A DNA stretch of 64,000 nucleotides, taken from NCBI GenBank assembly GCA_938083195.1, contig CALKCK010000010.1, positions 1-64,000 of the forward strand. The letters are read 5' to 3'. The notes beneath the pieces are model-generated. The model ran no database searches, was not told where the DNA came from, and was given only the letters and a program-made list of their open reading frames with translations. How positions within the stretch are numbered: position 1 is the stretch's first letter; every line of letters starts with the position of its first letter. The position numbers were made by a program, and so were the translations under genes. The DNA is from an uncultured Pirellulaceae bacterium (lineage in GTDB: Bacteria; Planctomycetota; Planctomycetia; Pirellulales; Pirellulaceae). Below are positions 1 to 64,000 of the stretch, piece after piece.

Positions 1-151
1 AGCAAAGAAACCTGAAGCAAAGAAACCTGAAGCAAAGAAACCTGAAGCAAAGAAACCTGAAGCAAAGAAACCTGAAGCAAAGAAACCTGAAGCAAAGAAA
101 CCTGAAGCAAAGAAACCTGAAGCAAAGAAACCTGAAGCAAAGAAAAAGTAA
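1..151 (+). CDS. 3' end of a lysine-rich repeat protein (partial)
   Basis: The window opens inside a coding region. Reading from base 2, codons give nine exact copies of Ala-Lys-Lys-Pro-Glu followed by Ala-Lys-Lys-Lys and TAA at 149-151. The tail is strongly basic and proline-rich, like the disordered Lys/Ala/Pro tails of nucleic-acid-binding or envelope proteins, but the folded part of the protein lies outside the window, so no function can be named. The frame is open throughout and the stop follows the last repeat directly. The bidirectional terminator at 288-314 lies downstream. Confidence 0.6.
   Translation, partial: AKKPEAKKPEAKKPEAKKPEAKKPEAKKPEAKKPEAKKPEAKKPEAKKK
2..136 (+). repeat. 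Nine perfect tandem copies of a 15-bp unit
   Basis: The unit GCAAAGAAACCTGAA is repeated nine times with no base change, encoding AKKPE each time. A tenth, diverged unit (137-151) carries the stop codon. The array may extend to the left of the window. Identity at silent positions points to recent slippage or copying rather than selection on protein sequence alone. Confidence 0.95.
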
Positions 152-287
152 CCCTAGGCCAACGGATTTCCCCCTCCCCCAACGCGACGGGACCGCAACA
201 ACACTTAACCTCTCTCGGAATCAAATATTCTTCAAGCAATTGCCCCGACCACACAGCTGACGTTGAGAGTATCAACCAAACAAAAAA

Positions 288-314
288 ACAGCCGCAGATA
301 AATCTAGCGGCTGT
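288..314. terminator. Bidirectional rho-independent terminator
   Basis: An 8-bp perfect stem, ACAGCCGC (288-295) with GCGGCTGT (307-314), encloses an 11-nt loop. T-rich sequence follows on the plus strand, and a run of seven A (T on the minus strand) precedes the stem. It can end both the rightward repeat-protein gene and the leftward gene that stops at 343. Confidence 0.85.
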
Positions 315-342
315 TTTTATTTATTTAATTTAGCGATCTAAT

Positions 343-1818
343 TTAGCGGTCAGAATCAAGCGAAGATTTAGAAGGCAACGGAATGTTTCCGCTTTGAATG
401 ATCGTTGTTTTGGGCTTCGCCCGAACGCCCATTCGGTTCAACAATTTCGTCAAGTCGATTGGCTCGACCGTATTCTTCTTCGCCTCTGCTTCGAGAGTTC
501 GCATCGCTGCAACGATGGCCGACGAATTCCGCATCAGTCCTTCACCAGCATCTTCAGCGAGTGTCGGTGGTTTTCCGACAACAATGTATCGCACGCTGGC
601 ATCAATTTTACCAGTGATCGTTCCTTCGGAATCGTGGGTTGCAACGACTTCGCCGCCGTTACGCTCGATCATCTTGATCAACTTATCACGATCGTCGTAG
701 ATATCGCCGTCGAGATTAAATGCACCGGCAACGGCGAATTTAACTTTGTTTCCCGGATCCCAAGTCGCTGTCAAAACGTGATCGCCAGAGAGAATTGGAT
801 TCGTAGGATCTTCTTCCGTAATTCGTGCTTCCGCTCGGTAAGGATAAATCCGTGTAACTTCGATTTTTGCTTTGTGCTTGCCTTTATCAAAGTTAATCAC
901 ATCCTGATCGTAAATTGAAAACGTCTCGTTTTGCGGTAAACCATCTTCGCTACCAATGTTGATGAAGACAGATTTAAGCCGTGACGCAACCTTCACAATT
1001 TGTCCATCCGGTCGATCGAAAACCTCTCGCTCGTAACCGTTGATCTTGATCTTCATATTTTCATTTTCACTCTTTACACCAGCGAGCTCATTTTTAATCG
1101 AGCTAACCTCTGAATCAGATTTAGCGCGAAAATCTTTGTACTCGTTATTTACGTTTTCGCTCTCTTTAATCGCTTCTGCCAGTTCACCTTTGAGCTGAGT
1201 TTCGTTTTCGAGCGAACGCTTCTTTTCGTCCTTTAACTGAGTGTTCAGGTCTTCCATCGTTTTGCGAGTCAGAGCAAGTAGATCCTGAGCCGCTTTAATT
1301 TTCTGAGCAGCTTCTTTTTCGTCATTTTTAGAACGCTCAACGGTCGTCTTGTTGTCGTTATTCTTTTTAGCCACGAGAGTCGTTAGCGTCTGAATTCTTG
1401 AACGCCAAGTTAGAGGTTCGCCCGGTGCGCCACCGGCGACTTCAGCAGAACCCGACATGTCCTTCTTGTAACCGTCATTGATCTCTTCTACTTTTTGAAG
1501 AATCCCGTTTACGATTTCTTTGGAATCAGCAGAAAGACTTGGCTTCGCACTTGTTTGCTTGATCGTCTGAATTTCAGCTTCGACCTCGGCAACACTCGGC
1601 CCAAAATCACCGACCAGTGCCTCCAAGACATTCGACTTTGCTCGGTACGACTCAAGCACCGCCTCGTTTGCAGCCAACTTGTCCTGAGTTGTTTTGAGTG
1701 ATTCCGCTGACTGCCTTCTTCCGGCGTCCGCCAAAAATGTCGAAAGCCCAAGACAGAGCAATAAAATCACCAAGATTATGACGGCAACCAAGTATCCCTG
1801 GTTCTCTCTAGCAGCCAT
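343..1818 (-). CDS. Membrane-anchored coiled-coil protein with BRCT-like C-terminal region
   Basis: Predicted 491 aa from ATG at 1818, chosen because AGGAG stands seven bases upstream; a GTG at 1836 would add six residues and has no comparable ribosome site. Near the N-terminus is one hydrophobic segment (LVAVIILVILLLCLGLSTF). A long Lys/Glu-rich coiled coil covers roughly residues 45-270. The C-terminal part holds a compact segment with a conserved-looking VFINIGSEDGLP turn, then about 60 residues (AVAGAFNLDGDI, IERNGGEVV, SVRYIVVGKPP) whose order resembles a BRCT fold. The gene stands alone, leftward, ending at the shared terminator. I recognise no characterised family; a scaffold between the envelope and the cytoplasm is an inference only. 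Confidence 0.75.
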   Translation of the reverse strand: MAARENQGYLVAVIILVILLLCLGLSTFLADAGRRQSAESLKTTQDKLAANEAVLESYRAKSNVLEALVGDFGPSVAEVEAEIQTIKQTSAKPSLSADSKEIVNGILQKVEEINDGYKKDMSGSAEVAGGAPGEPLTWRSRIQTLTTLVAKKNNDNKTTVERSKNDEKEAAQKIKAAQDLLALTRKTMEDLNTQLKDEKKRSLENETQLKGELAEAIKESENVNNEYKDFRAKSDSEVSSIKNELAGVKSENENMKIKINGYEREVFDRPDGQIVKVASRLKSVFINIGSEDGLPQNETFSIYDQDVINFDKGKHKAKIEVTRIYPYRAEARITEEDPTNPILSGDHVLTATWDPGNKVKFAVAGAFNLDGDIYDDRDKLIKMIERNGGEVVATHDSEGTITGKIDASVRYIVVGKPPTLAEDAGEGLMRNSSAIVAAMRTLEAEAKKNTVEPIDLTKLLNRMGVRAKPKTTIIQSGNIPLPSKSSLDSDR

Positions 1819-2300
1819 CCTCGTTCTCCTAAACACCTCGGACGAAAAAATCGCCGGGCAAAATTGTTTTGTAAATGCAGTTTCGGCAAATCATTGACAA
1901 ATTAAACTGCGGCAAGTGAATCAAAACTTTTTTCAATGATTCGTAACTCTGGTCACTCTTCGTCTATCGGTAAATGAAGCCACCAACCCTAGTTAGACTC
2001 AAACAAACGCTATAACAGGCACACCCAAAGAAGCTGTGTCAGTTGGCGAAAGTTTAACGAATAGAGAAAGTAGTCTTCCCAAACTACCATTCAATCTTAG
2101 ATGGGAGCAAAATTAGTGTCAAATTCTAAGCATTTACCGATTAAGAATCGCTAAGACCCCGTCGGTTTATGTGGATGATGTCACTTAATTCGACATATAG
2201 CTGTTCGTTCGCAAGCACTCACCTCCCTCACAGAGGGACGAGGTTTTCGACAAAAAATCAATTTTTTCGTAAAAATCAGCGTTTCCAAGCAGCTCTCTGA
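1819..2300. other. Intergenic region, no gene seen
   Basis: This gap separates two leftward genes and should carry the promoter of the coiled-coil gene. No open reading frame with a ribosome site and no RNA gene were recognised. Near 2246-2267 is an A/T-only inverted repeat (AAAAAAT / ATTTTTT) and at 2225-2237 a short CCCTC/GAGGG hairpin; either could help end transcription of other units, but neither is a convincing terminator. Confidence 0.5.
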
Positions 2301-3317
2301 CTAGCCTTCCAGCATTCCTCGGTTCACTAGATTGTTGAGCCGACGCCCAACATCTACCAAACCATCCAGTACCGCCTCGTCGTAAGACCGGCCATCGGTA
2401 GTGTCGATTCCGTGCCCAGAATCAAGTTCGCGTAACGGCTCAAGGGCAGGATCCTCGTGGTGAAACAGCTCAACGAATGCCATCTCAAGACAACCCGTCT
2501 CGGCACAGGCAGCCAACAAGGCGCCAATCCAGCCGTCGTCGGTTGTAAGACAACCCCGCGTTGTTTTGGCCGAAGCATGGAAAATCCCCAAAGCCCCCGC
2601 TGCAGCAATCTCGGCGATCAGCGTTTGATTCTCTGGAATCGATAAAACAGAATCGCCACAATGAGCCGCGTCCACCATTACTTTAAAAAATGGCTTTCCA
2701 ACCGCTTCATTGGTACGCCGAACAAAAGTCCAGATCCTGCCAATATCTGTGAAGGTCTGAAACTCACCCCCTCGCAGAAATTCAATGTGCCACGCGACCA
2801 CGCCACTCCCCTCCATCCCAAACTCTCGAGCCGCACGAGTATGAACCTTAACATTTTGAGCAACGGCAGCTTCAAATTCATCCCCCACTTTTTCAGTTGC
2901 TCCCGGCTGCATCCAAGCTTCGACTGACGTGGAAGAAACGTGCGCGATCCCATGCTTTTTAGCCGCATTCAAACCACCCACCAGCATCGCAACCACGGCG
3001 TCCTCGTCAGCAGGATTCATTGGGTCGGCGCCCCCTACCATCAAAATGAACTGAACTTCGAGATCTAACGCTCGAAACTCACGAACCATCTCTGCAACAT
3101 CTTCTTCATCCAAGCCCGGGAAATAGGGGACCTGAACACAGCTAATTTTTACCCGAGAAGCCTGCGTTAACTTTCTCATATCATCTACCACGATGAGCAC
3201 GCCCTCCGCATCTCGGGGGACTTTTCCATTCTCATCGGGAACCAATCCACCCACAAACTTGAGATGAGTCGGCACAACTCCAAGGCGGACCTTTGATTTC
3301 AATGGGATCAGGTTCAT
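2301..3317 (-). CDS. TIM-barrel protein, sugar phosphate isomerase/epimerase-like
   Basis: 338 aa, no signal peptide, expected to be cytoplasmic. The sequence alternates short hydrophobic strands and helices as in the xylose-isomerase-like TIM barrel (AP endonuclease 2 superfamily). Likely metal or active-site segments are VVAWHIEFLRGGEFQ, KVMVDAAHCGDS, GIFHASAKTTRGCL and AFVELFHHED near the C-terminal ends of strands, with His and Glu residues placed as in that superfamily. The start ATG is at 3315-3317. It stands alone, with a long upstream gap. The substrate cannot be told from sequence; planctomycetes carry many such paralogues for sugar degradation. Confidence 0.65.
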   Translation of the reverse strand: MNLIPLKSKVRLGVVPTHLKFVGGLVPDENGKVPRDAEGVLIVVDDMRKLTQASRVKISCVQVPYFPGLDEEDVAEMVREFRALDLEVQFILMVGGADPMNPADEDAVVAMLVGGLNAAKKHGIAHVSSTSVEAWMQPGATEKVGDEFEAAVAQNVKVHTRAAREFGMEGSGVVAWHIEFLRGGEFQTFTDIGRIWTFVRRTNEAVGKPFFKVMVDAAHCGDSVLSIPENQTLIAEIAAAGALGIFHASAKTTRGCLTTDDGWIGALLAACAETGCLEMAFVELFHHEDPALEPLRELDSGHGIDTTDGRSYDEAVLDGLVDVGRRLNNLVNRGMLEG

Positions 3318-4068
3318 AGCAATTACCGTAGGTTTTTTTGAATTTGAAATTTTGAATTAGAAATAGTGATTCAGGCCCTAACCACCTACCAACAAACCCG
3401 TTCACATTATGAAAGATTGAAGCAGAGCGATTAACCGTTTTAGGGAAAAAGTCGGGCGGTCCGCCATTGTTACCCAATTCACGGACCTTGCCCACCACGT
3501 TTTAGAGAGAAGCGGCAGAGAGAAGCCCCTTTTGTAACAAATCGTTTAGTTTTGTAAGCATTGGAAACCAATTCGATTACGTAACACCACTGGCAGCATC
3601 TGTTTAGAAGTAAATTTGACCCTCGCCGCCTCAAAGCTAAGTAGGGATAACAATTCTCTCGAACCGCTCAAATTCTTTCGAACAATCCTAGAATCGAGGA
3701 CCGATAAAAGGTAGTTTGGTGATGTCTTGAGACGACGGCGCCGGCACTGGCGTTAAACACTGAGGCCTGAGAACGGCCGATGCAGTGATTGTGCCAAAGA
3801 GTACGCATAGCGGATTGTTAATAAAACATCATCGACTGTGACTTCGCTTAATCGCGATTCAATCAGTTCGTTGACTCTTTGTCATATTGCATAGCTCTAC
3901 CCGGGCGTCGGTACAAATACGTGCTCCACCGAAATTCCAAATCGCAGACAGGCATGTTGGCGTCAGTTTTGACGCCAGGCACCGCGGTTATAATTATCGG
4001 AGAACCTGCCCAACGTTCTCATTTCCGTATTTTAGAATTCGAAATAAAGCAATTTGGGGAATCACACC
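3318..4068. other. Divergent intergenic region, no gene supported
   Basis: The region separates the leftward isomerase gene from rightward coaE and should hold both promoters. Open frames here (such as 3232-3498 on the minus strand and 3879-4124 on the plus strand) lack ribosome sites and recognisable sequence. A perfect 8-bp inverted repeat TGGCGTCA-GTTT-TGACGCCA lies at 3958-3977, just upstream of the coaE -10 box. No tRNA or known structured RNA was recognised. Confidence 0.5.
3967..3994 (+). promoter_or_regulatory. Candidate sigma-70-type promoter for coaE
   Basis: A perfect TATAAT lies at 3989-3994, with TTTTGA at 3967-3972 and a 16-bp spacer. It is about 75 bp upstream of the coaE start. 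The -35 element overlaps the right half of the inverted repeat at 3958-3977, which could be an operator. The call rests on consensus only. Confidence 0.4.
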
Positions 4069-4710
4069 ATGCTCGTCGTCGGATTAGCAGGTGGAATCGC
4101 CAGTGGCAAAAGCTTGGTCGCTGATTGTTTCGTGCACTTCGGTGCGGCTTTGATTGATGCGGATCAAATTGGTCATGAGATTTTGAAGCAACAAGAGATC
4201 AAAAATGCCATCACGCTGGAATTTGGAAATTCCATTATTAATAAACAAAATGAGATTAATCGAAACCAACTCGCTCACATCGTCTTTAACCCTGACTACC
4301 CCGACGCCCTGACAACTCTGGAGAAAATAACCCATCCTGTGATCTCTGAGCGTATCCACTCCATCCTAGAACAACACCGTCCAACTGCTCCGGCAGTTTT
4401 ACTTGACGCTCCCGTCATGTTCAAAGCTGGCTGGGATCAAATGTGCGACAAGGTTGTCTTTGTAAATGCCAAATTAGTAACCAGAAAATCCCGAGCCAAA
4501 CTTCGCGGGTGGAATTCAGATGAACTCGCCAAACGCGAAGCTTTCCAAACTCCAGTGGAAGAAAAACGTACCCTCGCCACCGACGTCATCGACAATGACG
4601 GATCAAAAACTGCAACCTACCTCCAAGCCCGCGATTTATGGCGAGCTTGGAACCTACCACTAACCAAAAAACACCACTCTCCCAACTCTCTTTTTATTAA
4701 TACCCCCTAA
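4069..4710 (+). CDS. coaE: Dephospho-CoA kinase
   Basis: The enzyme phosphorylates the 3'-hydroxyl of dephospho-CoA with ATP, the last step of coenzyme A synthesis, in the cytoplasm. The N-terminus has the P-loop GLAGGIASGKS, then the DADQIGHEIL segment typical of CoaE, and later TLEKITHPVI and the DAPVMFKAGW lid region. At 213 aa it matches the usual 200-210. ATG at 4069 is preferred because GGGGA lies eight bases upstream; an in-frame TTG at 4054 would add five residues. The next gene is rho, 61 bp downstream, so the two may be co-transcribed. Confidence 0.93.
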   Translation: MLVVGLAGGIASGKSLVADCFVHFGAALIDADQIGHEILKQQEIKNAITLEFGNSIINKQNEINRNQLAHIVFNPDYPDALTTLEKITHPVISERIHSILEQHRPTAPAVLLDAPVMFKAGWDQMCDKVVFVNAKLVTRKSRAKLRGWNSDELAKREAFQTPVEEKRTLATDVIDNDGSKTATYLQARDLWRAWNLPLTKKHHSPNSLFINTP

Positions 4711-4771
4711 GCGGCAGCGTCAGAAATCACACTCTTCTTTATCTGCGCTGCACTCCTGAAAGCAAAACACA

Positions 4772-6268
4772 ATGGCTGATACTGGCAAGTCCAACTCGCG
4801 CGACCCCCAAGGACGCGGCTCTAGGAACCGCCCTCCCAGTTCGCAATCCAATAAGCAATACCCTCTAGACCCGGAGGTCGCTGCCAAACTCAAGGAAATC
4901 GAATCTTCCGGCGAGCCAATGTCGATTGCAGAGGCCATTTCGCGGGAGCGAAAGCCAGCAACCGAAAATCCTGACAATGCGGTATTCGAAGGCGAAATCA
5001 TCAACGTCACCGAATTGCAAAAGATGTCTCTAGACGAGCTAACACAGCAAGCCGTCACGGAAGGAATCAGCGACGCAAAAGAACTTGGAAAACGCGACCT
5101 GATCACCCGCATGCTTAAAGAACGAGTCAAAGCACGGGGAATCATGTGTGGCCAAGGGACGCTGCAAATCCTCCCGGATGGCTTTGGATTCTTACGATCT
5201 CCCGAGTATCACTACCTCAACTGCCCCGATGACATCTATGTTTCTCCCAGTCAGATTCGAAAATTCAATCTCAGAAATGGATCCGTAGTCAAAGGTCAAA
5301 TTCGTCCACCCAAAGAGAACGAACGATACTTTGCCCTCCTAAGAGTTGAATCCGTCAATGGACTAAGTCCAGCCGATAGCGCCCGACGCTCCAACTTTGA
5401 CGACTTGACCCCTCTCCATCCCGACACCCGGATGGTGATGGAAAACAACCCAAAAGAGATGTCGACTCGAGTTGTCGACATGCTTGCCCCGATTGGATTC
5501 GGACAACGGGGTTTAATCGTCAGCCCACCTCGCGCGGGAAAAACAATTTTGATGCAACGCATGGCACAAGCGACGCTCCAGAATTACCCAAGCGCCTATG
5601 TCATCATGTTGCTCATCGACGAACGCCCCGAAGAAGTCACTGACATGGAACGAGAAGTCCGAGGCGAGCGATGTGAGGTGATCAGCTCTACCTTCGACGA
5701 ACCTGCTTCTCGCCATATCCAAGTCACCGAGATGGTACTGGAGAAAGCAAAACGCCTCGTCGAAAGCGGCGTGGACGTCGTTATTTTCCTCGACTCCATC
5801 ACTCGCCTGGGGCGAGCCTGGAATTCCGAATGCCCCCAATCTGGAAAAACGCTTTCTGGCGGACTTGACGCCAATGCGATGCAAAAACCAAAAGCATTTT
5901 TTGGATCAGCTCGAAAAATTGAAGAAGGTGGATCGCTGACAATTCTCGCGACTGCACTGATCGACACTGGCAGCAAAATGGACGAGGTCATTTTCGAAGA
6001 ATTTAAAGGGACAGGTAATCTAGAGATTGTCCTCGATCGATCTTTGGTCGATAAACGTATTTGGCCAGCCATCGATATTAATGCCAGCGGAACGCGACGG
6101 GAAGAAAAACTATTTGACGAAGATGAATACGACCGCATCTGCAAGGTCCGCCGAATCCTAAGTGAAATGAACCCACCGGATGCAATGGACTTACTCACGA
6201 GCCGACTCAAAAAAACTCAAACCAATGCAGAATTTCTAATGAGTATCAAAGCGAGTGGATCTTTTTAG
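4772..6268 (+). CDS. rho: Transcription termination factor Rho
   Basis: Rho is the hexameric RNA-dependent ATPase that releases untranslated transcripts. Of 498 aa, the first ~75 are a Pro/Ser/Arg-rich disordered extension. These are followed by the Rho N-terminal helical domain ([11 protein letters not shown]), the cold-shock-like RNA-binding fold ([16 protein letters not shown]), and the RecA-like motor with Walker [13 protein letters not shown] near residue 255 and Walker [16 protein letters not shown]. The usual RLARAYN following the Walker B box is RLGRAWN here. The C-terminus has the expected [19 protein letters not shown]. It ends with TAG. It is longer than the 419-aa E. coli protein because of the N-terminal extension. 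Confidence 0.97.
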
Positions 6269-6450
6269 TTCCGACCCCACAGTCCCCAACACGATCACCC
6301 GGTCACCTCATCTGACGATGCGTTTGGGGAGCCCATTGGTGGAGCCAGATTAGCTACCGCCAGATTAGCCACCACCAAAATAGCCACAATTGCATCGCCG
6401 TTTTTTTTACTCCGACAACCATATCACCAACCATCAACTTCGAGGCAGCC

Positions 6451-6930
6451 TTGATTCAAGAACTACAGGGAACCACCGGCTCAGTATCGGAAGACCGTTT
6501 TGCCATCGTCGTTTCCAAATATCACCTCAGCATCACGGGTAAACTACTCGAGGGTGCCCAACAAACACTTACTCGCAATTTAGTTCCGGCCAATCAGATC
6601 AAAGTCTTCTGGGTTCCAGGCGCCTGGGAAATCCCCGGCGGCGCTCAACTCGCACTCGAATCCGAGCAGTTTGACGCCGTCCTTACGCTGGGCTGCGTCA
6701 TTCGTGGAGAGACGACCCATGACCAGCATATTAACACGACAGTAAGCAACGGCCTGGGACACCTCAGTCTGCAGCACCAAAAACCTGTCGCTTTTGGGTT
6801 GCTTACCTGCAACACCATGGATCAAGCGATCCAACGATCCGGAGGAAACGTTGGAAATAAAGGCGTTGAGACCGCAGAAGCCGCAATTCATATGCTGCTA
6901 CTCAAAAAAGAAACCAGCCAACTGCCTTGA
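6451..6930 (+). CDS. ribH: 6,7-dimethyl-8-ribityllumazine synthase
   Basis: This enzyme joins 5-amino-6-ribitylaminouracil and dihydroxybutanone phosphate to form lumazine, the penultimate step of riboflavin synthesis. The 159-aa sequence shows VPGAWEIPGGAQ, GCVIRGETTHDQHI (with the catalytic His in the TTHDQH segment) and GLLTCNTMDQAIQRSGG, all diagnostic of the family. No ATG fits; the start is TTG at 6451, with GAGG five bases upstream. The stop is TGA. Downstream nusB (167 bp away) gives the common ribH-nusB pairing of bacteria. Further along, the flavin pathway continues with ribF at 14005. Confidence 0.95.
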   Translation: MIQELQGTTGSVSEDRFAIVVSKYHLSITGKLLEGAQQTLTRNLVPANQIKVFWVPGAWEIPGGAQLALESEQFDAVLTLGCVIRGETTHDQHINTTVSNGLGHLSLQHQKPVAFGLLTCNTMDQAIQRSGGNVGNKGVETAEAAIHMLLLKKETSQLP

Positions 6931-7097
6931 GCAAACCGCGGTATCCCCGCAGCAGTGAGTTACCACCTTGCTTGTTGTCTAAGAATCACCCAAATGAACG
7001 CCACTGGCAATTCATGTGTATCGCACCCGTTCACTCCAGTACCGTCTTGCCGTAAGATGCTCTTAAAATCCCGTGTCTGAAATTCCCAATCGAAGCT

Positions 7098-7535
7098 ATG
7101 TCCCGACGCAGCCGAGCCAGAGAAATCGTACTTCAAGTCCTCTACCAAGATGACCTCAACACCGACCAACCGGAAGACATCCGGTTGCGTTTCATGAACG
7201 CTCGGTTGAACCAGGACAGAGCCTTGGTTGAGTTTGCCGAAGATCTACTTGCCGGAGTACGGCGACATCGAGAAGCCGTGGACCAACAATTAGAGGAAAT
7301 TGCGAGAAACTGGAAACTCTCCCGCATGGCAGCAACGGACCGCAACGTATTGCGCCTAGGAGCCTACGAGATCCTCTTTACAGAGACGCCAGATCGCGTC
7401 GTTGTCAATGAAGCAATCGAATTGGCCAAACGCTACGGAACCAATAACTCATCCCAATTCGTCAATGGCGTTCTAGACCGCCTGATGAACAACCGACCTC
7501 CTACGAAATCTGACGAGCTTCCGCAAACCTCCTAA
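7098..7535 (+). CDS. nusB: Transcription antitermination factor NusB
   Basis: NusB binds boxA RNA with ribosomal protein S10 to support rRNA antitermination. The 145-aa all-helical sequence has the N-terminal RRSRAREIVLQVLYQ signature and the C-terminal PDRVVVNEAIELAKRYG and FVNGVLDRL segments typical of NusB. Start ATG is at 7098. It sits between ribH and ftsY in the same direction, with about 60 bp before ftsY. Confidence 0.95.
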   Translation: MSRRSRAREIVLQVLYQDDLNTDQPEDIRLRFMNARLNQDRALVEFAEDLLAGVRRHREAVDQQLEEIARNWKLSRMAATDRNVLRLGAYEILFTETPDRVVVNEAIELAKRYGTNNSSQFVNGVLDRLMNNRPPTKSDELPQTS

Positions 7536-7595
7536 ACAAAATTGTGCGTCGATTCCATCGACACTTTTTACGCCCCAAAAACAAAGCTGAAACTC

Positions 7596-8585
7596 ATGGC
7601 ACGCTGGAACCCATTTGGAAAAAAAGACGAGAACACCGAGAACACCGAGGCAGCCCAAGAGTCCACCGGGATGTTTGGCTTTGTTAAATCGGCGTTAAAA
7701 AAAACCGTCACGGCACTCAACACCGACATTCGCGACTTGGTAAAAGAGGGGCGACTAGTTGACGACGAATTCCTTGACGAGCTCTTTGCCCATCTAGTGA
7801 AAACCGACATGGGTGGTGGCCCAGCTGGAAAAATCAGAGACGGCATTCAAAACAAATTTCGGGGTAGAAAACTCTTCATGGCAGACTTAGTCGAATCTGC
7901 TAAAGAGACGATCACCGAAATCATGCAGCAAGAATCGAGCGACATTAAACTGGCTGACTCGGGGCCAACGGTGATCATGGTAGTCGGGGTGAATGGCGCT
8001 GGAAAAACAACTTCGATCGCCAAACTGGCTCATCGCTTTAGTGAGTCGGGCAAGTCCGTTGTTCTTGGAGCTGGCGACACCTTTCGGGCCGCTGCCGTCG
8101 AGCAATTGACGATTTGGGCCGGAAGAATGGGTGCTGAAATCGTTACTGGGCGCCAAGGCAGCGATCCTGCCAGCGTCGCCTACAAAGCAGTCGAAGCGGG
8201 TAAAAACAACGCCTCCGACGTTGTCATTGTCGACACCGCAGGCCGATTGCAAACACAAAACAATCTCATGGAAGAACTGGGAAGAATCCGCCGCGTCATG
8301 GCGAAAGTCATTCCCGATGCCCCTCATGAAGTGCTGCTTGTTCTCGACGCAACCGCAGGTCAAAACGCCATCAGCCAGGCTCGTGGATTTTCCGAAGCTG
8401 CCGGTTGCACAGGAATCATCCTTGCCAAACTCGATGGCACCGCGAAGGGTGGCGTTGCCATTCCCATTCGCGAAGAATTTGGATTACCGGTCAAGTTCAT
8501 TGGCCTTGGCGAAACCCACGATGCCTTCGCGTCATTTGATGTCGGTGAGTACGTCAACGCACTCTTCGACGAAACGGACAACTAA
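7596..8585 (+). CDS. ftsY: Signal recognition particle receptor FtsY
   Basis: FtsY docks SRP-ribosome complexes at the inner membrane. From ATG 7596 it is 329 aa; the open frame runs back to a TTG at 7542 but that stretch is not FtsY-like. A short acidic A-region (residues 10-25) precedes the four-helix N domain and the GTPase G domain. The motifs are G1 GVNGAGKTTSIAKLA (about 131-145), DTFRAAAVEQL, DTAGRLQTQNNLMEEL, LDATAGQNA and AKLDGTAKGG. The short A-region is usual for phyla other than gamma-proteobacteria. A strong terminator follows at 8671. Confidence 0.96.
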   Translation: MARWNPFGKKDENTENTEAAQESTGMFGFVKSALKKTVTALNTDIRDLVKEGRLVDDEFLDELFAHLVKTDMGGGPAGKIRDGIQNKFRGRKLFMADLVESAKETITEIMQQESSDIKLADSGPTVIMVVGVNGAGKTTSIAKLAHRFSESGKSVVLGAGDTFRAAAVEQLTIWAGRMGAEIVTGRQGSDPASVAYKAVEAGKNNASDVVIVDTAGRLQTQNNLMEELGRIRRVMAKVIPDAPHEVLLVLDATAGQNAISQARGFSEAAGCTGIILAKLDGTAKGGVAIPIREEFGLPVKFIGLGETHDAFASFDVGEYVNALFDETDN

Positions 8586-8670
8586 AAAGCTCTCCGCTTT
8601 TTTAGTTGGCGAAAAGCAAGGTCTTAACTCCAAGATCCAACGCTTAATAAACTGAGTGCCTAAACAAAAA

Positions 8671-8703
8671 AGCCCTGTTCGCTCATCTCGAACAGGGCTT
8701 TTT
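8671..8703. terminator. Terminator downstream of ftsY
   Basis: An 11-bp perfect stem AGCCCTGTTCG (8671-8681) / CGAACAGGGCT (8689-8699) with a 7-nt loop is followed by five T. A run of A upstream makes it usable on the other strand as well. Between here and 8943 I see no gene. Confidence 0.92.
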
Positions 8704-8943
8704 CGAAAACGTCGGAAAAAAGAAAACAGAGCAATCTCTCGCCTCCGCTGAGAAAAGAATTTCTCCAATCTCCATGACCTCGATTGTAAACCCATTTCGT
8801 TCCCCATTCCAACTGTGTAGCTAAAGAACAGGGAAAAATTTCTGGGCCTCGACGAGTCAGGCAGACAAGATCAGGGTATACCCACCACTGCATGAAAAAA
8901 TGTTTCGAAAAATCAACATCGGTTTTAAAACGTCTTCGTAGTG

Positions 8944-8977
8944 AAAAAAAAACGCTCGCCATTCAATGGCGAGCGTT
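8944..8977 (-). terminator. Terminator of the HMA selenoprotein gene
   Basis: A near-perfect hairpin AACGCTCGCCATT (8951-8963) / AATGGCGAGCGTT (8965-8977) is followed on the minus strand by nine T (plus-strand A at 8944-8952). It lies 36 bp beyond the TAA at 9013, where the read-through reading frame ends. This supports a transcription unit that continues past the in-frame UGA. Confidence 0.9.
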
Positions 8978-9012
8978 TTCGTTTATCAGCATTGGGTAAC
9001 GCTTACTCTGAC

Positions 9013-9465
9013 TTACTCAGCGTTTGACCAACCTGCGATGTGCTTGTTTCCATCGTCAGCCAATTTGTTGAGCGTTGCAGCAACGTCCAAATCTTTTGGG
9101 GCTGAGAATGTACATGAACGACCTGAAATATCGGTCTTGATGTCTGAAACACCAGTAACACCAGCTAATGCGCCTTTCACGGACGCCGCACAGCCACCTC
9201 AGGTCATGCCCGGTAGCTTAAGAGAAACAGTTTGAGTTGCGGAAGTGTCTGAGGTGGCAGCACCATCAGTTGCAGCAGGAGCTGCCTCTTTCTCCTCAGC
9301 TGGCTTAGCGGCAGGTGTCTCGCCTGTACTAGGTGCCGCTACTTCAGCTGCACCACCCCCCTGCTCTCCAGTCGCCGTCGCAGGCTCTTTTTCGCCAGCT
9401 TTTTTATCGCAGCCTACCGAGACGACAAGCATCGCCATCGCCATAAATGTCAAAATTGCACGCAT
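9013..9465 (-). CDS. Probable selenoprotein: lipoprotein with HMA (heavy-metal-associated) domain
   Basis: Read through one in-frame TGA (9199-9201), the gene encodes 150 aa and ends at TAA 9013-9015. ATG 9465 has GGAGA eight bases upstream. Residues 1-18 form a signal peptide ending SVG before Cys19, a lipobox-like site, so the product is probably a periplasm-facing lipoprotein. Residues 20-75 are a low-complexity Ala/Glu/Pro/Thr linker. Residues 77-150 are an HMA fold: VSLKLPGMT-U-GGCAASVKGALAGV, then GVSDIKTDI and LDVAATLNKLAD. HMA proteins carry GMTCxxC to bind Cu or other soft metals; here the first Cys (residue 89) is UGA and the second (Cys92) is kept. The sequence after UGA is clearly family-like, and a SECIS-like hairpin follows. 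Without Sec insertion only an 88-aa fragment without the metal site would be made. A Cys-to-stop mutation is the alternative. Confidence 0.82.
9164..9194 (-). promoter_or_regulatory. Candidate bacterial SECIS element in the HMA gene
   Basis: Counting from the base after UGA on the minus strand, bases 5-12 pair with 27-35 (GCT with AGC, GTGCG with CGCAT, one bulged T). A GCGT bulge follows, then CC pairs with GG around the apical loop GUGAAA, which starts at base 19 with a G. Distance, a bulge containing U below the loop and a leading G in the loop agree with the bacterial SECIS model. Pairing was done by eye. Confidence 0.55.
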
Positions 9466-10021
9466 GTTTCAAATCTCCAATTGTTTCAAAGAATGTTTCA
9501 GGGCGGTGAATAAACCCTGTTCTCGTAAAGTCTAAGCTTTTCAAGTAGGTCAACACTTTAACCTTTTGAAGCCGAGCACAACATTTCATCATCCGGCTTT
9601 CCGTACAAAATCCTTAGAATAATTAAAAAATCGTTTAATTATTCACAGTTGCACAATCAGTGGGAAGAATAGGAAATTGACGCAACCTAGGAGTCTACAC
9701 ACGAAATCGCGCCCCCAACGCACCTGCTGGCCGACGCCAACAATTGCATCCCAGGTCCAAATCACAAGCATTTGGCTAATTCCAATGAAAAAACAGGCTT
9801 TCTCTTATTGCAAAAAAACAGGTAATCGGTAAACTTTCCAGACTGAAAAATGAGCGAGAAGAGCTCCGGATGGCCCGGGGAACTGTGCTTCGTCTTTAGC
9901 GAACCACAGTATTTGTTGGAAAATTGTAGTTTGTAGGTAATTGAAGGAGTTGGATCAAACGCGAGCCGATAGAAGTCTATTCACAGTCTTCCCTTCCGCC
10001 GCGACATTGGATCAAACGGTT
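9466..10021. other. Divergent intergenic region with rpsO leader hairpin
   Basis: The region separates the leftward HMA gene from rightward rpsO. At 9882-9910 is a hairpin: ACTGTG/CACAGT (6 bp), a C-C mismatch, TTCG/CGAA (4 bp), loop TCTTTAG. The 12-mer TTGGATCAAACG occurs at 9950-9961 and again at 10007-10018, right before the rpsO start. These may form an S15-binding leader. Nothing gene-like was recognised in 9480-9880. Confidence 0.5.
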
Positions 10022-10291
10022 ATGGCCATTACGAAAGAGAATAAAGCTGAGTTGGTAAAGGAATTCCAAACAAAGGATGGAGATACGGGTTCTCCCGATG
10101 TTCAAATCGCTATCCTCACCAGACGGATTAATCACCTGACTGAGCACATGCGTTCAAACAAAAAAGATTATTCCACGAGACGTGGTTTGTTGGGCATGGT
10201 ATCTCGTCGTCGTCGATTGTTGGATTACGTTCGCAAAAATGATGCAGATCGTTATCTCGACATCATCGAACGACTCAACATTCGAAAGTAA
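10022..10291 (+). CDS. rpsO: 30S ribosomal protein S15
   Basis: S15 binds 16S rRNA early in assembly of the small-subunit platform. From ATG 10022 the product is 89 aa, the standard S15 length, with the family signature [20 protein letters not shown] and the C-terminal [20 protein letters not shown] helix. The frame is open back to 9941, but the extra residues are not S15-like. Only a weak GGA lies upstream of the ATG; the GAAGGAG at 9943-9949 is too far away, so translation may depend on leader folding. The gene is followed by a terminator and then pnp, the common rpsO-pnp arrangement. Confidence 0.96.
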
Positions 10292-10300
10292 TTTTCATCG

Positions 10301-10330
10301 AAGTGGCACCATCTGATGTGTGCCACTTTT
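10301..10330 (+). terminator. Terminator after rpsO
   Basis: AAGTGGCA (10301-10308) pairs with TGCCACTT (10321-10328), followed by TTTTCTTTTT. It begins nine bases after the rpsO stop. Because pnp follows in the same direction, it may act as a partial terminator. Confidence 0.75.
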
Positions 10331-10345
10331 CTTTTTGATCTCTCA

Positions 10346-10477
10346 TCACCGGATTACCGGTGAGCTGCACCGCGGAAGGTGCTCTAGTAGATGCGGGCGT
10401 TTCTTAGTGAACGTCGTGATGAACGGAATTCATAACTCGCACTTGTCAGACTGACGCTTCAAGGAAGCAGTCAGTCT
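10346..10477 (+). promoter_or_regulatory. pnp leader with three hairpins, RNase III-like
   Basis: Three inverted repeats lie in the rpsO-pnp gap. They are TCACCGG-ATTA-CCGGTGA (10346-10363); GCACC-GCGGAA-GGTGC (10367-10382); and a long one, AGACTGAC-GCTTC / GAAGC-A-GTCAGTCT (10448-10477), 13 bp with one bulged A and loop AAG. None has a T-run, so they are not terminators. In E. coli an RNase III-cut hairpin in this same gap controls pnp autoregulation; the same role here is inferred from position and structure. Confidence 0.55.
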
Positions 10478-10656
10478 CGCCATGTTTACGGTTTAGCAAT
10501 TTTAATTATTGCTGGTTGACGGACATGGCTAATCGTTGGGCTCAGATCACAACTGTGTTGATGGTGAACCCAAAGCAATTCGTGGTTAATATCCATCAAG
10601 GAATTGCAATCTAAATTAATGTATGTCGTAGAAGAATTTAATGTAGGAAAAAAATT

Positions 10657-12960
10657 GTGAAAGTAAAAGTAGAAAAGAAAATTGGCGACAGCGTAATGTC
10701 GTTTGAAACCGGCTATCTTGCAAAACAAGCCGCCGCTGCCGTACTGATCCAGTACAACGATACCGTTGTACTTTCAACTGCCGCCACGGGCACTCCGCGA
10801 CCGGGAATCGACTTTTTCCCGTTGATGTGTGACTATCGTGAAAGAACTTGTGCAGCAGGTAAATTTCCCGGTGGATTCATTAAACGCGAAGGCCGACCAA
10901 CAACCAAAGAAACCCTCACCGCTCGGCTAATCGATCGTCCGATCCGACCTATGTTTGCACCTGGCTTCAAAAACGAAGTCCAGTGTCAGAACTTTGTTCT
11001 TTCAAGTGACAAACAAACCGATGGTGACGTTCTCGCGATGAACGGTACTTCAACAGCCTGTTTCATCTCTCCAATGCCGTTTCAAGATCCAGTCGCCTCC
11101 ACCCGGGTAGCTCGTGTCGAAGGTGAATTCGTTGCCTTCCCATCGCAAGAGCAACTCGAAGAAAGCGACATGGACGTCATCATCTCAGCAACCGATTCTG
11201 CGGTAACGATGATCGAAGGATTCGCTCGCGAAGTTCCTGAAGATGAAATGCTCGCCGCAATTGAGTTCGGACATGAGATCTGCAAGCAAGTAATTGACCT
11301 GCAACGCGAACTATTTGAAAAAGTTGCACCTGAGAAAGATGAATTCGAAGCACCCGAAAGTGACGGACTGCTCGACAAGATGCTGCCTAAGTACTACGAC
11401 GATTACAAATCGGCAATCCTGATTGCAGGAAAACACGATCGCGGCGCTGCCAAAAACAAACTCAAAGACATCATCATTGGCGAGATGATTCCCGATCCGA
11501 AGGCCGATAACGCATACGATCTGGGAGCCGTAAAAACTGCCATTCACGATCTCGAAGAGAAAGTAATTCGAGATTCAATTCTCGACGGCGTTCGCTCTGA
11601 TGGACGAGACGGGAAAACTCTTCGTGCCATCGAATGTCACGCCAACGTGATCCCTCGCGTTCATGGCTCTGCAATTTTCCAGCGTGGTGAAACGCAAGCC
11701 CTCGTCACAATCACACTGGGTACCGGACGAGACGAGCAACGGGTTGACGGACTTTTCGAAGAATACTCCAAGAAGTTCATGCTCGATTACAACTTCCCAA
11801 GCTTTAGCGTTGGAGAATGCCGACCTATCCGCGGGCCTGGACGACGTGAAATTGGTCACGGTGCCTTGGCTGAACGAAGTATCAATCCCGTCCTGCCCGA
11901 CGCGGATGAATTCCCGTACACGATCCGAGTTGTCTCTGACATCCTCGAATCAAACGGCTCTTCTTCAATGGCGACCGTTTGCGGAACCACCCTGGGACTA
12001 ATGGCTGCTGGAGTCACGATCAAAAATCCAGTTGCCGGTATCTCGGTCGGCATGGTCAAAGAAGGCGATCGCTACATGCTTTTAACCGATATCCTTGGAA
12101 GCGAAGATCACTTTGGTGATATGGATTTCAAAGTTGCGGGAACGCAAAACGGAATCACTGGCATCCAACTCGATCTTAAAATCCGTGGTATTAGCAGTGA
12201 CATCCTGAAAGAGGCAATGGCGCAATCGCGCGAAGCGAGAATTGAAATTCTTCGCACAATGCTCAAAACTCTTTCACGTCCACAGGAAGAACTTTCCGAG
12301 TACGCACCTCGCTTGCTTGTAACCCAGATCGATCCCGAAAAAATCGGAATGTTAATCGGCCCAGGTGGAAAGAACATTCGTGCAATCCAAGAATCGACTC
12401 AGACGGTCATCGAAGTCTCGGAAGATGGTCGCGTCACTGTTGCTGGAACTGACGGAGCGTTGGCAGAAGCAGCACTCAAGAAAGTAGAAGCCTGCACAGC
12501 CACCGTCCAAGTCGGAAAGATCTACGACGGAACCGTCAGTAGTGTGAAAGACTTTGGTGCCTTCGTTGAAATTTTACCTGGACGCGATGGACTCTGTCAC
12601 ATCAGCGAACTCTCTGGTGGATTTATCGACAAGGTCGATGACATCTGTCACGTCGGTGATGAAATGAAAGTGCTCGTCATTGACGTCGATGGAAACGATC
12701 GCGTTAAACTAAGTCGCCGCCAAGCACTCGAAGAACTTGGTCTCGAAGACGAATTTGCCTCAGCAACCGCCGATGCTCCTGCCGGCTCCGGTGACCGCGA
12801 AGATCGACCTGCTCGCAGCGAAGGTAGCGGTGGTGGAGACCGAGGCGGACGAAGCGGCGGCGGTGGTCGCGGACGAAGTGGCGGCGGCGGTGGTCGTGGA
12901 CGTTCCGGTGGCGGTGGAGGTCGAAGCGGCGGTGGCGGTGGAGGTCGCGACCGACGCTAG
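10657..12960 (+). CDS. pnp: Polyribonucleotide nucleotidyltransferase (PNPase)
   Basis: PNPase degrades RNA 3' to 5' by phosphorolysis and can add tails. It has 767 aa from GTG 10657, with AGGA eight bases upstream. Two RNase PH domains flank a helical linker: domain 1 has RPGIDFFPLMCDYRER and GGFIKREGRPT, and domain 2 has GETQALVTITLGTGRDEQ and ILGSEDHFGDMDFKVAGT with the catalytic Asp/Lys residues. A KH domain (LIGPGGKNIRAIQ, near residue 567) and an S1 domain (620-690) follow. The last ~60 residues are an Arg/Gly/Ser tail of the RGG type, absent from the ~711-aa E. coli enzyme. A terminator follows at 13057. Confidence 0.97.
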   Translation: MKVKVEKKIGDSVMSFETGYLAKQAAAAVLIQYNDTVVLSTAATGTPRPGIDFFPLMCDYRERTCAAGKFPGGFIKREGRPTTKETLTARLIDRPIRPMFAPGFKNEVQCQNFVLSSDKQTDGDVLAMNGTSTACFISPMPFQDPVASTRVARVEGEFVAFPSQEQLEESDMDVIISATDSAVTMIEGFAREVPEDEMLAAIEFGHEICKQVIDLQRELFEKVAPEKDEFEAPESDGLLDKMLPKYYDDYKSAILIAGKHDRGAAKNKLKDIIIGEMIPDPKADNAYDLGAVKTAIHDLEEKVIRDSILDGVRSDGRDGKTLRAIECHANVIPRVHGSAIFQRGETQALVTITLGTGRDEQRVDGLFEEYSKKFMLDYNFPSFSVGECRPIRGPGRREIGHGALAERSINPVLPDADEFPYTIRVVSDILESNGSSSMATVCGTTLGLMAAGVTIKNPVAGISVGMVKEGDRYMLLTDILGSEDHFGDMDFKVAGTQNGITGIQLDLKIRGISSDILKEAMAQSREARIEILRTMLKTLSRPQEELSEYAPRLLVTQIDPEKIGMLIGPGGKNIRAIQESTQTVIEVSEDGRVTVAGTDGALAEAALKKVEACTATVQVGKIYDGTVSSVKDFGAFVEILPGRDGLCHISELSGGFIDKVDDICHVGDEMKVLVIDVDGNDRVKLSRRQALEELGLEDEFASATADAPAGSGDREDRPARSEGSGGGDRGGRSGGGGRGRSGGGGGRGRSGGGGGRSGGGGGGRDRR

Positions 12961-13056
12961 AGATTCACAGAATAATAACCCAGCGAAAACAGACGTTCAC
13001 CTAGATAAAAACACTGTTTAAATCGCTGTATTGATCGAAGTCGATCCATTAGAATT

Positions 13057-13090
13057 GCTCGAAAGCCAGTTTTGGTTTTCGAGCTTTTTT
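13057..13090 (+). terminator. Terminator after pnp
   Basis: GCTCGAAA (13057-13064) pairs with TTTCGAGC (13077-13084). Inside, CCA can pair with TGG. Six T follow directly. Confidence 0.88.
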
Positions 13091-13228
13091 ATTCCCTCGA
13101 TCGAATCAACGCGATTTGATTTTAAGTCGTCTGCTCAACAGATGATCGCAACTCCGAGGGAATCATCGAGTAGACTGTCAACTCCTCACGCTGCCTAGAA
13201 CTCCTGCGATAAAGGGCATGGTAATAAC

Positions 13229-13936
13229 ATGGAACCGATCGACGAATTGAGAAAACGATACAACGAGCTGGCTAAGCTCGCTGGCTCGCTAGCTCATGAA
13301 ATCAAAAACCCACTCTCGATCATCGTTATGAACATGGAATTGCTTCACGAAGATCTCGAAGCCATGACTCATCCGGAGTCTCAACGCGCCGTCAAACGTA
13401 CCGAAACTGTCATTCAGCAATGCCACCGACTGGAAACGCTGCTCAACGATTTCCTCCGCTTCACGAAACTGAGCAGTCTCGAATTAAAGCCTGGTTGCTT
13501 AAACAACCAAATTGATCAAGTGCTTGACTTTTTTGAAACCCAAGCAGGAAAACAAGGCGTGGAAATCATCCGTTATCTCGACGCTGAACTGCCAAGTATT
13601 AACCTCGACCCTCAAACACTTCAGGCTGCATTGGTAAATTTGGTGAAAAATGCAATGGAAGCGATGCCGAGCGGTGGCCAACTGGTAGCTCGCACTCGCA
13701 CAACTCGCAAAGGAGTGGCTCTGGACCTGATCGACACGGGTTGCGGTATGGCAGCTTCTGCATTGATTAAAATGTTTCAAGAATTTTACACTTCAAAAGA
13801 CGGGGGCACCGGACTTGGCTTGCCCACCGCGAAAAAAATCATCGAGGCCCACGACGCAAGAATCAATGTTCAATCAGAAGTTGACCAGGGCACGCAATTC
13901 ACCATTGAATTCCCAACCTTCAAAACAATTGGTTAA
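13229..13936 (+). CDS. Soluble sensor-less histidine kinase
   Basis: 235 aa with no membrane segment and almost no input domain. The dimerisation/phosphoacceptor helix begins at once, with His23 in the H-box SLAHEIKNPLS. The catalytic ATPase domain follows with N-box NLVKNAMEAM, G1 DTGCGM, F-like region FQEFYTSKDGG and G2 GTGLGLPTAKKIIEAH. All ATP-binding motifs are intact. No response regulator gene is adjacent; pnp and ribF flank it. The kinase probably gets its signal from a partner protein or works in a phosphorelay. It resembles the kinase cores of NtrB/PilS-type proteins, but the pathway is unknown. Confidence 0.85.
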   Translation: MEPIDELRKRYNELAKLAGSLAHEIKNPLSIIVMNMELLHEDLEAMTHPESQRAVKRTETVIQQCHRLETLLNDFLRFTKLSSLELKPGCLNNQIDQVLDFFETQAGKQGVEIIRYLDAELPSINLDPQTLQAALVNLVKNAMEAMPSGGQLVARTRTTRKGVALDLIDTGCGMAASALIKMFQEFYTSKDGGTGLGLPTAKKIIEAHDARINVQSEVDQGTQFTIEFPTFKTIG

Positions 13937-14004
13937 ATAAAATCACCAACGTCGTCTTGTTAAGCGAATAAATCCCCCAACCTCTCGCCTTTAAAAAAAT
14001 TTCA

Positions 14005-14943
14005 ATGAAGTTAATTCGCAGCCTAACGGAATTCCCTGAATCGCTTCGCGGCGGTGCGTTAACCATTGGAAATTTTGATGGTGTCCACCGAGGCCACCAA
14101 GTAATCATTGACCAACTAAAACAGTTCGCCTCCCGAGATCAAGGCGCGGCGATCGTCTTTACGTTTGACCCGCACCCGGTAAGAATTCTCCGCCCCGATC
14201 AAACACCGCCGCCGTTGACATGGACGAATCGAAAAGCGGATCTCCTAGCTGACCTAGGGGTCGATGCCGTCATCGCCTACCCCACCGATCGAGCGCTTCT
14301 AGAATTAAGCTATCGTGATTTTTTCCAGCGCATTGTCGTAGAAAAGATGGCAGCCAATGCGATGGTCGAAGGTCCAAATTTTTACTTCGGCCGGGGACGA
14401 GAAGGCACCGTCGAGCGGCTCAGTGAGTTGTGCCGCGAGTCATCCATCGAGCTCCAAATTGTAGAACCCAAACTTGAAAATGCAGATTCATTTATCTCAA
14501 GCAGCCGGATCCGCGACCTCATTCGTCTCGGAGATGTGGATCAAGCGAGGCAGTTACTAACTCGCCCCTACCGAATTCGCGGCATGGTGACACACGGTGC
14601 CGCCCGAGGTTCCAAAATTGGATTTCCAACAGCCAATCTCGATGCAATCGATACCCTGATCCCTGCCAAAGGCGTTTATGCAGGAAGAACCTATGTCGAC
14701 GGTAGATCTCACTGGTCGGCAATTCACATTGGCCCCAATCCTACCTTTGGAGAACACGTCCCGAAGGTCGAATCCCATCTACTTAATTTCACGGGTTCCA
14801 TTTATGGCGAGGCGATCGAGGTTGATTTTATTAGTCGTCTACGGGATATTCGGCAGTTCGAAAACCCGCGACAACTCACCGACCAATTAGACTTAGACGT
14901 GCAATCCACGCGGTCCATTGCGAGACAATACTCAGATCACTAA
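14005..14943 (+). CDS. ribF: Bifunctional riboflavin kinase/FAD synthetase
   Basis: RibF phosphorylates riboflavin to FMN and adenylates FMN to FAD. The N-terminal nucleotidyltransferase half has TIGNFDGVHRGHQ, TFDPHPVRIL and SSSRIRDLIRLGDV. The C-terminal flavokinase half has KIGFPTANLDA, KGVYAGRTY and GPNPTFGEH. The 312-aa length is typical. Start ATG is at 14005. nrnA follows after 63 bp in the same direction; ribF and nrnA are also neighbours in the infB-rpsO-pnp region of many bacteria. Confidence 0.95.
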   Translation: MKLIRSLTEFPESLRGGALTIGNFDGVHRGHQVIIDQLKQFASRDQGAAIVFTFDPHPVRILRPDQTPPPLTWTNRKADLLADLGVDAVIAYPTDRALLELSYRDFFQRIVVEKMAANAMVEGPNFYFGRGREGTVERLSELCRESSIELQIVEPKLENADSFISSSRIRDLIRLGDVDQARQLLTRPYRIRGMVTHGAARGSKIGFPTANLDAIDTLIPAKGVYAGRTYVDGRSHWSAIHIGPNPTFGEHVPKVESHLLNFTGSIYGEAIEVDFISRLRDIRQFENPRQLTDQLDLDVQSTRSIARQYSDH

Positions 14944-15006
14944 TTGACCAGCAAGCCGACTTCTCGCACCAGTCGATCTGCCACGTCCAAAAACTATTGA
15001 AAGTAA

Positions 15007-16023
15007 ATGAAAATGAATGTTGACTGGCCCCGATTCCGCGAAGTTATTGATGCGGCAAACAACATTGTACTCACCAGCCACATTCGTCCTGACTGCGACG
15101 CACTTGGGAGTTGCCTTGGCATGGCGGGGATCCTCGAGGCTTTGGGGAAACAAGTTCGCATTGTTTGCGGCCAACCCGTACCTGAGAATTTAAAATTCAT
15201 TGATCCCGAAAATAGAATTCTCTGCATTGAGCAAGATATCGAGGCGAAAGATTTCGAAGAAGCAGATCTTCATATCATCCTCGACACGAGTGCCTGGATC
15301 CAACTTGGACCGATGGCAGATGTCATCAGAAACTCTACGTATAAAAAAATCATCTTCGACCACCACGTTGGTGAAGACGACATCGACGCAGAACTGTTCA
15401 AAAACACGACTGCTGAAGCGGTGGGACGCATGTGCGTGGAAGCAGCCGAATGCCTTGGCGTCCAATTGACTCCGGCAATTTCAACTCCACTTTTCGCAGC
15501 CATCGCTACCGACACCGGCTGGTTTCGTTTTAATTCAGTCAAAGAAATCACGTACCAAACAGCGGCGAAGCTACTCGCCGGCGGCGCGATCCCTGCGGAT
15601 ATCTACCGAGACCTTTATGAAAGAGAAACAGCAGGGAGGGTTCGGTTGCGTGGAACCGTTCTCGCTAGAATCCAAACAGAATTAGATGGCAAACTTGCCC
15701 ACACTTTTATCCTCCCAGACGATTACGAAAAAACAGGAGCCCAGCCAACGGACACCGAAGACTTAATCAACCTCGCCCTTGAAATTGATGGAACCGCATT
15801 CGCTGTGATCATCGTTGGACAAACATCGGGTGGCTATAAAATGAGCTTTCGGAGCCGTTGTGAGTCAGCCGCGAATGTTGTCGCCCAAGAGTTTGGGGGA
15901 GGTGGACATAAAGCAGCCGCCGGTGCATTCATCGACAGCAACGACTTCGAGCAAGTGCAATCGCAGGTTTTGGATCACGTCCGTTCAGTTTTAATGGCTG
16001 AATTTCAGCAGGATACCGCTTAA
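15007..16023 (+). CDS. nrnA: Oligoribonuclease/pAp phosphatase NrnA (DHH family)
   Basis: NrnA hydrolyses very short RNAs and 3'-phosphoadenosine 5'-phosphate. The 338-aa protein has the DHH phosphoesterase domain with metal ligands in SHIRPDCDALGS, LDTSAWIQLG and IFDHHVGEDD, and TDTGWFRF for the third site. The C-terminal DHHA1 domain ends with the substrate-binding GGGGHKAAAGAFI. Start ATG is at 15007. Its placement after pnp and ribF groups two RNA-decay enzymes: PNPase makes short oligoribonucleotides that NrnA can clear. Confidence 0.92.
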   Translation: MKMNVDWPRFREVIDAANNIVLTSHIRPDCDALGSCLGMAGILEALGKQVRIVCGQPVPENLKFIDPENRILCIEQDIEAKDFEEADLHIILDTSAWIQLGPMADVIRNSTYKKIIFDHHVGEDDIDAELFKNTTAEAVGRMCVEAAECLGVQLTPAISTPLFAAIATDTGWFRFNSVKEITYQTAAKLLAGGAIPADIYRDLYERETAGRVRLRGTVLARIQTELDGKLAHTFILPDDYEKTGAQPTDTEDLINLALEIDGTAFAVIIVGQTSGGYKMSFRSRCESAANVVAQEFGGGGHKAAAGAFIDSNDFEQVQSQVLDHVRSVLMAEFQQDTA

Positions 16024-16024
16024 C

Positions 16025-16060
16025 CTGTCGGCCATCTTCCTGTTTTGAACCGACAGTTTG
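16025..16060 (+). terminator. Possible weak terminator after nrnA
   Basis: CTGTCGG (16025-16031) pairs with CCGACAG (16050-16056) across an 18-nt loop, followed only by TTTG. An A/T-rich inverted repeat follows near 16070-16090. Weak support. Confidence 0.3.
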
Positions 16061-16158
16061 AAGGTTAATGAAAAAAAATCATTTTTTCACTAAACCTTTC
16101 CGCTCCACAACGCACTCACAAGTAACATACCAGCGGTCCCCCAATCAGGCGTTGTCAA

Positions 16159-16710
16159 TTGAGTGCAGACCCAAGCATTCGGCTTTGGAAATCCGCCCGC
16201 GATGGTGATCGCGAATCTCTGGAGTTACTGTTGCGCCAACATCAAGATCTAGTCTATCGTTTTTGCCGGGCCCGGTTGCCCAGCGAAAACCTCGCGATTG
16301 ATGCAACGCAGGAAACAGCGATGAGAATGATTAACCACATTGCCAGTTTTCGAGGCAGCGGAAAATTTTCCACTTGGGTTCTCGGGATTGCCAACAATGT
16401 CTGCCGTGAATTTCGACGTCAGGATAAAAAATGGACACAACCTGCTGAAGATGCGGTGAATCAGCTTCCCGCTTACGAGTCAGCATCCCCAACCGACCCG
16501 TCCAAAGATTACGAATCAGAAAACCTTCATCACCTGATTGAATCACTTCCCGACCGACAACGAACTGCAATTATCCTCCGATACTTTGAATCCTTGCCTC
16601 TGAAAGAAGTTGCTCAGATCATGGAGATTTCAGTGGGCACCGTAAAAGCAACCTTGAGTCAGGCAACAAAAAAGCTGAAACAAAAATTTCCTAAAGGAGA
16701 TTTTCGCTAA
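16159..16710 (+). CDS. ECF-type RNA polymerase sigma factor
   Basis: 183 aa with the two-domain ECF layout. Region 2 is around residues 30-95 (VYRFCRARL, AIDATQETAMRMINHI, FSTWVLGIANNVCREFRR) and region 4 around 130-180 (LPDRQRTAIILRYFE, SLPLKEVAQIMEISVGTVKATLSQA). The only fitting start is TTG at 16159. The stop shares a base with the start of the next gene (TAATG), so translation is coupled. The adjacent basic membrane protein and acidic secreted protein, followed by DUF1592/DUF1552 proteins, suggest that this sigma factor controls its own operon and perhaps envelope functions. Confidence 0.9.
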   Translation: MSADPSIRLWKSARDGDRESLELLLRQHQDLVYRFCRARLPSENLAIDATQETAMRMINHIASFRGSGKFSTWVLGIANNVCREFRRQDKKWTQPAEDAVNQLPAYESASPTDPSKDYESENLHHLIESLPDRQRTAIILRYFESLPLKEVAQIMEISVGTVKATLSQATKKLKQKFPKGDFR

Positions 16711-17351
16711 TGAAACCAACCCACAGCGAAATCGAAAAACTCCGAGAACGTTATTTAGAAAATAAGTACCCGGGAAATCTCTCAGAAATCTTAGGGCCTA
16801 GAGAAGACCTTGACTCGTCATGGCAAGTCCGACCCAATCACGAAAACATCCCTAGCCACTCCTCTCTGATTCGCTGGAGTCTCGTTGCTACTCTCTTTTT
16901 GGGTTTGACATTAGGCTTGATCTGGGCACTCACCTCGCAAAAGCCAGTTGCCCTTAAAACAATTTCACTCCCGAAAAAAACTAACTCAAAATTGCAAACG
17001 CCTCAGCGTTCTTCATTGTGGCTAAGTGGTCACACAAAGAGGATCTTTCAAAAAGATCACGTTGTGAAAAATGCGTTTTTAAAGACCGCTTCTACCGCTC
17101 AAATACAAATACGTCTGACGAAATCCTCGCCGTCCCCTTCTGTTAAAAACAGTCGTCAACTTGCGAAAAACTTTAACCAAACTAAGTCTCCACCTAGTTT
17201 TTGGAAAACAACACCCCGACAGGGTTCCGTTTTCAATTTATCGCATAAAAAAACTGGCAACGGCGCAAAGAAAAACACACGATCTAAACGTTCTATTTTT
17301 TTCCATCAGCGATATAAACTGAGTCCTACTCACCCACCCAGGAGATCCTAA
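16710..17351 (+). CDS. Basic single-pass membrane protein, candidate anti-sigma factor
   Basis: 213 aa, starting at an ATG that overlaps the sigma stop codon by one base. Residues 1-48 are predicted cytoplasmic. One membrane segment (LVATLFLGLTLGLIWALTS, about 55-73) follows. The remaining 140 residues are extremely rich in Lys, Arg, Ser and Thr with many Pro/Gln, and probably lie outside the membrane without a compact fold. Position and topology fit an anti-sigma factor of the sigma gene before it, although no zinc-binding ZAS motif is visible. No family was recognised. Translational coupling supports a stoichiometric partner. Confidence 0.7.
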   Translation: MKPTHSEIEKLRERYLENKYPGNLSEILGPREDLDSSWQVRPNHENIPSHSSLIRWSLVATLFLGLTLGLIWALTSQKPVALKTISLPKKTNSKLQTPQRSSLWLSGHTKRIFQKDHVVKNAFLKTASTAQIQIRLTKSSPSPSVKNSRQLAKNFNQTKSPPSFWKTTPRQGSVFNLSHKKTGNGAKKNTRSKRSIFFHQRYKLSPTHPPRRS

Positions 17352-17876
17352 GTGCGCATTAACAACCCCATTCTCACCATCCTAACTTGCCTCACGCTGT
17401 GTGCGATGTTGATCCTGACCAACCACCTTTGGGACGCTCAAGTCGCCACAGCTGATGGAATCTCTCCAACGTCTCTGCAGGAAGGACGCTTTAACCCAAT
17501 CCAAGAAGAGGAAGAAGGAGAACACGACGAAGAGGAGGAAGAAGGGGAATACGACGAACACGATGACGACGAACACGATGACGATCGTGAAAACGAGCAT
17601 AGTGAAATTGAATCAACCCTTGGGCGACTTGAAGTCATTCGGCAATTAGCTGAAATCGCAGAAAATGACACAGCTACCGCCGCCTATGCATTGATGCAGA
17701 TGGAAGAAGTTTTCGAAGAAGAAGACCAAGCCATCGAGGTTTTAAGTCACCTACTGAAATCCAATCCAGCAAAACCAATCAAGAACCTTATTAGAATGAA
17801 GCTTGCTGAGGTACTTCTCTGGTCGGATCAAACTGAAGAAGCTACCGAAGTTTTGGTTGACTTGATAAAAGACTAA
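17352..17876 (+). CDS. Acidic secreted protein with helical C-terminal domain
   Basis: 174 aa from GTG 17352, which follows the previous stop immediately; GGAGA is at 17341-17345. A hydrophobic N-terminal segment (ILTILTCLTLCAMLIL) acts as signal peptide or anchor. Residues ~52-85 are almost entirely Glu, Asp and His. Residues ~88-174 are helical with a TPR-like pattern (YALMQMEEVFEEEDQAIEVL, LAEVLLWSDQTEEATEVL). Its charge is opposite to the basic membrane protein just upstream, so the two could bind each other outside the cytoplasm. The His-rich acidic run could also bind metal ions. Function unknown. Confidence 0.7.
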   Translation: MRINNPILTILTCLTLCAMLILTNHLWDAQVATADGISPTSLQEGRFNPIQEEEEGEHDEEEEEGEYDEHDDDEHDDDRENEHSEIESTLGRLEVIRQLAEIAENDTATAAYALMQMEEVFEEEDQAIEVLSHLLKSNPAKPIKNLIRMKLAEVLLWSDQTEEATEVLVDLIKD

Positions 17877-17898
17877 TCGAAAAAGCACTTGGTAAGAC

Positions 17899-19845
17899 AT
17901 GATTTTAACTTCAACATGGCAAGCAAGCTTACGACTTTGGCAATTTCATTGCCAAAGATGTCTGTTAATAAGCAGCTTGTTTGCCTGGTTGACGTTTTAC
18001 GGGACGAATTTCGTTTCTGGGCAATCCAAAACTGAATTTGGTCTTAACCTTATCAAGACGGAGTGCCTCGATTGCCATTCCGGTTCTCAACCAGAAGGTG
18101 AATTAGATTTGGCTTCGGTGGTTGATCACCGCCCGTTAGTCGAAAATCTAACGCTTTGGAGGAACATCTCGCAACGAATCCAACTCGGGGATATGCCACC
18201 ACCTGACGAAGCAACCTTAGAGGCTACCCAAAAACAACAATTCGAAAACTGGTTTCAAAAGTCAATTGAGCAATTCGATTACAACTCAGTTGGCCAGCCT
18301 GGCTATACACCTGCCCGTCGACTGACACATTCTGAATACCGTCACACGATTCGCGATTTAATCGGAGTCGACCTCGCAGACACGACTAAGTTTCCTCAGG
18401 ACTTAAGCGGTAGCAGCGGGTTTAAAAACAGTGCGAACACGCTGTTTTTACAAGGCAGCCTCTTCGAAAAATATTCACAGTCGGCAGAGGCAATCATGTC
18501 CGCCGTGTTTGCTAAAAACGCGTCTCGACTGATGGAGCTCGCAAAATTTCAAATCCTTGCTCCGGGCAAATCGCATGACAAAATAGAAGACCAAGGCAAA
18601 GCCATTCTTCAAACGTTCTGTAGACGCGCGTTTCGGCGTTTGGCAACAACTACAGAAATAAATGGACTCCAACAAATCTTTTTGGAAGAACTTGCTAATT
18701 CCCAACAACTCGAACCGGCAATCCAAAAAACGCTGACCGCCATTCTTGTGATGCCACAGTTTTTATTGAAAATTGAATCAGCGACAAAGGGCTCGAAACC
18801 GGTACGCATCAATGACTTTGACTTAGCCTCACGACTGTCTTACTTCCTTTGGGCCAGCATGCCTGATGACGAGCTATTGCAACTGGCTCAGCAAGGCGAA
18901 CTTTCAAAACCTGAGGTTTTGCGGACGCAAATTAACCGCATGCTAGAAAATCGAAGATCGAAAACACTTGGCTATGTTTTCGGTGGCCAATGGTTAGGCT
19001 TCGAAGATATTGGAATTCGTCGCCGTCAGGACCCCATCGACAACCCCTGGTGCACAGAGTCGCTCATGACGGCGATGCGAGCCGAATCGGCGCTATTTTT
19101 ACATTCTCTCATCCGGAACGACCGGCCCCTTTCTGAACTAATAAATGCACGCTACACATTTCTCAATGAAGAGCTCGCAAAACATTATCGCATCCGGGGA
19201 ATTGAAGGTGAGGCGATGAGGAAAGTTAATTTAAAGACCATGCTTCGCGGAGGAATTTTGACCCAAGCAAGCGTCCTTTCCATTACCGCATTCCCTGACC
19301 GAACCAGTCCGGTCGTCCGCGGCCATTGGGTCCTCGATACGATCCTCGGGACACCGCCGCCAGAACCACCCCCTAATGTCAGCGAGATTTCGGAGCAGGT
19401 TCTTGAGCGAGACGACTTATCTTTCCGAGAAAAAGTTCAGCAGCACAGCAATAATATAAATTGCAAATCCTGCCATCAGGAGATGGATCCGATTGGATTC
19501 AGCTTAGAAAATTATGATAATTTTGGCAGGTACCGCACCCGTCAGTTTGGAAAAACCATCGATGCGCGTGGCCAATTACCCGATGGCACTCAATTCGAAG
19601 GCTCGGAACAATTAAAAAATGTGCTTATTTCCCAACGAATGCCAAACCTCACTCGTCAAATCACCGAAAAAATGTTGACCTATGCACTTGGCCGCCAACT
19701 CGAATACTACGACGAACAGACCATTCGAACCATCGTGAAGGAGACGACTGAAAATGATTATCGCTTTCAAACACTGATTAAAAGTATCATCAATAGCCAG
19801 CCATTCTTATACCGGCAGTTACCGGGAGACTCACCAAATGAATAG
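17899..19845 (+). CDS. DUF1587/1595/1592/1588/1585 planctomycete cytochrome-like protein
   Basis: 648 aa with an N-terminal hydrophobic segment, so exported. Domains in order: a cytochrome-c-like start with haem motif CLDCH (near residue 55) and GDMPPP; DUF1587 (RRLTHSEYRHTIRDLIGVDL); DUF1595 (FCRRAFRRLATTTE); DUF1592 (DFDLASRLSYFLWASMPDD); DUF1588 (TAFPDRTSPVVRGHWVLDTI); DUF1585 with a second CKSCH. This family is greatly expanded in planctomycetes and usually sits upstream of a DUF1552 gene, as here (8-bp overlap). The biochemical role is unknown; redox chemistry in the periplasm is inferred from the CxxCH motifs. Confidence 0.93.
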   Translation: MILTSTWQASLRLWQFHCQRCLLISSLFAWLTFYGTNFVSGQSKTEFGLNLIKTECLDCHSGSQPEGELDLASVVDHRPLVENLTLWRNISQRIQLGDMPPPDEATLEATQKQQFENWFQKSIEQFDYNSVGQPGYTPARRLTHSEYRHTIRDLIGVDLADTTKFPQDLSGSSGFKNSANTLFLQGSLFEKYSQSAEAIMSAVFAKNASRLMELAKFQILAPGKSHDKIEDQGKAILQTFCRRAFRRLATTTEINGLQQIFLEELANSQQLEPAIQKTLTAILVMPQFLLKIESATKGSKPVRINDFDLASRLSYFLWASMPDDELLQLAQQGELSKPEVLRTQINRMLENRRSKTLGYVFGGQWLGFEDIGIRRRQDPIDNPWCTESLMTAMRAESALFLHSLIRNDRPLSELINARYTFLNEELAKHYRIRGIEGEAMRKVNLKTMLRGGILTQASVLSITAFPDRTSPVVRGHWVLDTILGTPPPEPPPNVSEISEQVLERDDLSFREKVQQHSNNINCKSCHQEMDPIGFSLENYDNFGRYRTRQFGKTIDARGQLPDGTQFEGSEQLKNVLISQRMPNLTRQITEKMLTYALGRQLEYYDEQTIRTIVKETTENDYRFQTLIKSIINSQPFLYRQLPGDSPNE

Positions 19846-21205
19846 CAAACCCCGTCAAATCTCCCGCCGCACGATCTTGAGAGGTGCTGGCGCTATGATG
19901 GCGATTCCCTTGCTAGATATCATGGAATCGCCACCTGCTTCGAAAGCGAATGAGAGTAGGTCCATCTCGAAGAGCAACCCAAACCGAATTGCCTACCTCT
20001 ACTTTCCTAACGGGGTTGCTCAAGGGTCTTGGGAGCCTGAAAAACTTGGGAAGGACGGCGCTATTGAAAAACTTAACCCTTGGATGAAGCCCCTCGAAGC
20101 GGTTAAAGAACATTTAATTGTCACCTCTAATCTTTGGACGCCGCGCGGCAACGGGCACGGTGCAGGAACTGCGACTTGGCTTACCGAAGGAGGCTATGAT
20201 GGCAGGAAAATAAAAGTCAGCGGAAGATCGGTCGATCAAATCATTGCCCAGCAAGTTGGAGGGCAAACTTTATTACCTTCCCTCGAATTGTCGATCAAAG
20301 GCGAAGGTTATTTTACCGGCAACCTTCCTCGAAATTCAATTTCATGGCTTAACGAGCGAACGCCTCTTTCAAGAGAAACAGAACCTCGCTCTGTTTTTGA
20401 TCGCATGTTTCGAACAAGCGATGGAATCGGTGTCGACCAGAGTGTTGTGGATCTAGTAGGTGAAAACGCAAAGTCACTTCAGCGGTCAGGAAGTCGTGCA
20501 GATCGGCGCAAAATTGACGAATACCTTTATTCAATTCGAAGCATTGAAAAACGACTTGCCTTTGCCGATCAACGCGTCAATCAAGCGCTTCGCCGCGGAG
20601 AATTAACAGACACCTTGACTCGGCCAGAACCTGGTATCCCAACCAAACATTCCGAGTATGTCCGACTGATGATCGACATGATGGTTCTTGCATTTTGGGC
20701 CGATGCGACGCGAGTCTGTACATTCATGATGGATCACGGACAGAGCAATCGCTATTTTGATTTTATTCCTGAGTGTAAAGGAACTTGGCACGCCCTCTCT
20801 CATTATCGAGATATTTCAGGACGCACCGAAGATGATGATGGAAAAATATCATGGGACACCATGGAATCGAAACGAAATATGTACAATCGAGTCACCCAGT
20901 GGCATCATGAGCAGTTCGCCTACCTAATTAATCGACTGAACAACCTCCACGAACCCACCGGAGAGACATTGCTGCAAAACACTACGCTATGCTACGGATC
21001 GAGTTTATCCGATGGCCACTCCCATGGAGAACGGAACCTGCCATTGATCATTGCAGGAGGTGGCGGAGGAGCACTCAAAGGTGGTCAGTACTTAAAATGT
21101 CGCCGCCCCACTTCGATGTCTAAACTCCACCTGACTCTAATGGAAACCATGGGAGTAGAGTTAAACGAATTCGGCGGAGAAGAAACTCCATTGAAACTCG
21201 GTTAA
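19838..21205 (+). CDS. DUF1552 protein with Tat-type signal
   Basis: 455 aa starting inside the end of the preceding gene. The N-terminus has twin arginines followed by a hydrophobic stretch (SRRTILRGAGAMMAIPLL), which indicates Tat export of a folded protein. Typical DUF1552 segments follow: RIAYLYFPNGVAQGSW, GNGHGAGTATWLTEG, GRSVDQIIAQQVGG, RRKIDEYLYSIRSIEKRL and SDGHSHGERNLPLIIAGG, reminiscent of the alkaline-phosphatase/DUF1501 superfamily. It is co-translated with the DUF1592 partner, and the pair is a planctomycete hallmark of unknown function. Confidence 0.93.
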   Translation: MNSKPRQISRRTILRGAGAMMAIPLLDIMESPPASKANESRSISKSNPNRIAYLYFPNGVAQGSWEPEKLGKDGAIEKLNPWMKPLEAVKEHLIVTSNLWTPRGNGHGAGTATWLTEGGYDGRKIKVSGRSVDQIIAQQVGGQTLLPSLELSIKGEGYFTGNLPRNSISWLNERTPLSRETEPRSVFDRMFRTSDGIGVDQSVVDLVGENAKSLQRSGSRADRRKIDEYLYSIRSIEKRLAFADQRVNQALRRGELTDTLTRPEPGIPTKHSEYVRLMIDMMVLAFWADATRVCTFMMDHGQSNRYFDFIPECKGTWHALSHYRDISGRTEDDDGKISWDTMESKRNMYNRVTQWHHEQFAYLINRLNNLHEPTGETLLQNTTLCYGSSLSDGHSHGERNLPLIIAGGGGGALKGGQYLKCRRPTSMSKLHLTLMETMGVELNEFGGEETPLKLG

Positions 21206-21340
21206 TCCCCGCCTCTCCCAGGCATAAACTCCGCTTGGATAATATGCCCGACTCCTAATAATCAACGTTGCCGGTTCGACAACAATAACGGTTCTTCTGA
21301 TACACTAAAGGTTTCGTCGCCACTCCGATCAGAATCATCA

Positions 21341-22285
21341 ATGAACCACGCGATCCGCTGCACCGATTTAGTAAAAACTTACCCTGGAAAACCTCCTGTT
21401 GAAGCCGTTCGAGGAATTAATTTTTCAGTTGAAGTTGGCGAATGCTATGGAGTTCTCGGTCCCAATGGCGCTGGAAAAACCACGACGATTGAAATCCTCG
21501 AAGGATTACTTGCTGCGACTTCGGGAACGGCAGAAGTCCTTTCAATGGATTGGAAAAACAACGCGACGGCCATCCGGGAACGGATTGGTGTTTCCCTGCA
21601 AGAAACGCAACTCAGTGAACGTCTGAGTGTCGGAGAGACCCTCTCACTCTTCCGCAGTTTTTACGATTCCGGCATCTCACCGACTGAGGCTATGGCGAGA
21701 GTCTCTCTTCAGGAAAAAGAAAACGCTTGGATTAAAACACTTTCGGGTGGCCAGAAACAACGCCTCGCGGTTGCCACGGCACTTGTAGGCGACCCCGAGC
21801 TAATTTTTCTCGACGAACCGACTACGGGCCTCGACCCGTCAAGCAGAAGGGAACTCTGGGAGATCATCGAGAATTTTAAAGCCGATGGAAAAACGGTTTT
21901 AATCACCACCCATTATATGGAGGAAGCGGAACGTTTGTGCGATCGCGTCGCAATCTTCGACGCTGGAAAAATCATCGCCGAGGGAACCCCACGGGAGTTA
22001 ATTCGATCCATTGGCGCCGAGCACGTTATCGAATTTTCAATTGAACAAAAAAACATTACGCTTGATCTTTCATTGCTTCAATCGCTGCCAACGGTAGAGC
22101 GAGTGGAACACGAACAGGCAAACTATCACATCACCGCATCCGAACCTCACATTGTCTTACCTGCCTTGATTAGCTGCCTCGCAAAGCAACAGATCTCTCT
22201 CGCCAGTTTATCGACGCGGCACGCGAGCCTAGAAGATGTTTTCGTAAACCTAACCGGACGGCATCTTATTCAACGCGACGATTGA
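21341..22285 (+). CDS. ABC transporter ATP-binding protein (DrrA-like)
   Basis: 314 aa. Walker A GPNGAGKTT (about residues 41-49), Q-loop SLQETQ, signature LSGGQKQRLAVATAL, Walker B LIFLDEPTTGLD and the H-loop in VLITTHYMEE are all intact. The ~85 residues after the ATPase core match the C-terminal extension of DrrA/CcmA-like subunits. The permease gene lies 97 bp downstream, making a two-component ABC-2 exporter. The substrate is unknown; drugs, lipids or polysaccharides are typical. Confidence 0.92.
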   Translation: MNHAIRCTDLVKTYPGKPPVEAVRGINFSVEVGECYGVLGPNGAGKTTTIEILEGLLAATSGTAEVLSMDWKNNATAIRERIGVSLQETQLSERLSVGETLSLFRSFYDSGISPTEAMARVSLQEKENAWIKTLSGGQKQRLAVATALVGDPELIFLDEPTTGLDPSSRRELWEIIENFKADGKTVLITTHYMEEAERLCDRVAIFDAGKIIAEGTPRELIRSIGAEHVIEFSIEQKNITLDLSLLQSLPTVERVEHEQANYHITASEPHIVLPALISCLAKQQISLASLSTRHASLEDVFVNLTGRHLIQRDD

Positions 22286-22382
22286 AATCCTAATGGAATA
22301 ATCTCAGCGATTCCCAGTGCGTAAATTGTCAACTTTGAAAAAATCTAAAATGCCCCTCTTACATACAAATTGAAAACGGCAC

Positions 22383-23432
22383 ATGAAGTTATCTCATCCA
22401 ATCCTTGCAATTACTACCGCCCGGTTGCGCGAGTTTGTACGCCGACCAGAAGCGGTATTTTGGGTTTATTTTTTCCCTGTCCTAATGGTCGTCGTGCTCG
22501 GCGTTGCGTTTCGCAATAAACCAGTTGAAGTATTTCAAGTCGACATCGTCTCTGGACCAAAATCCGAAATAATGTCAGCGTGGCTTGAAAGTGATGAACA
22601 ACTGAAAGCCTCCATTGTCACCCGAGAGGAAGCCGTCGAACGACTGAGATTAAGTAAGACAACATTGATGATCACTGCGATTGATGGTCAGGTTGACAAC
22701 ATCGAATATCAGTATGACCCCGTGCGACCGGGAAGTGTGGCGTCAAGAAATCTGGTTGATCAACGACTGCAAACCGCCCAGGGACGGAAGGATATGATTG
22801 AATCCAATGATGTTACTTTTAGTGAACCAGGAAATAGCTATGTCGATTTCCTCGTGCCCGGGTTGCTGGCGATGGGCCTAATGGGAGGAGGACTCTGGGG
22901 AGTGGGGTATGCAATCGTTGACATGCGCATTCGCAAACTCCTCAAACGACTGATGGCGACCCCCATGCGGCGGACTCACTTTCTAATTGCCATGATGACA
23001 AGCCGGTTAGTGTTCATGATCCCTCAAATCATTCTCTTAATCGTTTTCTCGTACTTCCTATTCGGTGTCCAAGTTCATGGAAATTGGTTCTCCATTTTAC
23101 TCATCATCATCCTTGGCGCTATTGAGTTTGCGGCGATTGGATTGCTCGTGGCCTCCCGCGCCAATACGATGGAGACGGCATCGGGACTGATGAATCTAGT
23201 CATGCTACCGATGTGGACTCTCAGTGGGATCTTCTTTTCGTATGAGCGTTTCCCGGAGATTGTCCAACCGGTGATTAAACTGTTGCCGTTAACTCCAGTA
23301 ATCGATGCCTTGCGAGCACTGATGATGGATGGCAAGTCAATTGTGACTCTATCCACGGAGATAGCTGTAATCGGAGCATGGAGCGTCATTCCCTTTGTGA
23401 TTGCACTTGCCATCTTCCGCTGGAATGACTGA
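22383..23432 (+). CDS. ABC-2 type transporter permease
   Basis: 349 aa. A first membrane helix (AVFWVYFFPVLMVVVLGVAF) is followed by a ~130-residue extracytoplasmic domain. Five more membrane helices lie between about 158 and 345, with the ABC-2 signature region MATPMRRTHFLIAMM between helices. It resembles the YhgE/DrrB/NodJ-like permeases. It is the partner of the preceding ATPase. Confidence 0.88.
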   Translation: MKLSHPILAITTARLREFVRRPEAVFWVYFFPVLMVVVLGVAFRNKPVEVFQVDIVSGPKSEIMSAWLESDEQLKASIVTREEAVERLRLSKTTLMITAIDGQVDNIEYQYDPVRPGSVASRNLVDQRLQTAQGRKDMIESNDVTFSEPGNSYVDFLVPGLLAMGLMGGGLWGVGYAIVDMRIRKLLKRLMATPMRRTHFLIAMMTSRLVFMIPQIILLIVFSYFLFGVQVHGNWFSILLIIILGAIEFAAIGLLVASRANTMETASGLMNLVMLPMWTLSGIFFSYERFPEIVQPVIKLLPLTPVIDALRALMMDGKSIVTLSTEIAVIGAWSVIPFVIALAIFRWND

Positions 23433-23447
23433 TCCCATGACGTCGAA

Positions 23448-24173
23448 CTAGTGATTGGGATCTTGAACTGCGATGGAGGAATCTGTGCGTGGGTGGGGGA
23501 CGGGTGATTGGCGTTGAAATGAACCATCGGCAATGCTCCAAATCAATGCCCAATGAGTTCCCAGACCAGCTAACACGAACAGATGGAACGTTTCATGAGC
23601 CCCCCAGATACCCGGTAGCGGTTGAGGCCAATCAAAGGTGTTCATCAGTGCCCCGACCGTATAACAAACACCCCCAATCACCACCGGTCCAACGCCACGC
23701 CAGCGATAATCTTTCCACAACAGAAAGGCGGAGAGAGCCCCAATCCAACCCATTAGTAAAAAGATTCCATCGCCAACATATCCCGGAATACTTTGAAAAA
23801 ACACACACCGCAGTGCAGCACCGACGACTGAAATCGTCCACAACAAACTGATGATCGCCCAACGCTTCCAGCCCGTAAACAAAATCCCATGCAGGACAGT
23901 GAAGGTACTGGCGATCAAAACAAAAATAGCGGCGATATCTAACCGGAGCATCAATTCCCGGGCAGGCGTTCCGGCAGCCATCATATGAAAGACTGAACTA
24001 ATGGTCAGCAACAACACGCTTGAAAATGCAAATTGCAATGTAAATAAGAACGTTGACCACGAGCGACGCGCACTCATCACCATCGGAATTGAGAGGAATA
24101 AAACAACAACTAAACCAACGAGATGAGTCAAACTACTCATCGGATCAGAACCTTGGATGTAGAACGCTTCCAT
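23448..24173 (-). CDS. Haemolysin III / PAQR-family membrane protein
   Basis: 241 aa with seven predicted membrane helices. The conserved family features are LTHLVGLVVVL at the N-terminus, SSVFHM in helix 3 and LDIAAIFVLIASTFT, with HETFHLFVLAGLGTHW in the last helices; the Ser/His/Asp/His residues form the metal site of PAQR proteins. The gene runs against the ABC permease gene, and their 3' ends are 15 bp apart. In bacteria the family is linked to membrane lipid homeostasis, but the activity is not settled. A start at ATG 24140 (MSSLTHL) is also possible. Confidence 0.85.
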   Translation of the reverse strand: MEAFYIQGSDPMSSLTHLVGLVVVLFLSIPMVMSARRSWSTFLFTLQFAFSSVLLLTISSVFHMMAAGTPARELMLRLDIAAIFVLIASTFTVLHGILFTGWKRWAIISLLWTISVVGAALRCVFFQSIPGYVGDGIFLLMGWIGALSAFLLWKDYRWRGVGPVVIGGVCYTVGALMNTFDWPQPLPGIWGAHETFHLFVLAGLGTHWALIWSIADGSFQRQSPVPHPRTDSSIAVQDPNH

Positions 24174-24202
24174 GAAATCAAGTAACTAGGGAGGACCTCA
24201 AA

Positions 24203-24244
24203 ATGCGGGGAATCACAAAACGTGATGCAGTACGCCCATTCTAA
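24203..24244 (+). CDS. Possible leader peptide, 13 aa
   Basis: ATG 24203 is preceded at eight bases by GGGAGG (24189-24194), one of the best ribosome sites in the window. The peptide is MRGITKRDAVRPF, ended by TAA. It is too short for a family match. It lies upstream of a terminator hairpin in the leader of the TlpA gene, which fits an attenuation-type leader, but there is no run of one amino acid. Confidence 0.3.
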   Translation: MRGITKRDAVRPF

Positions 24245-24340
24245 CAAGATCGTTAAAATTTTCGCCCGGGAGAACCTCTTGCGGAAAGAGATTTTTCAGA
24301 AATTGCCATCACCCAATCTCGACACGCCAGATCTCAACAA

Positions 24341-24364
24341 AACCCCTTAATCAAGGGGTTTTTT
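24341..24364 (+). terminator. Orphan rho-independent terminator
   Basis: AACCCCTT (24341-24348) pairs with AAGGGGTT (24353-24360) around loop AATC, then TTTT. No annotated rightward gene ends here. It may stop a small RNA or attenuate transcription into the TlpA-like gene. Confidence 0.75.
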
Positions 24365-24617
24365 GACGAAATGCTCACCGGTGATGCCTTACCTCTCCTC
24401 AGTTCATTGCTCGTATAAACGCTCATCGCAAACAACTATCCTCCATCTGCTACCACCGATCAACAAAACAATAAACCCTTCGATTCGTAATTCAAATTCC
24501 AGCACGCACATTTTAATTTGTCTGATATACTCTGGAATGTAAGAACGTCGTTTAGAAGTGTTTGAATTACCAAAGCTGGAACAAATGGACAAGAAAATAA
24601 TTAGTTCGGAGCTCGTC

Positions 24618-25904
24618 ATGGTTCGTGGTTTACTTTGCTTAGCCTGCACACTTTTGATCGTAGGCTGTACCGATCAGACTAAAGTCACGAACGTAGCAAA
24701 CTCACCGACCGCACCGGCAGTAGAAAACGAAACTCTCGCCGCGGTCCAACCGGAGGAACCATCTCCAGGCATCCTCCCGCTGGATGACGACGAACGAGAG
24801 GCACAAGCCCAGGAGAAATACGACGCCCTTCAGGCAGAATTCCAAAAATCTGTAAAAGACCTGCGGGACGAAATTGCCACTTTAGAATCCAAAGACGATC
24901 AAATTAGAATTTTGGCCACAAAAGATCCATCAACGGAGTATGGAAAACGTTTCCTCGAACTTGCCAAATTCTATCCAGACACGAAGGCTTCATTCAATGC
25001 GACCCTGTTCGTCGTCGGGCAAACAAAAGGCGATTTAAAATGCGAGGCGATGGAGTATTTACTGAATCGTTATGCAGCTCGAGTCAAACTTTCAAAAATT
25101 GCAGAGTCTCTAAAGCAGGAAGTCCCGAGTCCGGACGTTGAACGATGGTTCGATCTCATGATCGAAAAAGCAAAACCGGGACCAGTGCAAGCGAGCGTCA
25201 TGCTGAATTACTCGCAATACCTCGGTCAACTTCCCATGTTTCGAAAGACCATTGCCATCAACCCTCAAGTTGCTGAACGCCTGCCTTCTACCCAGCTCGA
25301 ATACATAAATGCCGAACGTACGGATGCTCAAAACCAAAAAACTGCTTCTATTTTGAATTCAGTTATCCAGCAATACGGTGATTTAAAGTTTCAAGGTCGA
25401 GAAACGTTTGGTGAAAAAGCCGCCAGCGAGTTGTTTGAATTGACTCAACTTAAGGTTGGCATGACGGTACCCGAAATTGAAGGCGAAGACCTCGATGGAA
25501 TTCCCTTCAAACTAAGTGATTATCGCGGCAAAGTAGTGATGCTCGATTTCTGGGGTCACTGGTGCCCACCGTGTCGCGCGATGTATGGACACGAACAGGA
25601 ATTGACACAAGACCTTTCCGACCAACCCTTCGTGCTGCTGGGGGTCAATAGCGACGCTGAAAAACAAACGGCAATCGATGCTGTCCGCAGCGAAAATCTT
25701 AGCTGGCGCCATTTTTGGAACGGTCCCCGAGGAACACGCGGGCCTATCTCGAAGCAGTGGAACGTCGAAGGCTGGCCCACCGTCTACCTTATCGATCAAC
25801 ACGGTGTGATTCGCTACAAAGAAGTCCTCGGAGACGAGATCGATCGAGGCATTGAAACGCTCATGGCTGAACTGCATCAGGAAATCGGTGCGAGCACTCG
25901 GTAG
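24618..25904 (+). CDS. TlpA-like thioredoxin lipoprotein
   Basis: 428 aa from ATG 24618, chosen because GGAG lies six bases upstream and the product then begins with a clean lipoprotein signal (LLCLACTLLIVGC, lipid Cys at about 16); the frame is open to 24558. A ~270-residue helical N-terminal region rich in Glu/Lys precedes a TlpA/ResA-type thioredoxin domain. That domain has LSDYRGKVVMLDFWGHWCPPCRA (here shown as its two halves' consensus), the CPPC pair near residue 314 and the cis-proline region GWPTVYLID. It probably reduces periplasmic disulfides or haem-binding cysteines. Here the active site uses two ordinary Cys, unlike the Sec thioredoxin at 63289. Confidence 0.88.
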   Translation: MVRGLLCLACTLLIVGCTDQTKVTNVANSPTAPAVENETLAAVQPEEPSPGILPLDDDEREAQAQEKYDALQAEFQKSVKDLRDEIATLESKDDQIRILATKDPSTEYGKRFLELAKFYPDTKASFNATLFVVGQTKGDLKCEAMEYLLNRYAARVKLSKIAESLKQEVPSPDVERWFDLMIEKAKPGPVQASVMLNYSQYLGQLPMFRKTIAINPQVAERLPSTQLEYINAERTDAQNQKTASILNSVIQQYGDLKFQGRETFGEKAASELFELTQLKVGMTVPEIEGEDLDGIPFKLSDYRGKVVMLDFWGHWCPPCRAMYGHEQELTQDLSDQPFVLLGVNSDAEKQTAIDAVRSENLSWRHFWNGPRGTRGPISKQWNVEGWPTVYLIDQHGVIRYKEVLGDEIDRGIETLMAELHQEIGASTR

Positions 25905-25964
25905 TTGCAAGGATTTCGAGAGTTTACTCTCACACCTTTTCGAATTCAGTTGCCGATCCAACTC

Positions 25965-27365
25965 ATGACATTGAAACAATTCACCGCCGTTCTATTGCTT
26001 TCAATCTGGCTCCCCACCGCTTGGGAATTTCTCGCATCTGAAGCGACCTGCGTCTGTGGTCAAGATTTCCAAACTGCCAAACAAGCCAACTGGCATCAGT
26101 GGCGGGGTCCCGACGCCACGGGAGTCGCATCGACTGCGACACCGCCAATCCGCTGGAACGATCAATCCAATATTCGCTGGAAATTCCCAATCGTTGGCGA
26201 GGGAAGCTCCACTCCAATTGTCTGGAAAAACCAAGTTTTCATTCTGTCTGCCGTCGAAACCAATCGCCGCGGCGCTCGCTCTGCACCACTTCACCCCGAA
26301 GCAAAAACGACCCCCTCCAATCAAATATTTGAATTCGTTGTTTGGAGCCTCGATCGCCGAAACGGGGACGTATTGTGGAAAAGAGTCGTTGCCGAATCTG
26401 TCCCCTTTGAGGGGCGACATCCGTCGACAACTTACGCCGCCGCCTCTCCAACGACCGATGGAAAACGCTTGTATGTTTCCTTTGGTTCCTACGGCATTTT
26501 CTGTCTCAGCTTGCAAGGAGATCTAATTTGGAAAAAGGATCTCGGGCAAATGCGAACCAGACGAGGATGGGGAGAAGCAGTGTCTCCCGTCTACCACAAT
26601 GGCAAACTAGCAATCATGTGGGACCAAGAGGACCAGTCTGAAATTTTCGTACTTGAGAGTAACAACGGCAACATCATTTGGAAAAACCGAAGAGACGAAC
26701 CAACCACATGGGCCACACCACTGATCGCTCCGATAGATGGCAAAACTCAATTAATTACTAATGGTACAAATGCGGTTCGGAGCTACGACTTTGAAACTGG
26801 GGATATCATCTGGGAAACCACGGGAACAACACTTAACGCAATCCCCTGCCCTGTTCCTTATCAAGATCACGTTATTTGCATGGGTGGCTATCAAGGAAAT
26901 GATGCATTCTCGATCGACCTCCGCGCCAAAGGAAAAATCAACGATTCGCTAATCGGACCTCGGCAAGCAATCAAGTGGCGGATTCAACGCCATACGCCCT
27001 ACGTTCCCTCTCCACTGATTACTGGGAACAGAATCTATTTTACGAAATCTCTAAATGCGATCCTCAATTGCTTCAATGCCGAGTCGGGAGAAGCAATTTT
27101 CAAAAACGAGGAGGGCTATCCATTGCCGATTCGCTTACCTCAGCTTAAGCAGATGTATGGGTCACCTGTGGCAACCAAAGATTTCATCTTCCTCACTTCA
27201 AGGGAAGGCACCACGCTCGTTATTAAGAACACTGCCCGTTTTGAAATCGTCTCAACGAATTCGCTTACAGAAGAGATAGATGCTTCGCCTGCCATTGTCG
27301 GCAATCAGATATTTCTTCGCGGCAAAAGGAATTTGTATTGCATTGAAAATGCAAGTCAAAAGTAG
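25965..27365 (+). CDS. PQQ-like beta-propeller protein (BamB-like repeats)
   Basis: From ATG 25965 it has 466 aa with a signal peptide (FTAVLLLSIWLPTAWEFLASEA). The open frame extends to a TTG at 25905 with no better evidence. Repeats of the PQQ/BamB type follow: WHQWRGPDATGVAS (the characteristic planctomycete opening), WSLDRRNGDVLWKR, SLQGDLIWKKDL, ESNNGNIIWKNR, DFETGDIIWETTG and FNAESGEAIFKNE. These suggest an eight-bladed propeller in the periplasm. No catalytic signature was seen; many planctomycete paralogues are of unknown role. It lies 60 bp after the TlpA gene in the same direction. Confidence 0.85.
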   Translation: MTLKQFTAVLLLSIWLPTAWEFLASEATCVCGQDFQTAKQANWHQWRGPDATGVASTATPPIRWNDQSNIRWKFPIVGEGSSTPIVWKNQVFILSAVETNRRGARSAPLHPEAKTTPSNQIFEFVVWSLDRRNGDVLWKRVVAESVPFEGRHPSTTYAAASPTTDGKRLYVSFGSYGIFCLSLQGDLIWKKDLGQMRTRRGWGEAVSPVYHNGKLAIMWDQEDQSEIFVLESNNGNIIWKNRRDEPTTWATPLIAPIDGKTQLITNGTNAVRSYDFETGDIIWETTGTTLNAIPCPVPYQDHVICMGGYQGNDAFSIDLRAKGKINDSLIGPRQAIKWRIQRHTPYVPSPLITGNRIYFTKSLNAILNCFNAESGEAIFKNEEGYPLPIRLPQLKQMYGSPVATKDFIFLTSREGTTLVIKNTARFEIVSTNSLTEEIDASPAIVGNQIFLRGKRNLYCIENASQK

Positions 27366-27428
27366 ATCCCCAGACTGGCTTGAATTTTTAGCAGATTTTC
27401 ATTGGAGCAGATTTGGAAACGCCGAGAG

Positions 27429-29165
27429 CTACTTCTTCCCCTCGTTCAATCTAGCGATCTCTTTTCGCAAATTTTTCATTTGCTCTGGAACAATCACGTT
27501 CAACCGGCACCGATCCAATCCAACGGGGCCTTTCTTAGCAACTAGCATTGGATACACCCTGCCAGTCTCCGGATTTTCTTTCTCTGAATAAAACCCAATC
27601 CCGACGCTCACAATTCGAGAATCGCTTAGTTTGTCATTTGGCAACAAAAACGTTTCCACAAACAACTCAGAGGAATTCGCTTGATCGAACAAATTTTTCT
27701 CTGGGGGAAGCTGTCCCATCACTTTTCCATTTTCATCACATAAATGGAGGAATCGTGTTCGCTCCAGGTCTTTCTGCTTCCTCCAAACCAAGCTTAAGCG
27801 AATCCCACTAGGCATCGCTACCGCCTCTGCTCCCATCAAACGAATATGGCTGCCAAATTCCACATCACGGTACGGCGGATGACTCGCCTCGATTATATCG
27901 TTCGCTGTCGATATTGGCTGATGATTGAAGTCAATCGCTAAAGTGCAGCCAGTAAGTAAAATCGCACACACCCAAAAAATTGGTGTCTTAAAACAACGCC
28001 ACCATTCTACTGGAAAGGTCATCGCCGCTTTTTTGAATTGCCGACTGTAGAGACTAAGCAACGCATTTTTGGCGGGCATCTCGACTAACTTATACAACAA
28101 CGCGGCAATGCCTACGGACATAAGAATGACACACCCGGCAACCGCCAACGGTGAGTAATTGGCAAGTGACCAATCGTATTGCCTTTCAACCGCAATGATT
28201 ACGGTGTAGTGAATCATATAGAGGGCAAAACTAATCTCGCCCAAGAAGACTAATCCGCGACTGCCTAGCAATTTAGATAAGATCCCCTGAGATCTTGCAA
28301 ATACGTAAATTACAATCGCAAAAACAAAAACCATCGCCGTGTACTGCACCCACAATGCCATCGCGGGGCCACCCCACTCAGCGCGGCGAATCAATCCAAC
28401 AATTCCATATTTTCGTAACACCCAAGAGAAACCTGGAATCAAACTTAGCGCCGCAATTTCAATTACCGAATCAACCGGCGACGAACGAAAACGCGGTGTC
28501 GCGCGATTAAAGAAAATAAACCCAACACCCATCCCCGTGCAAAATTCGGGAAGCCTCAAAAATGGATTCACATGACAAGCGCGCTCAAGATCGTAATCGG
28601 CCCAGGCGGGCTGATTATCTAGAATCTGTATCCCCTTAACGGCGGCTAGGACAACTAACCAAAGTAGAATGTACTTCACCCAAAAACGATTTTGCCCGCC
28701 GATCAAAAAGAAGGGGAACATAAAATAAAAGAACATCTCGGTCGAAATGCTCCACGACACACCATTAAAAGAAAAAACCCATTTTGAATCAGGGACCCAA
28801 CTTTGTAGCAACGCCAAATTCACTGCCAACATTTCATAGTCAATGACGACCATACCCACAACGTAGATCGTCACGATCAGGCAGACTAAGTGAAGAGGCC
28901 AGATCCGAGCCCAGCGCTTGTAATAAAACTTGGGAACCCGCGCGTAGGTTAACTGGTCTTTATAGACATAAGTAAGAATGAAACCCGACAGGACGAAAAA
29001 GAAGGAAACAGCCGCGCCTGCAACGACCGTCGAATACGCAGTCAGACCAAACCGCCCCAATCCGTCAAGATTGTGGTCAGTAACCAAGTGCCCAACAACC
29101 ACCGCCATCGCTGCAAAGAACCTCATTCCAGTCAAAGCGCCTAAATGGTTCTTCTCCGCGTTCAT
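27429..29165 (-). CDS. Acyltransferase 3 family membrane protein with C-terminal extracytoplasmic domain
   Basis: 578 aa. About ten membrane helices occupy residues 1-390; the first carries the family signature ALTGMRFFAAMAVVVGHLV with the key Arg and His. FNGVSWSISTEMFFYFMFPFF and LGEISFALYMIHYTVI are further typical segments. After another membrane helix (IFWVCAILLTGCTLAI) comes a ~150-residue domain, presumably outside the membrane. The family transfers acyl groups to surface sugars, as in OafA. The gene converges with the PQQ-like gene, and its partner genes are not evident. Confidence 0.9.
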   Translation of the reverse strand: MNAEKNHLGALTGMRFFAAMAVVVGHLVTDHNLDGLGRFGLTAYSTVVAGAAVSFFFVLSGFILTYVYKDQLTYARVPKFYYKRWARIWPLHLVCLIVTIYVVGMVVIDYEMLAVNLALLQSWVPDSKWVFSFNGVSWSISTEMFFYFMFPFFLIGGQNRFWVKYILLWLVVLAAVKGIQILDNQPAWADYDLERACHVNPFLRLPEFCTGMGVGFIFFNRATPRFRSSPVDSVIEIAALSLIPGFSWVLRKYGIVGLIRRAEWGGPAMALWVQYTAMVFVFAIVIYVFARSQGILSKLLGSRGLVFLGEISFALYMIHYTVIIAVERQYDWSLANYSPLAVAGCVILMSVGIAALLYKLVEMPAKNALLSLYSRQFKKAAMTFPVEWWRCFKTPIFWVCAILLTGCTLAIDFNHQPISTANDIIEASHPPYRDVEFGSHIRLMGAEAVAMPSGIRLSLVWRKQKDLERTRFLHLCDENGKVMGQLPPEKNLFDQANSSELFVETFLLPNDKLSDSRIVSVGIGFYSEKENPETGRVYPMLVAKKGPVGLDRCRLNVIVPEQMKNLRKEIARLNEGKK

Positions 29166-29484
29166 CCATTTCCAATCAATCGTCCGTAGAAATTCAAAAA
29201 ACTGTGTGGTTGATCCTAATCATTTGCCGTGTTTCGACCAACACGATTCGAGCGAGGTTTTGAGGGGCAACTGCACGAACTGTGAAGAAATTAGCGATCG
29301 GCACCTTTTTCAAGCCAAACGCCATCTTTGAGACCGGAATTAGCGCGAAAATGAGACTCGTACAAAAATCAACGTTTTTTCCTGTCGACACAGCACGAGT
29401 GACCAAATGTGTCCAACGCCAGACCAATAATTAGGTAAATGCGAAGTTGATGCGGATCAATCGCTTAAATCACAGGAGGCACCG
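29166..29484. other. Intergenic region, no gene supported
   Basis: The region separates the leftward acyltransferase from the rightward 29485 gene. The minus-strand open frame at 29194-29427 has no ribosome site or recognisable sequence. Nothing else was recognised except AGGAGG at 29474-29479, which serves the next gene. Confidence 0.5.
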
Positions 29485-29814
29485 TTGATTATGACCAAGC
29501 CTAGAAGAAAACCTAAAACGACTTATCACGCTTTTCTGGTCGAACCAGCACCGGGATTCGCGCCCTCCAATTGGCAACAAAACCCGGACTATTACAAAGT
29601 GATCGAGTACCTAGGGCCCAAATTTTTCAAGGGGCAAGCGGATGCGTGGAAGTTTCTTCACAACCACGAAAAGCAAAATCAAGGCTCGATCAAAACCTGG
29701 GCGATTTACCTCGACGACTTCGATCCACAGACAAGCCAGGCTATTCCATCACTTTCGAACCAGGCATTACTGGCACTCACCCGAAATAACCTAAATGCGG
29801 CGCAATCGAATTAG
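29485..29814 (+). CDS. Small protein of unknown function
   Basis: 109 aa, cytoplasmic, rich in aromatic residues (YHAFLVEPAPGFAPSNWQQN, FFKGQADAWKFLHNHE, TWAIYLDDF). A strong AGGAGG at 29474-29479 gives a 5-base spacing to TTG 29485 and 11 bases to ATG 29491, so the TTG may be the true start. I do not recognise the family. It looks like a compact alpha/beta domain and converges with the cytochrome gene. Confidence 0.6.
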   Translation: MIMTKPRRKPKTTYHAFLVEPAPGFAPSNWQQNPDYYKVIEYLGPKFFKGQADAWKFLHNHEKQNQGSIKTWAIYLDDFDPQTSQAIPSLSNQALLALTRNNLNAAQSN

Positions 29815-29850
29815 CTTGAGCGGTACTAAACCTCCGAGCCACCAACCGCT

Positions 29851-30945
29851 TTAGTTTTCTCGTGCTCGCGAACCTTCATTCGGATCTGATTCGGTATCTG
29901 TCACTTCTTCGGCTGGGTCGCCGACAAATCTTTCGTAAACGGCATTCAAATCCTTGTATTGATTGGGGTAGGCCATCTCACCACCATTGTGTCCAACCAA
30001 CCCAGTACAAATAGCCAGCAAGATCATTCCAAATTTCCAAGACACGCCGTCTTCTGCATCTCGTTTTCTGGCAGATCTAGCGAACAAGGCTAAGATAATT
30101 GAGAAGGTCGTAATAATAATTCCGCCGGTTCGATGCCAAAATACTTCTTGGGATGTATCGAGGAAATCTTGCAAAGATGCCACAGCACCTCGATGCTCCA
30201 TTGGGCTATACCACCAACCACTAAAACAAGCCGCCACTGCTCCAAACGCACCCAGCCACAGGCAATAGTAAGCACAATCACCCATCACATAGTTACCACG
30301 CAAACTCAAGAAAGCAAAAAAACCAGAGGCTAATAGCAATCCGATCGGTAAGTGCACCGCGGCCGGATGAAGTGAGCCGGCCGCATTGTAAAGCTGCTTG
30401 CTTTGCCTAGCCGCTTCCTTCGCACCATCGGGCTCTTCTATTTCGAACACTTGCTCATCACTTGTCGTGCCAACGTCGGTCACGGCATCTCCCTGCGATG
30501 CCTTCGCTGGCTCTGTTCCATCGTCAGTCGTCGGCACTTCCGGTTCCGTCACCGGTGGTGTTTCCGTACTGAGAACTAATTCAACATCTTCAGGCCACGA
30601 CGCGCCTTGATCAATCCAATCCCGTAAAACTTTAATTTGAGCTTCGGTAAGTTTACTATGCTCCGGTGGAGGCATGAGTTCGTCTTCATCATCCGAGACG
30701 ATCAAGAGAAACAGATCGCTATCCTCAGCACCATCGGAGCCAATGAAGTCGAGTGAATCATCGCGATCAGAAATACGAAAATCATTCTCTTCTCCGTCTT
30801 TTTCAATTTCACCATGGCATTCGAGGCAATGAGATTCAAAAATTGGTTTCACCTGCTTTACGAAATCAATTTCATTTTGCCCGACCGCTTTAGAAATCAG
30901 CGACAACTGGATTACTCCAATCACAAACGCTGGAAAGATTCGCAT
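29851..30945 (-). CDS. Planctomycete-type cytochrome c with DUF2231-like membrane domain
   Basis: 364 aa from ATG 30945 (AAGG five bases upstream); a GTG at 30969 would add eight residues. A signal peptide is followed by a c-type haem motif in FESHCLECHGEIEKDG and, about 60 residues later, ELMPPPEHSKLT with the axial Met, as in the PSCyt1 domain. Then LTEAQIKVLRDWIDQGASWP closes the cytochrome domain. An acidic, Thr/Pro-rich linker leads to four membrane helices starting LHPAAVHLPIGLLLASGF, the DUF2231 signature. This fuses an electron-transfer domain to a membrane anchor. Function beyond redox is unknown. Confidence 0.88.
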   Translation of the reverse strand: MRIFPAFVIGVIQLSLISKAVGQNEIDFVKQVKPIFESHCLECHGEIEKDGEENDFRISDRDDSLDFIGSDGAEDSDLFLLIVSDDEDELMPPPEHSKLTEAQIKVLRDWIDQGASWPEDVELVLSTETPPVTEPEVPTTDDGTEPAKASQGDAVTDVGTTSDEQVFEIEEPDGAKEAARQSKQLYNAAGSLHPAAVHLPIGLLLASGFFAFLSLRGNYVMGDCAYYCLWLGAFGAVAACFSGWWYSPMEHRGAVASLQDFLDTSQEVFWHRTGGIIITTFSIILALFARSARKRDAEDGVSWKFGMILLAICTGLVGHNGGEMAYPNQYKDLNAVYERFVGDPAEEVTDTESDPNEGSRAREN

Positions 30946-31172
30946 GAAAACCTTCGAAAAATTTTGCACAGCCCTACCCTCTATTTAACTCAACAGTAAC
31001 TAAGTCGTCAAAAACTGTCAGCCTCAAGCCAAACAGTTACTTTTATGATATCTCAAATCGTCTTGTTTGGCTTGTACAACCGGTGCATGTTTGTGGAAAA
31101 AAACACGTTAGCAACCCAGATGGGAAACAAACAAAGCAAACCAAACTCGCCAAATGATCCACGATTGGTTGA

Positions 31173-31481
31173 TTAAAATTCAATCGGCTCAACGACGGGA
31201 AGCACCATAATTTTCCCGTCTCCCAATCTGCCCGTTCTCGAAACGGCAACGATCTGCTCGATGACGCCCTCCACTTGCTCATCCTGAACCCAAATTGAAA
31301 TTTCAACTTTGGGAACAAATGCGAGGGAATATTCATTCTCCCCGTATTGATCGAGGTAATTCTTTTGGCGGCCATACCCTTTAACTTCTCGAATACTGAT
31401 CTCTTCAACCGCCTTACCAGTGATCGATGCGACTACCCGCTCGGCTAAAAACGGCTTGACGATCGCAACGATTTGTTTCAT
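31173..31481 (-). CDS. PII-family signalling protein
   Basis: From ATG 31481 (GGGAG and GAG upstream) the product is 102 aa, a little shorter than GlnB (112). It begins MKQIVAIVKPFLAERVV and has EVKGYGRQKNYLDQYGENEY, which matches the T-loop region, then LAFVPKVEISIWV and the C-terminal nucleotide-binding RTGRLGDGKIMVLPV. PII proteins sense ATP/ADP and 2-oxoglutarate and gate transporters or enzymes. The sequence between the two T-loop ends differs from GlnB. The gene follows a permease and a methyltransferase gene in the same direction, so the permease may be its target. Confidence 0.88.
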   Translation of the reverse strand: MKQIVAIVKPFLAERVVASITGKAVEEISIREVKGYGRQKNYLDQYGENEYSLAFVPKVEISIWVQDEQVEGVIEQIVAVSRTGRLGDGKIMVLPVVEPIEF

Positions 31482-31549
31482 CTCAACTCCCTGGTCACGT
31501 GGGCAGTCAGCATTCACACATTACCCACAAGTTCGTGAAGGACAGCCCA

Positions 31550-32266
31550 TCAATCAGCGTCTACTTCGCCTGCAAGATTCACTGCGGCCCAAGTCCAATG
31601 TCGATCGGAGGTCGCTTGCACTGAGTTTTGATCAAACCCGAGCGAAGCCACCAATTCGCGAATTTCATCCAGCGAAAGAGCAGCGTGCAGCGAATCTCTA
31701 AACAACTGTTGGGAGTATTCAGATTCTTGACCCGTGTAGGCGAGCACCAACTGCTCGAGCGTCTCTGCGTCTTGAGGTCTCATTAAATCACGAATAAATA
31801 AGAGGCCATCCTCAGCAGTAACTCGCACCATTTCTCGCAAACAAATTAGGGGTTCAGGGATATGGTGAATAATGCTATTGGACATCACCAAGTCAAACGC
31901 TCCTCGATCGTAACCCATTTTCTTTGCATCTACCTGCGCCAAGGTGATCCGCTCAATCAGCCCGGCGGCTTCGACATTGTATCTCGCAAGCTCAAGCATA
32001 CTAACCGCCAGGTCAACGGCCATCACACGGCACTCATGGTCCTGCCGACATAGCTCAACAGGAATGAGTGCCGTTCCCGTTCCCAGGTCTAGCACATCAC
32101 CAAAATCAAGTTCGACATCTGCAGTGGCAGCGGCCTGATCTCTGGCAAACTTAGACAACTCCTCAACAAAATGCTGGTTCACGACGGAGTGATCCATGTC
32201 ATTGTATTCCTGGGCTTCCTTTTCGGAATCCATCACCTCTGGTTCAAGTACTCGATCTAGGCCCAT
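31550..32266 (-). CDS. Class I SAM-dependent methyltransferase
   Basis: 238 aa from ATG 32266; a TTG at 32278 would overlap the upstream permease stop by four bases. Motif I is VLDLGTGTALIPVELC (begins DFGDVLDLGTG), followed by VMAVDLAVSMLELAR, then QVDAKKMGYDRGAFDLVMSN and a HHIPEPLICLREMVRV segment, all of the UbiE/Methyltransf_11 type. The substrate is unknown. It is closely spaced with the permease gene before it and lies 68 bp upstream of the PII gene. Confidence 0.87.
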   Translation of the reverse strand: MGLDRVLEPEVMDSEKEAQEYNDMDHSVVNQHFVEELSKFARDQAAATADVELDFGDVLDLGTGTALIPVELCRQDHECRVMAVDLAVSMLELARYNVEAAGLIERITLAQVDAKKMGYDRGAFDLVMSNSIIHHIPEPLICLREMVRVTAEDGLLFIRDLMRPQDAETLEQLVLAYTGQESEYSQQLFRDSLHAALSLDEIRELVASLGFDQNSVQATSDRHWTWAAVNLAGEVDAD

Positions 32267-32274
32267 ATTATTTC

Positions 32275-33912
32275 TCAAACTAGTTGTTCGTACTCTTCAT
32301 CCGTAGTAATTATTTTTGCTTTTCCAGCCATCGCAACACCAAGACCGGCAACCAATAATGCCATCAACAGATAAGCCCCAGCGAATTCCAAAACGATCGT
32401 TCGCTCAACTAAGCTAAATTTGGCGGCGGAGAATAATTCCCATGGCCAGAAAACTTTATCGCCTTGCAAAGGAGAGTGCATTAAACCAAAGAGAGTAAAA
32501 ACACCTCCTAAAGAGAGAAAGCCTGCTGCTTTGAAAAAATCACGATCGATAATTTTTGCCGTTGCTGAAGCCCAAATCAAACTGGTTAAGATAAAACCAC
32601 CCGCCAACACACTTAGGTAAAGCAAGAGCTTTTGAAGGTCCTCCGGCAACGCTGGGATATCCATGAATGGAATAAACCTACCGACGTAAATCATGACCAA
32701 CTTTGCGGTGGCTGGAATGCAAGCCATCGCTAGAGCTGCATAATGGCGTCGAGGCGTAGCCTGAAAACTCTGAGCGGTGATCTCAAGACCAATGAAAACC
32801 AGAATAGGTAGAACCGCCGCCTTCGGAATCCAAACGAAAATTAAACCGAAGTATCCAATTAACCCGGCCCCGCCAATAAACAGCGCCGTAGCCAACGTGT
32901 AGGCAGCCCGACCTCCCATCGCTTTATAAGCTGGGTGGCCAATGTAGGGAGTCGTCTGCACAACTCCTCCACACACCGCAGCCAGCATCGTGGCAATTGC
33001 CTCAATACCAATCACGCGGCTCGTCTTGAAATCATCTCCTACCGCCGCAGCACTCTCGGCACAGTCTATTCCTCCAATTACCGTCGCAATTGCGAAAGGA
33101 ATGACGTAGCCGAGATAAGGGCCAACCTTGCCAAAAGAACCTACCCATTCAAAGGTGAATGCAGTCAACCACTCCTGCGGAAACCAAACTAAACCTAAGC
33201 TGACTGGTTTCTCGACCAAATCGAATTGCACCGCTGTCCCAACCCCAAGCAAAACGTAGTAAACCAGGCAGCCTGCCAAAACAGCCCCCAGTGCTCCAGG
33301 GATTTTAAAAGGCAATGCTTGCCGTGCGATCAAGGTCGCCAACACAATTATCAAAGAAGCAAATCCAACCAAAGGACTGGCCGCAAGCTCTGTCATTTGG
33401 GTAAATGCAATTAACAAAAGCGCAATGGCCGCGAGTGAACCAAGCAGGCCCGCTCTGGGAAAAATGCGATGCAACCAATTACAACACGGAGCTAAAGCAG
33501 CTTTCACAATTCCAGACACCATGATCGCACAAATCCCAATGTGCCAAGTCTGCATTGCTGCAGCCTGTGGATCCAACCCATCGTCTAGTCCAGCAGTATA
33601 CGAGGGCCCCAAAACCAACAAAACCATGCCAATGCTGCTGGGAGTATCCAATCCCAATGGCATCGCCGTCACATTAGTCAATCCAGTTCGCCGCGCGTAA
33701 AGAAATGCTAGCCCGAAAAAGAGAAGGTCACCGACCATAACACCGATTGCGGTTCCAGGAACCATGTAAGCCAATGCAAAATCTACAGGGAATCCATAAA
33801 TCCCATGAAGCATGCCGACTAATAAAACCAAGCCAGCAATATTATCTAACATCAAGCCAAAGAAGGCATTTACGTCACCAGCACGTGCCCACAAATATTT
33901 ATTTTCCGTCAT
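32275..33912 (-). CDS. Multi-pass permease, NCS2/AzgA-like
   Basis: 545 aa with about 13 hydrophobic helices. Segments such as DNIAGLVLLVGMLHGIYGFP, NVTAMPLGLDTPSSIGMVLL, GGIDCAESAAAVGDDF and CGGVVQTTPYIGHPAYKAMG resemble the substrate-binding half-helices of nucleobase permeases (xanthine/uracil and AzgA types) within the UraA/SulP fold. The substrate could be a nucleobase or another anion. Start ATG is at 33912. The downstream PII gene suggests regulation by nitrogen or energy status, as known for AmtB-GlnK. Confidence 0.8.
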   Translation of the reverse strand: MTENKYLWARAGDVNAFFGLMLDNIAGLVLLVGMLHGIYGFPVDFALAYMVPGTAIGVMVGDLLFFGLAFLYARRTGLTNVTAMPLGLDTPSSIGMVLLVLGPSYTAGLDDGLDPQAAAMQTWHIGICAIMVSGIVKAALAPCCNWLHRIFPRAGLLGSLAAIALLLIAFTQMTELAASPLVGFASLIIVLATLIARQALPFKIPGALGAVLAGCLVYYVLLGVGTAVQFDLVEKPVSLGLVWFPQEWLTAFTFEWVGSFGKVGPYLGYVIPFAIATVIGGIDCAESAAAVGDDFKTSRVIGIEAIATMLAAVCGGVVQTTPYIGHPAYKAMGGRAAYTLATALFIGGAGLIGYFGLIFVWIPKAAVLPILVFIGLEITAQSFQATPRRHYAALAMACIPATAKLVMIYVGRFIPFMDIPALPEDLQKLLLYLSVLAGGFILTSLIWASATAKIIDRDFFKAAGFLSLGGVFTLFGLMHSPLQGDKVFWPWELFSAAKFSLVERTIVLEFAGAYLLMALLVAGLGVAMAGKAKIITTDEEYEQLV

Positions 33913-34201
33913 TAAACGACTTTCGGCATGGGGTTTGCATAAATGTTGTATCGGCCAGCAGTATTAATGCTGTCACCGAATCGGGGGCTTCAGGGACGCG
34001 AGTTTAAATTGCAAAAAAATCTCTGTCAAACGGGACCTAATGTGTCAGGTTCCTCCCCGATACACGTCATAGAGGAGAAGGCAGTCCTTCGTAACCTTTA
34101 GAATTACCCACTAAATAGGAGAGCATTGAGGAGAAAACGGTTGAAAACAAGGCTTTTTTGGCATACACCGAACCAAACTCCACTAAGATGCGTAAATCGT
34201 T

Positions 34202-34849
34202 ATGAAAGCTACATTGACCAACGATGTTCATTTCACAGACCGACAATTCAAGGCAAAAATTGATCCAGTGACTGACGAGCAACTACTTCTCGAATACCGC
34301 AAAACCGGCGATCGGGAATTGTATGCACAGTTAGTCTATCGATATGAGCGCGAATTGTTCAGCTACCTGCGTCGTTACTTAGGTAACGCTGAAATGGCAG
34401 AAGACGTATTTCAAGCAGCATTCTTGGCGGTTCATCTAAAATGTGAAACATTCCAAGAAGGCCGACGTTTTCGCCCGTGGCTTTACACCATCGCGACCAA
34501 CGCAGCCATCGATGCTCGCCGGCGAAACAAACGACACAGGACGGTCAGTTTGGACACTCCGCGTGAGCAGGACAACGAGGACGTGGGTCGATTAGTTAAT
34601 CTTTTGGAAAGTAGTGATCCAGATCCTTCTAGCGCTGCCGTCAGTGCCGAGCGAAATCGGCTTGTCCGAGAGACACTCGACAAATTACCCGAATCGATGA
34701 CGGCCGTCATTCACTTGGTTTATTATCAAGGAATGAAGTATCGCGAAGCAGCAGAGGTTTTAGACATTCCAGTAGGAACGGTAAAAAGCCGACTTAATTC
34801 TGCGATCACCAAACTGACCGATGTTTGGAACACCAGCCACGTCGATTGA
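34202..34849 (+). CDS. ECF-type RNA polymerase sigma factor
   Basis: 215 aa. Region 2 is at about residues 40-105 (YAQLVYRYERELFSYLRRYL, AEDVFQAAFLAVHLKC, FRPWLYTIATNAAIDARRR), and region 4 at about 155-212 (LDKLPESMTAVIHLVYYQGM, KYREAAEVLDIPVGTVKSRL). A ~35-residue N-terminal extension precedes region 2. It ends in TGA, 42 bp before the next gene, which carries an anti-sigma-like N-terminus. No clear ribosome site stands before ATG 34202. Confidence 0.92.
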   Translation: MKATLTNDVHFTDRQFKAKIDPVTDEQLLLEYRKTGDRELYAQLVYRYERELFSYLRRYLGNAEMAEDVFQAAFLAVHLKCETFQEGRRFRPWLYTIATNAAIDARRRNKRHRTVSLDTPREQDNEDVGRLVNLLESSDPDPSSAAVSAERNRLVRETLDKLPESMTAVIHLVYYQGMKYREAAEVLDIPVGTVKSRLNSAITKLTDVWNTSHVD

Positions 34850-34890
34850 ATGGATATCGATAGGGCCGAAACACAAGAGACCAAATTAAA

Positions 34891-35976
34891 GTGAAAAATC
34901 CCTCAGAAGAAAATTTGCTGGGATACGTGTTAGGAGCATTGGACGCTCAAGAACAACGTGACATTCAGCAAACGATCGACGATAACCCTGAAATTGAAGA
35001 ACAACTAGTCAAGATCAAGGGGGATCTTCTACCCTTGGATTGCCTCGATTCTTCAAGCCCTCAACCGGGGCTTGCAAGACGGACCCTCGAATCAGTCGCC
35101 ATTTGGCAGAACTCTTCATCGTTAGCTTCAACAACTTACTCCGAAAAGCCATTGGCCCAAAGCGTTCTGGCCGCTATCGATTCCGCAGAGGAATCGATAG
35201 AGTCTGAACCCCAACTGGATGCGACAACACCGCGGTTACGCGTTTCAATCTCGGACCGCTTACTCCATCCTAACACGTGGTCTTTGCCTGACGTTTTAGT
35301 GGGAACGGCATTCTTAGCGATCTTCGCGGGGCTGCTTTTTCCAGTCATTTCTTACACAAGATTTCAAAGTCGAATCGCAGTTTGCGACTCCAACCTACAA
35401 GCTTTCGGTAGCGGACTGATCACGTACAGTAACGCTAACGAAGGTCGTTTCGCAGCAATTCCCCACGCGAGTCAGTTAGTGTCGGTTGGCTATATTGGAC
35501 CTGTTCTCAAAGACGCTGGCTTTCTTGAGGATGACTCGGTCCTTGCTTGTCCTGGAATTGCGAATTCCCGTCCGCCAGTTAACATTCCGACTTGCGAACA
35601 AATTGAAGCGGCCCAAAGCCTGATAGAACTGGATTATTATCTTCAGAACTCGTTAGGGCACTTCGGTTTTTCGATGGGACATCAAGTTAACGGCAGCTAT
35701 CAGCCGCCGCGTGTCCGTGGATCCAGCTTCCGCGGAGTGAGTTATGTCATGCTAGCCGGTGACCGTCCTTCGGCGAATATGCCCGGTAGAGCAAGCATGA
35801 ATCATTCCAACCATGGCCAAAACATTCTTTTCGAAGACGGAGGCACCCGTTACGTTGTCGGACATTCTTACGGAGAAGACGCGATTTTTGAGAATGACTA
35901 CGGCATCGTCGGTCCCGGCTCTCACTTTGGTGACAATGTCATTGCAGCCGCACATCTAAGGCCGGTAACCGAGTGA
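34891..35976 (+). CDS. Anti-sigma-like N-terminus fused to pseudopilin/DUF1559-like domain
   Basis: 361 aa from GTG 34891. Residues 1-50 (NLLGYVLGALDAQEQRDIQQ, PEIEEQL) match the short helical start of planctomycete anti-sigma proteins. After a ~75-residue linker comes one membrane helix (LVGTAFLAIFAGLLFPVISY). What follows, RIAVCDSNLQAFGSGLITYS, then CPGIA, SYVMLAGDRPS and SMNHSNHGQNILFEDGG, closely resembles the globular part of planctomycete type II secretion-like pseudopilins. This places a pseudopilin-like sensor outside and a sigma-binding part inside. The gene pairs with the sigma gene before it. Confidence 0.8.
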   Translation: MKNPSEENLLGYVLGALDAQEQRDIQQTIDDNPEIEEQLVKIKGDLLPLDCLDSSSPQPGLARRTLESVAIWQNSSSLASTTYSEKPLAQSVLAAIDSAEESIESEPQLDATTPRLRVSISDRLLHPNTWSLPDVLVGTAFLAIFAGLLFPVISYTRFQSRIAVCDSNLQAFGSGLITYSNANEGRFAAIPHASQLVSVGYIGPVLKDAGFLEDDSVLACPGIANSRPPVNIPTCEQIEAAQSLIELDYYLQNSLGHFGFSMGHQVNGSYQPPRVRGSSFRGVSYVMLAGDRPSANMPGRASMNHSNHGQNILFEDGGTRYVVGHSYGEDAIFENDYGIVGPGSHFGDNVIAAAHLRPVTE

Positions 35977-36015
35977 GACCGAGTCTCTCTTGCACACGCC
36001 TGCCTCTCCGTACCG

Positions 36016-38595
36016 TCACCCCTCGCTTGTGAAGTCAACGTACCCTTGATGGCTCATCGGGCGGCTCACGAGGAACCCCTGCACCATATCGCAGCCATGA
36101 TTTCTGAGGAATTCTATTTGCTCAAAAGTCTCAACTCCTTCTGCAACTACCTTTAAATTCAAGCCGTGGCCGAGGGACAGGATAGTTTTTGCAATCGCTA
36201 CGGCTCGTGTGCAATGAGGAATGTCGCGAACAAAAGAAGGATCAATTTTCAACGTACGAATTGGGAAATCTCGAATGTACCCAAGCGATGAAAATCCAGT
36301 TCCAAAATCATCGATGGCGATCGACATCCCGAGCTCATTAATTTCGTGCATCAACCGCAATGCACGGTCTTTGTCCTCCATCACAGCATTTTCAGTAATC
36401 TCCAACTCAATCCACTCGGGCTGAATGTCAGTCACCTCCAAAGTCTGTTTCAGTCGCGAGATAAAATTAGGGTCATTCAATTGACGCGGAGACAAATTCA
36501 CAGCAATTGGCCCAGTCAATACTCCACCATCATGCCATAGCTTTGCTTGTCGGGCGACGATCTGAAATACGCGATCCCCTAACTTTTCAATCAACCCAAA
36601 ATCTTCCGCCAAGGGAATAAATTCAGACGGAGAGACGATAGCCCCATCTCGCTTGGTCCATCGAACAAGTGCCTCACAACTATTAATTCGATTCTCATGA
36701 AGACAGAGCTTCGGCTGATAAACGACCTCCAATTCATCGCAATCAATCGCTGTCCTTAACTCGCCCAGCAAGCTTTGACGACGTTCTAGATCCTCCGCCA
36801 ATTCAGAAGAAAAGAACGTCACTTTGTTTTTCCCTTCCTCTTTCGCCTGATACATCGCAACGTCCGCATGACGCATCAATGACTCCACCGTATCAGTGTG
36901 ATCAGGATAGACCGTCGTTCCAATACTGACACCAATGAATACACGCTGACCGTCCAAAATAAACTCACGCCTGATTGCCTCGACAACGGACTCCGCCGCA
37001 GCTTTTGAATTTAAAGAACCGTCTGCCTTTTCAATCATTAAAATCGCAAATTCATCTCCTCCAAAACGGGCGATAAAGCAATCCTCGTCGAGGGTTTCTC
37101 GCAAGCGTTTACTAACCTCCACCAAAAGCTGATCTCCCGCATCATGACCCAAGGTGTCGTTTACAATCTTGAAATCATCTAAATCGAGAAAGCTAACGCT
37201 AAACCGTCTACTGCCAGCTTGATCAGCCTCTATTACCTCTGCTACCCGTTTTCGAAAAAATCGTCGATTAGGTAATTTTGTCAGATGGTCGTGCAGCGCC
37301 TGCCGACGCAACTCAAGTTTCTTCATCTCAATCTGTGTGATGTCTGAAAAAAGCGCAATTAGATTCGTCGTTTCGCCATCGATATTTTTCGATGGACTGA
37401 TGGAAAGCCAGCTTGGAACCTTTTGACCGTTGCGTCGGATTAACTTCACATTTCCCGACCACGGTTTTCCTGCTTGGGCAGAATTTACGATTTCAGTATA
37501 AATCGCTGAATCACAATGAATCGTATTAGACAAGCAAGTTCCCAACAGCTCTGCATGGGCTTTACCAATGGTGGAAATGAATTCCGGGTTAGCCTCGCAA
37601 ATCAACCCATTGCAATCGAGGATCACAACCGCTTCTCGAGCGGCTTGAAAAACGCTGGCTAACAAGTTCAGCCGGTTTTGGCGATTTCGTTCTAACGTCA
37701 CGTCGCGTGAACAAGTCACGAAATAGGAATCGTTACTTTCCGTATCGCGAAAGGTTGCGCGGCGGGTTGAAAGCTTAAATGGCACACCCACTGAATCTAC
37801 GAAATCTTCAATTTTCGAAGACGAATTTGCAGACCTCCAAATATCCGGCTCACAAGAATCATCCTCCATCGAATAATCGCCTTCCATGAAATCAGCGATG
37901 GTATTTCCAATGATTTCATCTCGATCAATATCATGGATTTCACAAAAAGCATCATTCACCAAAAGAAATTTGCTCTCCGCTGTCTTTACCGAGAGCGGTT
38001 GTGGAGTTGCGTTAAATACGCTTCGAAGAAAATCTGCTTCTCGAGCCAACAGGTGCTCTCGGCTTTTTGACTCCGTCCCATTTCGTATGGTCAAAAAGCA
38101 ACACGCAGTTGGGCGACCCGCATTCTCAAAATCAAATGCTCTAGATTCAAACTCATACCATTGCGGATTAGATGACGAATTCGATTTCAATTCAATTTCA
38201 AATCCCTCTGCGCGAATTACCTGCTGCTCGATTTTGACTCGCAAATCCGAATTAACATCAAAACCAAGTGCTAAAATCTGGCCGATGGTGCTCGATTCAA
38301 GTTGCGATGCCTCACAAGCAAATACTTTTAAAGCCGCAGAATTGAAACTAATGCACTCACCACTGCACAACAGCAAAACAGCATCTGGTGAATTATGGAC
38401 CAACGACACCAAGGAGTGATGGAAGGCGGAGGCATTGGTAACCCGATTATCCGCGGTATGTTCGAGAAGATTCGCGTCTTCGCTTGACGGACTAGGTATT
38501 AAATTAGTCTCACTAACGTAAGAGTCTAGTCGAGCGAGTACCTCTCTCATGGTATCGAGAGACGATACTCGATGCCCTTTATGTAATTCGTTCAT
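36016..38595 (-). CDS. PAS-PAS-PAS-GGDEF-EAL cyclic-di-GMP protein
   Basis: 859 aa from ATG 38595 (a GTG at 38613 adds six). Three PAS domains lie at about 60-165, 180-300 and 310-420; a segment following the last mentions LIALFSDITQIE as in PAC motifs. The GGDEF domain (about 435-600) keeps RFGGDEFAIL, but no RxxD inhibitory site stands before it. The EAL domain (about 615-855) keeps CEALVRW, ELEITENAVMED, IDDFGTGFSSLGY and LKIDPSFV. Both activities could be functional. No membrane helix is seen, so it is a cytosolic sensor. It converges with the pseudopilin-like gene. Confidence 0.92.
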   Translation of the reverse strand: MNELHKGHRVSSLDTMREVLARLDSYVSETNLIPSPSSEDANLLEHTADNRVTNASAFHHSLVSLVHNSPDAVLLLCSGECISFNSAALKVFACEASQLESSTIGQILALGFDVNSDLRVKIEQQVIRAEGFEIELKSNSSSNPQWYEFESRAFDFENAGRPTACCFLTIRNGTESKSREHLLAREADFLRSVFNATPQPLSVKTAESKFLLVNDAFCEIHDIDRDEIIGNTIADFMEGDYSMEDDSCEPDIWRSANSSSKIEDFVDSVGVPFKLSTRRATFRDTESNDSYFVTCSRDVTLERNRQNRLNLLASVFQAAREAVVILDCNGLICEANPEFISTIGKAHAELLGTCLSNTIHCDSAIYTEIVNSAQAGKPWSGNVKLIRRNGQKVPSWLSISPSKNIDGETTNLIALFSDITQIEMKKLELRRQALHDHLTKLPNRRFFRKRVAEVIEADQAGSRRFSVSFLDLDDFKIVNDTLGHDAGDQLLVEVSKRLRETLDEDCFIARFGGDEFAILMIEKADGSLNSKAAAESVVEAIRREFILDGQRVFIGVSIGTTVYPDHTDTVESLMRHADVAMYQAKEEGKNKVTFFSSELAEDLERRQSLLGELRTAIDCDELEVVYQPKLCLHENRINSCEALVRWTKRDGAIVSPSEFIPLAEDFGLIEKLGDRVFQIVARQAKLWHDGGVLTGPIAVNLSPRQLNDPNFISRLKQTLEVTDIQPEWIELEITENAVMEDKDRALRLMHEINELGMSIAIDDFGTGFSSLGYIRDFPIRTLKIDPSFVRDIPHCTRAVAIAKTILSLGHGLNLKVVAEGVETFEQIEFLRNHGCDMVQGFLVSRPMSHQGYVDFTSEG

Positions 38596-38857
38596 ACGCT
38601 TTTGACGGCTCACTTCATTATTAGCAATGGGTCAGAATGCTTGGCTTTAAAACGTATGTCATTTATGGGACACTTAAGGGGGAAAAAAAAATCTTTCCCC
38701 ACCTATTTAAGGCGGTTATTTGATTGAGACAAGAATTGGGACAATCGGACACGCTCAATCGATATTGGTTCCGATTTTACGGGTTGTAACGGTTATTCTA
38801 GATCGTCCAGCCGCTGCCCAAACAAAACAAAATGTTCACCCTGATTTCAAACTCTGA

Positions 38858-41425
38858 ATGTCCGAAAAAATAAAAACTATGGAACTGATGAGCCCGGCCG
38901 GCTACTGGCCAGAATTACAGACCGCCATTGAAGCGGGCGCTGATGCGGTTTATTTCGGCTTGAAGCACTTCTCTGCCCGTGGCAAAGTTGGTTTTGCTCT
39001 CGAAGCATTACCCGAAGTCGTCGAAACACTTCATGCGAGAGGGGTGAAAGCGTTCGTCACCTTCAATACGCTCGTGTTCGAACATGAATTCGAAACCGCT
39101 GAAACTGCTATCCTCGCAATGGCTGCCGCAGGAGTGGATGCAGTCATTGTTCAGGACCTTGGGATTGCGAGCTTAATCCATCAAATCGCCCCCGAGTTGA
39201 TAATTCACGGCAGTACGCAAATGTCGATTACCAGCGCACAAGGCGCTGAACTTGCAAAATCCGTCGGTTGTCGTCGCGTCGTCCTCGGTCGAGAGTTAAG
39301 CCTTAGTGATATCAAGACAATTGCCAAAGCGACCGACATTGAACTTGAGGTGTTTGTGCACGGCGCCCTTTGTGTCTCCTATTCAGGGCAGTGCTTTAGC
39401 AGCGAAGCGTGGGGAGGCAGAAGTGCCAATCGCGGCAAATGCGCCCAGGCATGCCGGTTTTCCTACGACCTCATCGTAGACGGTGAAGAACGGGATCTCG
39501 GCGCTTTCCGCTACTTGCTCTCCCCGGGTGATTTGTTCGCGCTAGACCAAATTCCAGAATTGCTTGAGATCGGAATCTCCTGCGTAAAAATAGAAGGGCG
39601 TTACAAAGATTCAGAATACGTTGGACTAACCACACAAGCGTATCGGGAAGCCATCGACCTCGCGATGCATCAGCTACCGGTAACCATCGAGCAAGACCAA
39701 CGGCTGGAAATCGAGCAGATTTACTCTCGGGGGCTCGGCCCACACTTTATCTCAGGAACCAACCACCAAACAGTCGTCAATGGACGTGCCCCAAGACATC
39801 GCGGCATCCATCTCGGTGAAGTCACTTCGGTTTCCAATACTCATGTCGAAATCCGCACCCAACACCCGGTCAAACGTGGCGATGGCCTCGTATTCGATGC
39901 GGCTGACTGGCGCAGCCCTGACGAACCCGAAGAAGGGGGACACGTCTACGAAGTCCGGCTCCGAGATGACTCCATCGTCGAACTGGAGTTTGGCCACCAC
40001 GACGTCGACTTTTCCAGAATTCGCGTAGGTGACCTTGTTTGGCGAACTCGAGATCCGCAACTCGTCAAAAGTCTCAAGCCACTGACTCGCACGGAAGTTC
40101 CCATCTTTACTCGGGAAATTTCCTTTGAAGTCACCGCAAAGATTGGCGAGCCAATTTCAATTATCGCCTCCAACGAGAATGGCCAAACAGCTCAATATCT
40201 GGGGGATAGCCCACTCCAACCGGCCCAAAAACGAGCCCTGGATTTGGAAATCCTCCACGACAAACTCGGTCGCCTCGGAGGAACGCCATTCCACCTCAAA
40301 GACATTAACTTGCTAACGGAAGAAAATGTTTTCGTTCCGACAAGCGAGCTGAATCAGGCTCGTCGCCAAATGGTTGACCAGCTCTTTGAGGACAGCGGTA
40401 AAATTGTCCCGATCCCCGCAACTCCGATGGTCGCTTCAAAATTAGCAGAAATGCAAGAAGCGCGTTCCAAAGTGATGGCAGACGATACCGCCCCCCAACT
40501 GACCACACTACATGTGTTAGTTCGTTCGCCTATTCAATTGGATGCCGCGATCGAATCCCTGCTACAACTAAAGGAATCTACACCCAATCTGGCCAGTTCA
40601 ATTACGCTTGACTATCTTGAGCTTTATGGCCTTCGACCTTCCATTGAGAAAATCAAGGAAGCAGGTATCCAGGCTCGCGTTGCTAGTCCCCGGATTCTCA
40701 AACCCAGCGAACAGAAGATCATTCGTTTTCTATTATCGCTAAACTGTGACATTCTCGTCCGCTCAGGAGGCTTGCTCTACGACCTAATTCAAACCAACGA
40801 AGACGAATCAACCCCCCGGCCGCAGTTGATTGGAGATTTCAGCCTTAACGCCGCAAACTCGGTAACCGCTTGGACGTTACTCGATTTAGGCGTCACACGA
40901 GTCACACCGGGATACGATTTAAATTCTGAGCAAATTGAACAGCTCACCGAAAGAGTGCCACCTAATAAACTTGAAGTCATCGCCTACTCTCATTTACCGG
41001 TTTTCCATATGGAACATTGTGTTTTTTGTCGATTCCTCTCCGATGGCACCGACAATACAAACTGTGGCCATCCCTGTGAAAAACACCAAATTGCCGTTCG
41101 CGATTCACAAGGACGAGCACATCCGGTGATGGCTGACGTTGGCTGCCGAAACACGATTTTTGGTGCAGAAGCCCAAACAAATCCACATGCGATCGTTGCC
41201 TGGCGAGCAGCTGGAATCTCCGACTTCCGGCTTGAGTTCGTCCACCAAACTCCAGAACAAGTATCCAAAGTTATAAGTGCTTTCGGTCAATTTTTAAGTT
41301 CCGAAGCGACAGAAGAAACTGCAGGCCAGCTCGCCCAAACCATCGAAAAAAACTCCCCACAGTCAACGACGGAAGGGAGTTTGTTTGTACCAAGTGATTA
41401 TAAAAACTTGGTTCAGCTAAGTTGA
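38858..41425 (+). CDS. Peptidase U32-family protein (RlhA-like)
   Basis: 855 aa. The N-terminal TIM-barrel-like U32 domain has LMSPAGYWPELQTAIEAGAD, VYFGLKHFSARG, GSTQMSITSAQGAEL, VFVHGALCVSYSGQC and ANRGKCAQACRFSYDL, with a Cys cluster that in RlhA/TrhP relatives holds an iron-sulfur cluster. A DUF3656-type middle domain and a second Cys group (CVFCRFLSDGTDNTNCGHPC) follow. Relatives hydroxylate 23S rRNA or tRNA rather than cut peptides. The length of over 800 aa fits the long YhbU/DUF3656 subfamily. It stands alone between a leftward GGDEF gene and leftward membrane genes. Confidence 0.9.
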   Translation: MSEKIKTMELMSPAGYWPELQTAIEAGADAVYFGLKHFSARGKVGFALEALPEVVETLHARGVKAFVTFNTLVFEHEFETAETAILAMAAAGVDAVIVQDLGIASLIHQIAPELIIHGSTQMSITSAQGAELAKSVGCRRVVLGRELSLSDIKTIAKATDIELEVFVHGALCVSYSGQCFSSEAWGGRSANRGKCAQACRFSYDLIVDGEERDLGAFRYLLSPGDLFALDQIPELLEIGISCVKIEGRYKDSEYVGLTTQAYREAIDLAMHQLPVTIEQDQRLEIEQIYSRGLGPHFISGTNHQTVVNGRAPRHRGIHLGEVTSVSNTHVEIRTQHPVKRGDGLVFDAADWRSPDEPEEGGHVYEVRLRDDSIVELEFGHHDVDFSRIRVGDLVWRTRDPQLVKSLKPLTRTEVPIFTREISFEVTAKIGEPISIIASNENGQTAQYLGDSPLQPAQKRALDLEILHDKLGRLGGTPFHLKDINLLTEENVFVPTSELNQARRQMVDQLFEDSGKIVPIPATPMVASKLAEMQEARSKVMADDTAPQLTTLHVLVRSPIQLDAAIESLLQLKESTPNLASSITLDYLELYGLRPSIEKIKEAGIQARVASPRILKPSEQKIIRFLLSLNCDILVRSGGLLYDLIQTNEDESTPRPQLIGDFSLNAANSVTAWTLLDLGVTRVTPGYDLNSEQIEQLTERVPPNKLEVIAYSHLPVFHMEHCVFCRFLSDGTDNTNCGHPCEKHQIAVRDSQGRAHPVMADVGCRNTIFGAEAQTNPHAIVAWRAAGISDFRLEFVHQTPEQVSKVISAFGQFLSSEATEETAGQLAQTIEKNSPQSTTEGSLFVPSDYKNLVQLS

Positions 41426-41473
41426 GAATTCATCGCACTAAGTGATGGTGACGATGTCACTCAGCAACCAAAC

Positions 41474-42148
41474 TTATTCACGTAGCAATCGAGTCAGGCC
41501 GAGTATTTTACTCTGCTGCAACTCGATTTCGTTCAAGTCTTTTCCCGCAGCCAGTTTTTCCATCCTGCGATTTATTTCTTGAAGAACGCCAAGCGTGTTG
41601 AGAACACTTTCTTTCATCTCCGGCGCATAGGCTTCTTCGATCAAGGGCATTACTTTTTGGGTAAACACGGAACTGTCCCCGCCCTCAATCATCATATTAA
41701 TGGCATCCGCAAAATCAGCTTGATGCTTGTCCATCATGTCCTCAAAACCCTCGCTCGTTAGCTTTTGAGTTTCAGCCAACTGCTCGTCAATGTAGGACAT
41801 CAAAGCCACTTCAGCCTGTTCGCGAACAGTAGGCATGCTTTCGATCAATTCTTGACTCGCCTGACTAGCCCATACTGGAGCTGAATTCCTAACCTCCGCT
41901 GCGGCAATTTCCATTGCGCGAGGGGAATTATCTTCGAGGTAGGCTTTGGCAGACCCCACGACTGTCTCCGGTTGCGTTAACTCATCGAGCATGTAATAGC
42001 CGTAACCAAAGTAAACACAAAGCAAGGCAATCGAAATTAACCCAACTAACAAAGAAAGGTTGGTGCCCAGCGATGTTACTCGGCGCTTACCAGCAAGCTC
42101 TTTGACTAGATGATCAATTCTCTCTTCTACATGGGAAGTATTCGTCAT
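41474..42148 (-). CDS. Single-pass membrane protein, unknown function
   Basis: 224 aa from ATG 42148 (GAGAG upstream). A ~28-residue Arg/Lys/Glu-rich N-terminus, a membrane helix (LLVGLISIALLCVYFGYGYY) and a long helical, Glu/Met-rich extracytoplasmic part make up the protein. The layout and size match those of the next gene upstream, so the two may be distant paralogues or partners. No family recognised. Confidence 0.7.
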   Translation of the reverse strand: MTNTSHVEERIDHLVKELAGKRRVTSLGTNLSLLVGLISIALLCVYFGYGYYMLDELTQPETVVGSAKAYLEDNSPRAMEIAAAEVRNSAPVWASQASQELIESMPTVREQAEVALMSYIDEQLAETQKLTSEGFEDMMDKHQADFADAINMMIEGGDSSVFTQKVMPLIEEAYAPEMKESVLNTLGVLQEINRRMEKLAAGKDLNEIELQQSKILGLTRLLRE

Positions 42149-42212
42149 TTTAACTCTCGTCTATTATGTATGTTTTAATTTTCTATTGCGGCATGGAATT
42201 CAGATCGTTTGA

Positions 42213-43088
42213 TCAATTATCTTTTTTCGGTTCCTCATCAACTTCATCATCCGAATCCTTGTCTGCTGGCTCGGGCTTGGAAGGCAACTGCTTCGTTTTG
42301 CCAACCTCCGGAGCCTTGGCCTCGGGGGTCGCCTTGGAGACTCCTGCCGCTGTCGAAACATCTTTTTTGACCGGCATCTGGTAGTTCTCCGAATGAATCA
42401 ACATCAGACGAACTAACTCGAGCATCTCTGCGAGAATTTGCTCACTAACGGGCATATTACCTTGCTCAGACTCTGCAATTGGAAAGCTCTCCAATCGATC
42501 CGCCAAGACTTCGATTTGCTCTTGAAGAAAATCCAAGTAATACCGGTCACCAATACTTGCATAGATATCTTCAACATTCCCCCGCACCAACTTAAGTTTC
42601 TCCGGGTCCTCAAGTACCGGATACTGCCGCACCAAAAGCTTTTCTTGCTCAGAAAGCAACTCTTCATAGGACGCCGCTAATTTCACCTTGAGCTTCTCTT
42701 CCACGTTCGCAATCAACTGCTCCCGCTCAATATCAAATGCATCCATGTAGGCGTCGGAATCCTTTTCAGCCTGTTCGCGGAACACTTCCATGACGTAGGG
42801 CCCCTGCTCTTCCATCAACTGAGCGAGTTGTTTGGTTAAAGGCTCAGCAAATGTCTCCGGCTGCTCCTGAATGATCCTTTGCACTTCAACAATCCGCTGA
42901 TTTTTAATCTCGTTGTACAATCCATTGAATTTAAAAAGGGCACCAATCACAAAAACTAATAATCCGGCAAACAAAATCATGCGGACTTTGGTGGCCCATC
43001 TCAGCGCGTTAAGAATTCGCCTGCTTTCGTTTTCCAACTCACTGAGCTTTTTGTTCAATATTTCTATTTGTTCGTCTTGCGTTGCCAT
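42213..43088 (-). CDS. Single-pass membrane protein with helical domain, unknown function
   Basis: 291 aa from ATG 43088 with AAAGG upstream. A short coiled coil (QIEILNKKLSELENESRRIL) precedes the membrane helix (MILFAGLLVFVIGALFKF). Then come ~200 helical residues (IQEQPETFAEPLTKQLAQLM, QEKLLVRQYPVLEDPEKLKL) and a charged Pro/Glu/Lys tail. It is 64 bp upstream of the similar 41474 gene in the same direction. No family recognised. Confidence 0.7.
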   Translation of the reverse strand: MATQDEQIEILNKKLSELENESRRILNALRWATKVRMILFAGLLVFVIGALFKFNGLYNEIKNQRIVEVQRIIQEQPETFAEPLTKQLAQLMEEQGPYVMEVFREQAEKDSDAYMDAFDIEREQLIANVEEKLKVKLAASYEELLSEQEKLLVRQYPVLEDPEKLKLVRGNVEDIYASIGDRYYLDFLQEQIEVLADRLESFPIAESEQGNMPVSEQILAEMLELVRLMLIHSENYQMPVKKDVSTAAGVSKATPEAKAPEVGKTKQLPSKPEPADKDSDDEVDEEPKKDN

Positions 43089-43434
43089 ACTGTACCTTTC
43101 TCAAGTATCAGAAATCAGGTTTGGAAGTGATTGATCAAACGTGGCTTGAACGATCCCGATTACGTTTCTAGCGAAGCAAAATGCAATTTGGTAGGAAATT
43201 GCAATGAAATTTGCCGATAAACCCACCAATTCCCCACCCTGAGGAGGAACTTTCTGTTTTCAGGTTTTATTAACAGGCTCCTTTAGCCCCTTAGCGTTAA
43301 TGACCGCCCCTCGAATTCTACGGCGATCTCAATCCATGCACACTTCTGCAAGGCAACTTGACCTCCCTTCCCAGCCTGTGCTTTCGTATAATCCGAGTCC
43401 TTCGAAGACCAAATTAATCAACCTAGGAATACTA

Positions 43435-45243
43435 ATGTCAGCTGAGACCGTTATCCGATTACCCGAACGAAGTGAAGTGAAAGAATCGGACACCTGGGAC
43501 CTAACTCAATTATTTGCCGACGATGCCCAATGGCAGGTTGCCTTGGAAGAAATTGAAATACAAATAAAAGGCTATGAAAAATTCCGAGGCACCCTCAGTA
43601 GCAGCGCGGAATCACTTGCAGCTTGCCTCGAATTTGACAGTCTCGTTGAACGGGCTGCGGAGCGACTGGGAAATTACGCGTACTTAAAAACGGTCGAAAA
43701 CCAAACCGATAGTACTTACCAACGTATGATTGGGCAGTTTCAAAATATTGCAACGCGGGCGGGCGAGGCAGCAAGTTTCATTCGACCCGAGATCCTTGCA
43801 ATCTCCGATGAGCAATTGGCCCAGTTTATCGAATCACCCTCACTCGAACTTTTTGGATTAGCGCTCGAAAGACTGACGCGATACAAAAAGTTTACCCTTG
43901 GAGAAAAAGAAGAACAGCTCTTGGCGATGCAAGGGGAAATGGCGGGAGCAACCTCAAAGATTTTTCGCCAGCTACATGATTCTGATCTCAAATTTGGAAA
44001 TGTCACTAATGAAAAAGGAGAATCTATCGAACTGTCTCCAAGCACATTTTCTCAGTTCTTAATTTCGCCAGATCGAGAAGTTCGAAAAACCGCTTTCCAT
44101 CAATTTTACGAACAATTTACTGCCCACGAAAATACACTTGCGGCAACACTCTCTGGCTCAATCCAAAAAGACATTTACTACGCTCGTGCGCGAGGCTATT
44201 CCAGTGCACTGGACCAAGCACTCTACGCTGACAACGTTCCCGAAACCGTCTACGACAGTCTGATCGATTCGGTTCGCAATCATCTGCCGTCACTCTATAA
44301 ATATTATGACCTTCGCAAGCGGAAAATGGGACTCGATGAAATCCATCAATACGACACCTATGTCCCGATTCTGAGCGACATCGAAGTCCACCACAATTGG
44401 GACGAGGCGGTTGATGTCGTTTGCGATTCACTAGCTCCTCTGGGCAGTGAATATTGCTCAACCCTCCGTTCCGGTCTTTCGGGGCGCTGGTGTGACCGCT
44501 ACCCCAATGCTGGAAAACAATCAGGAGCATTTAGCTACGGAACTTACGATGGCATACCGTACATAATGATGAATTATAAACCGACGGTCCTCAATGATGT
44601 ATTCACGCTGACGCACGAAGCCGGTCATTCAATGCACTCTCATTATTCCATCAAAAACCAACCTTATGAATATTATAATTACACGATTTTTGTAGCAGAA
44701 GTTGCAAGCACTTTTAACGAGCAGTTGCTTACCAAACATATGCTCGACCATGCGGGCGACGATCGACTGCGTGCTTATTTGATCAATAATGAGATCGATG
44801 GAATTCGAGGTACGATTATTCGTCAAACCATGTTTGCCGAATTTGAAAAAATCACTCATGCGATGGCTGAAGCAGGAGAACCATTAACTGTCGATTCTCT
44901 AAAAACCACGTACAGTAACCTACTTGCTGACTACTTTGGCCCAGATTTCTCAATCGCTCCAGAATTGCCATTAGAGTGCATGAGAATTCCACACTTTTAC
45001 CGCGCATTTTATGTTTACAAGTATGCGACTGGGCTCTCGGCAGCCATCGCCCTTAGTCAACGCGTGCTCAATGGCGGTGAATCCGAACTGAATGATTATC
45101 TGAGTTTCCTCAAAGGCGGTTGTTCCAAATATCCACTGGATCTACTTCGTGATGCAGGTGTCGACCTTGAAAGTCCAAAACCAGTTGATACTGCTTTAAA
45201 ACGTTTTGGAACGCTCGTTGATGAGCTTGATGAACTTCTTTAG
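43435..45243 (+). CDS. pepF: Oligoendopeptidase F (M3 family)
   Basis: 602 aa from ATG 43435, preceded at six bases by AGGA; the open frame extends to 43300, but that part is not family-like. The N-terminal helical domain (TWDLTQLFADDAQWQVALEE) is typical of PepF. The zinc site HEAGHSMH near residue 394 is in FTLTHEAGHSMHSHYS, and the third ligand Glu is in VAEVASTFNEQL. The C-terminal MRIPHFYRAFYVYKYATG helps shape the active site. The enzyme cleaves short peptides in the cytoplasm. Confidence 0.93.
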   Translation: MSAETVIRLPERSEVKESDTWDLTQLFADDAQWQVALEEIEIQIKGYEKFRGTLSSSAESLAACLEFDSLVERAAERLGNYAYLKTVENQTDSTYQRMIGQFQNIATRAGEAASFIRPEILAISDEQLAQFIESPSLELFGLALERLTRYKKFTLGEKEEQLLAMQGEMAGATSKIFRQLHDSDLKFGNVTNEKGESIELSPSTFSQFLISPDREVRKTAFHQFYEQFTAHENTLAATLSGSIQKDIYYARARGYSSALDQALYADNVPETVYDSLIDSVRNHLPSLYKYYDLRKRKMGLDEIHQYDTYVPILSDIEVHHNWDEAVDVVCDSLAPLGSEYCSTLRSGLSGRWCDRYPNAGKQSGAFSYGTYDGIPYIMMNYKPTVLNDVFTLTHEAGHSMHSHYSIKNQPYEYYNYTIFVAEVASTFNEQLLTKHMLDHAGDDRLRAYLINNEIDGIRGTIIRQTMFAEFEKITHAMAEAGEPLTVDSLKTTYSNLLADYFGPDFSIAPELPLECMRIPHFYRAFYVYKYATGLSAAIALSQRVLNGGESELNDYLSFLKGGCSKYPLDLLRDAGVDLESPKPVDTALKRFGTLVDELDELL

Positions 45244-45302
45244 TCGCGTGTCTCTGGACATGGATTACTCGAATGTAACAACATTATTGGATTTCAATTG
45301 GT

Positions 45303-47150
45303 ATGACATTGATGCCTTCCAAAAAAAGAATGCCGCCAAATTGGTATCGGGCAAATTGGCTTCGATTGATTTTAGCCATCCTCGTCTGCCTACTGGGAAT
45401 TTCGGGAGATACCGCGGCGCAGGCTCCCCCGAAAGGCAGTTCGTCAACGGACTGGCGGAGTGAACGAATTGCGTTAGAGGACGAATTCTTGGCGGACCTC
45501 AAACGGATCGCTCAATGGTGCGATGCCAACGGGAAGCCCGAACTCGCTCAGACCACTTTGTCCTTGTTCACCGATCGCGACCCTCGTCGTCAGTATATTT
45601 TCCTCCCTTCAGAAAAATCGATGCCAATTCTCTCGACGGGAGGCTCGCAAGAATGGCTTGATCAAATCAATCAAGCCTCCGTCGATCACGGCAGCCGCAT
45701 TTTTGATCTAGCAAAAAATGCCGGAGATAAAAATGCTGGCAGCTATGCCTACCAGTTACTAAATGAGGTTCTGTTTTACGATCGCGACCACTTAATTACC
45801 CGAAAAATCCTCGGGCATAAGCGACAAAAAGACGGCTGGAACGTCGCCCCTGATTCCCTGCGTTTTAAATCTGCGACGCGCCCCCATGATTTTGTGCAAT
45901 GGCCCGCTAGAAGTTACGTAAGAGTTCTAACACCTCATTTTGAAATCGAATCCAACGCTGAGGAAGCTCGAATCGCCTACTTAGCAAAAGAGCTTGAACA
46001 AACCTACTTAATTTGGCGCCAAGTTTTTTACGACTATTGGGGTAGTTCGGATGCCGTAAAACGCTGGATTGACGGCAGTGGCACTGCCTCTCGCTCGCGA
46101 CGCAGATATCGCATCCTATTTTTCAAAGACCGCGGATCCTACCTGCAACAGCTCGAGCCTTTGGTGCCGGGAATTGAAGTCTCCACCGGATACTACGACG
46201 GCAAAGCGGAAATCTCGTTCTTCTATGACGGCGACAAAACGGCGGAAGATACTTGGCGACACGAATTGACACACCAGTTATTTCGAGAATCAGGTCGCGC
46301 AACAAATCAAAAGGCTTTTGAAAACCAATTCATCTGGCTCGATGAGGGCATCGCAACCTACGCCGAATCCACAGCAAAGAACCAACACCTTTTTGGCGAG
46401 TACTACACTCTCGGCGGGTTTGACTCCCGACGAATACAATATGCCCGGTTTCGTCGTTTTTTAGAAAATTACTACATCCCATCACAAGAACTCTCCGCAC
46501 TTGGACGAGTGGAACTGCAGCAACGAAATGATTTAGTAAGAATTTATTCTGAATCGGCAGGGCTTGCAGAATTCCTGATGAATAGCGAACACGGAGCACT
46601 GCAACCTAAACTAAATCAGTTTTTAAGAATCATGTATCAAGGGAAAGTTAAACCCGGACGCTTTCAATCTGCCATTGGAAAGACTTTTTTAGAACTCGAT
46701 GAGCAATACGTAGATTTTCTAAAAATTCAACCTTCTGAGATAATACGTTTCTTGATTCGTCCCGAATTAAAAACGGAACTCTCACTGCCTGGTGTCAATT
46801 TAACACTAAAAGACTTTGAAGCGATTGGGAAATGCGTCCAACTAAACTGGCTTGATCTTTCGGGAAGCAAACTGCCCAGCGATTGTTTTCTTAAACTTGG
46901 GGCTTGCAACCAATTAAATCAACTCTTTCTCAATGGCTGTCAATTGGAAGAAGGAGCCTTGAACGGTATTTCCTCACTGGATAGCGTTAACGAAATTGAC
47001 TTCAGTGGATCCTCCATCAGTAACCGAGACTTGCCAGCTCTATCCAAGGCTACCCAACTGAAGTCACTTAATCTGACCCGCACGAGGGTCACGGACGATG
47101 GCTTAAAAAATTTGAAAAATCAATTGCCCAATCTCATAATTATTCAGTAA
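45303..47150 (+). CDS. DUF1570 metallopeptidase-like protein with LRR tail
   Basis: 615 aa with a signal peptide (LRLILAILVCLLGISGDTAA). The middle (about residues 200-400) resembles DUF1570: SYVRVLTPHFEIESNAEEAR, then the gluzincin-type zinc motif in TWRHELTHQLFRESG with the distal WLDEGIATYAES glutamate. The last ~130 residues are leucine-rich repeats (LKDFEAIGKCVQLNWLDLSG, QLNQLFLNGCQLEEGAL, LKSLNLTRTRVTDDGL). A peptidase-like domain is thus fused to a likely binding domain. ATG 45303 was chosen because the signal peptide starts soon after. Confidence 0.8.
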   Translation: MTLMPSKKRMPPNWYRANWLRLILAILVCLLGISGDTAAQAPPKGSSSTDWRSERIALEDEFLADLKRIAQWCDANGKPELAQTTLSLFTDRDPRRQYIFLPSEKSMPILSTGGSQEWLDQINQASVDHGSRIFDLAKNAGDKNAGSYAYQLLNEVLFYDRDHLITRKILGHKRQKDGWNVAPDSLRFKSATRPHDFVQWPARSYVRVLTPHFEIESNAEEARIAYLAKELEQTYLIWRQVFYDYWGSSDAVKRWIDGSGTASRSRRRYRILFFKDRGSYLQQLEPLVPGIEVSTGYYDGKAEISFFYDGDKTAEDTWRHELTHQLFRESGRATNQKAFENQFIWLDEGIATYAESTAKNQHLFGEYYTLGGFDSRRIQYARFRRFLENYYIPSQELSALGRVELQQRNDLVRIYSESAGLAEFLMNSEHGALQPKLNQFLRIMYQGKVKPGRFQSAIGKTFLELDEQYVDFLKIQPSEIIRFLIRPELKTELSLPGVNLTLKDFEAIGKCVQLNWLDLSGSKLPSDCFLKLGACNQLNQLFLNGCQLEEGALNGISSLDSVNEIDFSGSSISNRDLPALSKATQLKSLNLTRTRVTDDGLKNLKNQLPNLIIIQ

Positions 47151-47221
47151 CTTCCTGCCCAATCAATAACCGCTGAAGTGGCAATTCGAACTCTTAACTC
47201 ACCCCCAACTGGACTTCCCTG

Positions 47222-48001
47222 ATGAAACCTTGGAAACTCGCCGACAACAACTACGGGCATGTTAAAAACCAAAATTATGAGGTCGCAGTACTTCCATTAG
47301 GTGCCACCGAACCTCACAACCTTCACCTTCCATATGGAACAGATCTATTCGAAGCTTCCATCGTTGGGGATAAAATCTGCGAAGCGGCTCACCATGCTGG
47401 CGCCAAGGTCGTCCTATTACCTACCATTCCCTTTGGAACCGAAACGAATCTCCGCGAGTTTCCTCTCGCGATCAATCTCAATCCATCAACCCTCCACATG
47501 GTTATTCGAGATATCGTTGACTCCCTGTTGAATGATGGAATTAAAAAAATTGTCTTACTTAACAGTCATGGTGGAAACGGCTTCAAACCGCTCCTGAGAG
47601 AACTGTCAGGAAAAAATGAAGCTCATGTTTTTTTATGCAATTGGTACCAAGCGCTCGAAGATGTCTACTTTGATATTTTTGAGAAAGCAGAAGACCACGC
47701 GGGTGAAATGGAAACATCCTTTGGGCTCGCTTTTTTTCCCGAATTAGTCGCGAAAAACCCAGATGGCACCTTAAATGCTGACGACGGATCGACACGACCA
47801 GCAAAACTCGACGCGTTGAATCGTGGATGGGTTTCCATCACCCGCCCCTGGCATCTACTCACACAAAACTCTGGTGCGGCCGACCCCCATGCGGCAAGCG
47901 AGGAAAAAGGACAAAAAATGATGGATGTATTGGTCGAAAGGCTTGGGAAGTTTCTCGTCCAATTATCCGACGAACAAATTACCGACCAATTCCCGTACTA
48001 A
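47222..48001 (+). CDS. Creatininase-family amidohydrolase
   Basis: 259 aa, no signal peptide. Metal ligands of the family are visible in LGATEPHNLHLPYGTDLFEA (Glu, His, Asp), VLLNSHGGNG and EDHAGEMETS. Family members open cyclic amides, for example creatinine or F420 precursor intermediates; the substrate here is unknown. It starts at ATG 47222, 71 bp after the preceding gene. tRNA-His follows downstream. Confidence 0.88.
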   Translation: MKPWKLADNNYGHVKNQNYEVAVLPLGATEPHNLHLPYGTDLFEASIVGDKICEAAHHAGAKVVLLPTIPFGTETNLREFPLAINLNPSTLHMVIRDIVDSLLNDGIKKIVLLNSHGGNGFKPLLRELSGKNEAHVFLCNWYQALEDVYFDIFEKAEDHAGEMETSFGLAFFPELVAKNPDGTLNADDGSTRPAKLDALNRGWVSITRPWHLLTQNSGAADPHAASEEKGQKMMDVLVERLGKFLVQLSDEQITDQFPY

Positions 48002-48102
48002 CCGTAAAATCGGCGTTGAGGCAAAAAAACGCGTTGACCATCGAACGACCTCAGCTTAAAATTCCGCCTCTGTGACCGCACGCAGCGAGTCGCAGTATCG
48101 AT

Positions 48103-48177
48103 GGTGGGTATAGCTCAATTGGTTAGAGCGCTGGATTGTGATTCCAGAGGCTGGGGGTTCAAGTCCCCTTACTCACC
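48103..48177 (+). tRNA. tRNA-His (GTG)
   Basis: The acceptor stem GTGGGTA (48104-48110) pairs with TACTCAC (48170-48176). The anticodon loop TTGTGAT (48136-48142) holds GTG at 48138-48140. The T-arm is GGGGG-TTCAAGT-CCCCT. G-1 (48103) opposite C73 (48177) is the mark of tRNA-His. CCA is not encoded. Confidence 0.96.
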
Positions 48178-48186
48178 CTTCACCTC

Positions 48187-48220
48187 AAGCCCGTAAAACT
48201 TTGGTTTTGCGGGCTTTTTT
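48187..48220 (+). terminator. Terminator after tRNA-His
   Basis: A 13-bp stem AAGCCCGTAAAAC (48187-48199) / GTTTTGCGGGCTT (48204-48216) with loop TTTG and one G-T pair is followed by a T-run. Confidence 0.92.
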
Positions 48221-48358
48221 CGTCTTCATTCGCGAGATTCTCCCAACACCTGAACTCCGATGTATTTTGGTTTTAGCCACAAGCGACTTGCCTTTTTCAC
48301 GCGTGCTCCTATCATTCCGCCAAGTCAGTTTGGGGCAACACGCTGATGGGATTCGAAG

Positions 48359-49837
48359 ATGTCAATTTATTCACGCAGTAATTTTCTGCGAGTCTTTCTG
48401 TTCGGCTTGGTTCTATCCTCCCTAACCGTTCCCGCAGAAGCTCGATTTTTTCAAGACGAAAAAAAACAAACCACGGGTGAAGGTCTGTTCAACAAGGTCT
48501 GGAAACCCAGCGAAGCTGAATCAAGAGATAGCGGCGATGGCCTCGGGCCAATGTTTAACGGAATCTCCTGCGTTGCCTGTCACAATCAAGGCGGAGTTGG
48601 CGGCAGCGGAGACAACATTGCGAATGTTCAAATCTTGACCGTTCTTCCTCGACAAGATAGCCGAAGAAAATTCCGTCTCGATCAGGTCGCTCTCGAAATG
48701 CTGTTTCAACAAGCCGTGAAACTACATCCCGATTTTCAGCTTCAAAATTCTATCACCCTACACCGATCCAGTGTCCAAAATGCGGAATACAACAATTGGC
48801 TCAAGGACGTTTTCGAATTTAAAAGCGTTGCCAAAGCCACTGGCTTTGAAAGCAATAGAAACCTGCTACGAGAGCGAGGTCGCTTACTAACGGAAACGCC
48901 GATACATCGAGTCAAAAAAGGATCGGCCAAAGATCGCTTTACAATCCAAATCTCTCGCCGTAATACACCGTCGCTGTTTGGCGTCGGTGTTATTGACAGA
49001 ATTTCCGATCAGGACATCCTAGCTTTAGAGTCTACCCAAAAGAATACAGACGGCCCAGTGAAAGGCATAGCGCCAATCTCTGATGATGGGAGAATTGGGA
49101 AATTTGGCTGGCGAGGAGAACAATCATCGGTCGCAAAATTCACCTCGCAAGCTTGCGCAATCGAATTAGGACTATCTAATGCTGAACACCCACAAGCCAG
49201 AATTCCATTTCCTAAGTCTCATCAGTCAAGCCAACAACGCCACGATATTTCAAAATCTGAAATAATGAAACTTGTCGAATTTGTTAACTCCTTAAACCCA
49301 ATCGCCGCCAGACTTCCCAAAACCAATAACGAATCGCAGTTACTTCAAAAAGGACAGGACCAATTTAAGACGATTGGCTGCGCTGCATGTCACGTCCAAA
49401 CCGTTGGTATCGCCCAAAATGTATTTAGTGATTTCCTTCTTCATGACATGGGCTCTGAATTGGCCGATGCATCGCACTCGATTAAGATAAAAACACAATC
49501 TGTCTTTGGCCGCACCGAACAGGAATTCGAAATAAAAAACCCTCAGCGCTGGCAAACACCACCGCTTTGGGGTGCCGCGCTCTCCGCTCCCTACATGCAT
49601 GACGGCCGATCCGATTCCTTTCATGATGCAATCCTCGTTCATGGTGGAGAAGCAGCTTCCTCGGTCGACAAGTATCAAAGACTGGCACCTTTAGACCGAA
49701 AGCTGTTGCTAGAGTTCTTGCAGGCTCTGGGGGACAATTCGAAAAAAGAAATGAACAAACTCGCACCGGCCGCCCATGGCTGGGGAGTTCCTCCGGAAAG
49801 ATCCCGCAAAGGTCGTCTTGTGCGAAAACAGCCTTAG
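48359..49837 (+). CDS. Di-haem oxidoreductase (DUF1111 type)
   Basis: 492 aa with a signal peptide (VFLFGLVLSSLTVPAEARFF). Two haem-binding motifs are present: NGISCVACHNQGGVGGSGD (near residue 70) and TIGCAACHVQTV (near 340). GLGPMFN, APYMHDGRSDSFHDAILVHG and LLEFLQALG are further family features. The family resembles cytochrome-c peroxidases and is called di-haem or thiol oxidoreductase. It acts in the periplasm. A second similar haem protein lies at 29851, so this organism seems to use several such proteins. Confidence 0.92.
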   Translation: MSIYSRSNFLRVFLFGLVLSSLTVPAEARFFQDEKKQTTGEGLFNKVWKPSEAESRDSGDGLGPMFNGISCVACHNQGGVGGSGDNIANVQILTVLPRQDSRRKFRLDQVALEMLFQQAVKLHPDFQLQNSITLHRSSVQNAEYNNWLKDVFEFKSVAKATGFESNRNLLRERGRLLTETPIHRVKKGSAKDRFTIQISRRNTPSLFGVGVIDRISDQDILALESTQKNTDGPVKGIAPISDDGRIGKFGWRGEQSSVAKFTSQACAIELGLSNAEHPQARIPFPKSHQSSQQRHDISKSEIMKLVEFVNSLNPIAARLPKTNNESQLLQKGQDQFKTIGCAACHVQTVGIAQNVFSDFLLHDMGSELADASHSIKIKTQSVFGRTEQEFEIKNPQRWQTPPLWGAALSAPYMHDGRSDSFHDAILVHGGEAASSVDKYQRLAPLDRKLLLEFLQALGDNSKKEMNKLAPAAHGWGVPPERSRKGRLVRKQP

Positions 49838-50139
49838 CCCCAACATTTTAAGTCAGCAAAAACGATTCTTTTCGGTGTACTCAAAAACTTCAAACGCCTA
49901 TTTTTCATCGCGTTTTAGACGCAAATTTTGATTGAATTTGATGGTCGATTTCCGATCACCGTCCTGACCGGTCACTTACGGCGAGTTATTACACAGAACC
50001 TACATCAAATCATGAACATTTAGTTCATTTTCCCGCAGGGCGCGACTAAACTTGTCTCTCTGGCTACGAGCCTGATTGAATCCATCGGATTAATAAGTTG
50101 ATCCCAAATTTACGCCTAGTTCTGCTTCGGAGTTTTACC
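49838..50139. other. Intergenic region, nothing recognised
   Basis: The 300-bp gap separates two rightward genes. No open frame, clear hairpin or RNA gene was recognised. It should contain the promoter of the BNR-repeat gene. GGAG at 50129-50132 is that gene's ribosome site. Confidence 0.45.
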
Positions 50140-53100
50140 ATGCCTCAACGGTGCCTTGCCCTTCCTTTTGCACTTCTGTTATTTTTCGCCATCGGAATAA
50201 ACTCTGTCTTAGTCGGTCAAGATTCCGACCAACCAAAAGACGAGTCGCCTGCAATCAAATCCAGTTTATTTTCTTCACTCAGATTCCGTGGAATTGGCCC
50301 GGCATTAATGTCGGGACGAATTGGAGACATCGTCGTTGACCCTGTCAAACGCAGCACTTGGTATGTAGCAGCTTGCAGTGGGGGGGTCTGGAAAACCACA
50401 AATGCTGGAGTCACCTGGAAACCAATTTTTGATGGCCAAGGAAGTTATTCAATTGGATGCCTCGCGTTAGACCCAAACGATCGATTCACGTTATGGGTTG
50501 GTACCGGCGAGAATAATTCTCAACGAAGCGTTGGCTATGGCGACGGACTTTACAAATCAACCGATGGCGGGGCGAGCTTCAAAAAGGTCGGCTTGGAAAC
50601 CAGTGAGCACATCGGAAAGATCATTGTCCACCCCGAGGATTCGAATGTTGTATTCGTCGCTGCTCAGGGCCCGCTCTGGAAAGAAGGGGGAGATCGGGGA
50701 CTCTACAAGACATCAGACGGAGGTAAAACTTGGAAAAAGGTTCTCGACATTAGCGAGAACACAGGCGTCAACGAAGTCCATATGGATCCCAATAATCCAA
50801 ACATCATGTACGCCTCCGCTTATCAGCGGCGACGACACACTTGGGTTCTTATCGACGGTGGCCCCGAATCTGGAGTTTATAAATCAATCGATGGAGGGGA
50901 AACTTGGAAATCCATTAATCGCGGATTACCGGGTGGTGACAAAGGACGAATTGGATTGGCCGTTTCCCCCATCAACCCGGAAATTTTGTATGCCATCGTC
51001 GAAGCAGCAGATGGCGGCGGTTTCTACCGCAGCAGTAACAAGGGAGAGTCATGGTCAAAAATGAGCAGCTACCTTTCCTCAAGTCCACAATACTATCAGG
51101 AAATTGTCGCCTGCCCGCACCAGTTTGACCGCGTCTATTCACTCGACACTTACAATATGGTTTCAGAGGATGGTGGAAAGACATTTAATCGGCTGGGCGA
51201 AGCAGATAAACATGTCGACAACCATGCATTGGTCATCGACCCTGTCGACCCTGATCACTTGATCCTTGGCTGCGATGGAGGTGTTTATGAAACTTGGGAT
51301 CGTGGAAAAACCTATGATTTCAAATCCAACTTACCCATCACTCAATTCTATAAAGTCGCAGTCTCAAATGAGAAACCGTTTTATTACATTTACGGTGGAA
51401 CTCAGGACAATGCGACTCAAGGTGGACCATCACGAACTAACAACTCACACGGCATTCGTAATAGTGATTGGTTTATCACCGTTTTTGGTGATGGATTTGA
51501 TCCGGCAGTCGATCCTGAAGACCCCGATACAATTTACTCGCAATGGCAGTACGGTGGACTCGTCCGTTTCAATCGCAAAACTGGCGAACGAGTGGACATT
51601 AAACCTCAACCAGAAATTGAAACTCCCCCACTGCGTTGGAACTGGGATTCAGCCTTATTGATTTCACCGCACAATCACGAGCGAATTTATTACGGATCTC
51701 AAATTCTCTTTGCCAGCAACAATCGTGGAGACAGTTGGGAAGCGATTAGCCCAGACCTATCTCGGAATCTCGACCGCAATAAACTCAAGGTAATGGGGCG
51801 AGTTTGGGGACCCGACGCGGTCGCAAAAAATGCGTCAACTTCCCAGTACGGAACGATTGTTAGTGTCAGCGAATCTCCTCTTGTTGAAGGTCTGATTTAT
51901 GTTGGCACCGATGACGGAATGGTTCAAATCACTGAAGACGGAGGTGGAAATTGGCGAGGTGTCAGCAAATTCGGATCGTTAGAAATTCCAGAATTTGGTT
52001 ACATCAACGATATCGAAGCTGACTTACACGATCCTGATACGGTTTACGTCGCAATCAACAATCACAAACGCGGGGACTTCCAACCCTATATCGTAAAATC
52101 AACAGATCGCGGAAAAACCTGGGTTAACATCACCAGCAACCTCCCAGAACGAGGCAGCGTTTATACGCTTAAACAAGATCACGAAGCAGCGAACCTCCTT
52201 TTCTGCGGAACTGAATTTGGTTGCTTCACCACCGTCGATGGTGGAAAAAAATGGCTCAAGCTCGGTTCAGGGCTGCCGACCGTCGCGATCCGCGATATTG
52301 AAATCCAACGTGACGAAAACGATTTGGTTTTGGCGTCATTCGGTCGTGGATTCTATGTTCTCGATGACTACTCACCGATGCGGCATATCACCGCTGAGTT
52401 AGCCAACGAAAACGCCATTATGCCAATCCGAAAGGGGTTAATTTACGGAGTGTCGTCGCCCCTCGCTGGCGGAACGCGTGCTTTCCAAGGTTCTAACTTC
52501 TTTACTGCCCCCAACCCGACTTACGGCGTAGCAATCACCTATCACCTTAAGGATTCGTTGAAAACAAAAAAGTCCGAGCGAACCTCGAAGGATCGAAAAC
52601 TAGCCGCTGCAGGGAAAGACACTCCCTATCCCAGTTGGGAACGCTTTAAGGAAGAAGACCGAGAAGGGTCACCTCGGGTAGAACTAAATATCCGCGACAC
52701 CAAAGGAACCTTAGTGCGTCGACTCAGAGGCAGCACTTCTAGTGGAACGCATCGCACCAACTGGGATCTCCGTTACGGTGGCGGTAGTCGCGGCATGTTG
52801 GCTATTCCCGGAAAATATACGGTAGATATTACTCAGACCGTCGACGGTAAAACGACTGAATTAGTCGGCGCAACAGAATTTGAAATTGAACCGCTGCTCT
52901 ACGGTCAAACCAGCGGACCTGACCGCGAGGCAATCCTTAAGTTTGTAAAGAAAGCACAATCGCTTTCAAAATCACTTCAAGGTGCAAACCAGATTGCGGC
53001 CAACTCGCAAGAAACCCTCGACGCGATCGAACGTGTGATTTCAAATTCTCTCGAACTCGATGCAGCTCTTTTAAACGAGGTGCGTGCCGTTCAATTACAA

Positions 53101-53394
53101 CTGATGGATTTAATGGAGCAATTCGAGGGTGACCCGACTAAACCAACACGGAATGAGCCTGCAGCGCCTGGGATCAGTCGGCGAGTCAGAACAATGATGT
53201 TTGGTGCCATGGGTAGCACAGAGGGGCCTACCGGAACCCATAAGCGGCAATATGAAATTGCTTTAAAGCAATTCCAGAAAGCCTCCAAAGAGCTTGAGAA
53301 AATTGTTAACATTGAAATACCAAAACTCAACAAAAAGCTTGATGCTGCAAATGCAGCGTGGACTCCGGGAAGAAAAATTCCGCGAGTAAAATAA
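50140..53394 (+). CDS. Large secreted BNR/sortilin-like beta-propeller protein
   Basis: 1084 aa from ATG 50140 (GGAG seven bases upstream, signal peptide right after); the open frame extends to a TTG at 50098. Asp-box repeats recur (GLYKSTDGGASFKKV, GLYKTSDGGKTWKKV, GVYKSIDGGETWKSI, GFYRSSNKGESWSKM), forming one or two propellers as in VPS10/sortilin and GH33/GH74-like proteins. The C-terminal ~300 residues hold a beta-sandwich-like part (TRAFQGSNFFTAPNPTYGVA, SSGTHRTNWDLRYGGGSRG) and a helical tail. No glycosidase catalytic residues are obvious. The role is unknown; such proteins are common in planctomycetes and Bacteroidetes. Confidence 0.85.
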   Translation: MPQRCLALPFALLLFFAIGINSVLVGQDSDQPKDESPAIKSSLFSSLRFRGIGPALMSGRIGDIVVDPVKRSTWYVAACSGGVWKTTNAGVTWKPIFDGQGSYSIGCLALDPNDRFTLWVGTGENNSQRSVGYGDGLYKSTDGGASFKKVGLETSEHIGKIIVHPEDSNVVFVAAQGPLWKEGGDRGLYKTSDGGKTWKKVLDISENTGVNEVHMDPNNPNIMYASAYQRRRHTWVLIDGGPESGVYKSIDGGETWKSINRGLPGGDKGRIGLAVSPINPEILYAIVEAADGGGFYRSSNKGESWSKMSSYLSSSPQYYQEIVACPHQFDRVYSLDTYNMVSEDGGKTFNRLGEADKHVDNHALVIDPVDPDHLILGCDGGVYETWDRGKTYDFKSNLPITQFYKVAVSNEKPFYYIYGGTQDNATQGGPSRTNNSHGIRNSDWFITVFGDGFDPAVDPEDPDTIYSQWQYGGLVRFNRKTGERVDIKPQPEIETPPLRWNWDSALLISPHNHERIYYGSQILFASNNRGDSWEAISPDLSRNLDRNKLKVMGRVWGPDAVAKNASTSQYGTIVSVSESPLVEGLIYVGTDDGMVQITEDGGGNWRGVSKFGSLEIPEFGYINDIEADLHDPDTVYVAINNHKRGDFQPYIVKSTDRGKTWVNITSNLPERGSVYTLKQDHEAANLLFCGTEFGCFTTVDGGKKWLKLGSGLPTVAIRDIEIQRDENDLVLASFGRGFYVLDDYSPMRHITAELANENAIMPIRKGLIYGVSSPLAGGTRAFQGSNFFTAPNPTYGVAITYHLKDSLKTKKSERTSKDRKLAAAGKDTPYPSWERFKEEDREGSPRVELNIRDTKGTLVRRLRGSTSSGTHRTNWDLRYGGGSRGMLAIPGKYTVDITQTVDGKTTELVGATEFEIEPLLYGQTSGPDREAILKFVKKAQSLSKSLQGANQIAANSQETLDAIERVISNSLELDAALLNEVRAVQLQLMDLMEQFEGDPTKPTRNEPAAPGISRRVRTMMFGAMGSTEGPTGTHKRQYEIALKQFQKASKELEKIVNIEIPKLNKKLDAANAAWTPGRKIPRVK

Positions 53395-53567
53395 AGAGCG
53401 ATTGCGGAAATCGAGGATTTTCGCAAACGTTGGTAAAAGCCTATCTTTCGAGTATTGCTTGAAAAATCGAATCCAGCCAAGACGACCCACGGGTTTGCCC
53501 CGTGTGGTCGCGGGCGAGGCTTCATTTTAGAATGTCGCCTGAATCATTCGGTTTTCCAGGCGCTCCC

Positions 53568-55601
53568 ATGGCACAATTCACGTCTTCCAATCCCCCCGAC
53601 TCAAACGTTGTCTCAGAGATTGAATCGTCAGTTACGAATCATCTCTGTTTCCGCTCGCGTTGGTCAGAGCTGCTCAAACGGGCTCGTCAAATCCACCCCC
53701 CCATCGCCCCTCAGGCTTACATTCATCTTTGGGAAAGATGCCGTGATCAATTTCAACCCAACAACCAGTTGACTCCTATCTGGTTTCCAAACGACAGCGA
53801 CCTTAAGAAATCGAATGTTTACTGTTGGATGAGCGAATTGGGATTGGAAGAATTCCCGGAATTTCACCGGTGGACCACGTCTTCTCGAACTGCCTTTTGG
53901 GCCGACGCCATCGAAAAAGTGGGAGTGAAATTTAACCGAGAACCTGTGAAACTTCTCAACCAAGATGAGGGTACCGCCACGGCAATTTGGCTCGACCAAG
54001 CGAGACTCAACATTGCCGACAGCTGTTTTTCGGCACCGCCCACTGATATCGCTATTCTCTTTCAAAAACCAGGGCAGCCGATTCAGCGTCAAAGCTATCA
54101 AGAATTAAGAGACCGAGCCAATCGAGTCGCCAACAGTTTGGTCAATGCTGGTTGCGAACCAGGGGACGCCATCGCGGTTGTGATGCCGATGACGGCGTGG
54201 TCCATTGCAATTTACCTCGGTATCGTCCTCGCTGGATGCTCAGTCGTCTCCATCGCTGATAGCTTCGCTGCTCCAGAGATTTCGACGCGTTTAACAATTT
54301 CTAAAGCAAAATTTGTTCTCACCTATGATCATCAAAATCGCGCTGGAAAAAAACTACCTCTCTTTTCAAAAGTCACCACAGCAACCGAAATCCCGGCAAT
54401 TGTCCTGACTACAGACGTAGAACCCAGCTGTACGCTTCGCCCTCAAGATATTGCCTGGACAGATTTCCTCGCCGCGGAAACAGAGTTCGACTCCGTAGAC
54501 TGTGCCAGCGATGCCACAATTAATATTCTTTTCTCCAGTGGCACCACGGGAGATCCGAAAGCTATTCCCTGGAACCACACGACTCCGATCAAATGTGCTG
54601 TGGATGGGTACTGCCATCAAAACATTCACCCCAAAGACGTCTGTGCCTGGCCAACGAATCTTGGCTGGATGATGGGTCCTTGGTTGATTTTTGCCAGCCT
54701 TATAAACAAGGCCACTATTGCCCTCTACGAAGACGCTCCCTCCGGCATTGAGTTTGGCACATTTATCCAAAAAGCTGAAGTCACTATGTTGGGCGTAGTT
54801 CCGACAATTGTAAAAGCATGGGAAGCCAGCGGGTGTATGAACGACCTTGATTGGTCAAAAATCAAGTGTTTCAGTTCCACTGGAGAGAGCTCTCAAGCAA
54901 ACACCATGGTTTTTTTATCGGCGCTGGCTAACATCAAGCCAGTGATCGAGTATTGCGGAGGCACCGAAATTGGCGGCGGCTACGTTTCCTCGGTTGACGT
55001 TCTTCCTAACGTCCCAGCCGCCTTCAATTCACCAGCGGTTGGTTTGGACTTTCTTTTGATCGATCCAATCGACCACCAAGTCAGCGAACAAGGCGAGGTC
55101 TTTCTTGTCCCACCTTCTATCGGTTTAAGTGACCGCCTGATCAATCGAGACCATTTTGAAACCTACTATGCCAAAACACCACGACTTCCCAATACGCCTC
55201 AGCTACGCCGCCACGGAGACTATTTCCGGAAATTTCCGACCGCCAACGGCCCAGTTTTCGAAGCGGGTGGACGGGCGGACGACACCATGAATCTCGGAGG
55301 CATTAAGATAAGCTCCGCGGAAATCGAACGAGTACTCAACCACGTCGAACCGGTCGTCGAATCAGCAGCCGTCTCTTACTCTCCCTCACATGGACCCGAT
55401 CAATTAATTATCTTTGCAGTTCTCAGCCGTGAAACGGACATGGGCCATCTTCAGAAAGAGATGAATCAAGCGTTAAAAACTGAGCTGAACCCGCTATTCA
55501 AAGTCCACTCTGTCGAATCTGTCTCGGCGATGCCAAGAACGGCATCTGGGAAAGTCATGCGAAGAAAACTCCGCGACCTGATCGAGCCCGAGACCAACTA
55601 A
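53568..55601 (+). CDS. AMP-forming acyl-CoA synthetase, AAE17/18-like
   Basis: 677 aa from ATG 53568; the frame reaches back to GTG 53502. It shows the AMP-binding signature FSSGTTGDPKAIPWNHTTP, then WPTNLGWMMGPWLIFASL, EYCGGTEIGGGYVSS, GDYFRK, GGRADDTMNLGGIKISSAE (A8 hinge) and the catalytic Lys in TASGKVMRR. The long N-terminal region resembles acetyl- or acetoacetyl-CoA synthetases. The WMMGPWLIFASLI stretch resembles plant AAE17/18. The substrate is a carboxylic acid of unknown length. It converges with the kinase-like gene at 55623. Confidence 0.9.
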   Translation: MAQFTSSNPPDSNVVSEIESSVTNHLCFRSRWSELLKRARQIHPPIAPQAYIHLWERCRDQFQPNNQLTPIWFPNDSDLKKSNVYCWMSELGLEEFPEFHRWTTSSRTAFWADAIEKVGVKFNREPVKLLNQDEGTATAIWLDQARLNIADSCFSAPPTDIAILFQKPGQPIQRQSYQELRDRANRVANSLVNAGCEPGDAIAVVMPMTAWSIAIYLGIVLAGCSVVSIADSFAAPEISTRLTISKAKFVLTYDHQNRAGKKLPLFSKVTTATEIPAIVLTTDVEPSCTLRPQDIAWTDFLAAETEFDSVDCASDATINILFSSGTTGDPKAIPWNHTTPIKCAVDGYCHQNIHPKDVCAWPTNLGWMMGPWLIFASLINKATIALYEDAPSGIEFGTFIQKAEVTMLGVVPTIVKAWEASGCMNDLDWSKIKCFSSTGESSQANTMVFLSALANIKPVIEYCGGTEIGGGYVSSVDVLPNVPAAFNSPAVGLDFLLIDPIDHQVSEQGEVFLVPPSIGLSDRLINRDHFETYYAKTPRLPNTPQLRRHGDYFRKFPTANGPVFEAGGRADDTMNLGGIKISSAEIERVLNHVEPVVESAAVSYSPSHGPDQLIIFAVLSRETDMGHLQKEMNQALKTELNPLFKVHSVESVSAMPRTASGKVMRRKLRDLIEPETN

Positions 55602-55622
55602 TCTGAGAGGGGATTGGGCCAT

Positions 55623-56609
55623 TCAAAGCGAAGCTTCAAGCCTACTAGTCAAATCGATGATTCGCAACTTGACATTTGCTTCCGATTCAAAGGCACGATT
55701 CTCAATCAAAATCCATTTCAACCAGTTCAAAGCGCCAAGAAAACAAGAAGGTTGATCAAGAATATAGACAAGATCAACTTCCTGCTGAGTTAGCGGGCGT
55801 GATTGAGAATAAACATCGATCGCGTATTCCCAGCGTGATTTATCTTCATGAACAATGCTTCCCAGTGCCCGTGAAAGATCGCAAGCTACGCTGTCCATCT
55901 GCATCGCGCCAAAATCTACCAACCCTGATAATTCATTTCCGCGAAAAAACAGGTGGTCATGCCAAATGTCGCGAACGACAGGTTGGACAGGAAAAACAAC
56001 TCCCCGAAACGGTTCGAGATTTGCAGTGATTCGCTGGATGTGAGCAGCACCGAACCCCAATATCAACGCCCGCAATCGATAAATATAATCTGGCACTCCA
56101 GATTCCGGGCGATGGCCAATCGCTTCAATCAACGAAGCGGAGGATGCCATCGCATCGCAACGCGCGTTTAGATTTTTCGACTTTTCGAATCCTAGATTTA
56201 CCTGAGCAGAGGCGAGATGGAATTTAGCAAGGCTCTCAGCCACTTGCGTTAGGCGAGTTTCATTTGGGTCATCTTTAAAGCAAGCGACTCCCTCCATCCA
56301 CTTCGTCACCTCCCAAAAAAATCCGCCCGCGGAGATAAAACGCTCCCCCGACTTGGCCTCTATGGGAGCTGGTATGAATTCACAACCCATTCCGGCGGTG
56401 TGGACCAAGACTAAATTGATCCATTCGAGACGTTCACGACTGGGATGAGACAGCGGCCAGCGCCGAACGCAGTACCTCTTGTCAGCGGTTGCAATTTTCC
56501 ATAATTGAGCACCACTAAAACCACCGTTGCCGCCGAGGTAGTCAACGCTCAGTACTTCAGGAAGCACATAATGCTGCAGAATGGAATGAACAATCGACAG
56601 AACAGCCAC
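55623..56609 (-). CDS. Aminoglycoside phosphotransferase/homoserine kinase-like protein
   Basis: 328 aa from GTG 56609, 9 bp after the ketosynthase stop, so the last gene of that unit. The AAGGGG ribosome-site-like run abuts the GTG, so a start a little further in is possible. Family features are GGFSGAQLWKI, the KRYCVRRWP lysine region, DIWHDHLFFRGNELSGLVDF (the Brenner motif HDHLFF and DFG-like VDFGAM). The kinase or kinase-like activity may act on a small molecule; the substrate is not clear. The link to fatty-acid genes is by position only. Confidence 0.8.
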   Translation of the reverse strand: MAVLSIVHSILQHYVLPEVLSVDYLGGNGGFSGAQLWKIATADKRYCVRRWPLSHPSRERLEWINLVLVHTAGMGCEFIPAPIEAKSGERFISAGGFFWEVTKWMEGVACFKDDPNETRLTQVAESLAKFHLASAQVNLGFEKSKNLNARCDAMASSASLIEAIGHRPESGVPDYIYRLRALILGFGAAHIQRITANLEPFRGVVFPVQPVVRDIWHDHLFFRGNELSGLVDFGAMQMDSVACDLSRALGSIVHEDKSRWEYAIDVYSQSRPLTQQEVDLVYILDQPSCFLGALNWLKWILIENRAFESEANVKLRIIDLTSRLEASL

Positions 56610-56618
56610 CCCTTATTA

Positions 56619-57920
56619 TCAGTCTCGCAATTGAGAGACAGCCACCGAGATGTTCTGGCCACCAAAACCAAAACTATTGGTCAAGGCCATGTTGCACTCC
56701 GCTTCCCGGGCTTCATTGGGAATATAATCGAGATCGCACAACGGATCTGGGTTCTCATAATTGATGGTCGGTGGCAGCACGTTGTCTCGCATTGCCATTA
56801 AACAAACAATTAGCTCCGTCGCTCCAGCCGCCGCAATCAAGTGACCCATCATGCTCTTAGTACTGGAAATTGGCGTGTTCATGGCGTTTTCACCAAACAC
56901 CTCGCGACATGCCTTCGTCTCCACTTTATCGTTTACTGTCGTACTTGTACCGTGAGCATTAACGTAATCAATTTGCTCAGGCACAATCCCGGCATCATTC
57001 AATGCCATCCGCATACACCCGATCGCGCCTCGCCCGTCAGGGTGAATATCTGTAACCCGAAATGCATCGGCGGTCGAACCGTAACCTACAATCTCGCCCC
57101 AAATATGTGCACCGCGTGCTTTGGCACGCTCATATTCCTCAAGCACAACCATCGCCGACCCCTCACCTAAAACAAACCCATCTCGCAAGCGATCAAATGG
57201 CCGCGATGCCCCCTGAGGGTTGTCATTGTTTGTTGAGAGTGCCGTTAACAGATTAAATCCGGTGACGCCAAAAGGATGGATCATACTGTGAGTTCCGCCT
57301 GACAGCATCACGTCCGCTTCCCCTCGCCGAATGATTTCCGTCGCCTCGCCAACCGCTTGATTGCTCGCCGCACAAGCAGTTAAGCAATTCGCATTTGGCC
57401 CTTGAGCATTGAACAGACTAGCAATATGGCCAACTGGCATATTAGGCTCCTGCTCCAATTCCACAACAGGATTGAGTTGGTCTAGCCCCGCACGCGTAAA
57501 TTCTGCCAGATCGAGACTACCATCATCTTTAATTGATGACGCCATCATCGAGGCAAAAGACAGGAAGTCTTGATTTCCTTCACCACTTCCCATGTAGACG
57601 CCGAATCGTCGAGGATCCGTGATCGAATCACCAACCCCTGAAGCCTGAAAGGCCTGAATTGCAGCACCCGCTGCAAACTTCGTATGTCGGCCACGCAATT
57701 CCCACAATTTTGGATCATCAACAACGCTGGAGATATCCCAGTCCTTGATTTCAGCTGAAATGCGGGTTGGAAATTTACTTGCATCAAAAATGGTCGTATA
57801 GCCTACGCCGGACTTACCTTCTTTGATCGCTGACCAAACGGTCTCAATATCATTGCCTAACGGATTAATGACCCCGACACCAGTGACCACGACGCGGCGA
57901 CGATTTCCAGATGCGATCAT
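56619..57920 (-). CDS. Beta-ketoacyl-ACP synthase (FabF-like)
   Basis: 433 aa from ATG 57920 with GGAG six bases upstream; the open frame reaches 57956. The catalytic triad is intact: Cys183 in NCLTACAASNQAVGEA, His in YVNAHGTSTTVND and His in STKSMMGHLIAAAGATE. The N-terminus VVVTGVGVINPLGND is typical. The enzyme condenses malonyl-ACP with an acyl-ACP. It follows the dehydratase-like, ACP and FabZ-like genes in one leftward unit, so it probably works with that dedicated ACP rather than in the main fatty-acid route. Confidence 0.93.
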   Translation of the reverse strand: MIASGNRRRVVVTGVGVINPLGNDIETVWSAIKEGKSGVGYTTIFDASKFPTRISAEIKDWDISSVVDDPKLWELRGRHTKFAAGAAIQAFQASGVGDSITDPRRFGVYMGSGEGNQDFLSFASMMASSIKDDGSLDLAEFTRAGLDQLNPVVELEQEPNMPVGHIASLFNAQGPNANCLTACAASNQAVGEATEIIRRGEADVMLSGGTHSMIHPFGVTGFNLLTALSTNNDNPQGASRPFDRLRDGFVLGEGSAMVVLEEYERAKARGAHIWGEIVGYGSTADAFRVTDIHPDGRGAIGCMRMALNDAGIVPEQIDYVNAHGTSTTVNDKVETKACREVFGENAMNTPISSTKSMMGHLIAAAGATELIVCLMAMRDNVLPPTINYENPDPLCDLDYIPNEAREAECNMALTNSFGFGGQNISVAVSQLRD

Positions 57921-58079
57921 TTTCAACTCCGTTACTTGCTTAAAAGTAAATTCCAACTCGCCAGCGGTTTCCCAGTCAACTCGTCAACCGCCCAAAAAAG
58001 CCTGATACTTCACCAATGTTAGGCAACTCGAATCCAATGATGTTACCTGCACCTTGAAATTTCGATGTGAGACTTCCGT

Positions 58080-58619
58080 CTAACCTATTTTCAACAATGC
58101 TTTTTCCGCAGCCACCATGTGCGCGGGCACTTTCACGGGATTCCCGTCAGTATCAACCCCTACCTCAAATAACCTCAAAGTACGGATCATACGGCAAAAC
58201 TGAGCCGGTTCAAACAATTCAACATTTTCAAATCGCTCATCATCAAGACTTGCAAACATCAACTCAATCTCGCACTGCAATTCATCGCCAATGTGAGAAG
58301 TTCCCTGGACCATCGCCCCGATCCCTTCTTGATTGTCTATTTTCACCCGATAAGTCAACGTTTCGCCAGGATAAGCTTCGCGATGAAACTTGCACTTTGA
58401 AATTTTAGCCAAGACGACACGATCATTGAAATCGCTCATTTGACCAACGAGCAAACCACCCGTTTGGGCAAGCCCTTCGACAATAAGTGAAGGCGGAAAA
58501 AAGGTCCGTCCTGGTGCATAGTCGTCAACGACTTCTTCACTCAGCGACACATTTTTCACGGCTACCGCCGATTTTCCGCTCACTAATTCAGTAAATCGAT
58601 CTATCCAGAACCATCGCAT
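58080..58619 (-). CDS. Hotdog-fold dehydratase-like protein lacking the catalytic His
   Basis: 179 aa. The hotdog fold is recognised from FFPPSLIVEGLAQTGGLLVG, the equivalent of the FabZ/FabA active-site helix with Glu48, and from LAKISKCKFHREAYPGETL. In FabZ the preceding loop has DHFPxxPxxPG; here it reads DDYAPGRTFFPP with Tyr in place of the His. Thus it may be an inactive subunit, a chain-binding protein or a thioesterase-like variant. It lies between the ACP and ketosynthase genes. Confidence 0.8.
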   Translation of the reverse strand: MRWFWIDRFTELVSGKSAVAVKNVSLSEEVVDDYAPGRTFFPPSLIVEGLAQTGGLLVGQMSDFNDRVVLAKISKCKFHREAYPGETLTYRVKIDNQEGIGAMVQGTSHIGDELQCEIELMFASLDDERFENVELFEPAQFCRMIRTLRLFEVGVDTDGNPVKVPAHMVAAEKALLKIG

Positions 58620-58712
58620 CGAATCACACTCAAAAGAAAAATGACAGGTTTTAATGAACGAAGGCCCAACGAGCGTTTACCCGTGGACCTTTTGAATTAC
58701 TCATCGAGCCAA

Positions 58713-59096
58713 TTAGCTAATTTTTAATTCGACGTACTTGCACAGGTCTTTAACCGTAAGCAAATTTCCAAAATCTTGGAGTAGCGGATTCGCTTCGAAT
58801 TTTGTGAAATCCGCAAAAGGCATCCGCTCCTTTAGTTTTTCAAGTCCCTCAGGAGTGACTTTGCCGTCACTGATGTATTCAGCGTTGGTCAAGATATCAT
58901 CGGGGAAAAGTTCATCTCGTGGAATCGAAATTTCAAATGCTTTCTCAAGCTTGAAAACGATGTCCAAAAAATCGATAGACTCGGCACCAAGATCGCCCAC
59001 CATCGTGGCCTCATCGGTGACTTCGTCATCTTCAACGCCTAAAGCGTCAATCAAGGCTTCTTTAACCTTACCAAATACCTCTTCGTTTACGGGCAT
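58713..59096 (-). CDS. Long acyl carrier protein
   Basis: 127 aa, acidic. The 4'-phosphopantetheine attachment region is VGDLGAESIDFLDIVFKLEK with Ser40, close to the canonical DSL motif but reading ESI. Ordinary ACPs have ~78 residues; here an insertion between the third and fourth helices (roughly residues 65-110) adds about 45. The C-terminal helix returns at LTVKDLCKYVELK. It is flanked by two hotdog proteins and the ketosynthase gene, so it is probably their dedicated carrier. Confidence 0.88.
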   Translation of the reverse strand: MPVNEEVFGKVKEALIDALGVEDDEVTDEATMVGDLGAESIDFLDIVFKLEKAFEISIPRDELFPDDILTNAEYISDGKVTPEGLEKLKERMPFADFTKFEANPLLQDFGNLLTVKDLCKYVELKIS

Positions 59097-59177
59097 TCGA
59101 AACTCTCTCCGTTTGGAACTGCTGTGTGAATATGATTTGTAGCGCCGCCCTGATAGACGATTCTACGAACGTTCTGT

Positions 59178-59741
59178 TTAACTGGTCGCCAAAGTCGCTC
59201 CCACGCCGGGACTCGCACCTTCGTCTCCAAGTTGATTAAATAACCACTTAAAATTCGTACGAAACTTGTGTTTCATATAGTCATCGATGGCAGGATCCAC
59301 ATCGCCTCGATCCGCCAAATTAAAAGTATCAAGCACTAACCTACCGCTTGTCGCTGGAGTCCCGTTAACCGTACCGACCACTTTCAAACTGGTTAATGAT
59401 CCATCGACTTTTTTTATTTCAGCATCCACTTTTAATGAATCGCCAGGTTGTACAAACCCCTGAAACTTGAGGCTCTTGGTTTCCCGTAAAACAACACTGG
59501 AATATTGAAAGTCATGGGACGAGCGAACTAACCACATGCTCGTCTGAAACATTGACTCCAACATCATCACGCCCGGCATCACAGGAAACCGCGGAAAATG
59601 ATCCTGAAGATAATCTTCGGACAAAGTAAGGCACTTCACCGCCGTAATCGACGAACCTTTTTCCAGCGCAATTATTCGGTCGAGCTGGGAAAATCGCATT
59701 CTCAATGAACCCACTGTGAATTCGGGATGACCCTGAAACAT
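59178..59741 (-). CDS. 3-hydroxyacyl-ACP dehydratase (FabZ-like)
   Basis: 187 aa from ATG 59741; a start at ATG 59699 (MRFSQLD) would fit the family length better, and neither has a strong ribosome site. The active site is intact: LQDHFPRFPVMPGVMMLES with His48 and Glu62. Further hotdog strands are SLKFQGFVQPGDSLKVDAEI and the C-terminal extension of ~35 residues is unusual. It is the first gene of the leftward acyl-chain unit and supplies the dehydration step. Confidence 0.88.
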   Translation of the reverse strand: MFQGHPEFTVGSLRMRFSQLDRIIALEKGSSITAVKCLTLSEDYLQDHFPRFPVMPGVMMLESMFQTSMWLVRSSHDFQYSSVVLRETKSLKFQGFVQPGDSLKVDAEIKKVDGSLTSLKVVGTVNGTPATSGRLVLDTFNLADRGDVDPAIDDYMKHKFRTNFKWLFNQLGDEGASPGVGATLATS

Positions 59742-59997
59742 CCCGTCGATGCTTTCTCTGGTCGACCCAAATGTAGCAAAATGGATGTTTTACCTCAACA
59801 ACAGATAGCCTCCAGAACTACCAATTTCAACAGTTAAATTGCCCCGAGAATTGAGCTCCCAGCCCATTTACCTCTCCCCGCTGAGCCCATCCCAAGCCTC
59901 GATCAGACAGAACCCCCTAGACCACCCCAAACCCCAGTAGAATGGTCGTTTTATTCACTCCGTATCGCTGGCTATGAAAATCTGCTAAACTGGTTTC

Positions 59998-61755
59998 ATG
60001 CGACGAGGAATAGCAGTCTCACCCGGAGTTGCGATTGGCACCGCCTATGTGATTCACGAAATTTTCGTGAATCCAGATACGAAGCGCCTCGAAGACTCCC
60101 AAATTACCGCCGAACTGGCCAACTATGAGACCGCTCGCGACAAAGCCGGTGCGGATCTTCGCGCACTGGAGCGCAAAGTTGAAGCGCAGGTCGGCCGCGA
60201 AGAAGCCGCCATCTTTGCCGTTCATCAGGCGATTCTTCGAGACGCGGCCTTCACCAACAAAATCCGCAGTTGGATTGTCGACGACAAAATGAATGCGTCC
60301 GCCGCACTTCATCGATTGCTTGGAGAATACACAACCCTCTTCGCACGAACCAATGACGAATACCTCCAAGAAAGACTGAATGACGTTCGCGATGTGATTA
60401 TTCGGTTGGGAAGCCATCTCAATGATGCCGCTAAACCCGAGACTGGATCGATCGTAGGCCCTCTTATTGTCGTAGCAGACGAACTTTTACCATCTCAAGT
60501 CGTCGCCCTAGGCGACATGGACGTGCACGGCATCGTCACGCAAAAAGGAAGCCAAACCAGCCACGCCGCTATCGTGGCCCGTTCGAGAGGAATCCCGGCA
60601 GTATCCGGCGTTAGTGGAATTGCCCGGAAAGTCAAAACTGGAGACACAATCGTTGTCGATGGTCGTGACGGTCATATCGAGATCAATCCTAATTCTGAAA
60701 CACTCAAGGCGTTCAAGAAATTAGAGCGCGAATTTTTCGACCTGAAAGATAAACTCGCAACCAATCGAGACCAGCCATCTCTGACTGCCGATGGTTGCGA
60801 ACTTCGCTTACAAGGAAATATTAACGGTGTCGCTGATGCCAATGCAGCTTGTGCAATGGGGGCTTCAGGGGTTGGACTTTATCGCACGGAGTACCTGTAT
60901 CTAACCCACCCAAGTGTTCCCGACGAAGACGAGCAATACGAAGCATACCGGGCAATCGTCGCCGCCAGCCCCAATCACAACGTAACTATTCGAACGCTTG
61001 ACATCGGGGGAGACAAAACCGTCGCTTACCTCGGCCACGACCACAAAGAAGCCAACCCCTTTATGGGCTGGCGAAGCATCCGACTTTCGTTCGAGCATCC
61101 TGAATTCTTCAACACCCAAATTCGAGCGATTGTGCGGGCGGCGAGTGAATTCCCAGAAGGTACAGTTCGATTGATGTTTCCGATGGTCACGACGGTCGAA
61201 GAAATTCGTAAACTTCGAAGCATGGTTCGCCGAGCTTACAAAACGCTCAACTCCAGGGGTATCAAGACAAAAGAAGTCCCGATCGGAATGATGCTGGAAG
61301 TTCCTGCAGCGGCCGTTTCGATTAGTACAATGATTGATTTAGTCGATTTCGTGTCAGTCGGTTCCAATGACCTCGTGCAATATTTAATGGCTGCCGACCG
61401 CGACAACCCTAAGGTCGCCCACCTTTGCCAACCTCTAGCACCTCCTGTGTTAATCGTGCTAAAAAACGTGATCGAAGTTTGCAATCGAGCAAACGTCCCA
61501 ATCACGGTATGCGGGGAAATGGCCGGAACTCCACGTGCATTCGTGCTCTTACTTGGAATGGGACTGCGACGGTTCAGCATGAGCCCCGCATTTATCCCTT
61601 CGATCAAGCAACTGGCAAGTCAAATCACAGTGGAAGAATCGGAACGAATCGTCGCCGCGGTCATGAAATTCAAAACGACTGCACAAGTCAAAAAATTCGT
61701 CGCCCGCCTCATTGAGCGGATTGCGCCAGATCTGAAAATGCTTTCGACAGAGTGA
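59998..61755 (+). CDS. ptsI: Phosphoenolpyruvate-protein phosphotransferase (PTS enzyme I)
   Basis: 585 aa. Enzyme I takes phosphate from PEP to its active His and passes it to HPr. The His189 site is in GSQTSHAAIVARSRGIPAV. PEP-binding barrel motifs are GVGLYRTEYLYL, TLDIGGDKTVAYL, IGMMLEVPAAAV, DFVSVGSNDLVQYLMAADRD and CGEMAG with the catalytic Cys. The length equals that of E. coli (575). No HPr or sugar-specific EII genes are next to it, so it may serve a regulatory PTS encoded elsewhere. Confidence 0.95.
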   Translation: MRRGIAVSPGVAIGTAYVIHEIFVNPDTKRLEDSQITAELANYETARDKAGADLRALERKVEAQVGREEAAIFAVHQAILRDAAFTNKIRSWIVDDKMNASAALHRLLGEYTTLFARTNDEYLQERLNDVRDVIIRLGSHLNDAAKPETGSIVGPLIVVADELLPSQVVALGDMDVHGIVTQKGSQTSHAAIVARSRGIPAVSGVSGIARKVKTGDTIVVDGRDGHIEINPNSETLKAFKKLEREFFDLKDKLATNRDQPSLTADGCELRLQGNINGVADANAACAMGASGVGLYRTEYLYLTHPSVPDEDEQYEAYRAIVAASPNHNVTIRTLDIGGDKTVAYLGHDHKEANPFMGWRSIRLSFEHPEFFNTQIRAIVRAASEFPEGTVRLMFPMVTTVEEIRKLRSMVRRAYKTLNSRGIKTKEVPIGMMLEVPAAAVSISTMIDLVDFVSVGSNDLVQYLMAADRDNPKVAHLCQPLAPPVLIVLKNVIEVCNRANVPITVCGEMAGTPRAFVLLLGMGLRRFSMSPAFIPSIKQLASQITVEESERIVAAVMKFKTTAQVKKFVARLIERIAPDLKMLSTE

Positions 61756-61794
61756 CCTCGCATTTCACGCCCTCGCTCAATTGCCAAACTTAAT

Positions 61795-63099
61795 TTAGCG
61801 AGAGGCCACTTCGTTCGCTGGCTTTGAAAATTCGCGTTTGCGATCTTGCATCCCACCTAAAAGCATCAACATCGCAAACAACAAAACAGTGCTAGGTTGA
61901 ACATGAATGAATCTAGCAATTTCTGAGAACGCTCCAGATAAACTGAAACAAACGAGCACCAAAATTACGATGCTCCGTTCGCTTCGTCGATCTCGCCAGC
62001 GCTCAAGATTAGTCGTGGACAGAATCAACAGAAACGGAAGCAAAAGAATCGTCAAGTCATAGCCATAAAAATGCGGACTCAGGAGTACGGTCGCAACAAT
62101 CATTGCGGAAAATTGTCGGGCAAAGGCATCCGAGTTTAACGCTACCGACTCTCCAACCGCTCGCCACAACAAGACTACAACGGTAAGTGATAACAGCAAA
62201 GTAATTATCTTTGACAACCAGGGGGACTGTGCATGAAACGTCAACGTCACCGCGCCCCACAAACTGTGAGCATCTTCAAGCTGATAGCCAAGCGTTTGCA
62301 AATAGTTGTTCATTTGAGAAACAACCTCAAGGTAATCCCCCCAAAGCCCTCCCTGAAAAAACCAGGAATAGGCAACTAAAGATACAACCACGAAAACTGC
62401 GCCCACGGCAAAGGCCCACTGCCGTTTCACTAACATCGCCAGTCCAATCACCAGTCCTAAATGAGGCTTGAACACAATCATCCCAAAAACAAGCCCCGCC
62501 AGAAAAGGCCGTTGATGGCGGAGCAATAAAAATACTCCCAACAAGATCAATAAAAGGAAAACTGACTTTTGTCCCATCACGAGTGAATTTAGAACAGGCA
62601 CAAAAAGAACTGCTGCCAGGACATAAGCGAAAATATAGTCTCGACTTGCTGGGTAAAACCGGAACACCAACCAACCAACCATCGAAAACGCAACCGCGCT
62701 TAACCCCAGCCATAACCTTGACGCAGTCGCATAATCCAACGACGCCATTGGCCTCAAAAGCGAATAATAAAACGGTGGATAGACCATCGGAAAATAGTTC
62801 GACGCAGGCCACTCGAAACCGACAGTTTGAGGATCGTGCTGCAGTGAATCAACGTATTGCTTTTCATACAACTGCGATGACTGATCACCCAACAGAACCT
62901 TTGCCCCAATCCACTCTTGAAGAAAATCGCCGCCCAATGGGGCAGTTCGCATTCCCTCTGTCACTCGAAAATTAGGGGAAAAAGAAAAAATCAGCGCGGC
63001 GATCAATAATGGCAGGCAAAGGGTCAGCCAAGGCACGCCAACGTTTGACAATTCGCCCCTTTCAGTCATCGAATTTTGCTCGCACTCCGATGGAGTCAT
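61795..63099 (-). CDS. Glycosyltransferase 87-like membrane protein (DUF2029)
   Basis: 434 aa with about 10-12 hydrophobic helices. The first loop has an acidic site (GGDFLQEWIGAKVLLGDQSS) followed by FPMVYPPFYYSLLRPMA, and the later LAGLVFGMIVFKPHLGLVIG is typical of the alpha-mannosyltransferase-like GT87/DUF2029 family. These use lipid-linked sugars on the extracytoplasmic side. ATG 63069 is an alternative start. It converges with ptsI. Confidence 0.85.
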   Translation of the reverse strand: MTPSECEQNSMTERGELSNVGVPWLTLCLPLLIAALIFSFSPNFRVTEGMRTAPLGGDFLQEWIGAKVLLGDQSSQLYEKQYVDSLQHDPQTVGFEWPASNYFPMVYPPFYYSLLRPMASLDYATASRLWLGLSAVAFSMVGWLVFRFYPASRDYIFAYVLAAVLFVPVLNSLVMGQKSVFLLLILLGVFLLLRHQRPFLAGLVFGMIVFKPHLGLVIGLAMLVKRQWAFAVGAVFVVVSLVAYSWFFQGGLWGDYLEVVSQMNNYLQTLGYQLEDAHSLWGAVTLTFHAQSPWLSKIITLLLSLTVVVLLWRAVGESVALNSDAFARQFSAMIVATVLLSPHFYGYDLTILLLPFLLILSTTNLERWRDRRSERSIVILVLVCFSLSGAFSEIARFIHVQPSTVLLFAMLMLLGGMQDRKREFSKPANEVASR

Positions 63100-63228
63100 A
63101 CCAATATTGCACTTATGAAAGGGCGAAAATTTTACTCGTTAAAGAATAACCGACACCTCAGACAAACCGAATGCCGATCTCGCATTGCTGTCAATCTTTA
63201 CTTTTACAAACTCTCACAGCAGGCGCAC

Positions 63229-63257
63229 AAAAAAACCTTTGCCAAAAAGCAAAGGTT
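63229..63257 (-). terminator. Terminator of the Sec thioredoxin gene
   Basis: AACCTTTGC (63234-63242) pairs with GCAAAGGTT (63249-63257) around a CAAAAA loop. On the minus strand it is followed by seven T (plus-strand A at 63229-63235). It lies about 30 bp after the TAA at 63289, showing that the transcription unit covers the frame beyond the UGA. Confidence 0.9.
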
Positions 63258-63288
63258 CCTGTTTAACAGCAAATTGCATTGCAAATTG

Positions 63289-63609
63289 TTAACTACTGTG
63301 ATTATCAAGGACGGCCTGCAAATCGCTCTTGTCCCGGTATCCGGCGATTCGCTCTACGACTTCGCCACCTTTAAATACTAAAATCGTCGGCACAGCGGAA
63401 ATCCCAAACTGAACCGCTAATTCCATATGATCGCCTACGTTTACCTTGCCGACAACCGATTTTCCATCGTTCTCTACTGCAAGTTCATCAATGACTGGAC
63501 CCAGTCGTTTGCAGGGAGGTCAGCCTTGTGACCAAAAATCAACCAAAACGGGTTTTTCGGAGCCGATCACATCTGCTTCGAATGAGTCCTTCGTAAATTC
63601 TGCCGCCAT
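63289..63609 (-). CDS. trxA: Probable selenoprotein: thioredoxin with Sec active site
   Basis: Read through one TGA (63520-63522), the gene encodes 106 aa, exactly a thioredoxin length, ending at TAA. ATG 63609 is preceded by GGAGAG at five bases. The frame before UGA is EKPVLVDFWSQG and after it PPCKRLGPVIDELA, so the active site is G-U-P-P-C (Sec30, Cys33) in place of W-C-G-P-C. The rest is intact: GKVNVGDHMELAVQFGISAV, the cis-Pro AVPTILVFKGG, and VVERIAGYRDKSDL. Without read-through only 29 residues would be made. A SECIS-like hairpin follows the UGA. The gene lies 230 bp downstream of fusA on the same strand. A Cys-to-stop mutation is the alternative, but the fold-wide conservation argues against decay. 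Confidence 0.88.
63489..63511 (-). promoter_or_regulatory. Candidate bacterial SECIS element in the thioredoxin gene
   Basis: Counting from the base after UGA on the minus strand, GACTG (bases 14-18) pairs with CAGTC (23-27) around the tetraloop GGUC (19-22). CAA (9-11) pairs with TTG (29-31) across an AC/A internal loop. The core is at 63493-63506. The GGUC loop recalls the E. coli fdhF SECIS loop. Pairing was done by eye. Confidence 0.7.
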
Positions 63610-63839
63610 ATTCTCTCCAATTTAAAAATCTTCGCCAAGCTCGGGATTGACCCGAATAACGAATACACAATTCCTGATCATCTCGACCGTTTTTCCGATT
63701 CTAGCCGGTAGCCCATTCAGGTCAACAAGCCATCATCACGAGTTCGACTCGATCGCTGCCACCAAGCTTTCCTACGCTAATGATCGACATTAACCGCGGA
63801 ATAAACTTACACTCCCCCAAGAATTTTCATGAAAAAACT

Positions 63840-64000
63840 TTACAGGGCAAATGATTGAGCAACGTCCGCTGGGGCCGGAGCGTATTCCAGCGGTTCCATT
63901 GAACTCCCTGCCCTACCCTGCGAAAGTGACCGCATCGCACTTGAATAACCGAATAGCTCAGCCAACGGTGCATTGGCAATGATTGTTGTCGTTTCCAGAT
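63840..64000 (-). CDS. fusA: Elongation factor G, C-terminal end (partial)
   Basis: Only the last ~53 codons are in the window, leading to TAA 63840-63842. The sequence TTTIIANAPLAELFGYSSAM followed by RSLSQGRAGSSMEPLEYAP matches EF-G domain V (usual forms: PLSEMFGYATDLRS and LTQGRA). EF-G drives ribosome translocation. The start lies beyond the right edge, and the gene runs leftward toward the Sec thioredoxin gene. Confidence 0.9.
   Translation of the reverse strand, partial: LETTTIIANAPLAELFGYSSAMRSLSQGRAGSSMEPLEYAPAPADVAQSFAL

Follow-up and report, generated by a model that had tools for sequence, protein, structure and literature searches.

A UGA-encoded TrxA-type thioredoxin, very probably a selenoprotein, in a planctomycete lineage that also holds cysteine forms

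In this study, we describe a gene for a small thioredoxin in which an in-frame UGA codon takes the place of the first active-site cysteine, found near the end of a 64,000-nucleotide stretch of DNA (hereafter the window; contig CALKCK010000010.1, assembly GCA_938083195.1) from an uncultured Pirellulaceae bacterium. The gene very probably encodes a working selenoprotein, in line with a sequence-only reading according to which the cell makes a selenocysteine (Sec) thioredoxin; the Sec machinery of the genome, the conservation of the UGA, the selection acting on the codons behind it and a hairpin in the same place all argue for this. Whether, beyond the single gene, a planctomycete clade depends on selenium for its general and only TrxA-type thioredoxin, with two reversions to Cys in genomes that have kept the Sec machinery, is a proposal to which we give about even chances. 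If it is true, basic redox metabolism is tied to selenium supply in these bacteria, and their naturally occurring Sec and Cys forms would make up a series for asking what Sec is for.

The thioredoxin gene

The gene lies on the minus strand at 63289..63609, with its ATG at 63607-63609 and its TAA at 63289-63291, and has 106 sense codons. It contains one in-frame TGA, codon 30 (63520..63522, minus strand), which stands at the nucleophile position and is read as Sec in our translation; the translated frame reads MAAEFTKDSFEADVIGSEKPVLVDFWSQG-U-PPCKRLGPVIDEL..., and the active site, FWSQG-U-PPC, carries two chalcogen residues two apart (U30-P-P-C33), with Gly where Trp is usual in thioredoxins and Pro where Gly is usual. 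The sequence-only reading, which left the strand unstated, was right about the coordinates, the codon count and the single TGA; translation also bears out the intact Cys33 that it reported and, together with the relatives, the changes from Trp to Gly before the site and from GP to PP within it. Lists of open reading frames (ORFs) made with translation table 11 cut the gene at the UGA, and no same-strand ORF of at least 100 aa extends over it.

With C put for U, the protein scores 84.9 bits with the thioredoxin profile PF00085 (cut-off 23.5) and 96.3 bits with the thioredoxin equivalog NCBIfam TIGR01068, whose cut-off of 96.8 it misses by 0.5 bit, and for this reason it is filed under PF00085 and not under TIGR01068. 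Its AlphaFold model shows a thioredoxin fold (pLDDT 93.9, pTM 0.87), the best PDB matches of the model are solved thioredoxins, and a PDB sequence search agrees.

The neighbouring fusA (EF-G) gene, already recognized in the sequence-only reading, is on the same strand, 230 bases upstream; its 3' end occupies 63840..64000 (minus strand) and the gene continues past the window (contig 63840-65921; ORF 3841-5922 of locus L022). Beyond it lie rpsG-, rpsL-, rpoC- and rpoB-like ORFs, named from their translations, and EF-G adjoins the thioredoxin gene in L016, L024-L031, L115-L120 and L131. The RpoC-like ORF (L022:7259-12730, minus strand, 1823 aa) has a long C-terminal tail with repeated DDLT(R/K)IEGIGP units. 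As for the expression signals noted earlier, the ribosome site before the ATG can be seen by eye as an RBS-like GGAGAG (63613..63618, minus strand), and the terminator after the TAA stands in part: a terminator-like hairpin followed by a T run is visible by eye at about 63229..63260 (minus strand; fold z -2.5), but a consensus terminator scan reports none near 63229-63260. A promoter-like site at 63725-63698 (minus strand) was rejected as no more than chance, two sites being present in the region against 0.9 expected. Rfam, at gathering thresholds, reported only a tRNA in the window.

Conservation of the UGA codon

Relatives were collected by a contig scan, the best 80 of 325 being kept, and among these the aligned site is TGA in all nine nearest relatives (L024-L032, 68-98% identity); the UGA is placed at the Cys position of homologues and is kept between species. 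The tenth relative, L033 (64% identity), has TGC and the motif GCPPC. An exchange of U and C among planctomycete thioredoxins, proposed in the sequence-only reading as a check, is thus found in L033, and in other Cys rows too. By the sequence-only reading, the Gly and Pro on either side of Sec may tune its reactivity; sites of the GxPPC type occur as GCPPC in the Cys relatives L033/L121 and also in L122, and UGA relatives show the motifs SUGPC and TUGPC as well. With its 68 contigs the assembly is a draft, and a sequencing or assembly error that turned TGC or TGT into TGA had been foreseen as an objection; it is excluded for practical purposes by nine loci from other records that share the TGA and differ at synonymous sites, and we regard its probability as negligible.

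Behind the TGA, the window and L024 differ by 14 synonymous codon changes and by none that alters an amino acid, and the window and L026 by 17 synonymous and 3 amino-acid changes. Judged from these codon comparisons, the sequence after the TGA is under purifying selection. Because near relatives differ after the TGA almost entirely by synonymous codon changes, the 29-residue product that the sequence-only reading had weighed against its own view is unlikely. A genuine stop codon in a thioredoxin gene undergoing decay, leaving that peptide as the only product, would be in keeping with the use of TGA as a stop in this genome: of 37 large ORFs counted in the window, with a single ORF at each locus and overlaps removed by hand, 12 end in TGA, so that UGA also acts as a stop codon here. 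Such decay is contradicted by the purifying selection and the nine conserved TGA codons, and further by the near lack of TAA or TAG equivalents, the codon conservation at the hairpin and the lack of a second TrxA-type match in the seven nearest-clade genomes, given below, and we consider it very improbable.

The history of the Sec position was followed on a tree of 41 proteins, with rows hand-picked from the loci available and the Sec position masked. Thirteen Sec rows group together with three Cys rows, with support of 99/91, and the fewest Sec/Cys changes on the tree are three. These fit a single acquisition of Sec and two returns to Cys, one in L122 (genome G134) and the other in the identical L033/L121 (G168). 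Reversion to Cys would be the simplest history on this tree, and other histories are possible, given the long branches of L122 and L128, the many internal nodes that the tree leaves open and its midpoint root. The Cys thioredoxin of L131 (G152) belongs to the same genus and also stands beside EF-G; the counterpart thioredoxin of a sister species can carry Cys, and the hairpin is then absent.

The hairpin behind the UGA

The UGA is followed by a SECIS-type hairpin, GACUG-GGUC-CAGUC (63493..63506, minus strand; loop 63498-63501), with the GGUC loop at +19 to +22 nt after the UGA. No other hairpin with a GGUC loop and at least five Watson-Crick pairs occurs on either strand of the 64-kb window; with all 256 tetraloops considered, 16 hairpins of at least five pairs follow a TGA within a long open frame of the window. 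Limits for bacterial SECIS elements, as given in a 2026 review (PMC13188914), are a loop of 3-9 nt with G at its first two positions, a stem of 4-16 bp, a spacing of 16-37 nt and an MFE of -7.5 or lower. The hairpin lies within them in its loop (4 nt, G first), stem (5 bp) and spacing (18 nt), and its MFE does so when 53 nt (-12.4) or 50 nt (-9.9) are folded but not with 41 nt (-6.2).

Codons 33-39 contain the hairpin, and in ten UGA sequences the codon itself is kept at 6 of 7 amino-acid-invariant positions there, versus 3 of 50 elsewhere (p 1.5e-5). The region folds no better than its shuffles (z +0.86 and -0.86), and covariation in the hairpin is weak, 96 of 500 shuffles reaching it in a set of 11 sequences too invariant to decide. 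The case for a SECIS element is therefore built on codon conservation and on the presence of the hairpin at UGA sites and its absence at Cys sites, not on folding energy. In L130 the hairpin is AACUG-GGUC-CAGUU, with the outer pair changed on both sides, a single change of a kind that weighs little, and in L032 the predicted fold differs from the others and the GGUC hairpin is present. The GGU codon for the Gly of LGP forms part of the loop; at this residue L033/L121 have Ser, and L122 and L128 have Ala. The last of these (L128:1501-1812, plus strand, G119) is a same-genus UGA thioredoxin with an apparent TTG start and no GGUC hairpin.

Selenocysteine machinery and the sole TrxA-type protein

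The sequence-only reading had pointed to the Sec machinery as something to be sought in the genome, and SelA, SelB, SelD and tRNA-Sec are all found in the assembly (4.8 Mb, 68 contigs, 91.9% complete): selB matches with 366 bits, selA with 591 and selD with 259, all over curated cut-offs, and tRNA-Sec, with anticodon TCA, with 67 bits, over its cut-off. Each of 15 selected genomes has tRNA-Sec over the cut-off, among them G100 and G144, two UGA genomes in which selA stays below its own cut-off, and the Cys-form genomes G134 and G168 have selA over cut-off together with tRNA-Sec. In L020:1387-3609 (minus strand), SelD makes up the C-terminal portion of a 740-aa protein with a Pyr_redox_2 match in its N-terminal portion.

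The residue inserted at the UGA cannot be told from sequence alone, and the codon might in principle be read as another amino acid, through Trp, Cys or near-cognate readthrough. That the site is the Cys position in relatives such as L033, that the Sec machinery is present, that the hairpin is found after UGA but not after Cys codons, and that UGA stops other genes all speak against it, making it highly unlikely in our estimation. A pseudogene, a sequencing error and an altered genetic code were rejected on the conserved TGA, the selection after it and the UGA stops elsewhere. In the Sec thioredoxin that we favor, SelB with Sec-tRNA-Sec would bind the GGUC hairpin downstream of the UGA, and Sec would be inserted at residue 30; the selenol would attack the substrate disulfide, Cys33 would resolve the mixed selenide-sulfide, and thioredoxin reductase would restore the reduced thioredoxin. 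Matches to this reductase (TrxR, TIGR01292) exceed the cut-off in 14 of 15 genomes; in the window's own assembly, 91.9% complete, none does.

A search with an alignment of this thioredoxin matches 192 of 199 family genomes at an E of 1e-15 or better. Each of the seven nearest-clade genomes (G000, G100, G144, G160, G176, G188 and G194) has one TrxA-type match, the UGA gene, and G119 and G134 have two each. PF00085 has 11 matches in the window's genome; the ten others lie in open frames of 170-582 aa, several of which have, by eye, signal- or lipoprotein-like starts. The absence of a second TrxA is likely, not proven, because the drafts are 88-92% complete. Since no second TrxA-type match occurs in the nearest clade, the UGA thioredoxin probably serves as the general cytosolic thioredoxin.

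UGA-coded thioredoxin folds in the family

The DNA pattern for D-F-W-x-x-x-TGA-x-P-C, outside which L032 (DFY) falls, has 88 matches (column sum) in 35 of 199 family genomes; over the 199 it has one match with TAA or TAG in place of TGA, and reversed-pattern controls give one and three. Of the 35 genomes that have the UGA pattern, 30 have selA over cut-off, versus 73 of the 164 without it (Fisher p 9e-6, not a strict probability because the genomes are related). Many of the 88 matches are longer redoxin/TlpA-like proteins, not TrxA. Part of them, together with other loci, make up 42 distinct UGA sites, 32 TlpA-like and 10 TrxA-like, and among the thioredoxin-fold sites examined the GGUC hairpin is found at 40 of these 42 versus none of 90 Cys sites (21 of them from loci of this family), the two UGA sites lacking it being L112 and the G119 gene (L128). 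At the TlpA-like UGA sites the hairpin is exactly ACGAGC-GGUC-GCUCGU in 30 of 32; L112 has a GGAC loop, and one site has a changed stem base. A shared loop with a differing stem in both gene types is what would be expected if one SelB reads both. The shared GGUC hairpin may also serve as a handle for finding UGA-coded genes that are cut short in table-11 ORF lists.

Two of the longer proteins belong to the window's genome. L113:508-1920 (plus strand, contig C45) and L112:1078-2313 (minus strand, contig C9) both carry DFWGDWUPPC and redoxin/AhpC-TSA domains, with a GGUC hairpin in the former and the GGAC loop in the latter. A Cys relative of these proteins is encoded in the window itself at 24558-25904 (plus strand; DFWGHWCPPCRAMYGHE, 448 aa), without a GGUC hairpin. 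In the same genome, L114:1243-1884 (plus strand, contig C21) has a UGA in a Thioredoxin_7-type protein (HFTADWUGWCHKLE) and no GGUC hairpin of the kind found at other UGA sites, and it may possibly use another kind of SECIS.

Discussion

Sec and Cys forms of one small, easily assayed protein within one genus touch on the question of why cells keep Sec where Cys works. Sec in thioredoxin is reportedly the topic of a paper by Kim et al. 2015. The 2026 review calls Sec-to-Cys substitutions rare, with FdhA and SelD as the main documented cases (PMC13188914). Among the literature matches listed, with their titles and the starts of their abstracts, none describes a planctomycete Sec-thioredoxin. One paper has the production of thioredoxin reductase as its subject (PMC3834832), and in another, two planctomycetes from Porphyra are reported to have the Sec machinery as well as selenoproteins, possibly with a thioredoxin among the latter (PMC4807772).

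Compared with ordinary TrxA, that of E. coli and others, the protein is alike in fold and length and differs in having Sec for the first Cys, with GUPPC replacing a WCGPC-type site. The UGA redoxin/TlpA-like proteins of the family (DFWGDWU) share with it the thioredoxin fold, the U-x-P-C motif and the GGUC apical loop, but they are longer (about 411 and 470 aa for the two in the window's genome) and their hairpin has another stem, ACGAGC/GCUCGU, with the loop at +32. In the SECIS of E. coli fdhF, the GGUC likewise lies at +19 to +22 after the UGA, with a stem that differs in sequence; the fdhF stretch used here has a match in 5368 of 5426 E. coli genomes, and fdhF is the gene named for the three matches listed.

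The protein also resembles the Sec-containing bacterial thioredoxins (PF00085, UxxC) already known (PMC1088965, PMC1794560, PMC13188914), which are likewise small stand-alone thioredoxins with Sec first and Cys last in the redox motif. Since such proteins are known, the window protein would be ordinary in mechanism. Compared by description, it differs from them in its planctomycete lineage, in the Gly before and the Pro after Sec (GUPPC), and in the genomes around it, with no second TrxA-type match in seven of the seven nearest. Of interest, from these sequence comparisons, is a lineage that seems to have Sec in its sole TrxA-type protein and to exchange it with Cys within a genus.
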